Shown one piece after another: positions 1-64,000 of a stretch of 64,000 nt of DNA. Every line of letters begins with the position of its first letter. Within the stretch, counting starts at the first letter, position 1. Where the stretch lies: contig NC_090797.1 of the NCBI RefSeq assembly GCF_040054535.1, positions 11,727,501-11,791,500 of the forward strand, written 5' to 3'. Origin of the DNA: Antennarius striatus (taxonomy: Eukaryota > Chordata > Actinopteri > Lophiiformes > Antennariidae). The position numbers and the translations under genes were made by a program. The notes beneath the pieces were generated by a model that was not told where the DNA came from, searched no databases, and saw only the letters and a list, made by a program, of their open reading frames with translations.

Positions 1-105
1 CATTGAGGAAGAAACTCCGGGCAGGACCCAGACTCTGGACAGCGGTCATCCGTCTTGACCGGTTTGGTGGGAAATGAAATATACCGGGGATAGAGACAGG
101 GCAAG
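1..105 (-). mobile_element. LINE 3'-region fragment (family A)
   Basis: The first ~105 bases match 63539-63645 closely, including the run ATTGAGGAAGAAACTCCGGG, and match 54110-54190 in reverse complement. The copy at the right end of the window continues into a LINE reverse-transcriptase remnant, so this is taken as the 3' untranslated part of the same non-LTR element, cut by the window edge. The clade is not certain (L2/Rex-like). Confidence 0.6.
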
Positions 106-144
106 GAATTACGTTTAATTTACATTTAAAGGTAACCTAAACAT

Positions 145-391
145 TTATGACCCCTCCCCATACTGATATGAAACCACCTTCTATCTGTATTACCTTTTCC
201 CCACACTCTGATAGGCTGTTTAAAACACTTGTATTAAAAAGAAAGTGTTTCTTTACACGGAAGTGTAAGTCTCGGAACGTGAGTCTCGGAACGCAGGTGT
301 GCGCATACGGTATCACATGACTACCTACTAAAAATCTGCAATGTAGTGAAACCGTGCATCTTGAAGCGCAACTAAGTGAGAGATTACTGTA
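145..391 (+). mobile_element. Non-autonomous DNA transposon copy (family B)
   Basis: This stretch shares long segments with 24600-24850 and, in reverse, with 34080-34260, for example CCCTCCCCATACTGATAT. The better-preserved copy at 24536 begins ACAGTAATCCCTC, and this one ends GAGATTACTGTA, so the ends look like short inverted repeats. The family name is not known to me. A GT/GA microsatellite starts at its right end. Confidence 0.5.
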
Positions 392-1868
<1,477 letters not shown>

Positions 1869-1988
1869 TTCAGTCTGCTCTGGTCTGCTTCAGTCTGCTC
1901 TGGTCTGCTTCAGTCTGCTCTGGTCTGCTTCAGTCTGCTCTGGTCTGCTTCAGTCTGCTCTGGTCTGCTTCAGTCTGCTCTGGTGTGC
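1869..1988. repeat. 20-bp minisatellite, six units
   Basis: Six head-to-tail copies of TTCAGTCTGCTCTGGTCTGC lie here. Units are nearly identical; the last carries a substitution. Because 20 is not a multiple of 3, the open frame through it cycles through three peptide phases, which argues against coding. Confidence 0.95.
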
Positions 1989-3077
1989 AAAATCTGATTG
2001 CGGTTGGTCAATAATCAGTTCACACTACCCAAATACATCCATCAAACATGTTTGCGTAACTATGACTGAGGACAGGTCGTGTCTTTATCCCTGAAACACC
2101 AACAGTCGTACCAAACAGGGGTTTTGACTGTCACCAACTAGTGCAGATAGGCACAGATTCCTCTCTGGGAATTGTGGATAAAATCTGGTAAACTCTTCTA
2201 GCGTGTACTCAACCTGAGGAGTTTCCTGTCTGAACCAGTGGCTCATTGTTGAAATATGTTTACCTGTGATACTGGGAGCTTTTTGCTCATGATACAAAAT
2301 TGTGTGACATCAAAACATCCATACTTACCCATTTGAAATTCCCTTTTACTTTCGTTCTTGCTGCAATGTTGCTGAAGTGTTTTTCCTATGTTATGCTGAC
2401 ATTTTCAGTAACAATCCTACTGCCTGCAGCCAATAGATAGATACACAGAAAGTGGGTCGACTGTTGTAACAACAAAGACTCTCATCATGGCTAGGCTTGA
2501 CGCGTTTACAAATTCTAAAAAAAAAAAAAAGGTTTGTACTGTAATATATTATATATTAATACATTACAGTACATTACAATGTGTGCGTGTGTGTCCACGT
2601 GCACAGACAGACACATACACACAGACACACACACACATACATGTACATATACTTATACTCATTGGAGGTAGGGAGAAAAAGTAAAATGTGGATTACAGGA
2701 GTCAAGATAGAATGAATTATTTAAATCTAATTATTCTGTGTAGATGAGCCTAATGAGAGTCGTTAATCCACATATGATCTTGTTTGAAAAGGATTAGCAG
2801 CTCATTCCAGTCAGGGACAGTTTCAGCTTTCAGTTAGAGTTTCTGCCATTTTCATTGTGGACCAAGGTGACATTAACACACTTATCACCAACTTATCACT
2901 GAGACGGCTGACCTGCCACCGGGTGGCTTTGGCAACAGGTGTGTGTGTGTGTGTGTGTGTAAGGGGGGTGTAAGAGAGAGGGAGGTGGTTTTCAACTGAA
3001 GCCAGTGAACACAGAGAAGGTCAAAGGACAGAGTGATGTAGGAGAGCCAAATCTACCCACAAACACTCCAGCCTCTG

Positions 3078-3138
<61 letters not shown>

Positions 3139-5689
3139 TTACACACACACAGAAAGGTAACAGCTCAGAGACAGCTTCAAATATCGAGGACATAGTTTTA
3201 TATTATTTTCAAATTGTGTTCAAGACCCAGATATGGTCACAATGTGAACACAATGTTCCTACTAATTTAAGAAAGTAGATGTTTTACTGACATATTTATA
3301 TTTTTGTAATACTGTACTGTCGCCTCTATGGGTCTGAGGTTATCAGGGATGTGTGGGTTTATTTACATGCAGAACAGGGAAGTCTGATGCAATCACTAGT
3401 GATCCGTCACGAGAACAGGCATCCTGAAGCCAGTCATGAACAGTGGTAGTCAGAGCTCTGCTCTGGTCAGGTGATGATACCTGGTTTAAACAGGCTCTAA
3501 GGAGCAACTAGTAACCACATGTTCTTACAACCAACCTCCTCTCCTCTCCTAACTTTTTTCTTTTTTCACATCCATCAGTTTAACCAATCAGAAAGCCTAC
3601 GAGGTACCACAATCAGATGTTATAAAGTATATGAAGATACACAACAGAACCAAAACCCAAAATGACTCACCGCATCTATAACTCCTGAGAGGATGAATGA
3701 TGACACTGTGTAAGTCACACACACACACACACACACACGCACGCACGCACACACACTTACAGAGAGAGAGAGAGAGAGAGAGGGAAATAGGGAAATGACT
3801 AGAGGAAAAAGCTTGTCCAGTTTGCCTTTCTAATCGTTTTCATATACGTACTGTATATATATACACACTGTATACACACACACACACACACACACAATAT
3901 ACGTATATATATAATTTCTTTTATTTATTTATTTATTTTAACCATTTGGCTCATTTACATAAGTATAAAACACAGTTTTGGAACTACAGAGCAGATGGCT
4001 TAAGTATTTCTGGAGTTTTATATCCCTTCAGTGCCCTACACAGACTTTTAATGACTCATTACATAAAGTGTAATGGTTTAATAACGCTGACTACTAAGAC
4101 CTGAACTATGGGACTATTCATTTTCTGTTCTCCATGACGCTACTGCAGAAAAATGAACCAATACACAACCCACTACCTTTACTTTATCATACATCCACAC
4201 AAAGGCACCAGCAGGTTGGATGAGACACACAAACAAACAAACAAAACACCGTAAAGCAGTCTGACGCCCATCTGGAGGGCGCTATGCAGTTAGCAGGTAA
4301 CAATCCAGCGAGTGTAAAACAATCTGCTCTCCACTCTCTGTGCTGATGAGCTGTTCACTGTAGACTTTAACTAACACCAGACGTTCTATAGTAATGGGCC
4401 TTTCTGTACATTTCCCCCTCTCAGCACTTTCCACTTCGGTATCTCTGAGTAATCTCTGATTGCAAATAGGACGGTAATGTATCGTGGAAAAAGAAGTTTA
4501 ATCCAATCTCTTTAATCCAACTATTGAACGTCTTGGAGTTGATTATGGCTTTTAAAGCTGTCAACAGCACTCGAGTGCTGTCTGGAAAGTTTTCCTCCAA
4601 GGCGAGAACACATTAAAAAGATGAAATTCCACTATTAAGCTTATGGTCTGTATAGAGATTGGTATGGTTAGCAATCGAGTATATATAAAAAACAAAACAA
4701 AAACACATCGGTTATGGAGGCCAGTCTCGGCGTCAGACTGTAAATTAGATGAGCTGAAGAATCAATAAAGCAAAACGTTACACGGCTGCTGTTCCTGCTC
4801 TACCTTCAGTGGGTCAAATGCACCGTACTGCTGTGTAATGTCTAATGAATGTGTTACATCCATAATGCTAAGACAATAGCACAGTGTGTTCGTTTAGTGC
4901 AACAACATGCATTCACTAAATTGTAAGTGGATTCAACAGAAACAAACCCAGGTATTAGCTGTTGATATAATGAAGGAGCCATGTAGTCTGGTGCACATAA
5001 GATTCATATAACAACTGTATTAAAATAATTTCCTATGTAATACTGTGTAGAAACAGAAAACAATATTTGACTTACGCCCACTTCTCCACAAACAAGTTTG
5101 TTTCAGTAGTTTAAGCATAATGAGGCAAATGATCCGTCTTTATCTTTACTTTATTTTGTATCCCGCTGATAAACCAACTGAACAAAGAGCCATCCCATCA
5201 CTCATCTGCTCTCATGGTGCCTACATGTGGTGTTGTAGTAAACAGGATAATTCAGCCACTAAACTGGTGTTTTCAATCCCAGTTAAGTGACTTTAGTATT
5301 CATGCTGCTGAGAATTAAGATAAGGAATTGTTTAGCGGTTTCAGGGAACGTACAAGTGCAGCAAAATGTCTGAAATAAATCAATTTTTTTTACGTGAAAC
5401 CGAGCAGGTAACATGTTTGAATGCTTTGAACATGAAAATACTGCACACTGTCTTTGAAGGATCCCTGTTTATACTTTACAACTCAAAAGTTAATATCAAA
5501 TTCACTGAATGCATACATAAAGGTTTATAATAACTCTAAATTTTATGCATCTGAGGATAGATTATATGATTTTAGATTCTGGTAAAATGCAGATGTTCAT
5601 GCATTTATATACATGCAAAATAATCGTGCAAGATAAAAAAAATTAAAAATACTGCCTCTATGAAAATGCAGATTTTCTTCCTGAATCAC
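1989..5689. other. Intergenic with simple repeats, no gene seen
   Basis: The stretch contains GT and CA microsatellites at about 2939-2960, 3080-3134, 3718-3760 and 3870-3896, and a short GA tract at 3762-3781. The remainder is AT-rich with stops in all frames. No exon of a known family was recognised. Confidence 0.6.
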
Positions 5690-6055
5690 CCTTATCTCTC
5701 CCGTATCATTCAGATTCTTCCTGATCCATCCTGATTAATCCTGATTCAACCTGATTCATTTCTTTTTCTAGATTCACCCTGATCCCTCCTGAATGATTCA
5801 GATTCACCCTGATCCACCCAAGTCATTCTGATTTATCCTGATTCACCTTCATTTATCCTGGTGTACCATGATTCGCCCTGAGTCACGCTGATTCACCTTG
5901 ACTCATCTTGATTAAACATGGCTCATCCTGTTCCACCTTGATTCCTCTTGATTCATCCTGATCAATCCTGTTCATTCTGATTCATCCTGATCAATCCTGT
6001 TCATTCTGATTCATCCTGATCAATCCTGTTCATTCTGATTCATCCTGAATCATGG
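5690..6055. repeat. Degenerate ~10-bp tandem repeat with 29-bp higher-order unit
   Basis: About 360 bases are built from variants of GATTCATCCT/GATTCACCCT. At the right end (about 5953-6050) three nearly identical 29-bp units appear, each made of three decamer-like pieces (GATTCATCCT, GATCAATCCT, GTTCATTCT). This looks like old decamer expansion followed by a recent local amplification. Confidence 0.85.
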
Positions 6056-9000
6056 TTTTAGACAAGGAGGAGAAAAATGGTTAAGAAGTTCAGTTGGTAT
6101 TGCTGTTTCCTCATCCAGGCTAGTTACTTCTCCAGAGCAGGTTGGTCACTACATCAGGTTGGTCGGTACGTCATTGATCATGAGGGCGATCTATTCACTG
6201 CCCCTCCTTGAACATGACCTTTAATGAAATCCTGTGTAATGCCCCGTTATGTTCTTGCTGTGTGTGAATGTTTGTGATCAAACAGAAACTCATTCATGGA
6301 GATTCAGATTTTACAATCAGCTCGAGTTTGAACTCCTGTAACAGTCACCTGGCTTTAGGGAGATCCATCCTGAGCCCCATCCTGACACACCACTTGGGGT
6401 CCCACTTCACACTTCAGAGGTGGGCATCGCCAACCCAAGCCCCACTTCTGGACACACCCTTTGTCTCTGTGCATTAGCATCGCATCATCAGTCAGCTGGC
6501 ATTGAGCTTAAAATTTAGACTGAAATAAAAGATATAAAAAGTAACCTCCATAACATCATCAGATATCTGGCCAAATGGCCGCAGGTCAAGTTGGGATTCA
6601 GTTCTATGGTCAAACAAGGATTTGGGACGGATGCCATCAATCTGGATTAAAAGCTCTCCAGAAGTCACTCAGAGGGTCTTGTGCCTGCTATCAGTTTCTG
6701 CATCTTGCTCCTGATCAAAGACAAACGGCGATGGTGAGGAATAAGTTGTCGGTCAACTTACATGCCAACATGGAGCAACAGAGGCCTCTTATGCTCGGAG
6801 AACAGCTGCTGACGGGGGGGGGGGGTTCAAACACGCCGAACGGCTGGAGGGAAGTCAACAACAAGAAAGGCTGTAAGTTTAGCACATCCTCCCTGATCTG
6901 CAGCGAACGCGAGCGAAGAGGACAGCGGTCTCCTGTCACGCCGAAGGGGCGGGGGCAAGGTCGGCGACGCTTTCCTGTCCGTTATGTACCTTATTGTTGT
7001 TGTTGCATATTTAAATTAAAGACGAAAGTAAGTAAGACTTTTTTTTATAAATTGTGACCTAGAACATTTTATAGCTTGCGTGATCATAAAGATTACCCAA
7101 AATGCCGTCCTCCTTTACACAAAACATTTTGGAGCCTTTAAGGGTTTTTGAGATCATCCCCAAAATATATAATTTATTCCATATAATTCATTTTCAGGTC
7201 TGCCATGAATAATAACACCCGAACTACAGGAAACATCATCACCACACCGGGTTGGATGGTGCATCATGGAAGATACAATATATTTTAGAGCCACACTCTC
7301 AACAAAACTTTCATCAGTGGAATATTACGTTTTCGCTCCTGTATGACTTATGGTGGCTCATTTCAAACTACATTTCATTTTGCTGACTGCATAAGTGTGA
7401 TGACGTGTTGCACTAAGTTTCAACACACCACCGTGGTGTAATGACAGCTCGTGGCGACGGTGGCAGCTGTTCGGTCTCGCTTGAATATTTCTCACCTGCG
7501 GTGTCAAGAACGGCATCATTTAACGCCATTTGCTTTTGCTCTAGTTTTGAGCATCTGCTAAATGAACTGTTGAGTGCACGTCCATTACAGATCCTGGTTG
7601 CTCCGCTTTGACTGTGTTTAAGTTTTTATAGAGCAGTATTCAAGGACTGCATCAGGAGGTGACGCTTTAGGAGTTCAGCTCCCGTCTCCTGACTGCAGCC
7701 CCACTCCCCCACCCCCTGGCACCAGTAAGGCCTCCGTGTGTCAGATAGCATGTCGTCATGCGCGACACGTTTAATTGAATTAGCTCAGCTATAGATGGGA
7801 GAGTAGACAGAGCCACAAATGCATTTGACATTACACTCTGGCAGTTTATCTGAGCGGCAACAACTGGCAGTGAAAGCCAATCCCCCCCACACACAGCTTC
7901 TACTTTTAGAGCAGGAAACAGGGGGGGGTGAAAGGTTCAGCGCCTGCAGAGCATGAAAAGGCTGAATGCCGGCAGACCAAGCAGCAAGTTACGCAGCTCA
8001 TTTAAATGACCCAGCTGGACCCCCAGAGCTTATATTCACCTGCTGCTGTGAAGAAGGACAAACGCCATGTGCCAGATGTTTTTTTAGTTTTAATGGAATG
8101 CATCCTTTTGAGTTATGAAAATAGATCTCACGCTGAAATAAGAAATCGGACAGCGGCTGCAAAGGGCACAGCTATAACTGTGTGCTAATGATCGCAACAG
8201 GAAGGCATGCATGTCTGAGGAGCGTCACACCGCTTGCATTTGATGAAGGGCAGAGCTATAACCCAGTGTGGGAAATGATGACAACACAGAGGCATGTGTC
8301 GGTTTGGGAGCTGATTTTTTTTTTCTGGCAAGAAAGGAAACACTTCCAGGAAACAGGAAGCAGCATGAATGAGAGTTGATCAAAAAACCGTTACTTGACA
8401 ACCAGACATCCCTCCATCGTAGAAAACAATCCTGAGAGAATTAACACAACATCCCGCTAAATGAAACCCACAGGGTGCAATTTGTGGGGAAAAAAACAAA
8501 TAAACATGAAAAAATAATCATGGAAAAATGAGAAATCAACAGGCAGAATTTTTTTTTTAGGTTAATGTTGAGCCCTATGAGCTGAAAATCTGAACAGTTG
8601 AACATCCATAATTAACACACATGAAACGTTTAATTTTCTGTGCCAGTCACAATGTGGAAGATGAAGATGATGAAGATGTCCTAATTAGACTTCAGGACCA
8701 CAGATAAGGGCCGATTACACCGACACGGTTTTTGTCATCTGATGAAAACACCAGAGGAGGAATGATACCCCCCAAATTCAAAGTTGGGGATTACATATAT
8801 GGAAGCAAACCTGTTACTGTGATATAAGCAATCAGATTGGTTATGGGAATAGTCAAAGACTGTTTTATCTTAATTTATGTTGGCAAGCTTGAATTTTCAA
8901 GTAGCAGCTCAAGATAAACCACAGAATGTCTGGTTTGGAAACCAGCAACAAATACTTTCAGCCATGAAGCAGATATTAGACCATTGCACCTGTCAAACTT

Positions 9001-10180
9001 AAATGTGTGTTGAGCAGTGCTTTAAAAACAACCAAATAACAACACAGTAATGTTTTACCTTCCATATCACGTGGTGGTTGATCTAATCCTCTGGTCAGGA
9101 GCTCCTGGACCTCATTCTGGCGCTCCAGTTTGACAACACGTCCAACTGATTTCCATCTTGTTTGCTGTCAACTCCAGTCGCTTTTGAAGTCCTCCAGTTG
9201 TCAGCCATGTGCACAATACATCATCAAAATATCACACCCCTGTGCTGACCTACCGCCTCACCAGCTGCCGGCTGAGATGGAGCAACAGTGTCGGTCATCA
9301 CGCCTTTGTAGCATTTACACAGAAAAGCGAGGCGCTAAAAACCCGTCCTGCTTTAAGCAAGCAGTTTAAAAAGAGGCTGATGGGAGCCAAGAAACAGAAC
9401 CACGAAGCTGAGCTCTATGCTGATGGAACACCCTTTCATCGGCCTGAAGAGTTTTAAGCTACATAACACCCCCTGGACCAGGAAAACACAAACATCATGA
9501 ATGTGTGGCATGAAAACACTAATAGGGTCCTTATTCTAGCCTTAGGGCACCGTAGAGATTAAGAACCCAGAGTGCTGCAGTTTGATGATGCCACGTGTGG
9601 CGAGTCAGCAGAAAGTCTGTTGTCATTTAGTTTCTTGTTTCTCATTGGTTATTGATTTAAAGTCCTGCTTGAACTTATTCTTCATCATCGCCCATAACGA
9701 TTTACTAGAAAAAGCAGTTCTGCTCTTCAAAATGATCAAAACATAAATTCTGTCTGTTGTGTGATACTTTATAAATCAAGCTTGTCTGCATCAGCACGGA
9801 AACTAACTGAGGGGAATGAGATTGTGCGATCTCACAAGCTTTTCTGTTTTTGGACTTTCGAACAAATAAAATGAGAGAAAATTATTGATATGTTCTGAGA
9901 AATCATGAAGATGTCCTGTGGATCATAAATAAATAGGTCATGCAGGTATCTCATCATATAACTGCAGTATATTCTGAACTGTAACAATGCACAAAGTGAA
10001 CTATGACATAATGATTCTTTGGTTCGGTTGACAAAAGACAATATTTTATCTAACCTACAGCAACCATCAAGATAATTATATGTCATCTTATTCCCAATGA
10101 AGTTGGTGTGTATTATTTAAGCAATGAACCCGTGAGCATTTCTGTTCACTTTGTTCACAACAACCACGCTGAACATCCAT
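6056..10180. other. Intergenic, no supported gene
   Basis: An open frame at 6575-7057 (160 aa, plus strand) contains a G13-like tract and a GC-rich part but no recognisable domain, and is not called. Two overlapping plus-strand frames near 9130-9460 were also unrecognised. About 7720-7880 is balanced in composition, with homeodomain-type AATTA cores, and could be a conserved noncoding element; this cannot be tested from one sequence. Confidence 0.5.
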
Positions 10181-10436
10181 CAACAGCTTATATGTTTTAT
10201 AGAAAATATATATACATATAATAAATAAGGTAGGATCCCGTCACATGGTGGAATACAGGTTTTTTTTTTCTCAAATGCTTTTTGTCCATTAGTCCTTTGT
10301 GAAATCAGTCTCTGTATTGAAAAGGGGGACGGGAGGGGGGCAGAGTTCCACTTGAGGATGGAGCTTGATGGCGAAGCGGTGAGGGGAGACGCAGCCTGGC
10401 TCCATATTCCATCCTTCAGTCGAGCGTCCAATTAAC
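10181..10436 (-). other. phlda1: Probable second (3'UTR) exon of phlda1
   Basis: On the minus strand a good acceptor (ATCCACAG then GTTAATTGG) lies at 10437, about 1.3 kb downstream of the donor in the phlda1 3'UTR. No coding sequence is needed here. The polyadenylation end is not clear: no AATAAA was found nearby, and the left boundary given is arbitrary. Confidence 0.4.
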
Positions 10437-11779
10437 CTGTGGATGCAATCAGTTAGACAGACTGCTCACTGCTGGCATCCGACACAGGAGGCAACAAAAA
10501 TCTAACGCCGCTTGAAGCATGGACTCAATTTCATCTGATCTTTCTCAGAGGATGGATTTCTAAACCAAATAAACAACATGGGAGAGCCTCACAACATGCA
10601 GCCAACTGGTGGTCTCGATCCTAGCCCTTTATACCCACCCTGAACTGCAACCCCTCCTCTGGTCAAACAGCAAAAAAAAAAAAAAATTCCACACATCTGA
10701 ACTTGTTACAGTCGCTTGATGTATTTACCTTTCAAAAAGGAAACAAATATGAGAAAAAAACTACAATCTAAGTATCACTTTGTTGGAATAAAAATCTAGA
10801 TTTAAAATTTACTATTTGTAAAATTTATTGGAAAGAATTTAGTCATATATGTATCAATTGCACAATATGCTCATTAATCGAAGTTAAATAATCTATTGTT
10901 TCACATGCGTGTCTTCTTTTAGTGCATTAATAACGTACAAGATTTCAGCTCTGCCTCCTAGTGGTTGGAGGTTTGAACACAAAAATTAATCACTGGGTCA
11001 TTTGCAAGTCAATTAATTAATTAATTGGAAATTGTGTTTTTGAAAATCAATAGTTGCACAAAAGTAAAAATAATGCTATTAAAAAAACATGAATCTCTTC
11101 TTTAAAAAAAACTATCAGCTTAAATATCCATGTATTCCAAAGTTGTTTCACTTGAGTCCTGCAGGTTCAAAGCAGGTCGGCAACATGACACGATGTATTC
11201 AGATGAAGGTTTTCCTTTAGTTATGGTAAAACGCAAAAATCAAACCCACAAGTGAACCTCCAATTTATTTGGAAGCCAGTGAATTTGAATACACTGAGAA
11301 GCAGCTGTGATTCTCCTTACTGCGTGTCTTCAAATTTGAGTGTCTGATTTATATCTGATGAGTTTCAAATGTTTAAAACTGAATTTTGTCTCCATACTGG
11401 ATAATGAAGAATTACACGACATGTAATTTGAGTTAGATACCCCCCCCCCCCCGGGTTTTAAAGACAACCTTCCTGGGAATGGATGTTCTGTGAAGGGGCA
11501 CACCTCCTGGACCAGATGGGCCTATGTCAAACGCTCCCAAACTTTTCTTTCAAAAGAATCCACTTTTTCTCTGGTTGGTTTTATGATGAAGGTCTGGTCT
11601 GGGATTGAGGACTGTAATATATGCAGACGTCCTCATTCTTGGATGGTTTCAGCTTTTTGTTGAATTCCCCGTAATCCGGGGATCCTTAGGGGATCCCTGG
11701 GTGGTCCCCAAGCCCTGGGAGCCCCTCAGTCCCTCTTACCGTTGATGGCGCGCCACTGTTGGCGGGGACTCGCCGCAGG

Positions 11780-12241
11780 TCACGCCACGTTGGGCGCGCT
11801 GCGGACCGTCTTCTGTCCGGGGATCTGCACCACCAGCAACTGCTGCTTCTGTCGGGTGGACTTGACGGCCAGGATCGCCTGTCGGTTCTTGTACTGGACC
11901 ATCTGCAGCGTGATCTCCGCGTTCCAGCCCTCATCCTGCGGGCACCTGAAGTCGATCTCCTTCCCCTCGGTCATGACCACCGTGAAGTAGACGTACTTGC
12001 CTTTCCGCTCCACGCAGTCCACCGTCTTCATGTTGGCGAAGTGCAGCTCCTTGATTTTGCCCGAGTCCCCTCCGCCGTAGTGCGGCTGCTGGTGATGCGG
12101 CTGGTCGTGCTGTTTGGGCGGCAGCAGGAGGACCCCGTCCTCGGTCAGGACGCAGTGCTTCTTCTTCCACAGCTGCAGCAGCCCGTCGCTCCTCTTCTCC
12201 AGCAGACCCTCTTTGAACACCTTCCTGCCGTTTTCCAGCAT
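11780..12241 (-). CDS. phlda1: Pleckstrin homology-like domain family A member 1
   Basis: The predicted product is 153 aa and is a small PH-domain protein; family members bind phosphoinositides and act in apoptosis and growth control. The core runs from residue ~8 to ~135, with [19 protein letters not shown], a His/Gln-rich loop ([15 protein letters not shown]) inside the PH fold, [20 protein letters not shown], then [20 protein letters not shown]. These segments match mammalian PHLDA1 better than PHLDA2 or PHLDA3 as I recall them. The start MLENGRK was chosen because it aligns with the internal mammalian start MLESSG; the frame is open 53 codons further upstream (to 12400), so a longer form is possible. 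The long C-terminal Pro-Gln and Pro-His repeats of mammals are absent. A donor (AACG, then GTAAGA) sits at 11740 in the 3'UTR. The neighbour nap1l1 agrees with human PHLDA1-NAP1L1 order. Confidence 0.88.
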
Positions 12242-12779
12242 CTTCCCCCCCCCCTCCGCGCCTTTCACGCTTCCTCCTCCCCGGCTGCTCGACTGACTGG
12301 ACGGTGACGCGTCTCCACTATCCCGGAGCGGGTGAGGGCATGAGCCGCTGCAGACCTGCCTGCCTGTCTGTCTGGCTGCTGGCCGCTGTATGTGAGGCAA
12401 TCAAGGGGGGGGGGGTAGGGACTGTTGGAGAGGTGCGCCTCCCCCCTCAGTCGCAAGCAGTCTTCTGACGCGCCAAACAAACAGCCCCTCTCTAATGAAG
12501 TGTCTGATGTGGAAGAAACAGTTAGAAGTAAACCTGTTCTGTAAGCCGTGTGTTCATTTGAAACATATTCATCAGGAATTAACCCAATCAAATAGAAACG
12601 TTCAAAGTGGATATGAAGTGTTGTTTTTCATCAAAATATAACACAAAACACTTTCACTTTTATTCTAGTTCTCTAGAGACCGTCAAGACATGTAGCCAAT
12701 AAACATAATCTGACAGTGTTCCAAAGGGATCTTCACCCATTCCTCAGGGACAAAGGATTCCAGTTCAATTTACTTGGTA

Positions 12780-13060
12780 GATCTACTTAACTTAAAAGTG
12801 GTTCTACCAAGTAAATGAATGAGTGTTGAGGAATGAAACTTCTTTAAATCCAACCAGAGATTTTCTACGATATTTGAGGCATGTCAGCGATTGTCGGCCT
12901 CTAGGATGATGCCTGACTTCTTGAACCAAGCCTCAGTAGAGTTTGAGGTCTGCTTGGGATTATCGTTCTTCAGAAACATTTAATGTCAACGAAGCTCCAG
13001 CTTCCTCACAGATAAGACATTTTCCTGTAGGATTTTCTGACACTCGATGTCTTATCTGGA
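12780..13060 (-). pseudogene. Tc1/mariner-like transposase remnant
   Basis: Minus-strand translation gives pieces typical of the Tc1 DDE domain: SVRKLELR, NDNPKQTSNSTEAWFKKSG and VENLWLDLKK. In-frame stops and a divergent centre show it is dead. Element ends were not found. Confidence 0.7.
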
Positions 13061-14049
13061 TGGTTCAGACGGGACTGACTGTTGTGTTGTTGGAGCAGAC
13101 ATGGAGCTGTGATGTAATTTTAGGTCTTAACAGAAAAACCTTTGGGATTCTGCTGCTTAAGAAAGTGTGAAAGTTGGTTCAATGTTTTATTGTCCGATTT
13201 TAAAATGTGTCTCTAATGAGGTGTTTGATCATTTAGACCAGTCAGTAACAGTGGTATGTTGTGCTCAATGTGAATAAGTTCTATTAAGCCACTGAAACTT
13301 TTTTTTTTACAATGAACCTAATTTAATTATGCTTCCTAAACATTATTATTTTCAATTCCAGAACTTTAAACATACTCCGATCTCCTTTGAGAGAACTCTC
13401 CTCCCAGAATGTGATTGGCTCCATGTTTCTAGTTTGTCCCTGGTCTTCAGCTGTGTGGTGTAAAGTGTTGATAAAGCATCAGCTCAAACTCTTTGATTTA
13501 CTGAATATCATGTTTTTTTGTGACAATGGTGAAACCGACTGATGCCAGTGGACAGAATCTCCAGAAAAAATGTGACATGTGTCAACACAACACAGCCTGG
13601 TATTGGTTTCTAACAATACTAGACTGTAAAGGAACACATTTTCTCAAGCCAGTTTGCCTATTTATTCTTAGATTGTGAAATCATTGGCATTTATAGAAAT
13701 TAGTCTCCCTTATTTTTAACCTATGAACCCAGATGGTGTGTTGAGGAAAAAAAACTTATTAAATATTAATTCTAAGCTTTTATCATGAGAAATGTATTTT
13801 AGGTAGGTTAAAAATATCCCATCTCTGTTCAGTTACCATGGTGATCACCTATGATGCAACTTTGGACCACCAGCAGACATACAGCACTTGTTATGAAAGA
13901 CCTAATCAGCAGCTGTGGCCGATAATCTAAAGCCATGATTCAACATAAATTATGCACTTCTTATATTCATGTGGCCATCTTTATTTCATTACAAACTCTA
14001 CTCCCCATGGAGGACAGGAAGTGGTACATACTGTACAACTCCGTTGCAA

Positions 14050-14065
14050 TGGCGCCCTCTACTGG
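14050..14065 (-). promoter_or_regulatory. CTCF-type motif
   Basis: On the minus strand the 16 bases read CCAGTAGAGGGCGCCA, which fits the core CTCF consensus CCASYAGRKGGCRSYR at every position. It lies between phlda1 and the nap1l1 3' end. Binding is inferred only from the motif. Confidence 0.45.
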
Positions 14066-14735
14066 CTTTCAGTTGTGCATTATAACTACACATGTGGATG
14101 AGGTAGAGTAGTCGTGTCTGAAAATGCATAACGCACTCCAGAACATACAGGTTGAATAAAAAAATGAGTCGAGTATCTTGGACATGTTTGACCAATTTAA
14201 TAATGAACATACACGGACAGTTATTGAGTACATTAGTATGTAGCATAGCATTTTGCCTTGACAACAGCTGCTCTGAGGGACCTAATGGAACCCTTTACAT
14301 CTTGTTCCAGTTAATTTGATCTGAACACTCCCCACATCATGAGTAGTACCCTGGCTCACCACTACGGACAGGAGGCATTCTACACAACCACCACAGCTGT
14401 TTTTACCACCACAGAGTGACCCGGAGTAGATGGGGAGGAAAAGCTACGTTTTTTTTCTGGACTCCCTCCTGAATTTAAGTATTGCTCTGACATGTTTCTC
14501 TCTAGTCTTTCTGGGTAACAAACGCGAGGCTTTAGGGTAACGGGGTGGTGGGTCATTGGCCAACATGATGTCCGAACATGTTTCTCTCGTTCCTTTCACA
14601 GTGATAAAAATGAGCCAAGGACCTCAGGGACTGGGCTGAGGGTCACCTGACCAGTCACGAATTGATGACAAGAGGTAAATGTCAAACAGATGAAAACCGA
14701 GGGAATTTGGTGTCACTTTGCTGCCCGATTTGACC

Positions 14736-14741
14736 TTTATT
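14736..14741 (-). terminator. nap1l1: Candidate nap1l1 polyadenylation signal
   Basis: A minus-strand AATAAA lies about 1.1 kb downstream of the nap1l1 stop codon. It is the first canonical signal noticed in that direction, but other signals further left (for example near 13980) are possible. Confidence 0.3.
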
Positions 14742-15855
14742 CATCATTAGCTGTGCTACATCAGACCTTCCTTGTTCCTTCAAAACCTCTCTGAACGGGT
14801 CGCGTGTGTGTGTTAAACTCTCCACAAGAGCGGGGTTACAACACCAGCCTCCACACTAGTTCGGTTTGTAGGCACCAAACAAATTGCTGCTCAAGGTATA
14901 TTAAGACAGCTAACCGATGACGTGACGCTGATAACCACACACTGGTACAAAGAGCTACAAGAAAGACAACAACCACATCGCCGCATGCTTACGAGGGGCC
15001 TGACGCACTGCCCAACCATCCCGGTCCACATTGGATGAATAACCTGGAATGTTTGAGACTCGACCGGGCAGAACCAAGTCCTGGGAGCCACTTTCATAAG
15101 CAAGAAAGAGATCGAAACAACCTTCATCTGGAGTCTGGTCCGGTGTATAAGCAGACTCCCTCTGATGGCGACAGCCAGTCTGCTCACTGGAATGTATCAA
15201 GAATGGAAGGTAGTCGAGCACAAGCAGAGCAGGAAGTGGCCAAAACCTCCAACCCATCCAAAGGAAGATTAGATAATCCGAAGTGGGCATCAGGCTGGAG
15301 GTCACCTGTCCCTCCCCTCCCTAGAGCTGGAAATGCTACAGTGCTTTACAAGTGCTAAAGGCCCCACCAAGAGGAATAAAAAGATTCGCCGGGGGTGAGC
15401 AGAAGTGATCAACCTTTAACTTTGGTAAGAAGAGGAAGGAAGACTGAGGGTGAGGGGATTATAATCTGATGTCATCCTGTTGCGTTCTAAACCACAGCTG
15501 TTGTCTAAGAGCAAATACAACAAAAGACTTCACAAGAACCCCATCTAGTTTTAGCAGTGAAGAAACTGGTTCATGCTTGAGGAGAGACTTTTCTTCCCTG
15601 TATTCTATCGTACAGAGAGGGGAGGAGGAAAATACAGCTCTAGTAAAATACTATGTATAGTGAGCCTCAAAGCTCCCAGTATAATACCATGAGTTTTTGT
15701 AACAAAAATCTTGTTTTTTTCTTCAAATTCCTACCAAGAAAAATACAAAACATCATAAGGCTGTAAGTAACTTTTTTTTTTTTTTTCGTAAATTTTTGTT
15801 TAACTGTGAGAAGCTGTTACAGTGCAGTTGATCCTCGAGGTAGCCAGGTCCGGCT

Positions 15856-18716
15856 TCACTGCTGCTTGCACTCAGCTGGGGGGGTGGCATCCTTCTGGAA
15901 AAGACAAGAGGGTGGGAGACAGGGCTATTACCATGAAAGCTAAACACAATTACACCAAACAACACAGCATAACCCTCAAATACACAAAAAAACAGACATG
16001 TTCACCATTTAACAAGCTGCTTCAAACTAATGACTAGACAGGCCGTTCTTTTTGTGTTCATTAATATGAGCCGGTATGACTAGAGAAAACTATCAGTGTA
16101 GTTGGAGGTGGTTTTTAAAATGTACTTTTTTTTCTCCATCAATACAACAAAGATCTTGATGCAGGATGAGGGGAGATCTCACCCACGGGGGGTACGGCGG
16201 ATGTGTGCTGCACAGGAGATGCAAAACCACACTCCAGAGGCTTCTTTCAGCTGTGGTGGATCATTTTTATTAACATTATTATTGTTACTTTACCCACTGA
16301 TTTGATTTACAAGCCAAATGTGGCGATTACCTGATCTAATCTATTGTTGAGCCTGATGTCATCTGTGTATTGATCAGGCTTTATAATTAAAAGCGAAAAA
16401 AGATTACAAAATATTACCCCAGCAACAAAGCCTTTAAGCTACATAATCTCCACTGGTTAATTCAAATATTTTGATGCATCAAAGTTTACACAAGACTTAA
16501 TGCTGGGATGGAAGTGAGGGAATAGGATTAACATACCTGATCTGAAAAAAATTACATCGGTCTTGTTCTACAGAATGAATGAGTCACTTCAAACAGAACC
16601 GCAAGTCTCCAAGCTCCAGTCAGTTAAACTGGAGTAACCATGAGATGAGACGAGTGCGGCAGGATGATTAAATGCAGTCATACTTTGTGTTTAGCGTCCT
16701 GACGGCAGACGCTCGATGCTGCAGCTGTTCATGCTGCTCCATGGCATAATGTCTACATGAACAGTCTGAGATCATTTAGCATTAGCTGAACTTCAAAAGG
16801 TATCAAGGCCTGACTGTTTGCTGTTCCACGTTTATTGTAGATCATCAGAATCTGTTGCGGAATCATGTTTTTAATTAAGATAAATAAATAAATTACTACT
16901 GACGTTGACACCTCAGCGAGGTAAGTCTTTAAAAGCTAGCATTTCTCACCAAGTAGGGCAAGCACTTATTTCAAACACAAACAGGCATCAGGGCCAGCGT
17001 CTCGCATTGATAGCAAATCTATAGCAAACAGGCAGCTGAACAGAAAAGAATAAAAACCATGATGAATGGATGAGTGGGTGTAAAAAATAATCATCCATAA
17101 ACAAAGCACAGCTTTTATGGCAGACAGCCCCCCCCCCCCCCCACCCCATCCTGACAAGAACTCAAAAACAACCAATGTTTGTCGGCGAGACAGTTTCACA
17201 TGGAGGGAAAAGAAAAAAGGGAGGTCTGGACCAGCTTCAACATACAGTAATACTACAGGTGCAAATGCAGAGGTCAGTGCGGGTTAAAGTCGAAAAACCA
17301 ACAGCAAACCAGCGTGTTAGTAACCAGGAAGGGTGCAGCACGGCGGCAGACGGGGTGCTGGTGAGTGGGGTGGGGGGATGCAGAGAGATGGAGGGTGGGA
17401 ATGGCAGGGAAACCAAAACTGAGGAGGTGGAGGTGTGACGGTAGGAAGCTAACAAGTCACAAGCTGTACCTACCAGGATAGGGTTATTTTTCTACTGTCA
17501 CCACTTAAACCTAGTGAGGAAAAATTTAAAGAGTAGCTGACAAAAGATGCCAAAAGTGACCGGAGATGATGAAACATTAATGAGTAGGAGAAAAAACAAA
17601 ACAAAAAGCAAAACTAGCAGAATACAGAATGTCAAAGGCGTTTCATTAGCCGGCGAGTAGAAGTCATGCTCAAACTTGCATGCTGCTCCCAAGAATAAAA
17701 AAGAAACCTGGTCAAGCAGCACCTCAGGGATCTAAATCAGCTCAGGTGCAGCTTCAACCTCCAGCATGTCCACACACACACACACTGATGCTGCACTTCA
17801 TTATCAAAGCTGTCATTCGTCTTGTCATCCCTGTGTTTGCTGTTTATTAACAGGGTTTAGCTCCATTAGGAGAGCAGAAAACAACAGGAGCAAACAGATC
17901 CGACAGGAAGAGGACTGTTTGTTTCAGGAGTCATTTAACGCTAAGTTTGGTTTCAATTAATCGTGTTTATCATCCAAGACACCAGAGGAAGAAAAAAAAG
18001 TCCTTTTTCATTAAGTCCAAATTGGTAACATCTCTGATTAAAAGTTAATATTGGTGATGAATCTGGTGTCTCCCTCCTGCTGGTTAAATATTACGGTTGA
18101 TCCATCTGACACCCGGTCATCGATTCTGAAGAAAAGTAATCAATGACTCTGATCCCCAAGGCATCAAACACTGACTTCTATCTATCCATGTTTGGAATAA
18201 ATATTTGTGCAATGCTGTGGTACGCATTTATGGTTAATGTTTTAGTGAGGACATGCAACAACCAGACTTGAAGGCCAATTGCATTGTTTTCTACCAAACT
18301 GGTTTTATTTTACACACACCAAATAAACCAGAACTGTGCCTTTAAATGGTGGAAATATAAAATAAAATACAGCTTCAGGATAAAGGTGAAAAGAGGAAAA
18401 TGTGTACTGGGAGGGGCTTTTTCTGGAAGCTGAATTATTAAAAAAAACAACAACAACAGCTAAAGCACACAAAAAACAGGAGTAAACAATGAGATGCATT
18501 TGACAGTATATATTCTGTATGTTGAAAGTCAGCAGTCCTCAACCTGCAGCTCAGGAACTCTTCAGTTCAGGCAATGAGAACAACTAGAATATGGATGGAC
18601 TGCTCTGGGATCAGTCATGAAGCCACAGCTTCCTGATAAAATTGGAAAGAGCCTCCAGAGCCAACAGCGTTGAAAACAGCTGAGTAAGGTATTTCTCAGG
18701 ACAACAGATCCGTAGA

Positions 18717-18751
<35 letters not shown>

Positions 18752-21700
18752 CACCTTGGGATCATAGTCAGGGTCATTCTCGTCGGCCTCCTCTTCTCCT
18801 TCCTGAAAACAGAGCACAGATCAGCTTCAGCCTGGCGGGTTTCCTCATCAGGATTCATTCCCAATACAAAACCAATAATCCTGATTGTAAAACTGCTTTT
18901 ACCTCGTCATCGGCCTCCTCTCCCTCCTCATCATACTGTAAAACAGACATGAGGATTAGACAGAAAATACACGACTGGATTAAGCCTAATGTGGTGGATA
19001 CACACATAAATAAAATATCCAAACATGAATTCTCTTAATTCTAAATGCCTTCATGGCCCGGTTTAAACCATTCTGTTAGGCCATACGTAGGGGTTCAAAG
19101 GTCACACTCTCCTCCCTCCCTTTCAGCAGGTCAGCTTGTTGCTCAGTGGAATAGTGTTCAGTGTTTCATTCTACTTGCTAAGTGCTAGCCTCATCAGTGC
19201 TCCACACCCACACGGCTGCTGGACTGACGACGTTCTTTTTCTGTCACTCCAGGGAGACGCTCAACACATTTAACCCAGTGATAGGATTTATAACGGACAC
19301 ACGCCGCTAGATTTTATTTTACTCTTGGCACATCACAAATTTAGCCATTGACTGCAACTGTAGAGAAAGTTCTTCCTCGAGCCATTACAAGAACCTTCCT
19401 TATAACTGAACAGCTGCCAGGACCAGGGAATAGTTTTCATCTGTTACCCTCAAGCAGACTAGAATAAACCTTCTATAATGGTGCCGTGTCAATCCAATAT
19501 GGCTGAGGTTAACGGTTCAACCCCAGGTAGAGCTCAAAGGCCAGCACTCACGTCGTCATCGTCATCCTCGATGGCCTCCCCAGTGAAGTAGAGCACAGCC
19601 CGAGGGACAATACGCTCACGGATGAAATGGCCAATCTCAAAGTCCGCAGCCAGGATGGCCTCTGGGTCTTCATCCTGGAGGAAGACACATCATCCACAGG
19701 TTACCCCCCCCCTGAAACCGTCTCTACAAACAGCAGTGGGTTAGGTTGAAGCCTCATTTCTACAAACTGATGTTTTACTGCAAGCATTTTTATGAAATAG
19801 TCTTTTTGCTAAAAAGCAACTACCGGTATGTGCTCCACCAGGAAACCTATCGCTAGCATGACTGACAAAAATGTAGCATTTCAGTAATTTAAAACGAATT
19901 TGCAGTGAAGTTGTTGATCAAAAAATGAAATAGAGACCTAAAAGAACCCTGAAAGAACCCACAAAGACATGGGGAGAAGATCTGAACTCCTCACAGAAGA
20001 GCCCTAGCTGCTGCCACCATATTGCGCCCAGAATTGATCCATTTGATTTAAAATTGGCGGAAATCTCCTTATCAGAAAAATTTTTTACCATCTATGATCT
20101 ACAGTAATCCCTCGTTACTCGCTGTTAATGTCTTCCAGGACCAAACGAAATTCAGCGATATAGCAACAAACTATTTATTCTACTATTTACAGTAATTTAA
20201 ACATTTGTGTTGGAATGAATTATTCTTTCCAATATTTCCAAAACCAGTTTGTGTTCAAAGTTGTGTGTTTAATAGTTGATCAAGCAATGTCAAAACTTGA
20301 CTTAATGTCTGAGAGCAAGTAATCACTAGTTTGAACCTGAATATTAATATATGGTAATTATGGGGATAACTGAATAAACCAATGATAAACTGAACAAAAG
20401 GAAGACAAGATCTTACCAACTCTCCGTTCTCTGGAACTGTAAGCAAACAGACGTATTTAAAGTTAGTTCATCTACACGACTGTAAGACCTGCCTGGGTGT
20501 CCAGGTTTATTAGTTCAACCTTACCCTCTGGGGGGGTGAAGAAGTTGAAGAAGGAGTCTGTGGGGACGGTCTTGGTGACTGTCCTTACTGTGCCACGGCC
20601 CTTGTGCTTCTGCTTCTTCTTGATTGTTTTCATTGTTACATTCTTGCCCTTCGTCCAGTCGATCGTGCAGCTGTGGCGAAACACGAGGAGACGGGACAGA
20701 GCCGGATCAGCATCCAGCATTTTCAATGACGAGTTTAAATGACATCTTGGGTTTAGTTTTATAGATCGAGCGGCGAGGTCAGGAATATCCACATGGGTGA
20801 CTCAGAGTCAGATCCTCCATCATGTCATCCATCCCAGACAATCAAGAACAGCTAGACGCTAGATCCTCACCCTGTGCAGCTCATGATCTCCGGCCCATCG
20901 AAGGAGAAAGGGTCATTCTCGTCCGGTTCTGATCTCATTTTGTAGGTTTTGGTCAACACTGTATTTGTGAAGAACTCGTTGGGCTCAAAGTGGAACTCTA
21001 ACGTGAAGCTCTAGAAAAGACCGAACGAGACGAAATCAAGTCATAGTTCACATTTAAAATGTTTGGGTCATTTAACGCGAGTTGTGTTCACTCACCATGG
21101 GTTGTCCTGGATCAGAGAACTTTACTTTAATGTCTTGTAAATGTACAAGGATGGGTTCATCGTGTTCCTAGGGACAGGAATAGCATTTGGACAGTTGTTC
21201 AGCGTGTATTTCTAACCGAGCTTCCGAACCTTTCCAGATTTGTCATCAACACCTCAGCTCTACACAACTTGGCCAGCAGGTGGAAGCAAATCCTGACTTT
21301 TTATTGCTGGAAGCAATAAAAAAATGACCCATTTTCACGGCAGCCCAGCCTCAGTTCGGATTAACATACCTGCAACATCTCACTGAGCAGGTCCACATTT
21401 TTGAAAACTGTTAACCAGAACTCTGGGATCCCTTTAGGGTCTTCTTTTTCCTCATCCTTCTTCTCTTCCTCCAACTTGGCCTTCTCCTTCATCTCATCCT
21501 AGTAGAGGTAGAAAAGCATTCTTCAAAATTACGTTTCTTTAAACATTTGGTTCAGCTTTACCCTTTTTGCTTTTGCTATAGCAACACACACCAAATCTTT
21601 TCACCAAAGAGACCACAATAAGGACTGGACACTACTAAAAAGGAAAGAAAATGGAGCAAGAGAAAAACAGGAGTTCACAAATAAGAGCCGGTGATGAGAG

Positions 21701-24700
21701 TTAAAAGTGTTTTTTCTTCATCAGCTGCATGCAGCGTTGCTGTTGGAAACTGACACTTAATGTGTTCTGGATGACTCGGTGAGAAGCTTGCATGAAAGGT
21801 GAGGAAGAAACGAGACAGTCGAGTGCTCCGTCAGAGCCATGCAGGTGTATACGTCACCTGTACCTGTTTACTTACTGTCAGCTCTTCCTCCTCATCTGCC
21901 TTCCATTCACACTCCTCATCTGGGGGCTCGTACGCTGCTTTCACTATGTCACTTCTCTGCAACAACGGGAGACATAGGTTACAGTGTGAACAAGTGTTCT
22001 CATGATATGCATTATTCTGATATGTTTCTGTGTAAATACAGACTGCAGTTCTTGTATTATCTCCATCTGCTTGCATGGAAATTAAACCTTTCATGCTTAT
22101 GCATTAGTGATCTGAGAAAACTTTTGAGTGTGCATCTGTCAAGTCGCCAAGACAGGTGAGTCAGGCTTATCGTCAAGATAAGAGGATATCAAGTCAACCT
22201 TGCAGAATGAGAAGTCATATCTTCATGTTTTGATCAGTTGAGTACTGAAAAACAACAATTCTGATGAGTCATGCAAAAGGCAGCGTGACATTTGATTGAA
22301 GTTCCATTGCAGTCTTCAGGTTTAACAGGAAGTTTGACAAGAATGCACTGATGCAGAGTACAATACAAGTACTTGTGTTTGAGTAGGTGCCAATACAGAG
22401 TGCATAAAAAAACATTACAGTACTGTAAAAAACAACAACACTTTCATTAGATGCTTCTTGGGTCAACTAAGCGAGTCTCTGCAGGTAAAATCACTCAGCT
22501 GCTACATACAGCTGTTGGACGTTTGCAAAAAGAACAAGACATTACAGTATTTTCTGCACTATAAGGTGCACTGGATTATAAGGCGCACAGTTGGTTTTTG
22601 AGAAACTTAAAGGCTTTTAGGTGCACCTTATATTGCGGAAAATACTGTAACTACTAAACTTCATAATTTGGCTAAACAGCCGAAACGACATAAATGCAAC
22701 AAACACTGCAGTTGCACCTTCGGGTGTTCTCAGCACCAATCCTGCAATAAGTCCAAACAGAAGGCGTCACGCAGAATGACTGGTCTATTCTTCAGAATCA
22801 CTGCTGTCACATTATAAGGAAACAGTCACCAGATGAGCTTCTTCAGCTACTGGTGCATGTTTGACGGTCGTGTATGATCTAGTGACAGGTGTGAATCAAA
22901 GAGAAGTCGACTAAATCCACCATTACTCACACACGCCTACGACTGGTCAGCAGAAGAACAGCGGCCAAGAGCTTCCTTGTTATAGACTATACGTCATCCT
23001 TGGTCATCGGTCACATTTTCTGCAAAGTTGGTGGTAACTAGCATGGTAGCGTGCTGCTAGTATTAGCACGCTAGAGCATTCTCGTGTTCCATTTTGATCC
23101 AAGAGCTACCACTTTTCTTAAGACATCAATGATTCAGGTGGATCAGTGGAGCTGAGACATCATGTGTGTTTTATGCAGAAAAATATGAATAACCAATAAC
23201 AAGAATGTTGAATAAGCTAATAAGTATAGCAGACCTTGTGCTGCTACTACTGTCGTAATGAAGACATGAATCTGGAGTGACGTACTTTATCAAAGAGGGG
23301 CTGGTACATCGCTGCATACTTTCTCTCCAGTTCGTGAACTTCTTCGTAGAACTTAGCCTCAATATGGGCACATCTGACTTGCAGATTCCTGAGGGCGTTC
23401 ACGCGCCGCTTGACGACCTTTGGTAAACTGTGGGATGACATAGAAATGAAGACAGTTGAGTACTGGCAACTTAAATTTAAAAACCGAACAAAAAGAGTGT
23501 ATTAACACGACTTGGCTGGTAAATGGTACCGGAGACGACTGACTCAGAGTTCATCTGCTGAGTAAGTAGCCGTCCAGTCAACAGCCATCCACACACTGAA
23601 TGTATGCCAGGGACTGGCTTTATTGAGATTTGCTCCATTTAACAGGAAAAGTGAATAAAACACGTTGACAGATTTATTTTATGCTTCAACTCATAGTCAG
23701 GCTCCAGGTGGAGACAATACAGTGCTTACACACCATAAGATAAAAACACATAAATGTATTTTCACTAATAAGTAACCTATGGCCCAAAAACACTCAAGGA
23801 CAAGGATACCCACTGACCTTTAACAACCTGGGGTTAGAGCACAGCCTTGTAATCAGTGACCAGAATGAAGACTGGACTTTTGTCACTTATACAATCCCTA
23901 TATTAAGTCTGCGCACGACGACAAAGAGTCAATTACATGCGACTAACAAACAGTGTATGTACAATTATTTAGAGAAGTGTTCTTTAAACTGTGCAGTGGA
24001 AGATAAACCACCATCCTGGGTTTGTTTCCAGAAAGGTGTGTGATCAGTTCTGTCAGGTTAAAAAACCAAAGCAGGCAGGCATTTTTTCTTTTGGATGAGG
24101 AAGTGAACCAAACCTCACTGATCAAACAACCATTCCAGGAACATCCGAGTCAGTCTGAGATTTAAAAATCACTACAGATCAATAAAAATCAGGACCTAAT
24201 GTATTCTTTCAATACCAAATCGTAAAAAAGGTTCAATTCAAATTGGAATACACCTCTGCACAAACGACACCTGCACGTACGGGAAATATCACTGTATAAC
24301 TTTTTTTTTTTTTTAATGAACTCATTCACTGCCAGCTGTTGTCAGAGCAGCGACCTAAACGCCGAGTCGAGCCCTGGTAGTCCAGAACAGGCCCAGTAGG
24401 ATCTACTTTCTGCACAAGCTCAAAGGTTCAACCTGCGTCAGGAGAGCTCTGGTCTAGCCATCATTCAGTCTGATCGCTGCCATTACATCACCATCTGATA
24501 GGAACAAGCTACTGTCAGCACTACCGACAGGGAATACAGTAATCCCTCATAACTTACGGTTGATGCGTTCCAGGACCACTCGCAAAACATGGAATTCAGT
24601 GATACAGCGACAAACTACTTTATTATTTACATAATCTAAATGTTTATGAACCCTCCCCATACTGATATTAAACCACTTTCTATCTGCATTACCTTTTCCC

Positions 24701-27568
24701 ACACTCTGATAGACTTTTTAAAACACTTTTAAGTGTTTCTTTAATACACTAAAGGGCGCTGTGTTCCGAGACTCACAGAATGCAGCGCACTTCCAGATGC
24801 CGTCATGTTGAAGCGCAAATACATGAGGGTTTACGGTAAAACACAAGTGCCCATCCACCAAGTATCCACTCAGGAAGTCTACATCTGAGGGAATATTACA
24901 GAGCAAAATAAAACCCATCTGCTGGTTTTGTTCTTTCTGTTCGTGAGCCATCAGAATAAAGTTCTGAATGGACTCGCCCATGAACCAATGCTTAATTTTT
25001 GCTGTTTAGGTGCAGCCTCATCCTAGATCAAGTGTTTTCACCTTTCACTTGATTTGTGTAGCCGTACTGCTACTCGACAAGACAGTCACTACCTAGGAAA
25101 CTAATCAGGAGGTAAGTACTGTATACAAATGGAGAAGCAAAAACAGCCACTTATTGATGTTTTGCAATACATTTCACAGTCGAACCGACGTGACACAGGA
25201 TTGTACCGACAGAACTTTAAATACGGATCACGTCTCACCTCTCCATGTACCCCGATGGTGAACCTGTCAGACCGTCCAGCCTCTCCTGCAGGGCAGCAAG
25301 GATGTGTGGATTCTGCATCATCTGTACAGTCAGCTGACGAGCTGAGGACAAGAACACGCGTTAATGTTTGATTCTTGAATAACATCCCACTAGGTCCCAT
25401 TAGACTTGATACACTGACACAAATCCTCAAAAAGGGTAAAAAGCCCATTTATATTTTAATGTGAACTAACATCTCTGGGAGTTTTCTTAAATCTCTTTTC
25501 TTACAAAAGGAAATGCATGCTTTAGATAATCACCAGCCGCACAAGAACGCAATTTGTTCTAGTCTTACCACAATTTATGTGAACAGAGGAGAACGGAATA
25601 AGAGCATTCAATTATCTATCAATTACTTTCCAATGTGTTTCCTGAAATTTTGCCAGCTCTGACTTGCTATTAACAAAAAAAAAAACAATAAATCATGTTT
25701 GGGTCCAATGTGCAAGTAATCTGTGATGCATGGAAACAAGAGGCGGCAGCTCGTACAAGCGCTCCAGACAGGTGACAGATGGTACAGCGGGACACACTGC
25801 TCACACCTATCAGAGTTCAGTCAGATCGCTGCTATCAGCTGGGAAGACTTCAGTGCTCTGAAGTCACTTTTCCCTCTCCTCACATTTGCAGCATTTTGCT
25901 GCCAGCTCAAAATACACACATTTTCAAATAATTCAGAAGACACCCTGTAGAACCCGTGGAGTTTGGGATCGTAGCATATTCTGAAAGTGACTAATAAAAC
26001 TCCATCAACAGCTTTACTGAAGGTCTGCTGTGATGCTTCATTTAAAAGTGACAATTCATTTGCATCACTTTACCATAACCTAGTCCATCTGTGTACCAGC
26101 TCTTGCTCAGTTACGGTATAATGCCAGTCCAATCCATGCATGTATGCATAAGATCACACATTTCATCCTTAATACAGAACAGCATCACCATCTGCAACAA
26201 TGACTGAACTTAAAGACTGGAGCATTTGCACAATCCATGTTATGGTAGTAGCTGGCTTCGTTTCACATCTTCCGTTTCACTTCTACAAATCTTGCATGCA
26301 GAACTGGGTGTCAGTTGCTAATAGGTTGCTAATGGTATCTCATAGATTTGATCTGGGATATACTGTATGTCTTAATGAGAATTTGTGCTGCATGTTAGCA
26401 TTGGCAGATGTAACAGTATTACTCATGAGTTTATAATCTCCTCTCAGCTTGCAGACCTCACGTCAGATGTTCTTTAGAGTGGTTGCTATGACAAATCAGG
26501 ATGAGCCTTCTTTTAAGTCTAGCTTTTTAAAAAGACTATTCTGGAGTACTATGAATAGAAAAAAGGCCAAAAAGCCATCAATCGCTGTAAGACGAGAGTC
26601 GACTGAAACATGGGAAAAAAATTGCACTCGTTATTGAGCATCAAACCGATATATAAACAGAACATAAGATCCCAAAATAAACGGATTAGAGCCTCCAAGC
26701 TGTTAACTACAATTCAAAAATCAAGTCACACAAAAATCTTGTTCTAAATGCCACGTAGAGGGACAGAGTTCAGACATTACACTGCTGCTGGAATGACATC
26801 TAAACAAACTGATGAGCACATTTCACCCATTATACACTCTCTAACACCCCTACACACACTATTCTGAACCATGTCTGAACCCTTTAAGGCACAGAGAGGC
26901 CTACCTTTGCTCTGTTCATCTTCTGCTGTCTCCTCCTCTTCCACTTCTTCCACGTCCTCCATGTCTGCCGGGTCCATCTCAGCCTGGTCTTTGCTACTCG
27001 GGAAACAGAGAAGTTTCCCCAATTTGAAATTTTAAGCAAAAGTTAGGGGGGAAAATAGCAGCAAAAGTTGTTTGCACTTTTTTTACCCATGATGTTTCAA
27101 GAATAAATAAAAAAAACTTTTTAAAAACACCCCCATGCAGACACCTATCCCTGTCTCCCTTCAGTCTATAGCAGGTGGAAATCAACGACCAGCAGTGGAG
27201 GAGAAAACACGTGAAGTATACCGCATATTTGTGTTGTGTCAAAGTCACTGGAAAACTTTTTCTCATTGGAAAACTTTTCAGTCTGTCATTCAAATGATTT
27301 GAGGCATCTTGTGCATCAAGCTGTGAAGATGCAACCCGACACGGGTGTGGCCTCCCCCAATCGCCCCAGCCTCAGTTAACAACTGTCTCCATTACGGCTC
27401 AGTGGGGACATCCTGTTGCATTGTCCTGTGTATTTGACTAGTGTTGTGTATCTTATCCTTTATCCTGCAGAGACACCCAACCAACAGGGGACACAGGCAG
27501 TGGCAGGTTAACTGTTGGATGCACACTAGCATCGGCTAAAAATGTACTTACTTGTCAATGTCTGCCAT
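15856..27568 (-). CDS. nap1l1: Nucleosome assembly protein 1-like 1, 14 coding exons
   Basis: This histone H2A-H2B chaperone shuttles between cytoplasm and nucleus. Coding exons (minus strand): 27552-27568, 26905-26993, 25239-25341, 23286-23427, 21876-21956, 21370-21498, 21096-21167, 20871-21010, 20525-20670, 20417-20436 (a 20-nt microexon), 19552-19674, 18903-18935, 18755-18802, 15856-15894. All introns are GT-AG and the phases add to 1182 nt, giving 393 aa (human 391). The protein starts MADIDNKDQAEMD. It has an acidic N-terminus, the NAP fold with VVKRRVNALRNLQ, KFYEEVHELERKYAAMYQPL and GIPEFWLTVFKNVDLLSEM, the basic KTIKKKQKHKGRGTVRTVTK segment, an acidic tail, and a final CKQQ that resembles a prenylation box. 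There is no sign of decay. Intron 1 is 3.4 kb. Introns carry a MITE, a SINE and a Tc1 remnant. Confidence 0.97.
18721..18750. repeat. CA/TG microsatellite touching a nap1l1 donor
   Basis: Thirty bases of TG on the plus strand read as CA on the nap1l1 strand. They begin at position +5 of the intron after exon 18755-18802 (donor GTGAACACAC). CA tracts are known binding sites of hnRNP L; a role here is inference. Confidence 0.9.
20100..20215 (+). mobile_element. Family B DNA-transposon fragment in nap1l1 intron
   Basis: The fragment begins CAGTAATCCCTCGTTACTCG and continues with CCAGGACC and a CAACAAACTA segment shared with the copy at 24536. Only the left part is present. Confidence 0.6.
22545..22647. 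mobile_element. MITE with TA target duplication
   Basis: This 103-bp palindromic element has ends CAGTATTTTCTGCACTATAA and TTATATTGCGGAAAATACTG, flanked on both sides by TA. The inverted ends extend about 30 bases, to GTGCAC. It matches a common vertebrate MITE type as I recall it. It lies in a nap1l1 intron. Confidence 0.85.
24536..24850 (+). mobile_element. Family B DNA-transposon copy in nap1l1 intron
   Basis: This is the longest copy in the window. It starts ACAGTAATCCCTCATAACTT and runs through the CCCTCCCCATACTGATATTA and CACACTCTGATAGA blocks shared with 145-391 and, inverted, 34080-34260. The right end is unclear; it may continue past 24850. Confidence 0.6.
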
Positions 27569-27999
27569 CTTCCGAATCTCAGGTGATGCTGAAGAGAGAT
27601 GATAAATAAAAATATGTTAAAATATGTTTTTAATTGCAGTTCAAAAATCAGCTAATGAAAATACAAGCATTTCAATGTTTCCAGTTTGTTTTTCTAGCAG
27701 TTTATTTTCAGAGATGTCCCAAAGCAATCCTGTGGAACATATCAGTGTTGACCCTGCAATAATTTAATAGAACGATGTCTGCAAAAAACAAAGCTGATCC
27801 AAATCCAATCTTTATTTTTCATCGTCCATCCGCCGTAGCAAACTGGCTCAGTGATGCTTCCAGGTTTAACACTGAGGATTCTACTGCATGACAGCGTGAT
27901 GTTCTGTGTTACACCAGTGACATTAGGACACAGATCCATGAAGCTCTGAAGCTAGTCATCACTGGTGTTTGACCAATCAGAAAGCAAGAAACTCACTTT

Positions 28000-28302
28000 A
28001 ATAACCCCCTCGGGGAAATTATCTTTACACTCCATACCATGTAAGTTAAACATGCGTACATTTGTGTGTACAGGCCCCTAAAATAAATAACACACACACA
28101 CACCAGGGGTTTGTAAGCAGGCAAATTGACATAGGGGGAGGCAGGGTAACAGGCAGCGACTTCGAGGTGCATCCCAGTTAAACAGCTTGTGGTGGTGGTG
28201 GTGGGGGGGTGCCAGCTCATACACAAAGGGTTTTGCCCACCCGGGTCTCGAACCGGCGACTTTGGTTCCCCAGTCCAAGACTTAGTGGAGCTACTGCCGC
28301 CC
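28000..28302 (-). mobile_element. tRNA-headed SINE in nap1l1 intron 1
   Basis: Read on the minus strand, the head (28302 to about 28225) has a tRNA-like A-box region (GGCAGTAGCTCCACTAAG) and B box (CCGGTTCGAGACC). A GT-rich body follows, then a tail AATTTCCCCGAGGGGGTTAT and TTAAAG. The same tail type is found at 48795-49065. It is a retroposon, not a tRNA gene. Confidence 0.75.
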
Positions 28303-29343
28303 GAATCACAATGTGTTCAGATTGTGTTTGTGTGACTGTCCCTTCAGTGAGAATACTCACTGTCAGCAAAAATCCTCATATCAACACATCTTTTTATCCA
28401 ACAGGCCGACAGTCAGCTAATACAGCGAGATTATTCAACTAAAGTGATGATGTGACAGCATGCTAAGCACAAACTAAGTCACGTGACAGATCAGATTGCT
28501 CTTTCCTCCAACAGGGGATATCTGATGAACACAGCAGTCTGGGCGGTGATTCTGATTTGTCCCCTTCCTCAAATGAGTCACTATCTGTCATTTTTAATAT
28601 GGATATCAACTTCCACATCTTGTCACTGGTTAAAAATATGTGGATACACAAGCACTTAAAAATAGAAAACACATACTCCCCATATTGCACTGTAATATGT
28701 AAGGGAAGTTAACACCCACCACGCTATTCATCCTACATTCTCTATTATGGCAAATAATTGATGAGAAAAAACTGTACACAGCTCTAGCAGCAGACATGTT
28801 AAAAATACACTGCTGATGCAAAATGTGTTGACAGTGGATTCCCACTTCAGGTCAATAACAACAGCAGACTGTATTATATATCTACTCTGAAAAAGTCCAG
28901 TACTTTAAATCAATGCAGGTGATGCTTTCAGATCTAACTGCATTTATGTTCTTGAATTACCTGCATTATTTGTTATTACGAGAATAAAACAAACAAGTAA
29001 AACATCCATGTATAGTGAATTCCAGTAATGAATCATCATAAAAACATTTTTAATAGCTCCATATAACATCTGATCAAATATAACATCTAATAGGCGTTTC
29101 CATAAAAACTACACAAAATCTTACTTTCAGTGGCTCCTGCAGTCTCAAAATGACTGACCTCTTACCCTAAACAACAAGCATCTCAAATACTTCAGAGAGA
29201 CCCTCTACCACAATGACCCCATGTAAACATGATGTAGGAATATACAAAGATTCTAACTCCTGCAGTTTTTGAACCATCCCTGGGTCTTTAAATCCAGCCA
29301 GAGATTCAGCTTCAAGTCAGTCAATGAGACACGCCAAAATTAC

Positions 29344-29610
29344 TCAATGAGAGCTTCTATCTTCTTCATGCTCAAGCTTCAGCTCTCTCACAGATGGGGA
29401 GATGTTTTCTTCTAAGATTTCCCAATACATGATGGAATAAAATCTGATTGAGGCAGCAAAGCAGCTCCAGAACATCAGAAAGTCCCCACCACGCTTCACT
29501 GTATATAGGGTTCTCTTTTTCAGCATCACCATCATCGTCCCTTCTTCCAAAAGTTCCACATTTGAGTCATGAACAAAACGACATCTCACAGCTTTTATGT
29601 CTTATGAATA
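29344..29610 (-). pseudogene. Tc1-like transposase remnant in nap1l1 intron 1
   Basis: The minus-strand frame contains KRGGDFLMFWSCFAAS and MYWEILEENISPSVRELKLE, which are hallmark segments of the Tc1 transposase middle domain. The frame ends in a stop before the last catalytic acidic residue region can be recognised. Terminal repeats were not found. Confidence 0.75.
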
Positions 29611-30981
29611 CAACTGAATACACAGTGCTGAAGCTTGTGTTTTTCAGTCAGAGGCAGTGTGTCTTGAAGTCTGAGCATGGATCCACATGGAGCCCTCATT
29701 TAAATTGAAAATTCAACAGGAAAAAACACTGGTGTTGTGTTTCAATAATCTGATTTGTAAATGTGCGTTCTCATGAACACTGAAGTTTTTAGTTTAGTAC
29801 AACTAAAAATAATCTGTCATATTGAATGTATAAAGAATCAAATCATTTCTTTTCACCAATTTGACGGCTCTTGTTTGGTTTTGTCATTGAAAACAGATGA
29901 AAAGTACTATTTTTTTTGTCAACAAACCAACTAAACAATCAGTGCTCAATAATTTAGTTCCTAACTATTTCATACATTTGGCACCAAGGGAGCTTTAACA
30001 AGTAATAGTTTTGAATCCAACCATTTAACATAAACTTTGGCCCTGTCATCGTTGCTGCCACAAAAAGCAATAAATATTTAGACACAATATAATTGGCGTT
30101 TCTGATGTCTGTTCAGTCTGATGATGTCCAAATCCTAACGGAACAGGGATGAACCCTGAGGCTTCTGGAACCAGAGACCACGTGTTGCGGCTCATGTCGA
30201 GCCACCAGGGACTGACAAAGAGCCCCGGGGTGGGAGCAGGAGGGGAGAGCAGCAGAGCAGCAGAGCAAGGCAACCTGTTGAACCCCGCCGCCCGCTGTCC
30301 GATGGATTCACGGGGCTCGTCCACGAACAACCTGGCTGGTACACAGGCTAACTTTAGCCGGCCTGCTCTGCCTACATGCATCCGGCTAGTTGTTAGCATG
30401 ACTGCTGCTAGCTAGATGCGCAAGTAGGAATAGCTTCGACAAACACGACGCTGTTAGCATGAAAATATGGGCCAGCTAGAAAGTGATGACAGCGGACAGC
30501 TGCGGTGTCCTAACCGAGTAACGATAACTCCTAGCGGCTGCCGGGTTCAATCGAGCGGCGCGGCTCCCCACAGCCCGGAGTACCGTTACCAGTCTTCCCC
30601 CAAAAATAAGGTCAACTCCAAAAGATGACACAAGGTACGTGTAAAAAAAAAAAAAAAAAGCCAAAAAACGCAAACAATTGTAGGATTTTTTTTTAGATCA
30701 TTTGACGTTCTAGTCATTCGAAAGGTTGTCATTATTATTATTATTTGGAGCCGGGTTTCCCTGATAATAGTTGTTTTATAATATCTTAATCGCGTGTCGG
30801 GCAGTGCACATCATGGTGGAGCCAATCTCAATGGCCGCTGTCTGACTAGCATTAAACGTTAGCAAACAATGTCTTCCTGTGCCGCTCTAGATTTACACCA
30901 CATCACTGAAATTCAACTTCTGACACGATGCACAACGTTGTCGCGAAGGCGTTGAAGCTGTTGGAGTCCGCCGCGCCTTAC

Positions 30982-31087
30982 CTTCGCTGTCTGGCCGGAC
31001 GCTGGGCGGCTGTGGTCGGGCTGTGCGCAGTGAAGAGGTCCCGGGGAAGAACGAGACTCGCTCAGATGGCGGTAAAAGGGGAGAGAG
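30982..31087 (-). other. nap1l1: Predicted noncoding first exon of nap1l1 with TOP-like start
   Basis: A strong donor (AGCGAAG, then GTAAGG) lies at 30982 on the minus strand. Upstream is a 14-nt pyrimidine tract (31087 down to 31074, CTCTCTCCCCTTTT), followed at once by ACCGCCATCTGAG, a YY1-type element. The tract resembles a 5' terminal oligopyrimidine; NAP1L1 is, as I recall, a known TOP mRNA. The exact transcription start is inferred. The exon would join the acceptor at 27588, 20 nt before the ATG. Confidence 0.6.
31061..31073 (+). promoter_or_regulatory. YY1-type site
   Basis: CTCAGATGGCGGT matches the ATGGCGG core bound by YY1. It sits just downstream of the inferred nap1l1 start site. 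Confidence 0.5.
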
Positions 31088-31114
31088 ATCCCGCCGCCCG
31101 CGCTCATATACATC

Positions 31115-31122
31115 TGACGTCA
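31115..31122. promoter_or_regulatory. Full palindromic CRE
   Basis: TGACGTCA is a perfect CREB/ATF site, about 30 bases upstream of the inferred nap1l1 start. Confidence 0.55.
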
Positions 31123-31137
31123 TCACGTACACCGGCA

Positions 31138-31151
31138 GTCGCCGTGGCAAC
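31138..31151. promoter_or_regulatory. RFX X-box-like site
   Basis: GTCGCCGTGGCAAC matches the palindromic X-box GTTGCCATGGCAAC at 12 of 14 positions. It lies upstream of nap1l1. Confidence 0.45.
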
Positions 31152-31464
31152 GCTGTTCATAGGCGGGGCAGCAGGAGATGGGAGCTCCTCAGTTCAGCAT
31201 CACCGTTTTCTTTCTTATCCATATGATCTTCTTTTCCTCCATATTTCTAATTAAAATATTTTTTAATAAAAGAAACCCCAAGACTCACCATGACTGACCC
31301 TGTCACACCCCCTGCAGTCCATTTCCTCCCATCAATCCCACACCAAATGAACATGACGTGATGTTTTATTGTCCAAAATGTATTAAACAGAGCTTCCCAG
31401 CAAAACGTTGTTGGACTCTTGTCCTAAACAACAGAGGAAGATGTGGACTAATTACATCCCGCTT

Positions 31465-31800
31465 CAAAGCGGTGATGTATTGTAATTGTCAGTGTTCGTC
31501 CGTTCGTTTGTTCGTCCATCGGTCTGTTCGTATGTCCACCAAATATCTTCGCAACCGTTGCAGATAGAAAGATAAAACAAAAAGCAGATTACTCGGGCGG
31601 CAAAGGGGATGAAAATGAGATGACCTTGACCTTGAAGAAACTAGGTCAAGGTCAAATTTCAACTTTTGTACACTCAGGAACCAGATAAGATAGAAAGACA
31701 AGGGAGAAGGCCAGTGTGAGACCGTAGATCAAAGCTAGTGCTTTGATCAACTTATGCACTATCTTTGATCTATGGTCAAAGTAGGTCAGGGTAAGTCGCT
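31465..31800 (+). mobile_element. Dispersed repeat family D, copy 1
   Basis: The core shared with other copies includes ATATCTTCGCAACCGTTGCA, GGGGATGAAAATGAGATGA and CAAATTTCAACTTTTGTAC. Related copies are at 33905-34055 (+), 48660-48765 (-) and 58190-58530 (-). It contains a perfect 12-bp inverted repeat of nuclear-receptor half-sites (TGACCTTGACCT at 31621-31632 and AGGTCAAGGTCA at 31643-31654). The class of element is unknown. Confidence 0.65.
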
Positions 31801-32079
31801 GGATGTTTAGAAACATAAAATAAACGCCTGGAAAATGACTCCATACAACTTGTCTGGCTTTGATATAGCCAAGTGTCCAGAAGTTCAAAGATCCCAAACT
31901 GATTGAATATTAGCACGTCTGCTAGACAATATGAACCGTGAGTTACCATCACAACATACAACATTGTGTACCTGCTACCCACAAACATTCATCACACTAA
32001 AAGGGGCCGGCTTCTCTGTATTCTTGTAGGCATGCATTCATGCTGACTGTTTTTCTCTACACAAATACTCAATAACCAA

Positions 32080-32084
32080 ACTTG

Positions 32085-32165
<81 letters not shown>

Positions 32166-32260
32166 ACGTGCGTGCATGTGTGTGTGTGCCCTCTAGCCTG
32201 TATGTGTGTGAAATGCAGAGTGAAAATGAATTTACCCTCTGAGGGATTAATAACGCTACT
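32080..32260 (+). mobile_element. SINE body/tail with long GT tract
   Basis: A GT microsatellite (about 32089-32161) is followed by GTGTGAAATGCAGAGTGAAA, then AATTTACCCTCTGAGGGATT and AATAACG. This is the same body-tail order as in the SINE at 48795-49065. No tRNA-like head was seen. Confidence 0.6.
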
Positions 32261-32681
32261 TTCTATTTGTACAGTTTGTTCTAGTATGAAGCTGTAAGTT
32301 TTCTCCACAGTTATCATAATCTCTATTACTGAAGTAATTTTATGTGTTTATTGATAATTATATGTCCGAAATGTCACAGCTGTCATTGTGTGCCACCTGT
32401 AATTACATTTACATTTCACATTTTATAATCTGAGAGCTGAAAAAAAATGACAATAAAAGTACTCTAAACATGAATATTATTAGCGGATGAATCAAAATCT
32501 GTTGGAAAAAATTTCGGCAGATTTCTCAACTACTGATTTATTTTAATGACGTCAGAAAACCTACATTTCAGATATCTGAGGCCTCTAAAAGCATGTTAGA
32601 AAATGACTTTCAAAAATTGCAAGCCAGACTGTGAGGTAGACGTTTATCCTACAGGCAACACCAGCCTGAGTGTTACTAACA

Positions 32682-32747
<66 letters not shown>

Positions 32748-33904
32748 CTCAGCATCAAGTCTTCTGAGCGATATCTGGCTCACGACTGAAGGTCACATCT
32801 GTCATTCAATGCTTTCCTGCAGGAGGAAACCTTCCAACATTTGCCATCTTTGACAGAAACAACAAAGAGAATATTTCCCTGAGTCATGCAGGCCAGCAGC
32901 AAACAGTCGACAGTGGATATCTCTGGTGTTCAGGGAGGATTTTCTAGGCCTGCATTATATAATATATATTTACATTTACATAGTTCACCTCACTAGTCCA
33001 GTTAAGGTCAAATATGGCAATTTTCAAATAGCTTATGAATTATTTAAATGATCATTCATCTTTTATAATGATTCGTATGTAATGTATGTTTTATCTTAAT
33101 AGGTGTGCATGAAAAACATGATGTAGTGTTCAAACTGGCTCTTAAGGTGGACTAACATCACCTCACTCATTCAAATAATTCATTTGATAATTAGGTAGCA
33201 ATATTCATGATAACGCAATGATTATTTTGCTTCAAATTGTCCTACAGAATGTATACAGAAAATAGAATCTTGTCTACAAATATCATTATCATACAGTTAT
33301 CATCAAAACCCAACTCAGGTGGTATCTAAAAGGGATACCACCTTTAGAATGTCAAAGGCATGGTTTTATTGATCTGTATTGCTCAGTCTGAATCCCTCCA
33401 TTGGGAAAAGGCGAGTTTTACCCTGTCATCAGGTTGCATCTACTGGCAAAGCTCGCTTTGACAGGAATTGGTTATTCTTTACTTTTGATAACAACAGTAA
33501 AATTAAGTGTGTCTTTTACCTGAGCTTGTATTTCACCTTTGACTACAGGCGACACTTGTGGGATTTACACCACTAAATCAGGATGAAATGTAGTCTAAAA
33601 TTGCCAAACAGACATTGAAGACTTCCTGTTCTCTCTATATACTGAGAGGGATTCTTTCTCTTTGTTGAGACATTTGGTTTTGTGTAAAATTAGAATTACA
33701 TGAATTGCGTTTTTTTGCATTCCGCGGTACACTGGCGTCGTGCCCGAAGTGTCCTCTGCCTCACGCCCCCACTCAGCTGGGATAGGTTTCAGCACCCCAC
33801 CACCCACGACAGCAGATGAAGCCAGGGTATTAGATGAATGAACATTTTGTGCATTTCTTTAGGATCAGCTATGTGTTTACAGCAGGAAAGTAGCAGAGCT
33901 TTAT

Positions 33905-34055
33905 TACATCCATCCGATGGTCCGCCAAATATCTTCACAACCGTTGCAAATAGAAAAATGAAAGAAAAATCACATTAATCAGGCATCAAAGGGGATGAAA
34001 ATGAGATGATGACCTTGACCTTGGTCAAAGTCAAATTTCAACTTTTGTACTCATC
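33905..34055 (+). mobile_element. Dispersed repeat family D, copy 2
   Basis: The copy shares ATATCTTCACAACCGTTGCA and CAAATTTCAACTTTTGTAC with copy 1. It keeps the palindromic nuclear-receptor-like core (TGACCTTGACCTTGGTCAAA at about 34010-34029). Confidence 0.65.
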
Positions 34056-34079
34056 ACTGATTTTTTGAAGGCAGTCATG

Positions 34080-34260
34080 TGATACCGCACGTGCATTCTA
34101 TTGGCTGACGGCATCCGGAAGTGCACTACATTCTGTGAGTCTCGGACTTCCGTGAGACACAAAAGTGCTTTAAACAGTCTATCAGAGTGTGGGAAAAGGT
34201 AATACAGTTAGAAGGTGGTTTAATATCAGTATGGGGAGGGTTCATAAAATTTTAAATTAC
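34080..34260 (-). mobile_element. Family B DNA-transposon copy, inverted
   Basis: In reverse complement it matches 145-330 and 24640-24830, including ATATCAGTATGGGGAGGG and CTATCAGAGTGTGGGAAAAG. Confidence 0.65.
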
Positions 34261-34534
34261 CATAAATAATAAGATAAGAATTTCCTTGACATGTATTTGT
34301 GATAAATATTCAGTATACACTAACGGTAACAAGTACAAGACATTTTAACTCACTAAAAATGCAGCTATTTTTTCTGACGTATAACAGCTCTACGTCGAAG
34401 ACGCATTGATAAACATGCATGACAGTTGGATCTTTATTCGTCCGCTTCTTTCTTTATGAGTCATTTAGTTTATATATTTATTTATATATTTATTCATTCA
34501 TTCACTCATTCATTCATTCACATTCCTCGCCAAA

Positions 34535-34615
34535 GACACCGACGCCAGATCTGAGTCAGACCGGGAAGCGCTTGAACTGGCGACTTAGTGGACTGAGCTA
34601 CTGCTGCCCCAATGT
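34535..34615 (-). mobile_element. tRNA-like SINE head fragment
   Basis: On the minus strand it reads GGGGCAGCAGTAGCTCAGTC, then a diverged B box (CCAGTTCAAGCG). This parallels the head at 28225-28302. No SINE body follows. Confidence 0.5.
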
Positions 34616-37600
34616 CACCTTAAGAGAAGAGTTCATTGAAACAGGAGTATCCAGTCATTATTTACTTACCTCCATGTGATGGAAAAATGGTTCATTTTGT
34701 TGTCCCCAAAACAGAAACTACACAAGAGTACATAGATACAGCGGCAAAGATTTCAAAGACTTTTTTGAAGCTAAAATAGAATACACGCTGTAATAGGATG
34801 GATAATTTCTAAGAACAGTAAAGTACAGTTATGTGTCACTGAAGCCTAAATAATGTTCCCAAAACTAACTGTGGAGCCTCAGTTAAGAGACGAAATGCCA
34901 CACACTTCTCAAGGGCACCTGGCAGAAGTGCAAATTGCCACGGAGTCTCCTGTCTGCACAGAGAGGCCTTCTAATGGGCTGTTTAATGAGACAATCAAAT
35001 GCTAATGGCGCCTTAGCTGTTACTCTTGAGCGCCAAGACAGGCATTCAGCTTCAGAGTGTGGGGGTGAATATTCCACCTCGGCAATTTTCCACTCAACAA
35101 CAGACATAACAAGAGTGATCACCGTGGGAGTGATGTTATTGCACACTCAGAAGTAGTTACCATAACTGAGGACTCACTGCATTACTGATCAATTGCTAGA
35201 ATGTTCTAAATAAAGTGTAGCTCGTGTGTCTGGTGAGTGTGTTGTTTCTCAGTTTTATATGCAGCAGTGATATTTCTCGTCAGGGTAATCCATCATTAAA
35301 CAATCTTATATCCTCTCTGTGAAGCACAAAGCAAAAAAAACATTTCTGTAAATTATGAAAATATAACTAACCGTTCAATGTATAATTGAGAATAAAATTT
35401 TAAAGAAACACATTTTGGAATTAGAGGATTCATACCAGGGTAGTCCTTCACAGTAAATCTGTGGAGCTTTAAGCTGAATGCTAATGATTATGACCTGAAA
35501 ACTTATGGTTGATGCTGTATAAAGACAAAGATATAATATACAGTTATGTCCGAGGAGACAAACGTCAAATACAGTATAATCTAGGGGCAGCCAATACGTA
35601 GATTTAAAAATAAGTAGGTGGTGAAATTTTAAAATAAATCCTAAAGCCAGTATAGGGTTATTAAACATGAAATTAACACACAGCTAGTCTGCTTCGTATC
35701 AATGTGTTTTCATCACAGTAGAGATGCATTATATGCTGATACAAGCATTACTTCATTTGAATTGGTCTTTTTTAACCTGTGTGAAATATACTGTGAAATA
35801 ACCAAATAATGCGCTGCCTACGGATCACAAGCAGACCTAAATAAGATCTAATGTCATATTCATCTGTTTCAGACTTTTTTATTCTCTTTGTCTCAGCAGG
35901 ATGGAAGTGATGACAATACCATCATCAACTGCAGCAATATGACTCGACATCTTCTGAGAGGAGCTGTAAGGAGAGACGGCTGACTGGGATGCCAAATTTA
36001 AATATTAATGGCCGCTACCTGCTTTCTTCAACACTTTCCTGGATCCGTGACAACGGGAAGATTTTTCCTCTCCTTTTCTTCTCAGCCCAGAGAAATATGG
36101 ATTATTTTTAGATGATAGCAGGCCTTTAATGTTTAAATGAAAACAGCAGGAGGCAACGGAGGGCAGCGCCATGCCGCAGTATCCTAGTTGGATGACTAAC
36201 ACAGACACAGAAAATATCCTGTATAATGTCAGGAGTGTAATTTTTATAAAATTAATTGATCACTGAAGACCGAGTGCCCCATGTGTATGTGTTAACGGGC
36301 CTGTTTACACTAATATCCAGACAATTGTTTCAATTTCTCTGGATGAAGAGCGTTCCGTCTATGTTGATGCAGTTAAGAAGAAGTAGGATGGATCAAGAAA
36401 ATATAACAAGGAACATCATTGTTTTTATTGTGGATCAGTAGTTTAGAAAATGTCAAGACACTTGGTACGTAAGCACCATGATAAAGTTCATAACGAAAAA
36501 GTATTCAGTTACCCAAAGAACTCAAAAGCAAGACACCTGCAGTTAGAATACATCCGAAACAGAGGGAATTATCAGTTTTGTTTTTGAAAGCAAGAAAGGC
36601 CAACTCATCCCAGCGAAGCAGCCAAAAGATTAAACTAAAAAGGACAAGAATCTTTTCGTTGTGTGCCCTGCTATGGGTTTTTTACGAGAAGTCGATTTGG
36701 CAACATTTCAAGGTCTGCAAATTCAAGCCAGAGAATAAGACTAAGACGTTTTATGAATAGTTTAACATACCAAGTTTTTATTTTCCTTTTTAATTTACAG
36801 TTCACAAGCTCTTAAGTTTTATTTCCTAGAACTGATATTGGGACTGTACTCTTTCATCACCGGATATTAAATTTTCATGCATTTTGGGGTGCAATATGCA
36901 ATCACAGAACCAGTTTAATGAACTGTGCAGGATTCTCAATCTTTCCTTAAAATTCATTTCAATGGTCATTAATTTATACTGTATGTTTAATTTACAAACA
37001 TTGTCTCAACAGCTCTTCTGAAGAAAATCAATATTTTTTTGGCAATGTGACGATAGATGACCCAATTTTTTTGATCTATGTTCTGTTCTTATATACTTAT
37101 TTCGATAAAAACTAAAAGACGCTCAGAGGAAGAATGGGCTGCCATTAAAAAACATTTAAGAATGTTCATTTTAAGGGTGAGTGTGAGTCCTGTAACAAAT
37201 CAGGCTAAATCCTCTTGCCATGTTGTCATGATCAGCCCTTATCCGTGGTCCATGGTCATCTTCATCTTTAACATTGCGGCCGAAAATGAAGGAAAATTAA
37301 ATGTTTCATGTCTTTTTAAGTTTGCATTATATATGAATGCTTAGCTGTTCTAATTTAGGCTCAAAGGGCCTAAAATTATGATGATCTTTTCCTTATTAAA
37401 AACAAAGAATCTTCCCCTCTGTTTTTTTCTGACAGATCACAGCCTGAATATAATTACTCACATCCAGTGTTTGTCCTGACAGATGACATTTGTGGGGTGA
37501 CATGCAACACCGAGAGTGAGGTCGTGATAGTGCATCAGAAATGAATGTGAATCTTTGCACATTAATGCACACATGTAGAATGAATTACAAGGATCGGTCG

Positions 37601-40600
37601 TGAATTCAGTAAATGGGAGGGGAAATAGCCATCTTCAGTTTACACAAGGGGGATTGATAAATACTTAACTAGCATGTAGCCCATTGCATAAACCCATGTT
37701 GCATAACAAGTGATTAAAGCTCTGAAGGGTGAGAGAAAGGTTTATGTCAGAAGGGAGGGGTGGGCAGGGAGTCATAGGAAGTGGTGTCTGCAGCATTTCA
37801 TGCCTCCTTCACCCACTTCCTCCCTCTGTGAAGCTTCCAGCTGTGATCCTCTGGATATTATTCTGATTTGCATCACAGCCTCGTGTTTTTCCTGCATGAT
37901 GAGGAACTCACTTCTAGTTCTCTCTAAAAGAACTGGAAGCTCCATTTATTTATAGGAACATAAGAGCTACTAACATTTTATTACTAGCAAAGCAAAGGTT
38001 TTTGTCTTAAAAAAGACACCAGAGCTAATTAAATGGGCAGTGCATGAGCAGCAGGATCCCGTGAGCGGAGACAAGGCAGCAGCAGAGGAAGCAGGCACAA
38101 CTGGAGGGAACAGGAGACAGCAGATAGACACAAAAATCTTTGCATGGGCAACAACACAAGAAAAAGTCTAGAGATACGGTCTGGCATATCCGCATGAGGA
38201 CTGGGACTATCTGGCTGAGAGACGAAGGAATAAACTGGGTCTTTATACTGCAGGTGAAACAGGTGTGCCAAGACTCTCTCACTGGGCCCTGACTCTGCAG
38301 CTAAATCAGTAAAAAAGACAAGAACGAAAGCAAGTTGAATTAAAAAAGATGCAAAAAATATATTGGTACTATGAGGCTATAACTTTATATAACTATAAGG
38401 GGGAATTTATAGATAAGAGCTGAAACATTTCAGCTGTTGTAAAAAAATATAACTGAAAACTCAGCATCTGACTATACAGAAACAGTTGAAGTGAGGCCTT
38501 CTCAAAATCATAAATCATCTTCTATATTATTCACACAAAGGCAGCAGCCAGTGACCTGCTCCTGTGCCTTGGTCCATTTACACTGTGGGGAAACGATTAG
38601 TTGGGGCGTGCCGAGGCTCGTCTGTGAGCAGCATGACAGACACATGAATCCATTCATGAACTGGAACCTTGTGGATAATTCAGGCATCGTGTTGTCATCC
38701 CATTAATAAGAATGGGGAGCAAATTCTTAAGGAAAACAAACATAAACCTAAACATACCTATAAAATATCAGTCATAAATAAGAATACACAGTTCTATAAA
38801 AATATACAGGTCCAATCCAAAGGAACCCTGTGGGGAGTTCTGCAGGGTACCAACAATGACTTGTTCCTGTTTCCATTCACACCCTTGATGGGAGGTGATG
38901 GAACAGAGCGATGAAAGCTGGCTGGTAAAGTGGTATAAAGCGATTATCTGTGTTTTTGTTCCATGCTTTAAGACTAGCAGGTTAAAAAAGCTGACATGGG
39001 AGTCCTCAAGGTCCCTCTATTCTCAGAACCACAATCATTTCTTGTTGTTGCTGCAAACGGAGGCTTCCCAGAAACTGAACTCATAAGAATATGAAAGGAT
39101 TCCAAGTGTCTGTGCTAATCCCCTGAAGTTTCCTCTACTTGTTTCAAATATTTTCATTTGTATATGAACCCCTTTAGATTGCCACAAACTCTAATATCAA
39201 AATATATGTCTTTGACCATCATAATGCAGATTTCATCACTCCTCATCTTGCATTGGTGAGTAGGGGTGTGACTTCTTATCACAACCACATGAACACCCTT
39301 CTCCCTAGCCAGTGTTTGATTGGTCAACCTTGGGCTAATGCAGAAATGTGATCATGGAACATGGTACTACATGTTTTTTAGCGTTACCAGTTTTGTTGTA
39401 ATGTGTTTCCAGGTCATTACACACCACTGAAAACAGTATTATGAAGGTCAGATTGAATTTGTAAATATTAGGTTCCGAATTTTCCCATAAATCCTACACA
39501 GCAAACCTTAAATTTAGAATTATATTTTTAAGATCGTTTTGGTTGTAGTTTGTTGACAGTCTTGTTGGTGCACGATAATGATGGTCTGGACTGCAGTGTG
39601 ACAGAGTATAAGACTTTTATTCTCAGATGTGAAGCTGTTCAGACATTATTTTTTAATCTTTATCCTCACAAGATGAGTCAAGTTGAAATGCAGTTTGACA
39701 TTGCAGCATTGAATGTTAGTATGTGAGCAGTTGTCCACCGGGACAGCAGGCTGGGCCTCTGAGGAGATGAGGGACAACTGGCTTCTAATCCTCAGGTTCA
39801 ATGAAAAACGCAGCATCGGCTGGTTTGGTCAAAGTGAGGTCATTGTCGTCCCTGTTTGCAGGCATGTGATTGGACGGCTCAGGCCTACAGAGAGCTTTCA
39901 CCCAACATTCAGTGTCTGCTGAACACTGCAAAAGATAGCAAACACAAGCAATCAATGTAGACGTCAGGACAGAATCAAAATGAAAAAAGGGGACTTAGCT
40001 TGATGAAATATATTAGTTATTCCAGAAATATGCCTGAGTAGACATTAATCATCGTAATGATGAATAGAAGTTATAAATGTCCTCCAAGATAATGAAATAT
40101 TCAATAAAACAGTTCTCAATTTGTGCAACGAGTGACACATGAACCACATAGAATATTTCATATTTGTATTTTATTGTTTTATTCATATATTATTTCATAT
40201 TTATATTTAATACACATATTTCGCTAGTGTGAAAACAGACAAGTGTTAACATCAGTTGCAAAACATAATGGGGAAAATGAGAGCTGCTTTGGGTGAATGT
40301 CGTTATTGAACATTTGTCAATAATTTTCTCGAATATGTATTGATTTCATAAAATTCATGAATTCCTCCTATTAAAATGGACCACCGTATATACCATTAAA
40401 AGAGAGGACTGCAACCAGAAGCAGTCAGCCATGAAGAATAATTAGTTTCTTAGTACTGCATTTGAAATTCTTGAAATTTGCTCCTATGGGAGGGCTGGGG
40501 AGTTTTTTTCATGTCTTCTTCTCATTTGTCCAGTGAGTATAAACAGGTTTCATCTGTTTTACGTTCCTGCACAGCTCAACCTCTCATCTTCTCTAATGTA

Positions 40601-43600
40601 ACCTTTATGCAAATACGAGAAGCAGATAATGCAAACTAAGAGGATGTTTCAATTTTTGTCTTTAGCCAAGCTCTTCCCTCTTATGCAGCAGCACTGTGCT
40701 TGTTCTTCATCCACAGGTCTGCTCATCTTCCAGTGTGTTGCTTATTGACAGAAGGCTACGATCAGCAATAGGAACAGGAGTTCCAGTACAACTATTTTCA
40801 GTTAGGATGGGGGGAAATGAAAACCCATCAGAGCGTACAGCCAATGGAGAGAATGCTCACAGGTGGCAAGAGGTCTGAAACAAGATGACAGGTGAAAGAT
40901 ATGAAGAGAGTAGAAAACATGAAACCTAAAAAATTAAACTGGAAGGGGGTCCAGGTTTTCTTGTCAGAACAGGACATAATTTATTTGTACTAAAATTAAA
41001 TGTGTAAGAGTTTTCATACACTTTCTCTCACAAAAAAAAAAAATCAGATTTGGGAGGCTGAGAAAAATGCTGTGTGACAGAAATTACATAATTGCATCAA
41101 ACAGTGACATAAATGCTCCAGGTAGTCCTTGCAGCCTACTTTTTCTGTAGGCGAGCGTTGATGCACGAATGCGCGAAGGCGTACTGTTCAACAGACGTAT
41201 AATTTTAAACTGTAGAGTTTTAGTTTTTTTCCCCCTTGCTTACTCCTGTAAAGCAAAGATAATGTTCACAATCAGAGCAGCAGTGTTCAGAGAGAATGGA
41301 AGAATAGGAAAGACCCGTCTCAATGTCCATTCCCTGAATCTTCACCAGTGCCACTGGGCAAGAGCGCTCACCTGCATGAACCCACCACTCCACGTTCATC
41401 ATGAGGCGGTTTCCGCTGGCATCAGTCCATTAAGTCCTGGGTCACTTCTCTGTCCTCCCCGTCTCCCCATCTCTGATGAGGCCGACCGTCACAGAGTCAT
41501 CAGACAACTTCCGCAGGTGACAAATTGGAAAGTTGTGCTGATTGGTAAAAGCCATAAATACGCATAAATGTCTGCACAGCTTTGTACGCATTATTCAAAA
41601 TGTTTAGGCTTGACTGTTGAATTTCATGTTTGAACTTTAAGTGCATGGATGTGCTTGTTTTCCAGCCTCTCTTCATGTTCTAAGACCTATCAGCTTGAAA
41701 CAGTTTCCTTTTTTTGAAGCTGCATAATGGATTTTATATGTACGATTATAAGTGAAGAATATTCTCCAGGTTTGTTTGTTTTTTTGTGCAATATTCATTA
41801 CCTATACTGCTCTAAATACCAGCTGTGGAGACATGAAACCATCTGCTTCAGGACAGAGTAAACACATTGATCAGAGAGCAGCAGAAGTGTCTGATGAGGC
41901 GGTGAAGAGTCAGCAGATTTTCAGCCACACAGACTGGGAAGAGATAGAAATCTCTGAGTCATCGCCAAGCTTGCCGTCCACCAGAACCAACACTCCTGCC
42001 TGTTATATCATATTTTATACATTTTTGATGGGGTTGTCTCCCTGAGGATAAAATTCGATAAAATTGCACCCTGAACAGGAGTAGACAAAGGACAAAATGT
42101 AAATTTGATGGGACTCACCATGTACTGAGTTTTTTCTGTACTTGTACAATTCAGAAGTTCTGTGTAGGCTTTGCTTGTGGCAGACAGAGTGCAACAAAAA
42201 TCCCTGGAGGTGAATATGAATGAGGCCAGCAATGAAAAAAGAAAGTTTTGCTGATGCTGAGTTGAAACGACACATGGGTGACGTGCCTCATCTGCAGAGT
42301 GATCAAAGACGTCAGCTTCTCAACACCCAAACATGCATTGCTCTTCAGATGTGATGTCAAAGTGAATCCGGTGTTACCAGCAGCAGGAAGAAGAATAAAG
42401 AATGGGGTAAAGACAAAAGGATGTTTTTGACTAACTTTTTCCCCTCCTTCCTATTTTTGATCACAGTTGGAGTAACGTTAGCAACAACATTGAGATAGAT
42501 CACCAAGTCTGCTTTAAATACAACGCATTGTGACAAACAGGATTTCAATTATGAATATGAGGCTCAGGATTTCTTAGAATAAAATGTCAAACGCACCTTC
42601 CATGTTGACCACACACCTTTATGTCAGTCACACAGGTGATTCAGTCCAAACTTTGTTAAGCTAACGCTCACTGGGAACAGACATTATATTCTGTGCAGAC
42701 CTTCAAAATAAAAGCACCAATATGTCTGTGTACTTTAAATCAAACTAGTGCTGGTGGTGGATTTAGGGCTCCTAGCTGATAAACCTTCGACTTGAGTCGT
42801 AACAGGACTAACAAACCAGCAATGGACCTCTCCAAACCAAGTCTACAACGTCATGTTTTCAACCTCCTTCAGAGGTCAGAGGTCCCCATGGGAGACACAG
42901 GCCCACCGCTCTGGACATTCAGCCACACTGTACTGTCTCAGGCTTGAGTTGAAAATGTTTCAGTGCTGAAACTGTATCTGAACAAATTGTGTTTTGTGTT
43001 ACATCACTATTAGATCAGCTTCTGTATTTAGCAATACAAAGCTAAATGAAGGAAACTTGACACAGTCCATGAAGTCCATTAATAAGACAAATCAAATGTT
43101 TTGCAGGATCTTGGCTGTTTACTGCAAATTAAAAACATGTATTTGTACCATATCTTAAAGAAAAATATGGAAGGGACTACCCTTAACAGTAGCACATTTG
43201 TATTTAGTGAATGTGAATGAAATGTCATGTTCAAATATGAGACAAATAGGAGTTTCCTAATAATTAAATAATTTTTCTTTACAAAAAATAGCTGCAGCGC
43301 TGCAAACCTGGACGAGAGAATCTATCTATCACCATCTGAAATATCCAGTCAATGAAAGAAACAGTAGTTAGGTCCACTGATATCCATCTGATTAAACCAT
43401 AGTTTTGATGGTCACACAATAAAATTCATGAATGTGTGAAATAACCAACACTAACGGGTGTCTCCAGAGAAAATGATCATAAACTATCTCTCATGTGTTG
43501 CACTTTTTTTTTTTTTTTTTACACTGCCTCACTTTCATTTCACACATTTCTTATCTTGACCAAGATGTTGGAGACTTGTTGTATGGATTTGTACGATAGT

Positions 43601-43871
43601 GTTCATGTCTGTTGTTGAGGGCAGAAAAAAAATTAAAATAAAAAGACAACGAAATGGTCTACTAATCCTGTGGTGAATGAGACCGGCTCACTGCAGCAAT
43701 TCTTTTATGCTCTGCTGATTCCACAGGGCGACAAACACAACGCTGAGCCAGCACCCAGTTCAACCTCACAACCCCGCTGCAATGCAAGCCCTGCTGATTA
43801 CCTCATTTTCAGTCTTTTTGACCCATTTAAGCCAACTGGTGAATACCTCTGCCAAAGATGGGGAGGGCTTC

Positions 43872-43919
43872 TGGTGGACAGAGGGTGTCATACATCAGTA
43901 TGACACCCTCTGTCCACCA
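43872..43919. repeat. Perfect 22-bp inverted repeat, 4-bp spacer
   Basis: The left arm 43872-43893 begins TGGTGGACAGAGGGTG, the spacer is ATCA, and the right arm 43898-43919 is its exact reverse complement, ending CACCCTCTGTCCACCA. It would form a 22-bp stem. Confidence 0.97.
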
Positions 43920-44513
43920 TCCTGGGGGTCTTTTACTCCTCATTCTTCATGTACAGCATTACAGGAAGATTAGAACTAAATTCCGCCAAAAGAAATAAGA
44001 ACATTGATCTGAATGGGACAGCCATCAGGGTCATGAAACCTATGTTTCCATACAGAAAAACAATTCACAAGATTTTCAAACTAAAATGAGTTTTGTGAAT
44101 TCTTCAGAGAATTCTTCTTACTAATAAAAGTTAAACTGACTTTTTAAATCCACAAAAGCTGCTTGATCTGATGCAACACAACAGCAGTGAGGAAATCATA
44201 CAAATAAAAACGTTATATTAACAATCTCCAAAATGCAGTCGGTTGATTAACTGATCAAGGGGCTGCATGCTCCACTGGCTGCATTTGAAGGCAAAATTCT
44301 TTAATTTTCTTATTGTTAAAAACTTCCATGAAGAAAAGAAAAGCAAAAAATTATTTTTATAGTAAGGAGTATTGCAGCAGCATCTAAATGCTTCAACTCT
44401 GGTTTTAGCACATAAATGTAATGATGCATTTCTCCAGGTAAATGAGTCTAATTCAATATGTCGTGTGTGACACATACAGAATGGCCACCTCCTGATGAAC
44501 CATGTCAGATATA

Positions 44514-44728
44514 CTGAAGAAAAATATTAACGCAATACTTTTATTTTTGCTCCCATTTTTTATTAGATGAACTCAGAGATCATTTTCTGCACACACAAAA
44601 TAAGCAGTTTTCTCCTTTAGGAAGAGACATCGATATTTTGTGTATGTAGAAAATGTTTGAGGGCTTTGAGTTCATCTCATAAAAAATAGATACAAAAACA
44701 AAAGTGTTGCATTCATATTTTTGTTCAG
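44514..44728. mobile_element. MITE with ~65-bp inverted ends and TA duplication
   Basis: The element begins CTGAAGAAAAATATTAACGC and ends CATATTTTTGTTCAG, with TA on each side. The inner parts of the ends (GATGAACTCAGAG and TTTGAGTTCATC) also pair. It is a non-autonomous Tc1/mariner-type element of a kind common in fish. Confidence 0.85.
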
Positions 44729-45547
44729 TATAGATAAGATAGTCAAGATAGACAGTAAGAACAATAGACCAGATAGACAGACCAATGATAAATAGATAAA
44801 CCAATAGACCAGATAGACAGAGGGATCGACCAGACAAACAGAATGACAGACAGACATGCTCTTCAGCACATCCCAACATTTGAGCCACAGAGGCAGCTGG
44901 GCGTTTAACGGCAATAAAAAAGAAACAATGGGTGTAAGGCCTACAGTCACACCCTCTCATTTCCCTGCTACTCCTGCACAGAGGGGAAGCAGCCAGTTCA
45001 TTTTCCATCAGGCTTATTGATATTCTAAGGAGTGGTAACCCTGACACCTAGTGGAAAGGTGCACCATGCAATTTGACTACAGTAATCACTTCTTCATTTG
45101 GTACTTGTGTTGTCACGAATCATAACATCCCAGTTGTGACAATCCTTCATGGTATCATTAGGACCCTGCATTTTGCAGTACTACTGTAAATCACACAAGT
45201 ATCAAGGGATGCAAATATTGATCACACACTTCACTGGTCTGAGATGTGTTTTGTGTCTGTGGACGAATGGACAGCCATTGTAGAATCTTGATTCTCTTAC
45301 AACTGATGCTCTTCCAGAACACAACACCACAGCAATCCCAAATAGTGTTTTCTTTCTTATGACTGGGTCATAAACGATCAGTTTGCTTGATTTCATGTGT
45401 GTAATTTGCTCCAAAATATACCCTTATATCAGATAATCAGCTGAAGATGAGACAATGAGAGATCTTGGATAACATGGAAGCTAAGCTATTGCAAACTAAT
45501 GAAACATGAGATTTTACCGGTAAGACCAAGTTTTTCTCTTGTATTCT

Positions 45548-45677
<130 letters not shown>

Positions 45678-45687
45678 CATGCATGTG

Positions 45688-46072
<385 letters not shown>

Positions 46073-46109
46073 TTGCCTTGTCCTGTGTACGGTACACAGG
46101 ACAAGGCAA
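46073..46109. repeat. Perfect 18-bp inverted repeat, 1-bp spacer
   Basis: The arms are TTGCCTTGTCCTGTGTAC (46073-46090) and its exact complement GTACACAGGACAAGGCAA (46092-46109), around a single G. Confidence 0.97.
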
Positions 46110-46325
46110 GACAATTTCATCTAAAACACGCATCAAAACTTTTACATAAATCACCCTTTAAAATTATTCACTCACGTCACAACCTGGTAGTGGTTTTATT
46201 ATTCATGCGTACATGAGGTGAGAGGTTGGTAAGGACAACATATCTTTGATATTGTGTGATAGATTTGTGAGGAAGAACAGTATGTGTCTGTCAAATGCTT
46301 AAGTTTAAAGAAGTGTGAAGTGCTG

Positions 46326-46343
46326 ATCCATCCATCCATCCAT

Positions 46344-46379
<36 letters not shown>
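46326..46379. repeat. (CATC)n microsatellite
   Basis: About 13 CATC units with one CGTC interruption, just downstream (minus-strand sense) of the first coiled-coil gene. Confidence 0.95.
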
Positions 46380-46456
46380 CGTTCTCTTCAGTTTTAAATA
46401 TCTTAGCTGCCTTTGTGAATCTGTTTCATTTATTTTCATCTCCTCTTCATCAGTAT

Positions 46457-47311
46457 TCATGTTAACTGTTTTTTCTGCCAGAATCTTGTTTTCTTTTTCT
46501 TTACCATCTTCTCATCCACTTCCTTTCTTTCCTTTGCATTTAAAGACTTGTCTGTCACCATACAATTCCCATCATTCTTTGCAAGTTTCTTTTTGAACTG
46601 GTCCAGCTGATCTTTGTCATTTGACTGGCAGATTTTTGCACTGTCACTATCACTTGTTTCCTCCTGAAAATTACTGATGGTCTTGGTGAATGTTTCAGAG
46701 AGAATACCAATCTCATTCTTCAACTCAAGAATATTGTTGTCCTTTTTGGTGACAGTGTGTTCCAATTGATTGACCTTGTCCTGCAGTGCGTTTATCTGGA
46801 CCTCATTCTTTTGAAGAGTTAAATGACAGTTGAAAGAATCCATCTCTTTTTGTTGGTTCCTGTGAATCACTTCCTGCAGTCTCTCTTTCAGTTCATCAAT
46901 TTCCTGTTGTTTCTGTTGCTGGATGTATGCAACTCTATTCATTTGGAATCGAAGATCTTCCCGGAGTGAGAGGATTTTTGCCTGTTGAGCTGAGATGGTG
47001 GCGTAGTCCTGTTTATATTGAGTTTGGAACTCTTGCTCCCTGAGAGTTAGAAGTCCTGTCACTCTTTCTAGTTCATATTTAAGTTTGTGTGTTTTCATAT
47101 TATGGTTCTTCCCAAAATGTTGTGGCATGTCCTTGCTAGTGCTTTGGTACTCCTCCAGCTGAACTGCATCTTGCTGTACAATTTGAATACATTTACCATC
47201 TTGATTGGCTTGATCTTGCCACTTCTCTCTTTCTCTCCTGTGGTTCTGATGTTTGCCATTCACAACAGACTGATGGATGGCTGAAAAATTTAGCTGAGGA
47301 AGATTACTCAT
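46457..47311 (-). CDS. Coiled-coil protein of unknown family, copy 1
   Basis: This is an intronless 284-aa frame. The N-terminus ([20 protein letters not shown]) is followed by a polar, Lys/Gln-rich segment, then a long coiled coil from about residue 74 to 210 with regular Leu/Ile spacing ([38 protein letters not shown]), and a basic tail. There is no signal peptide, transmembrane segment or catalytic motif. I do not recognise the family. A TATA box lies 42-49 bases upstream of the ATG. Its paralogue is at 49981-50886, same strand, in a tandem duplication. Against the paralogue, one base is missing near 46463, which shifts the frame and ends the protein early, removing a ~20-aa acidic tail. 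The constrained frame suggests a real gene; a retrogene origin is possible. Confidence 0.6.
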
Positions 47312-47352
47312 ACTGTATCACAAGAGACTATATGTGTGATGTGTTGGTTTTG

Positions 47353-47360
47353 CTTTTATA
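47353..47360 (-). promoter_or_regulatory. TATA box of coiled-coil gene copy 1
   Basis: TATAAAAG on the minus strand, followed by CA, with the ATG 42 bases downstream. The same element in the same place precedes copy 2. Confidence 0.6.
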
Positions 47361-47984
47361 GGACTGTATGACTTTGATGTCTAGAATGTAAACTTTTTAT
47401 GTCCATGAGCGTTTGACTTCCCAAATGATCAAAGGGCACTCACTATATAAATTTCCTTGATTCTGGAGAGTCAAACACGTTATTAAAAATTACTGGTAAT
47501 GTTTTGGATAAAAGGCTGTGGTTGAGATGCTACAAACCTGTTTCACATCCAGTCACATTAAAATAAAAATAATTTCAGTGTAAATGATTCCTTGATCTAG
47601 TTGAACTATCTAATTTTGAGGTGAATGCAACACCTGACTATCAGACACCTACCCTCTTAATACGTTGTTCATAAATCCTAACTATAAAAAAAGACTGTGA
47701 AACTTCTATTTGACAAAAATAAGACACATCACTTTCACCAGGAACCCAGGGTTGTGAATTGGCAGTAAAGAAAGACACAGTGATAGTTTAAAATCAATTC
47801 CTATATTAGGATTGTGCTTGTCCCTCCGTAGGTAGATTAGTTAGTTTGTACACCCGTAACAAAGGCTGCAGATCAAAGTTGTATGACGTAACAAAGAACC
47901 ATAGATCAGAGCACAAGGGGAGTGAACAAAGGGGTCGGCACCAGGTGAGATCAAAGGTGAGTAGGTCAGTCTGGCTAAGTAGGT

Positions 47985-48660
47985 ACCAGTGCCTTGCGAA
48001 AGAATTGCCCCCCCCAAAAAACTTTTTGACATTTTGCCACATTTTAGGGTTTAAACTTAAAGATAACTGAAAATATTTTTTAAGAATCAACATGAGACAC
48101 GGTTGTGAAGTGGAACCAAATGTATTCAACATTTTATATTGTGTTTACAAATAAAAAACTGAAAAGTAGGATGTGCAAAAGTATTGGCCCCCTGCTCTCT
48201 CAGCTCAGCTAACCAACTCTAGAAATTCCCTGATGATTTCTGAATGATCCAAAGTTGACCAAAATGACTGACAATGACAAACAGAGTGCGCCTGTGTGTC
48301 ATTTAGCATCAGTTTAAATGCACCTGCTCTGTGATGGTCTCAGAGGTCTATGAAAGGAACACTGGAGAACAAACATCATCATGAAAACCAAAGAACACAC
48401 CGGGCAGGTCCAGGATAACGTTGTGGAAAAGTTCAAAGCAGGAATGGGATACATGAAGATTTCTCAATATTTAAACGTCTCCCGGAGCACTGTGTGAGCA
48501 ATAATATCAAAATGGAGAGAACATGAAACCACTGCAAACCTACCAAGACCTGGCCGTCCCTCTAAACTTTCAGCCCAAACAAGGAGGAAACTAAGCAGAG
48601 AAGCAACCAAGAGGCCCATGATCTCGCTGGATGACCTGCAGACACACACAGCTGAGGCGG
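47985..48660 (+). mobile_element. Truncated Tc1/mariner-type transposon
   Basis: The left end reads CAGTGCCTTGCGAAAGAATT and the following several hundred bases resemble a common fish DNA transposon. From 48381 a plus-strand frame encodes a Tc1-type N-terminal DNA-binding domain: KFKAGMGYMKISQYLNVSRS, an in-frame stop, then ISKWREH, LPRPGRPSKLSAQTRRKL and TKRPMISLDDLQTHTAE. The catalytic part is missing, and family D repeat sequence follows. It separates the two coiled-coil genes. Confidence 0.75.
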
Positions 48661-48765
48661 CCTTCTCCCTCGTCTTTCTATCTTATGCAGTTCCTGAGTG
48701 TACAAAAGCTTAAAATTTGACCTTCACCAAGTTTTCTCAAGGTCAAACATCTCATTTCAAGAACT
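48660..48765 (-). mobile_element. Dispersed repeat family D, copy 3
   Basis: In reverse complement it matches 31610-31715 (CTTTCTATCTTAT, CTGAGTGTACAAAAG, TCAAGGTCAAACATCTCATT). Confidence 0.6.
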
Positions 48766-48794
48766 GCCCTTGGACCAAAACTTTAGTGTAAATT

Positions 48795-48982
48795 GGTAGA
48801 CGAAGAAATGCCAGTTCACCTCCCGAGCACTGCCGAGGTGCCCTTGAGCAGGACACCATCCCTGATCAAGTTGCTCATTGGGCGCACCAGAGAGGAGCTG
48901 CCCACTGTTCATACCATCATTGTCTATTTGCATGCAAGCAGGCCCCTTGTGTGTGTGTGCATGCGTGTGTGCGTACGTGCGT

Positions 48983-49016
<34 letters not shown>

Positions 49017-49065
49017 AAAGAGTGGAAAAAGAATTTCCCTACGGAGATTAATAAAGAGTAATTCT
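48795..49065 (+). mobile_element. SINE body and tail
   Basis: The body reads GTGCCCTTGAGCAGGACACC, GGGCGCACCAGAGAGGAGCT and GCCCACTGTTC. A GT tract (48991-49013) and the tail GAATTTCCCTACGGAGATTA ATAAAG follow. This order is typical of a widespread fish SINE. The tRNA head is missing. Confidence 0.7.
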
Positions 49066-49679
49066 TCTTCTCTCTTCTACTGTCAGAGGAAGTTGATGTG
49101 ACTCTGATGGGAATAAGAGCAGATGAAATGTTATTTTTTTTTGTCTTATGGTTGTTGTTGTAATAAGATTAGTCATCTTAGATAGTCATCAACAATCACC
49201 CTTAAAAATTATTCACCCATGTCACAACTTGCTGATAATGGCTTTATTATTCATGCATAAACAAAAAATGAAGAGTTAGAGACTGAAAAGACTGAAAAGT
49301 TAGAGATAAATAATGTCGAGATTTGTGAAGAACGATGTCTCTGTCAAATAGAGACTTAGAAAAAAATAGACTTAGAAGTTAAAAGTAGTGTGAAATGTTC
49401 ATTCATTCATTCATTCTACAGCTTTTTCACAAGGGGTTGCTGGAGCCTATCCTACCAAGACTTATGGGCGTGATGATCTCCGTATTATGGATAATAATGG
49501 AATCACCTAAAATAGAACAAATATGATAGATTTAAATCCCTGTTTAAATCCTTGTCTCCCCGCCTTAAAAATATCACAGCACTATCTTATTTTTTATTTT
49601 GATGGTATTACATTTTACCATCTATTTTATAATCTGTTTTATTTAATTGATCAATACATCTAAACTGCATGTTTTTGGA

Positions 49680-49815
49680 GGTGGGATGAAGCTGGAGTAC
49701 CTGGAGAAAACCCACGCAGACATGAGAAGAACATACAAACTCTGCACAGCAGGGACTCGAACACAGAACCTTCTTGCTGTGAGGCAACAGCGCTACCCAC
49801 CGTGCCACTGGCCTA
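49680..49815 (-). mobile_element. tRNA-derived SINE
   Basis: On the minus strand: AGTGGCACGGTGGGTAGCGC, GCCTCACAGCAAGAAGG, then the B-box-like GTGTTCGAGTCCCTG. It looks like a tRNA promoter head, with a conserved 3' body (GTTTGTATGTTCTTCTCATG). A second partial copy of the head lies at 49880-49945. Confidence 0.7.
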
Positions 49816-49980
49816 GTATTATTTTTTTAGGTTAAATTATCCATCCATCCATTCATCCAAGAAAGGAACCGTACTCAAAACCTGGAACCCGGACCCTTCT
49901 TGTTGTGAGGCAGCGGCTCTGCACTCATTGCAGCACCGTGTTCATCTTTGACCACGCTCAAAGATGTTTGGTTCACAGAT

Positions 49981-50886
49981 TTACAAGTCTGAATTGTCTG
50001 TGTGACTATCCGTTTCTTTTATTTTCATCTCCTCTTCATCGGTAGTCAACGCTGACTGTTTTTTCTGCCAAAAGAATCTATTTTTCTGTACTGTCTTGTC
50101 CTCCAGTTCCATATTTTCCTTTGCATTAAAAGACTTGTCGGTTATTTTACTATTTCCATTATTCTTTGCAAGGTTTTCTTTTAACTTGTCCTGCTGATCT
50201 TTGCTATTTGTCTGGCAGAATTTTGCACTGTCAATGTCATATATTTTGTCCTGAAAACCTTTGATTGTTCCAGAGAGAATACCAATCTCATTCCTCAACT
50301 CAAGAATGTCATTGTTCTTTTTGATGACCTTGTTTTCCAAGTCATTGACCTTGTCCTGCAGTGCGTTTATCTGGACCTCATTCTTCTGAATTTTTAAATG
50401 AAAGTTGAAAGAATTTATCTCATTTTGCTGGTTTTTGTGAATTTCTTCCTGCAGTCTCTCTTTCAGTTCATCAATTTCCTGTTGTTTCTGTTGCTGGATG
50501 TATGCAAATCTATTCATTTGGAATTGAAGAGCTTCCCTAAGTGAGAATATCTCTGCCTCTTGAGCTGAGATGGTGGCGTAGTCCTGTTTATATTGAGTTT
50601 GGAACTCTTGCTCCCTGAGAGTTAGAAGTCCTGTCATTCTTTCCAGTTCATATTTAAGTTTGTGTGTTTTCATATAATAGTTCTTCCCAAATTGTCCTGG
50701 CATGTCCTTGCTAGAGCTTCGGCACTCTTCCAGCTGAAGTGCTTCTTGCTGTACATGTTTAATATATTTACCATCTTGATTAGCATGATCTTGCCACTTT
50801 TGTTTTCCTCCCCTGTGGTTCTGATGTTTGCCATTCACAACAGACTGATGGATGGCTGCAAAATTTGTCTGTGGAAGCGTGTTCAT
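49981..50886 (-). CDS. Coiled-coil protein of unknown family, copy 2
   Basis: This is an intronless 301-aa frame and the paralogue of copy 1. The start at 50886 (MNTLPQTNF) was chosen over an ATG 15 bases upstream because it aligns with the copy 1 start and because the TATA box at 50925-50932 would put transcription initiation near 50900. The domain plan is the same: polar N-terminus, coiled coil from about residue 74 to 210 ([28 protein letters not shown]), then a Lys/Asn-rich region. It keeps an acidic C-terminal tail ([20 protein letters not shown]) that copy 1 has lost. A block of 25 residues (from [11 protein letters not shown]) is identical in the two. Function is unknown; no catalytic motif is seen. 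Confidence 0.65.
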   Translation of the reverse strand: MNTLPQTNFAAIHQSVVNGKHQNHRGGKQKWQDHANQDGKYIKHVQQEALQLEECRSSSKDMPGQFGKNYYMKTHKLKYELERMTGLLTLREQEFQTQYKQDYATISAQEAEIFSLREALQFQMNRFAYIQQQKQQEIDELKERLQEEIHKNQQNEINSFNFHLKIQKNEVQINALQDKVNDLENKVIKKNNDILELRNEIGILSGTIKGFQDKIYDIDSAKFCQTNSKDQQDKLKENLAKNNGNSKITDKSFNAKENMELEDKTVQKNRFFWQKKQSALTTDEEEMKIKETDSHTDNSDL

Positions 50887-50924
50887 ATTTTTCCTGTACA
50901 CGGATTGTGTGAATATATGTGTTG

Positions 50925-50932
50925 CTTTTATA
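50925..50932 (-). promoter_or_regulatory. TATA box of coiled-coil gene copy 2
   Basis: TATAAAAG on the minus strand, followed by CAACACATATATTC, matches the corresponding promoter of copy 1. Confidence 0.6.
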
Positions 50933-51529
50933 GGATTTTATGGTTTTGATATCGAGGATTTAGTAACAAAGAGTCGTAGATCAAAGCGCAGGGAGAGTAA
51001 ACAAGGAAGAGTAAACTATATGACCAATGGTACAGTACAAACAATCAAATGAGAGTAGATCAAAGATCAGTTTGGCTTTGGTCTATCTGTGCAATTTACA
51101 CAACTCCCGCTAGTGATACAAGTAATAAACTATTTGTAGGAGCATCGGGGCTAATTCTCTGATGTATCTTTATTATCTTCTACTGTCAGACACGTACCAG
51201 TGTCAACAACAAACACACACAGGTCTTACTGGTTTTCACCACTAGATCTACAAATTATTACAAATAACTGGTCATGTTTTGGATAAAACGTCTGCTGGGA
51301 TGTTACAAGTGTGTTTCAGATCCAGTCACATGAAAATTAAAATCAGCGCAGTGTGAATTATTCATCAACTAGTAGAACTATCTAATTTTATGGTGAATGC
51401 AACACCTGAGCACCGGACACCCTCTTAATAAGTTGTTAATGAATCCTAATCAATAAAATGGAATCTTAGCTGCAAAACTGTCAAACTTCTATTTAATATA
51501 ATTACAACCCGACACGGTGGATGAAGCGG

Positions 51530-51660
51530 TTGACGATGAATGAATGAACGAATGAATGAATGAATGAATGAATGAATGAATGAATGAACGAACGAACGAA
51601 CGAACGAACGAATGAACGAATGAACGAACGAATGAATAAATGAATGAATGAATGAATGAA
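51530..51660. repeat. (GAAT/GAAC)n microsatellite
   Basis: Tetranucleotide run with alternating blocks of AATG and ACGA units. It lies at the right edge of the duplicated coiled-coil region. Confidence 0.95.
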
Positions 51661-52247
51661 GACACATCATTTTTATACTGGAATCCTTAAATGGATTTGC
51701 AGGACAACATTCACATGTTCAGAATAGCTGTGTGTTTGCTGCTGTGGTTATCTGTCTTTGAGGTTCACTTATTTCTGTTTGCAAATATCACACAAATTCT
51801 GGAAAAGATATTTCAAAAAAACTTGTCAGGAGGTTGACCTTGGAACTGGTAATGGTTCACTACATGTTGAGGGAGACGGTTATAACTTTCCTCAACATTT
51901 CATTAAAAAATCAGCTGAGATGGTTTTGCTTGATACGCTTGATAGGTTTTGCATAAACTGAAGTGCTGATTGATGCTATTGTAAAACAATATCAGCTGAA
52001 GATGCTTCAGCATTGCTAATATTGCTTAGTTGTTGATAGGCCTATTTTGAACCAGATGTAAACCTAAACTAGTGAAAAACGAAAAATTTAAGAAATAAAT
52101 GAAATATTTTGACAAGAAAGAATGGGGAGAACTGACAAGACAGGTGAAAAAATGATGGACAAAAATAATCAGAGAATTTTGCTTAAACGAGATAGGATAA
52201 AAGATATTTTTTCTCCCTTTGTTTTACTTCTGTCAACCAATTCCGAA

Positions 52248-52263
52248 CCAGTAGGAGGCGCTA
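52248..52263 (+). promoter_or_regulatory. CTCF-like motif
   Basis: CCAGTAGGAGGCGCTA differs from CCASYAGRKGGCRSYR at one position. Confidence 0.35.
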
Positions 52264-52320
52264 AAAATCCCCGGAATTAAATAAATAGAAAACTAAAATA
52301 AAAGAAGAAGAAATATATCT

Positions 52321-52336
52321 CCAACAGGTGGCGCTA
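52321..52336 (+). promoter_or_regulatory. CTCF-like motif
   Basis: CCAACAGGTGGCGCTA differs from the consensus at one position. It lies 73 bases from the previous motif, in the same orientation. Confidence 0.4.
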
Positions 52337-52612
52337 TCAACAAAGAAAACAGAATCCGACGTAAATTAAAAAGAGAAGAAAAAGCTACTGCAAGCATAAG
52401 TATTTATGTATTCAACTGGAGTCATCTCTTATGTAGAGACTAGTTTTATTTGTTGTTGTTTTTGTAGTTTTAGTCTAATAGTCGCCTCAGCCTCATCTTT
52501 ATCTTCTTGCTAGCACTGACTTATGCTCTGCAAGTGGGGCTGGGTAGCTAACTACTTAGCAGCAGGCTAGGCTAACAACTGCTGGCTAATCTTTCTACAC
52601 GGGTGTTAAAGG

Positions 52613-55600
52613 ATGGAGTCGAACGTGTTTACGGCCTTATCCAAAGGTTTGTTCACTTTGAGCAGAAAAATAATTAAATTTTAATCTTGTGTCACCTTTG
52701 AGTTAACAGAAATTAAGCTGACGCTAATTTTTATTGGAGTGTCAGTATGAAATCTAGCTTTGAAAGCTACGCTTATCGTTGTTCTGATATCACGCTTTAT
52801 AATCCTTTCCAAACAACTCTCCTAGCTTACTTCCACGTGGTTGCTTTGTGATCCGTTTAACTTTATATGGTAATACATTTTCGAAGGAAAGCAAACTTTG
52901 TCGGATGGATGTCGTTGTTGAACATGGGTTTCATGTTTTTGGCTGTAACAAGGCTGCATTCAAAAACACACCGCTGTTCTCATGCGTAATTAACAAGTGT
53001 TTGAGAAGATCCTCCTGCTGGACTAGAATTAGACGCGACCAGCAAAATGCTTAAAATTTATAATGACAATAACAGTTAAAATGTGTCATTTTACCGAAAG
53101 AATGTGTGGCTCACAACTGAGAATAAATATTGAGTAGATGTGATTTGATGCAGTACTAGTAAAGTCAGTAGTGCTAGTTGAATTCGTTTAATTCATCCTG
53201 GTAGTTTCCAGGTAATTTTGACTGATTCTCCTGGTGTGGTCAGAGTTCTCTCCTATTTTCCAGGTGACACCTTACCTCTGGCATCGTTACGGCTTCTGGT
53301 CCCACCTCTACAGCTTATGTCAGCGTCCATGTGGCAGGTTCTGAAGAAACAAGATATAATGAACTACTGGAGAGTAGCAGATTATATCTCTTTGGTGATG
53401 GACATGGTGCCAGAGCTGCTCATGTACAAGCACAGGACACAACTGAACCTGGGATTAAGAGCTAGGGTGGGAACCAATTGTTGTCAAAGATTGAGACAGT
53501 GATAGATTCCTAATGATAAGCCATGTTTTTGTGGTAATCTGTTTTTTAATTCTCTTTTTCAGTATATTCTTGAATTGTGCCGTAGTGAAAACCTAATCCA
53601 ACCTGACTTCATCGTGTCTCACCTGGAGAAGATTAAACCACCATGTCCGACCCCAATCGAGGTAAGTGACATAAGTCTGGATGGTCTGTATTCATTTCAT
53701 AAATATTTTTTGGTTAGTATGCGTTTATGGCCATATTATTGACATTTTATTTTTAGCTCATCCACACATTTGTTAAAACCACGTAGGTGCTGTGAATTTA
53801 TAACATAAATGCCATTTTATTTCCACACTGCAGATGAAAGAGTCAGTGGAAGAAGTAGTCTTCAACTTTCTTGAACTAATCCAGACTTTGCTCAAAGATC
53901 CTGAAGAGAGACGAGACTTTTTTATGGTGAGGCGTCATCCCTTGCTGTTAAAGTAGTGCCATTGCAGATTTATTTGTAAAGAGCTTGATTCTGTCTTTTG
54001 TACACTGTCAGTTGCATATCAAATTTGGCAGTAGTACAAAGTGACTATCTGGTCTATCTGCCACTTTATCTCTCTTTCCCTATCTGCATTTTTTCTCCAC
54101 TCAACCGGTCAAAGCAGATGACTGCCCTCTAGAGTCCGGGTCCTGCCCGGAGTTTCTTCCTCAATAAGGGAGTTTTTCCCCGTTGCTGTTCAAAAGATTT
54201 CATGCCAGCTTTATGCATAGAATATTATTACAGCAGAGATGGCTCGTTTAAATTTTTTGTCCTGTAACTTAATTGTTAATATAATGCTTTTGTTTTTCAA
54301 AGGATGTCTTCCCAGCTGAGTATGGACCTCAGTATGACAGTGACTTGCAGATTCTTTTTTCTGAGTTCCTCTGTCGGCTGGATCAGCTGTTGCCCGTTCC
54401 TGAACTCGAGCAGGTTAGACTTTTCTTTTTTTAAGGTATTAGTTTTTCACATTTTAAAAATACTTTACATATTCTATCTACATTGCTGAGGAGATGCTGC
54501 TGAATTCCAATTGCAGAATAACAAAATGACTTTGCATGACTTTTCTGCAGAAGCGCCATTGTGCTCCACGTTCCTGGCAATAATTGGAGATCTGTTGTTA
54601 TGATTCAAAGCAAATAAGTCATTAAGTAGTTGGATCATCTGCTAGAATGAATCTAATTATCAAAAATCTTGTTTTTGAAGTTAAAATCTTAGTTATAAAG
54701 GATTAGTTGTGAAGGATTTAGCATGATGTGTGATTTCATACATTCCCACCAGACTATTTCCTGGCTTGGAGCTGAATGTGCTGTGTTGGATGACTGTGTG
54801 CATTCAGTCTCTGAGCCAACAGACCTGATAAATTTGCTCCAACACCACAAACAACTTGGGCATTTGGAGCAGCATGGTAAGTCTTATCTCACAAACACAT
54901 CTAGTGTGTTTGACTTTCATTGTGAAAGTGATGTTCTTTTTCTTTGTACAGTTCCACCATCCATTATGGGTGAGAGGATCCTCTCATCCCTTTCTGCAGT
55001 TTGTCCCAGCAAAGCGTCAAACACCACAGAACTCATTCACTCAGATCCTCTGCAAGGCGTCAGTGATGACACACATACTGTGTCATTTGTGGATGATGTA
55101 GCCATTGAAATAATCACGGTGACAGATTATGCAGAGGTTGAATTAGACACGAGCACTGACATTGAGGTGGTAGGAGAGAACTGCTGTGAAGTAACAGACA
55201 CTGGCATAGCTATGGAAGAATCACTGGTAGTCCTTCCTGGTGAGGACAAAGTTGTTGCAAGGACAGAAGAAACACAAAAACCCACAAGTGGTTTGACAAA
55301 CACTATACCTCAAGAAGCAAACGAAAATTGGGACTCCACCCAACACAAAATTTCTGTGGGACCTCATGACTGCCCAGATTGCAAGAAGAAATTTAAGTTT
55401 GCCTCTTCGCTAATCGCCCACAAGGTCATCCACACCGGTGAACGCCCCCACCGCTGCAACGATTGCGGTCGCTGCTTCTCCTTCCGGCAGTCCCTTGACA
55501 GGCACCGACATACACACAAAACCAGACGCAAGTACACCTGCGTTGTCTGCAATGAGACGTTCCACTCCTTATCAGCACGCACGGAGCATAAACAGACACA

Positions 55601-58025
55601 CATGGAAGACGGTACTTACACGTGTCATTGGTGCCAAAAGAAATTTAACTGGGAGCTGGCACTAGCAAGGCACCTGAAAAGTCATTCTGACGATCACGAG
55701 GCAAACGAGCATACTGAGCCTCATAAACAAGGGCAGCAAGTTGTTGTGGGTAATGAACGTTTCAGCGAGGCTCCAGCAGCACCTCCTGACCCTAACCACT
55801 GGCTGCGGGTTGAGAATAAAGGTGAGCTGGATAATGAGAGTGGCGAGCCTCCCAAAGTGGTTTCTGTGGTGAAAGTTCGCACAAGTGGGCGAAAACCCAA
55901 ACCCACCATGAAGATCCAGGTGATTAATTTACAGAAGAACATGGCAGTAAAAAGAAAGAAAGAACACGGCAAGAGGAGAACTCCAGAGATTAAGCCTCTG
56001 CCTTTCACCAGGTAAAACCATCTTCCGTTATTAACCTTATCTGGAATTTATCAGAGCTTTAGTTCAAACTTAATGTATATACATTCTGTTGTTTATTTTG
56101 AATATATGGTGGCTGAGGTGGAACATTGTGCCTTACGTTTGCTATGTCTCTAACAGTACAGAGCACTCGTACGGTTCGTCTATGGGCTCAACTCAGCACA
56201 GTGACAAAAGTGAGTTCATATTCACAAATTTGTTTTTTCCTATCCCTCCAACACAATTACATGGTTAGCGAGAGCTCAGACAGACACCATGAAGCACTTT
56301 AAAACACTTTTTTTTTTAAGGAAAGTTGGATAAAAAATTAAGTAAAATAAAGGCCTTGATATAGACGGCAGTGGGTGCCGATGGAGGATGGAGGCCTTTG
56401 TCAGTGAATTATGAGCAGCTTTCAATGCATGCATACATCTGAATGGCCATTTCACACTGGATAGTGTCAAACCAGGTCATTTTGCATGTAAATTTAAAGC
56501 TTTCTTACACACAAATAATTTTCTTACATAGAATTGATATGTTGTGGTCGTGTTAAACCAGGTCGGCAGACGCAGGTCCCATCATTCATACCAAAGTTCT
56601 AACTTATTTTTAGGGTTAGTTATGGACAGATTACAGGGTAAGTGTTCTTTTACAAGCGATTGTTTTTAAGTAACTTCTTTAATGACATCGCGTTATCCTG
56701 TCTTAACATAATGAACATTTTTTTCTCCAGACTGTAACCATTTTATTTTCCCTTGAGGTTCTGGAGGGGAGGACACATCAGCTGCTTTCTCCTGCCTTCA
56801 GTGCTCCTTCAGCCACTCAGAGGAAGAACAGGTCCGGCAGCACGTGGAAACTGTCCACTCTGTGGAGGTTCAGGAAGAGAGGCTGTCCTTTCAGCCCCTC
56901 GCTGATGATGAAGGACGTTTTAGCTGCTCAGACTGTGAGAAGAGTTTCAAATTTCAGTCTTTACTGAAAGCACACCAGCGCATCCACACAGGAGAGCAGC
57001 CCTTCCTGTGTTCTCAGTGTGGACGGAGGTTCTCCTTCAAACAGTCACTGGAGAGACACAAGCAGACACACAAGTCTGGGCGCAAGTATGAGTGCCTGAT
57101 CTGTGGAGAGTTCTTCAAGTCCCTGGTGGCTCAGAGGCAGCACAAGAGCACCCACATGGAGAACGACGATTACTTATGTTCTGACTGTGGTCGGGCGTTT
57201 GCCTGGAAATCTGCACTGGTGAGACACCTGAAGACACACTGCAAGTATGAAGACAACGTGGAGCGATCTTTCAAGTGTCCTCGCTGTGACCTGGGCTTCA
57301 GCTGTGTCAGTTACCTCAACAAGCACCTCAAGACGCACAGAGAAGAGAGAGTTCACACCTGCAACTGTGGAAAGAGCTTTGCTTACCGGGCAGCTCTAAC
57401 CGCGCACCAGCGCATCCATCAGAAGGAGAGGCCGCACACGTGCACACAGTGTGGGAAAGGATTCCTCTACAAGGGGGGCTTGCTGAGCCACATGAAAATC
57501 CACTCGGAGGACATGCCCTTCATGTGTTCCTTTTGCGGGAAGAGTTTCAAGAGAGAGCGCAGCATGAAGAAGCATGAACGCTACCACACCAGGGAAAACA
57601 TTTTTAGTTGCTCACAATGCGACAAGAGCTTCGTCTACAAGGCGACTCTGATCAGACACGAGTTGACTCATTCAGGCGAGAGACCATACCTGTGCTCAGA
57701 CTGCGGGAAGGGCTTCTTTTCTCATGCGGAACTTCTGAAGCACGAGCGGTTCCACACTGGTCACAAGCCTTTCCAGTGTCCCCACTGTGACAAAAAATTC
57801 ACCCAGTCTTGCTACCTGACCATCCACCTGCGCTACCACACCGGTGTCCGGCCGTACGCCTGCACAGAGTGTGACAAGAGTTTCCTCAGCGCCAACCGCC
57901 TTAAAAGGCACCAGAGGACACATTCAGGAGAGAAACCTTATTTGTGTGGAGACTGTGGGAAGGGATTCAGGCAATCGTATAACCTGAAGATGCATCAACG
58001 AACACACACCATGAAGTTAACATAG
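52613..58025 (+). CDS. TIN2-like N-terminal domain fused to C2H2 zinc fingers
   Basis: Ten coding exons: 52613-52646, 53264-53466, 53563-53661, 53834-53926, 54303-54413, 54753-54876, 54952-56011, 56157-56209, 56614-56637, 56758-58025. All junctions are GT-AG and phases are consistent (3069 nt, 1022 aa). The ATG has A at -3 and G at +4. Residues ~20-200 resemble the human TIN2 (TINF2) N-terminal domain: MWQVLKKQDIMNYWRVADYI, MYKHRTQLNLGLRAR (human RYRHHERLCMGLKAK), and EYGPQYDSDLQILFSEFLCR with LLPVPELEQ (human EYG...LFEYLCQLEKALPTP). Fingers 1-4 are at ~362-466 and 14 more at ~613-1017; the first of those is atypical and one has CNC spacing. No FxLxP TRF1-binding motif was seen. It is probably nuclear; telomeric or other DNA binding is inference. 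It could be the fish tinf2 orthologue or a lineage-specific fusion. Confidence 0.85.
54110..54260 (+). mobile_element. LINE 3'-region fragment (family A) in an intron
   Basis: TCCGGGTCCTGCCCGGAGTT TCTTCCTCAATAAGGGAG is the reverse complement of the sequence at 1-40 and 63540-63580. It lies in the intron between exons 4 and 5 of the TIN2-like gene. Confidence 0.65.
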
Positions 58026-58054
58026 TTAACCTCATGACTGAAGGAAAATCAGAC

Positions 58055-58060
58055 ATTAAA
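58055..58060 (+). terminator. Candidate polyadenylation signal of the TIN2-like gene
   Basis: ATTAAA lies 30 bases after the stop codon. A canonical AATAAA occurs later, at about 58559, inside or next to repeat family D. Which is used cannot be told. Confidence 0.3.
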
Positions 58061-58189
58061 TGAGTGAAAAACCTACAGCAGCTGCATTACTTCTTGTGGT
58101 TGCATTGAGTTTAGAACAAGGCAGTCAGAGACTGCGACACCCCTGAATTCAAAGTTTTACCGACCTACTTTCATAATGGTCGCAGCAAT

Positions 58190-58530
58190 GACTTCTATAT
58201 TGTTCTATCGAGCATGACATTGACCTAGTCTTCCAAAGGTGAAGGTCATCACATTTTTGTGCCTCTGGCTTCCTGAAAATGTTGCTCTTTGTTTTGTGAT
58301 TACTGTATATCCATCAGTTTTCAGAGATGTGTACCTAAAAAGGTATAAAAGTCAAAATTTGAGCTTGACCGAGTTTTTCAAGGTCAAGGTTGTGATCTAA
58401 TTGTAATCCCCTTGCCTCCCTACTTTTCTCAAGGTCAGTGTCATTTCATTTTCATCACCTTTGCCACTGGAGATTATTGTGCTTTTTCTTTCATCTTTTT
58501 ATCTGCAACGGTTGAGACGATATTTGGTGC
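58190..58530 (-). mobile_element. Dispersed repeat family D, copy 4
   Basis: In reverse complement it matches copy 1 (ATCTGCAACGGTTGAGACGA, TTTTTCAAGGTCAAGGTTGT, CATTTTCATCACCTTTGCC). It lies in the space between the TIN2-like gene and the apex1 3' end. Confidence 0.6.
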
Positions 58531-58706
58531 ACCGACAGACAAACACAAACACAATGACAATAAATCACTGCTTTGCGGGATGTAATGAAACTAATTTCAA
58601 CAACTGAGTCGTGTTGAATGACCAGTTTTTCTCAAGTATTTCTCTTACAATTAAAGCACACCTTATGGTCCTCTTAAATAATAAACAAATGGTTGCTACA
58701 AAAGTA

Positions 58707-58712
58707 TTTATT
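58707..58712 (-). terminator. apex1: Candidate apex1 polyadenylation signal
   Basis: A minus-strand AATAAA about 360 bases downstream of the apex1 stop would give a 3'UTR of normal size. Confidence 0.5.
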
Positions 58713-59074
58713 GTTGGAAATGTTACATGATCAATGCTCAAACATGTTAACAGTGCTGTCATTTTGAACAGTAGACAATAACACTGCTGGTTGTATCAGC
58801 AGGAGCACAAACGAGCTGGAGTCAGTTGTAGAACTAGAACAGATCGTTGTTGAAAACCAGCTCAAGCACTACATGGTGGTCCTTTACACAGTTTAGGTAT
58901 ACACCACCAGGTACAAACATTTACATCAAGACAACGGTGTTATGAACAGTGTTGAGTGAGCTGCTGGATGTTTCATGGGAACCCAGAAAAAGATAACTAC
59001 ACAACTGATGCTAAAGCTAGTAAAGTTTGAGAAGGATAGGCTCAAGAAGTACTAAGGAAGCTGACTGGATAGAC

Positions 59075-60878
59075 CTAGACAGCTATGTGTAGAGTAATGG
59101 GGCAGTGGTCGCTACCCATTGCCTTGTTACGGATTTTGCTGTCGCACAGGCCTGGCAAAAGGCTGCTGGACAGCACGAAGTAATCCAGCCTCCAGCCCAC
59201 GTTCTTACTACGGGAGTTCATCATGTAGGTCCAGAAGGAGTAGGCGTTGGCCTGTTCGGGGTACAGCTCGCGGAAGCTGTCGACAAAACCGGCCTCCAGC
59301 AGCTGGTCGAAGCCTTCGCGCTCCTCTGGGGTGAAGCCTGCGTTTTTCTTGTTCCCCTTGGGATTCTTCAAGTCGATCTCCTTGTGAGCGACATTTAGGT
59401 CGCCACACAGCACCAAGGGCTTTTGCATGTCCAGCTCGCTCAGGTACGCCCGGAAGTCTTCGTCCCAGGTTTTGCGGTAATCAAGGCGCACGAGGCCTTT
59501 ACCAGCATTTGGCACATAGCTGGTCACCAGGTAGAAGCTGGGGAACTCTGCAGTGATGGTACGGCCCTCTTTGTCATGCTCTTCTTTGCCTGGCATTCAA
59601 TAAATAATAGTTAACAAGTGAATGCAGCTACCCCAACAGGATTCAGTGTGCTATGATGGAAGTGTCATACAAGAAGAAACACCAATTTAGATTAACTTGT
59701 TTACGGTGTAAAATATGGGCAACAAGTTCTCTTTCAAGCAATTAACTGGAGTTCTGTACAGTAAATAACGCTACAAACTGTACTTGTCTGAGAATTAAGA
59801 CTGGAAAAACTAACATGACCGTCCAAAGTTAAGGACGTCTGCTGGACAGCCTTTGAATGTGCTGTGTCTGTACAACAATCAAAAAGGAGATTTGGAATAT
59901 TTTAGGATTATTTGTTACATTCCAATTGTGGAAGCAATTAAACAGCCACTAATAAAGGTACTGCACATAACCTAATTTAATTCCACAAAATACACTGGAA
60001 TAAAATGTTTATTTCTGTAATCATACCAAGCCTCTGTATTCTCTTAATATTTTAACCTTTGTCTTATTTGTGCAATTCCCAAAGGTCAATTCACCCAACA
60101 CTGTTGAAGCTCTAATTGGCAAAAATGTCTTCATAAACTTGCACCTAAGACTTGTGGGAACTGAACTTTTTTTGTCCTATCGAAAGTCACCAGTACTGGT
60201 TCAAAAACTTTTAAGACTGATAAAAACAAGGCCAGTGTTCAAGACAACTCACCAATGCCATAGGTGACTTTCAGTGGTTCAGTTTTGCAGAGCATGGCCA
60301 CACCACTGTAACCCTCCTTTTCATCAGACGCAGCCCAGTACTTGTAAGGGTACTCGGGCATGGAAGTGATGTCAGCAGGCAGTGATTTCTCAGAGCACTT
60401 TGTCTCTTGCAGGCACAAAACATCTGGATCCTCCTCACGGACCCACTGAAGGTTCAGACAGGAAATGTTAAAACCAATGCGAAACTTCATTTATCGTTGC
60501 TTTCATTTCTCAGGGTCACTGCATACTCACATCCAGACCCTTCTTTTTAACCCAGGCCCTAAGCCCATCCACATTCCATGAGGTAATCTTCATGTTGGCA
60601 TTGCGTCCATCTTTGCTGGTCATTTTGTCAGGAGGATCCTCGTACAGAATCGGAGCTTCAGGTTCCTTTGCCTTCTTTCCTTTCTTTGCAGAAGCTGTGA
60701 GGTTAAAAAAAACATTTAGTCATGACAGCGACAGGCCACGTGCAGTTTGGAACCACATCAGATTGTTTAATATTCATATAATAGTACGTATTTAAGATTT
60801 TATGTGTAATGTGTTACCAGATCCTGCATCGTTTTCCTCGTCTGCAGCGGCCTCCTCCGTTTTCTTGCCTCTCTTCAT
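59075..60878 (-). CDS. apex1: DNA-(apurinic/apyrimidinic site) endonuclease 1, four coding exons
   Basis: This enzyme cuts DNA 5' of abasic sites in base-excision repair in the nucleus. Coding exons (minus): 60818-60878, 60531-60694, 60253-60445, 59075-59589; 933 nt, 310 aa (human 318). A short Lys/Glu-rich N-terminus carries a KKGKKAKE stretch suited to nuclear import. The exonuclease III-type catalytic fold follows: [10 protein letters not shown] (Asn61, Asp63), CLQETKCSE (metal-binding Glu), [31 protein letters not shown] (catalytic Asp and Asn), [19 protein letters not shown] and the terminal [13 protein letters not shown] with the catalytic Asp-His. All key catalytic residues are present. 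The position of human redox Cys65 is Thr58 (KITSWNV). A possible 5'UTR acceptor lies at 60949 (TTTTCCAG, then CGGCG), so an upstream noncoding exon is likely. osgep is divergent. Confidence 0.97.
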
Positions 60879-60949
60879 TTTTGAACACACGGCGACAGCA
60901 AACACACTTCGCAGATGCACAAAACGTGCACACAACAGAACACACGCCG

Positions 60950-62355
60950 CTGGAAAACCAGATAAATCAAGACAATTACTCACCAGACAGAAAAGGGCCT
61001 GAAGAATAGAAACAGTTGAAGTTAACATGCTAAATGAAGTTGTCCATTTGCCACTCCTTCATTCCCAATGTGAGGATTTGTTTGTCTCCCTGTTTTCATT
61101 TTTAATCATGATGAGAAAAAAACAGGCAATCTGAAGATGTGTTGGAGAATGTTTTACAGCCTTGTTTAAAAAAAGTCTACTCTACTTTGTAAAATACAGA
61201 CTGCTCTAAAGGCTAGTTTTCTTTTTTAAACTTTCTTTTGCAGCAAGATAAAAGCAACTAATCTTTATTTTCTTACTAATCATCAGCTGACATGGGTAAC
61301 ACTTGAGGTTGAATTAGAACCAAACTTGTGTTTATGGTTACCACGACCAGGATGAACGAGAATCTAGCCCGACATATTGCTGATATGAAATGAGTCTTGC
61401 AGCAGCCTCTCCAGCTTGGGACCTTCTCTGCTCCATCCCTGGTCACCTCTTCCTCTAACACTAAATTAAAAGTCTCCAAACATCTGATATAAGGCAGCAG
61501 GAGACCTGCACTTCTGCAAGTTTTCATTAAAATTACTTTTGAGCATCAGTTTTCCACTGGAAATGATTGTCAAGCAAGATAATAAAATGATCATATACTT
61601 CCCCTTCTGGATTAATAAAGTATTCATGTAGTAGAGGTGACGTCTTTGAGTTCCACATAAAAATGTTGTCTATAAATTTGGAAAATGTGACATGTTTAAT
61701 GTGTAATATTAATAATACTCATCAACCTGTGTAATACTACTGCTATAAGATGATCAGGATTCCATGGGTCAACTTTATTTTGGGCAATTTTTCCATCTTT
61801 GGTCTTAGTTTGTGACCAGCATCCATGACAAAAATATAAAGGAGACCTGAGTTTAAATATTTTTCGAATACATCTTATTTAATTATTTTAAAATTTACGT
61901 TCGTCAGATAAAGATGTGAAGAGGATTTTAAGCATCCTGAATAATTTCTCTGCAAATGGAAAATGACGGCGTGCAGGTGCTGCACAATCAGTCCCAGTGG
62001 TTCTCTGGGTGGTGTAACGTTAGCCAGTCCAACTAAATGCTAAAATACGGTGGAAATTTGTGAGTTAAACTGTATTTACGTGACACACATGTCGTGTTAC
62101 ACAACTGAGATCATGCTAAGCTACGCTAACGCTAGCTTCTGACAAAAGAACTGAATGAATGAGGAATAACTAGCCAACTACTTTTAGCAACCTGCGCGCC
62201 ATACTGCATTAATTAACACGAGCAAACGTTAAATAATTACAGCGTCATTTCAACCATCAATGCATTTCTGGCAAAGAAGATGCAAATTGTCTTACTTGCA
62301 CGTTTGCAGGATGGCAAACACGATGTCTGCTCCTTTACATACACTCCCCCCCTAC

Positions 62356-62391
<36 letters not shown>

Positions 62392-62950
62392 CACACACAC
62401 ACACACACGCACCATAAAAACCTAACTAAAGTAGCTAGGCACGTGCTCCAAGTCCGTTGGGTCTACATGCGTTCCTGGTTTAAATATGTATATAAACACA
62501 GACAACTTCAGACATAATATTATTTTGTCACGTCTAAATTGTCTAGATAAAAGATAATTACTCATATAATGTACAGTACATTTTCTTGACGTGGTGATGA
62601 GCTTAAATACTGTTTAAGTAAGGCTTTTTTTGATCAGGCTAAATCTACAGCCGTCTACGTGAAGGACCCCTGAAGGCGGAAAGGAGCCCTTACGTTTAGT
62701 TGAAGTAAAAGAGTTTTAAGTTAAACTAGCAGTTTATGTTAACGTGATGAACTGAAGGATAACAGGTAGCTATAAACACTTTATATTCAAGTCAGTATTT
62801 TATAACAGCTGTTTGTTTCATTTCTTACTGTTTTAGTTCGTATAGCAGCTTAATTAGAGCTTTGTTTTGGTTTTAGTGGACGTGTCTTGGTCTGGAACTG
62901 CAAACTACAGTTTGCTAGAACAACTTTACCAACATTTCATTATTCTGTAG
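60950..62950. other. Shared 5' region between apex1 and osgep
   Basis: No coding sequence was recognised. It should hold the first noncoding exons of both divergent genes, but their positions could not be fixed. A LINE-type tail (CTGGATTAATAAAGTATTC) is near 61613 and a CA microsatellite is at 62352-62410. Confidence 0.5.
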
Positions 62951-62986
62951 GAACGAAAGAGCAGTCAAAAATAGTTTAAAGCTGCC

Positions 62987-63325
62987 ATGCCTGTGGTCAT
63001 TGGATTTGAGGGCAGTGCCAATAAGATTGGCATAGGAATCATCAGGGATGGTGAAGTACTTTCCAACCCTAGGCGGACCTACATTACCCCTCCTGGTCAA
63101 GGTAGGTCATATTAACGCACAGAAAAGTACCAACATGTAAGTTACTGGTGATATGAAACCATAACAATCTGTCAGGTGGAGTCAACACATTATTTTACCC
63201 AACAGGCTTCATGCCTAGTGACACCGCCAGGCACCACCGTGCTGTCATCCTGACCGTCCTCAGGGAGGCGCTGGAACAGGCAGGGCTGAAGTCCGCAGAC
63301 ATCGACTGTGTGGCCTACACCAAAG
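62987..63325 (+). CDS. osgep: tRNA N6-adenosine threonylcarbamoyltransferase OSGEP, first two coding exons (partial)
   Basis: This is the catalytic Kae1-type subunit of the KEOPS complex, which makes t6A at position 37 of ANN-decoding tRNAs. Coding exons 62987-63101 and 63206-63325 (78 codons plus one base) are in the window; the rest lies beyond the right end. The sequence [20 protein letters not shown] begins the ASKHA ATPase fold. [13 protein letters not shown] and then [16 protein letters not shown], containing the metal-binding HHR region (His of the HxxxH-type site begins here), follow closely, as in human OSGEP. The exon ends within IDCVAYTKG with donor GTAACA. An acceptor at 62950 (TTCTGTAG) suggests a 5'UTR intron. 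apex1 is head to head, as in human. Confidence 0.96.
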
Positions 63326-63397
63326 GTAACAAGAGCCTCCATTCATCTGCTGGTGAAAACAGTTGCTTGACACCTTTACTAGGACCAGCAATAAAAG

Positions 63398-64000
63398 TCA
63401 ATCAATCAAGCAATCAAGTTTTATTTATATAGCGCTTAATCATGGCAACAGACATTTCAAAGCGCTTTAACAGACATAAAAACCCAACTGAACCGTCCAG
63501 AGCAAGCATAAGCGACAGTGGCGGGGGAAAACTCCCTCATTGAGGAAGAAACTCCGGGCAGGACCCAGACTCTAGAGGGCAGCCACCCGCGTTGATCAGT
63601 TGGAGTGGAAAAGAAATACAATGTAGATAAGGACAGGGTAAGAGAGAGGGAGACAAAGAGAGAGGGGCAGGTAGGCCAGATAAAGTCCTCCCAGTTTGTG
63701 TCAGTATGCGGGCAGCTGCATTCTGCATTAGTTGTAGAGTCCTATTGGGGTAGCTTGAACAGATTGATAATAAGGCATTGCAGTAATCCAATCTAGAAGT
63801 AACAAAGGTATGAATGAGTTTTTTCTGCGTCTTTAAAGGATAAGAAATTTCTAATTTTAGCAATGTTTCCTAAGTGAAATAAGGCCATCTGAGACAGATT
63901 TAATATGAGAGTCAAAGGACAGCCCCTGATCAAAAATCACTCCCAAGTTCCTGACATCACTACGAGAGGATAAAGCAATGTTATCCATGTGAATTACAGT
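63398..64000 (-). mobile_element. LINE remnant (family A) with 3' tail, in osgep intron 2
   Basis: Read on the minus strand, a degenerate reverse-transcriptase C-terminal region (KKLIHTFVTSRLDYCNALLS, then LQLMQNAAARILTQTGR, at about 63863-63680) is followed by the family A 3'UTR. The end is GCGCTATATAAATAAAACTT with TTGATTGATTGA, a typical microsatellite-like LINE tail. It is 5'-truncated or continues outside the window. Frameshifts and stops show it is inactive. The clade is probably L2/Rex-like. Confidence 0.75.

Follow-up and report, generated by a model that had tools for sequence, protein, structure and literature searches.

The gene at 52613-58025 of the window, by which we mean the whole 64,000-nucleotide stretch of the Antennarius striatus genome analysed here, raises the question of what a domain of the telomere protein TIN2 does ahead of an array of zinc fingers. 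A preliminary description of this DNA offered two readings, a shelterin built in a different way and a transcription factor derived from TIN2, which are weighed below.

Structure of the window gene

The gene model comprises ten exons on the forward strand, all of its introns are GT..AG and its product is 1022 aa long, in agreement with the coordinates given in the preliminary description. Exon 1 (52613..52646), delimited by an ATG and the GT donor of the model, carries the start codon and encodes MESNVFTALSK. The TINF2_N domain is encoded by exon 2 (53264..53466), which supplies its first third (LPLASLRLLVPP...LGLRAR), exon 3 (53563..53661), exon 4 (53834..53926) and exon 5 (54303..54413; DVFPAEYGPQYD...LLPVPELEQ); exons 2 and 5 were assigned from the Pfam stretch and exon 3 from the exon model. 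Exon 5 aligns with the human TIN2 segment LEQEYGEPF...LPTPQ. Exon 6 (54753..54876), which ends in a phase 1 donor, adds about 40 residues beyond the Pfam boundary that are conserved in a 12-locus alignment of the family described below.

Pfam recognizes the complete domain, with TINF2_N (PF14973) matching residues 35-180 over profile positions 1-149 of 149 at 158.2 bits (E=2.4e-46; curated cut-off 29.4 bits); the protein searched was a 1021-aa version of the model, which departs from the 1022-aa product solely at the exon 7/8 joint. In a phmmer search of the PDB, human TIN2 (5xyf_A, E=1.2e-12) was the sole match at E up to 1. That the product might lack a TINF2_N match is thus excluded, and the earlier account of exons 1-6 as a TIN2-type domain running in frame into zinc fingers holds.

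Exon 7 (54952..56011) encodes a RILSSLS motif, an acidic linker and four C2H2 fingers, and exon 10 (56758..58025), whose acceptor is phase 1, encodes 13 C2H2 fingers of ordinary spacing and one C-x-C finger before the stop codon. Between them lie two possible mini-exons, exon 8 (56157..56209, 53 nt, placed by GT..AG boundaries and an open frame) and exon 9 (56614..56637, 24 nt), the frame also holding without the latter. Together the gene contains 17 ordinary-spacing fingers and one C-x-C finger, the same total of 18 as was counted before. The exon 10 acceptor reads GAG, not YAG. The neighbouring gene on the reverse strand, APEX1 (59075..60719, its upstream exons read by eye), lies tail to tail with the window gene and is unrelated to the finding; the best PDB match of its frame at 59078-59596 is APEX nuclease 1 (2o3c_A, E=4.3e-102).

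The window gene is one of a family

The genome of this fish holds at least 13 loci with TINF2_N. Twelve of these, the window included, form a family whose members are 34-55% identical to one another within the domain and 21-28% identical to human TIN2; a second query recovered the same 12 family loci and none that were new. The members are diverged and scattered over several contigs. Their conserved domain is about 205 aa in length and is spread over five exons, of which the exon 2 segment could be aligned in all 12 members, while a counterpart of exon 3 was present at ten of the 11 other family loci searched and was not found at L019. Finger arrays lie downstream of the domain at ten of the 12 loci, window included, and Pfam C2H2 matches were obtained at all nine of the other finger-bearing loci as well as in the window. 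The finger frames of L018 and L019 are split. One further member has at least seven Myb/SANT-like domains in place of fingers, and at another neither fingers nor Myb/SANT-like domains were found within about 28 kb. The window gene is a member of a TINF2_N zinc-finger family and not a one-off fusion.

These loci bear on two concerns about the gene model. Two genes could have been wrongly joined, a TINF2_N gene and an unrelated finger gene behind it, as might be suspected from exon 10 being a long open frame on its own; however, exon 7 carries both the family motif and fingers in a single open frame after exon 6, and nine other loci have fingers behind the domain, in the same order and with the strand unchanged. 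Because those nine loci share this order we reject a mistaken join, which we hold to be very improbable; the genome comparison likewise makes it unlikely that transcripts would reveal two separate genes, an outcome that the preliminary description had allowed for. That TINF2_N is fused to fingers is, as a prediction from sequence, firm. The second concern is that the window gene is a decaying copy or an assembly artefact, with which the exon 10 acceptor and the split frames at L018 and L019 would be compatible. Against this, every window exon is open, and in each of the 66 pairs among the 12 loci the first two codon positions show higher agreement than the third, a constraint that is also seen within a block of four fingers duplicated between exons 7 and 10, and we consider decay or artefact very improbable.

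One protein or alternative last exons

The joining of exons 7 to 10 calls for more caution than the fusion itself. A direct splice from exon 6 to exon 10 stays in frame, since the donor and the acceptor are both phase 1, and would give a product of 643 aa. Exon 7 without splicing reaches a TAA at 56013-56015, giving a product of 575 aa, and an AATAAA on the same strand (56346..56351), recognized by pattern only, may be the poly(A) signal of a transcript that ends in this way. In 500 Markov shuffles of the intron, a mini-exon equal to exon 8 arose by chance in 14% under a strict donor rule, and an exon-8-like mini-exon in 60% under a looser one. Because of these shorter alternatives and the frequency with which such a mini-exon arises by chance, the joints between exons 7, 8, 9 and 10 are less certain, and the earlier claim of 18 fingers in one predicted protein stands as regards the fusion to fingers, while the presence of all 18 in one product is no more than possible. 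At this locus exon 7, which has 4 fingers, and exon 10, which has 13-14, may serve as alternative last exons, or the single 1022-aa form may be produced. The fingers of exon 7 match those of exon 10 at 56% and those of any other locus at 37% or less, and the start of exon 10 resembles that of the finger exons at L009, L012 and L013.

A separate TIN2-like gene in the same genome

The thirteenth TINF2_N locus, C4, lies on another contig and matches both TINF2_N (53.9 bits, E=3.2e-14) and human TIN2 (E=1.2e-10). It carries FTLSP, an FxLxP motif of the TRF1-docking type (shuffle probability 0.067), and no fingers were found there within the fetched stretch. C4 is our leading candidate for the genuine shelterin gene, tinf2. 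The absence of FxLxP from the window gene, noted previously for the linker, extends to the whole 1022-aa product, and none of the 12 family members has the motif in its modelled part. On the PF14973 scale the window product lies nearer to the human TIN2 fragment (191 bits) than C4 does, an observation that counts against our reading.

The residues required for TPP1 binding give a mixed picture. In human TIN2, the substitutions A15R and F152A are each reported to abolish TPP1 binding (PMC8262337). At the positions aligned with human A15, F152 and E153 the window has M, S and E and the C4 gene has A, L and H. The alanine of the first position is thus kept in C4, and L, M, V or T occupies it in all 12 family members, two of which retain F152, or W with E153. 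Since C4 lacks both F152 and E153 and the window keeps E153, these two residues are no clean divider between shelterin TIN2 and the family.

A shelterin subunit that reaches the telomere through its own fingers instead of TRF1 would be consistent with the full-length TINF2_N match, with human TIN2 as the sole PDB match, with the retained E153 and with a Pfam score above that of C4. However, the window is one of 12 similar loci whose finger contact residues are very different, it lacks FxLxP, and a TIN2-like gene exists at C4. The zinc-finger proteins ZBTB48/TZAP, ZBTB10 and ZNF524 are described as sharing an RxxHxxR signature (PMC11846949). These, like the window family, have C2H2 arrays, in their case tied to telomere biology, but RxxHxxR occurred in none of the 128 fingers matched in the main frames at the ten finger-bearing loci, a count that does not extend to the additional short frames at L018 and L019, and ZBTB48 has a BTB domain instead of TINF2_N. 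We consider a working shelterin subunit improbable, and core shelterin as the main reading was rejected, the family and the C4 gene both speaking against it. A search of the fish's own genome for the TRF family (PF08558) gave no match, and the control of that search also matched nowhere.

Which locus is closest to human TIN2 is a question for which the tree is too weak. Human TIN2 groups with C4 at only 71/89, the two being long branches, and clades of TIN2 with the window (p-AU 0.285) or with L015 (p-AU 0.225) are not rejected, so that it decides neither among C4, L015 and the rest nor on a clade of the loci with exon-10-like finger exons (p-AU 0.156 with L012, 0.163 without). L015 carries no fingers and has a DHRS4-like frame and a CAS-family SH3 frame close by, as in the neighbourhood of human TINF2, and because of these adjoining frames it could be the positional orthologue of that gene.

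A predicted regulator with a TIN2-type domain

Of the two readings offered at the outset, the TIN2-derived transcription factor is favoured over the differently built shelterin because of the 12-locus family, ten of whose members have fingers, and because of the separate, TIN2-like C4 gene. Our best explanation, which we hold at a probability of about 0.68, is that the window gene joins an N-terminal TIN2-type interaction domain to a DNA-binding array and encodes a sequence-specific regulator, not the core shelterin TIN2. The TRFH-like domain would serve as the N-terminal protein-interaction part and would bind a partner by way of a short peptide, in the manner in which TIN2 engages TPP1 and TRF2, while the downstream array, usually of C2H2 fingers, would select the target. 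Judging from this layout, the protein may act on chromatin or transcription, probably as a repressor. Relative to TIN2 (TINF2; PDB 5xyf), with which it shares the full-length domain, the window gene adds fingers and a 12-locus family, has a larger residue at the A15 position and lacks FxLxP.

In KRAB and SCAN zinc-finger proteins an interaction domain at the N terminus precedes the fingers, and the window gene shares this layout. It differs in that its N-terminal domain is TINF2_N spread over five exons, and Pfam found no KRAB or SCAN match in the 1021-aa model (E up to 0.001). The cyprinid FiNZ genes, likewise a family of fish, also combine fingers that diverge with an N-terminal domain peculiar to them. 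As described in PMC10547256, the FiNZ domain has 28 aa in a single exon and no similarity to known domains, and zebrafish has about 700 such genes (684 in a reannotation); here the domain has about 205 aa in five exons at 12 loci, the two families being set apart by description and not by FiNZ sequence. A special case of our explanation would be that the family represses retroelements in the manner of KRAB or FiNZ genes, with a fixed N-terminal domain and changing fingers. The layout and the divergent finger contact residues are consistent with this, and cyprinid FiNZ genes are reported to repress LTR elements (PMC10547256); however, some ten diverged finger-bearing copies on several contigs contrast with the hundreds of FiNZ copies, and we find such a role rather unlikely. 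More doubtful than this is a wider proposal, in which A. striatus uses the TIN2-type TRFH domain as an adaptor of general purpose, with fingers attached at ten loci and Myb/SANT-like domains at one. The domain would then bring the shelterin docking surface, or a rewired form of that surface, to numerous selected sites in the DNA, and shelterin TIN2 would be no more than the fingerless branch of a larger family of adaptors targeted to DNA.

Implications

Among the open-access literature matches listed, none dealt with a zinc-finger family carrying TINF2_N, and automatic domain databases may already list this architecture. Zebrafish tinf2 mutants are reported to be seemingly unaffected (PMC11846949, citing Ma et al. 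2022), an observation on which the family, known here from A. striatus alone, may bear. TIN2 is treated as private to shelterin. The window gene appears to encode a DNA-binding regulator assembled from a telomeric component, not the telomere protein of this fish. If this is true, a telomere hub domain would double as a zinc-finger-associated domain, placed once before Myb/SANT-like domains, and the family makes it testable which partners a TIN2-type domain binds outside telomeres.

Results

The window gene (52613..58025, + strand) had been proposed in the preliminary description to join a TIN2-type shelterin domain and 18 C2H2 fingers in one predicted protein, and the ten-exon layout implied there proved feasible, with GT..AG ends at all introns and a product of 1022 aa. 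Pfam places TINF2_N (PF14973) at residues 35-180 of this product (E=2.4e-46, whole profile covered) and also matches C2H2 families. The claimed likeness to human TIN2 was borne out in the PDB, where 5xyf_A was the sole match for the 221 N-terminal amino acids (E=1.2e-12; matches sought up to E=1), and a profile built from 11 of the 12 family members, with L019 excluded, returned the same entry at 3.3e-22, the runner-up reaching only E=1. Upstream of the gene, two long open frames on the - strand (46460-47317 and 49984-50937) are alike and coiled-coil-like by eye and are apparently a duplicate pair.

A PF14973 search of the whole genome (548 Mb, 42 contigs; presumably of a teleost) matched 36 stretches (E up to 1), which map to 13 loci, while among 14 control genomes a single one gave a match, under the cut-off. 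Contig C22, on which the window occupies 11727501-11791500, holds seven of them, between 3.7 and 11.8 Mb, and the remainder lie on C23, C21 (two), C18, C24 and C4. When the domain of L010, a family locus on C22, was used as a protein query, 32 stretches (E up to 0.1) led to the same 12 loci, C4 being absent, and no additional locus was found at that limit; since only the best candidates were scored in both searches, the count of 13 is a minimum. Automatic modelling gave all five domain exons (2-6) for 10 of the 12 family members, in a search whose exon phases were preset so that phase agreement is no independent evidence, and L011 was added after the limits were narrowed; some donors in these paralog models are weak or GC, and exon 3 has no recognisable counterpart at L019. 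The domains are 34-55% identical among the 12 members and 21-28% identical to human TIN2. Agreement at codon positions 1+2 exceeds that at position 3 in all 66 family pairs, as would be expected of a constrained protein-coding stretch.

Besides the window, nine of the 11 other family loci carry zinc-finger open frames 3′ of the domain on the same strand (10 kb fetched for each), and Pfam confirmed C2H2 at all nine. At L018 (G000:C21:71000-80900) and L019 (G000:C24:6795400-6805300) the fingers are split across two or three open frames per locus, and these loci may be decaying copies or genes with further exons. At L010 (G000:C22:3883500-3893400) no finger array was seen over ~26 kb downstream, the few relaxed-pattern matches being single and chance-like. 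Here the N-terminal TINF2_N domain appears to be placed before a different DNA-binding array: all seven of the individual open frames picked by eye and scanned, on the strand of the TINF2_N gene (4636-9539, +), match Myb/SANT-like PF13837 above cut-off. Neither fingers nor Myb/SANT-like domains were seen in ~28 kb downstream of L015 with the finger pattern, one Myb/SANT-like signature pattern, and Pfam for a single linker frame.

Beyond the domain, a motif resembling GDCILSSLSLPP was found with a loose pattern at eight of the 12 family loci, including L010 and L015; the window version, early in exon 7 (54952-56011), is GERILSSLSAVCP. This short motif, conserved in the form GDxILSSLSLPP, is a possible docking peptide. 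At L009, L012 and L013 the finger exon opens instead with a short F-x-C-x2-C-x-F unit, and likewise window exon 10 (56758-58025). Setting aside L018 and L019, where the fingers are split, two separate finger frames were seen only in the window, in a comparison that at L009, L012 and L013 covered the evident finger frames. Because exon 6 joins exon 7 and exon 10 in identical phase, these two could be alternative last exons. They share a four-finger block with 60 of 108 residues identical, the second-best match of the exon 7 fingers, after exon 10, being at ~37%, and codon positions 1, 2 and 3 of the block agree at 67, 71 and 41%. Judged from its sequence, the block is an old intragenic duplication of which both copies were retained as protein, so exons 7 and 10, if both serve as last exons, may recognise similar DNA.

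Discussion

A separate gene on C4 (L020, C4:7027493-7030210), outside the family of 12, is our best candidate for the shelterin tinf2, and on its sequence we take it as such. Its spliced frame reaches E=3.2e-14 against TINF2_N and E=1.2e-10 against human TIN2, the 28 kb fetched for this locus showed no finger array, and its last exon, which is in matching phase, holds FTLSP (shuffle probability 0.067). The same exon holds PTFMLP, which we take to resemble residues 283-287 of human TIN2. Those residues are the position of the HP1-gamma-binding motif (PMC5974431). However, the tree groups the C4 gene with human TIN2 at a support of just 71/89, on long branches, alternative placements are not rejected, and the TINF2_N scores are 191 bits for the human fragment, 158 for the window product and 54 for C4. 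Position makes L015 (G000:C23:1861900-1871800), fingerless over ~28 kb, a candidate orthologue of human TINF2: near it are a frame whose best PDB match is DHRS4-like and another of the CAS-family SH3 type, which is the neighbourhood of TINF2 in human. APEX1, a neighbour of the window gene, lies in human on the same chromosome arm as TINF2.

Residues 2-202 of TIN2 bind TPP1 and TRF2 motifs (PMC7072152, PMC8262337, PMC5974431), and A15R, F152A and E153A are given as abolishing both interactions (PMC8262337). At these three positions the residues are M, S and E in the window gene and A, L and H in the C4 gene; the A15 position is L, M, V or T in all 12 family members and A in the C4 gene. Taken together, these positions point neither way. 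FxLxP is absent from the modelled parts of all 12 family members, and the string HxLxP occurs in two, within the domain at L012 and within a finger at L019. RxxHxxR, which is common to zinc-finger proteins known as telomere binders (PMC11846949), was found in none of the 128 finger matches of the family, taken from the main frames of 10 loci, and the finger contact residues differ widely from member to member.

Among the open-access literature matches listed, no paper describing a TINF2_N zinc-finger family was found, and the architecture may well be listed already in automatic domain databases. That a zinc-finger gene carries a private domain at its N terminus is not new in itself; what looks new is TINF2_N in that role, together with the Myb/SANT case. 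We infer that a family protein would be a DNA-targeted regulator, its TIN2-type domain holding a partner and its finger array directing it to DNA targets that would differ for each member. Retroelement repression, a feature of FiNZ genes (PMC10547256), is one plausible purpose that the proteins of the TINF2_N finger family may serve.
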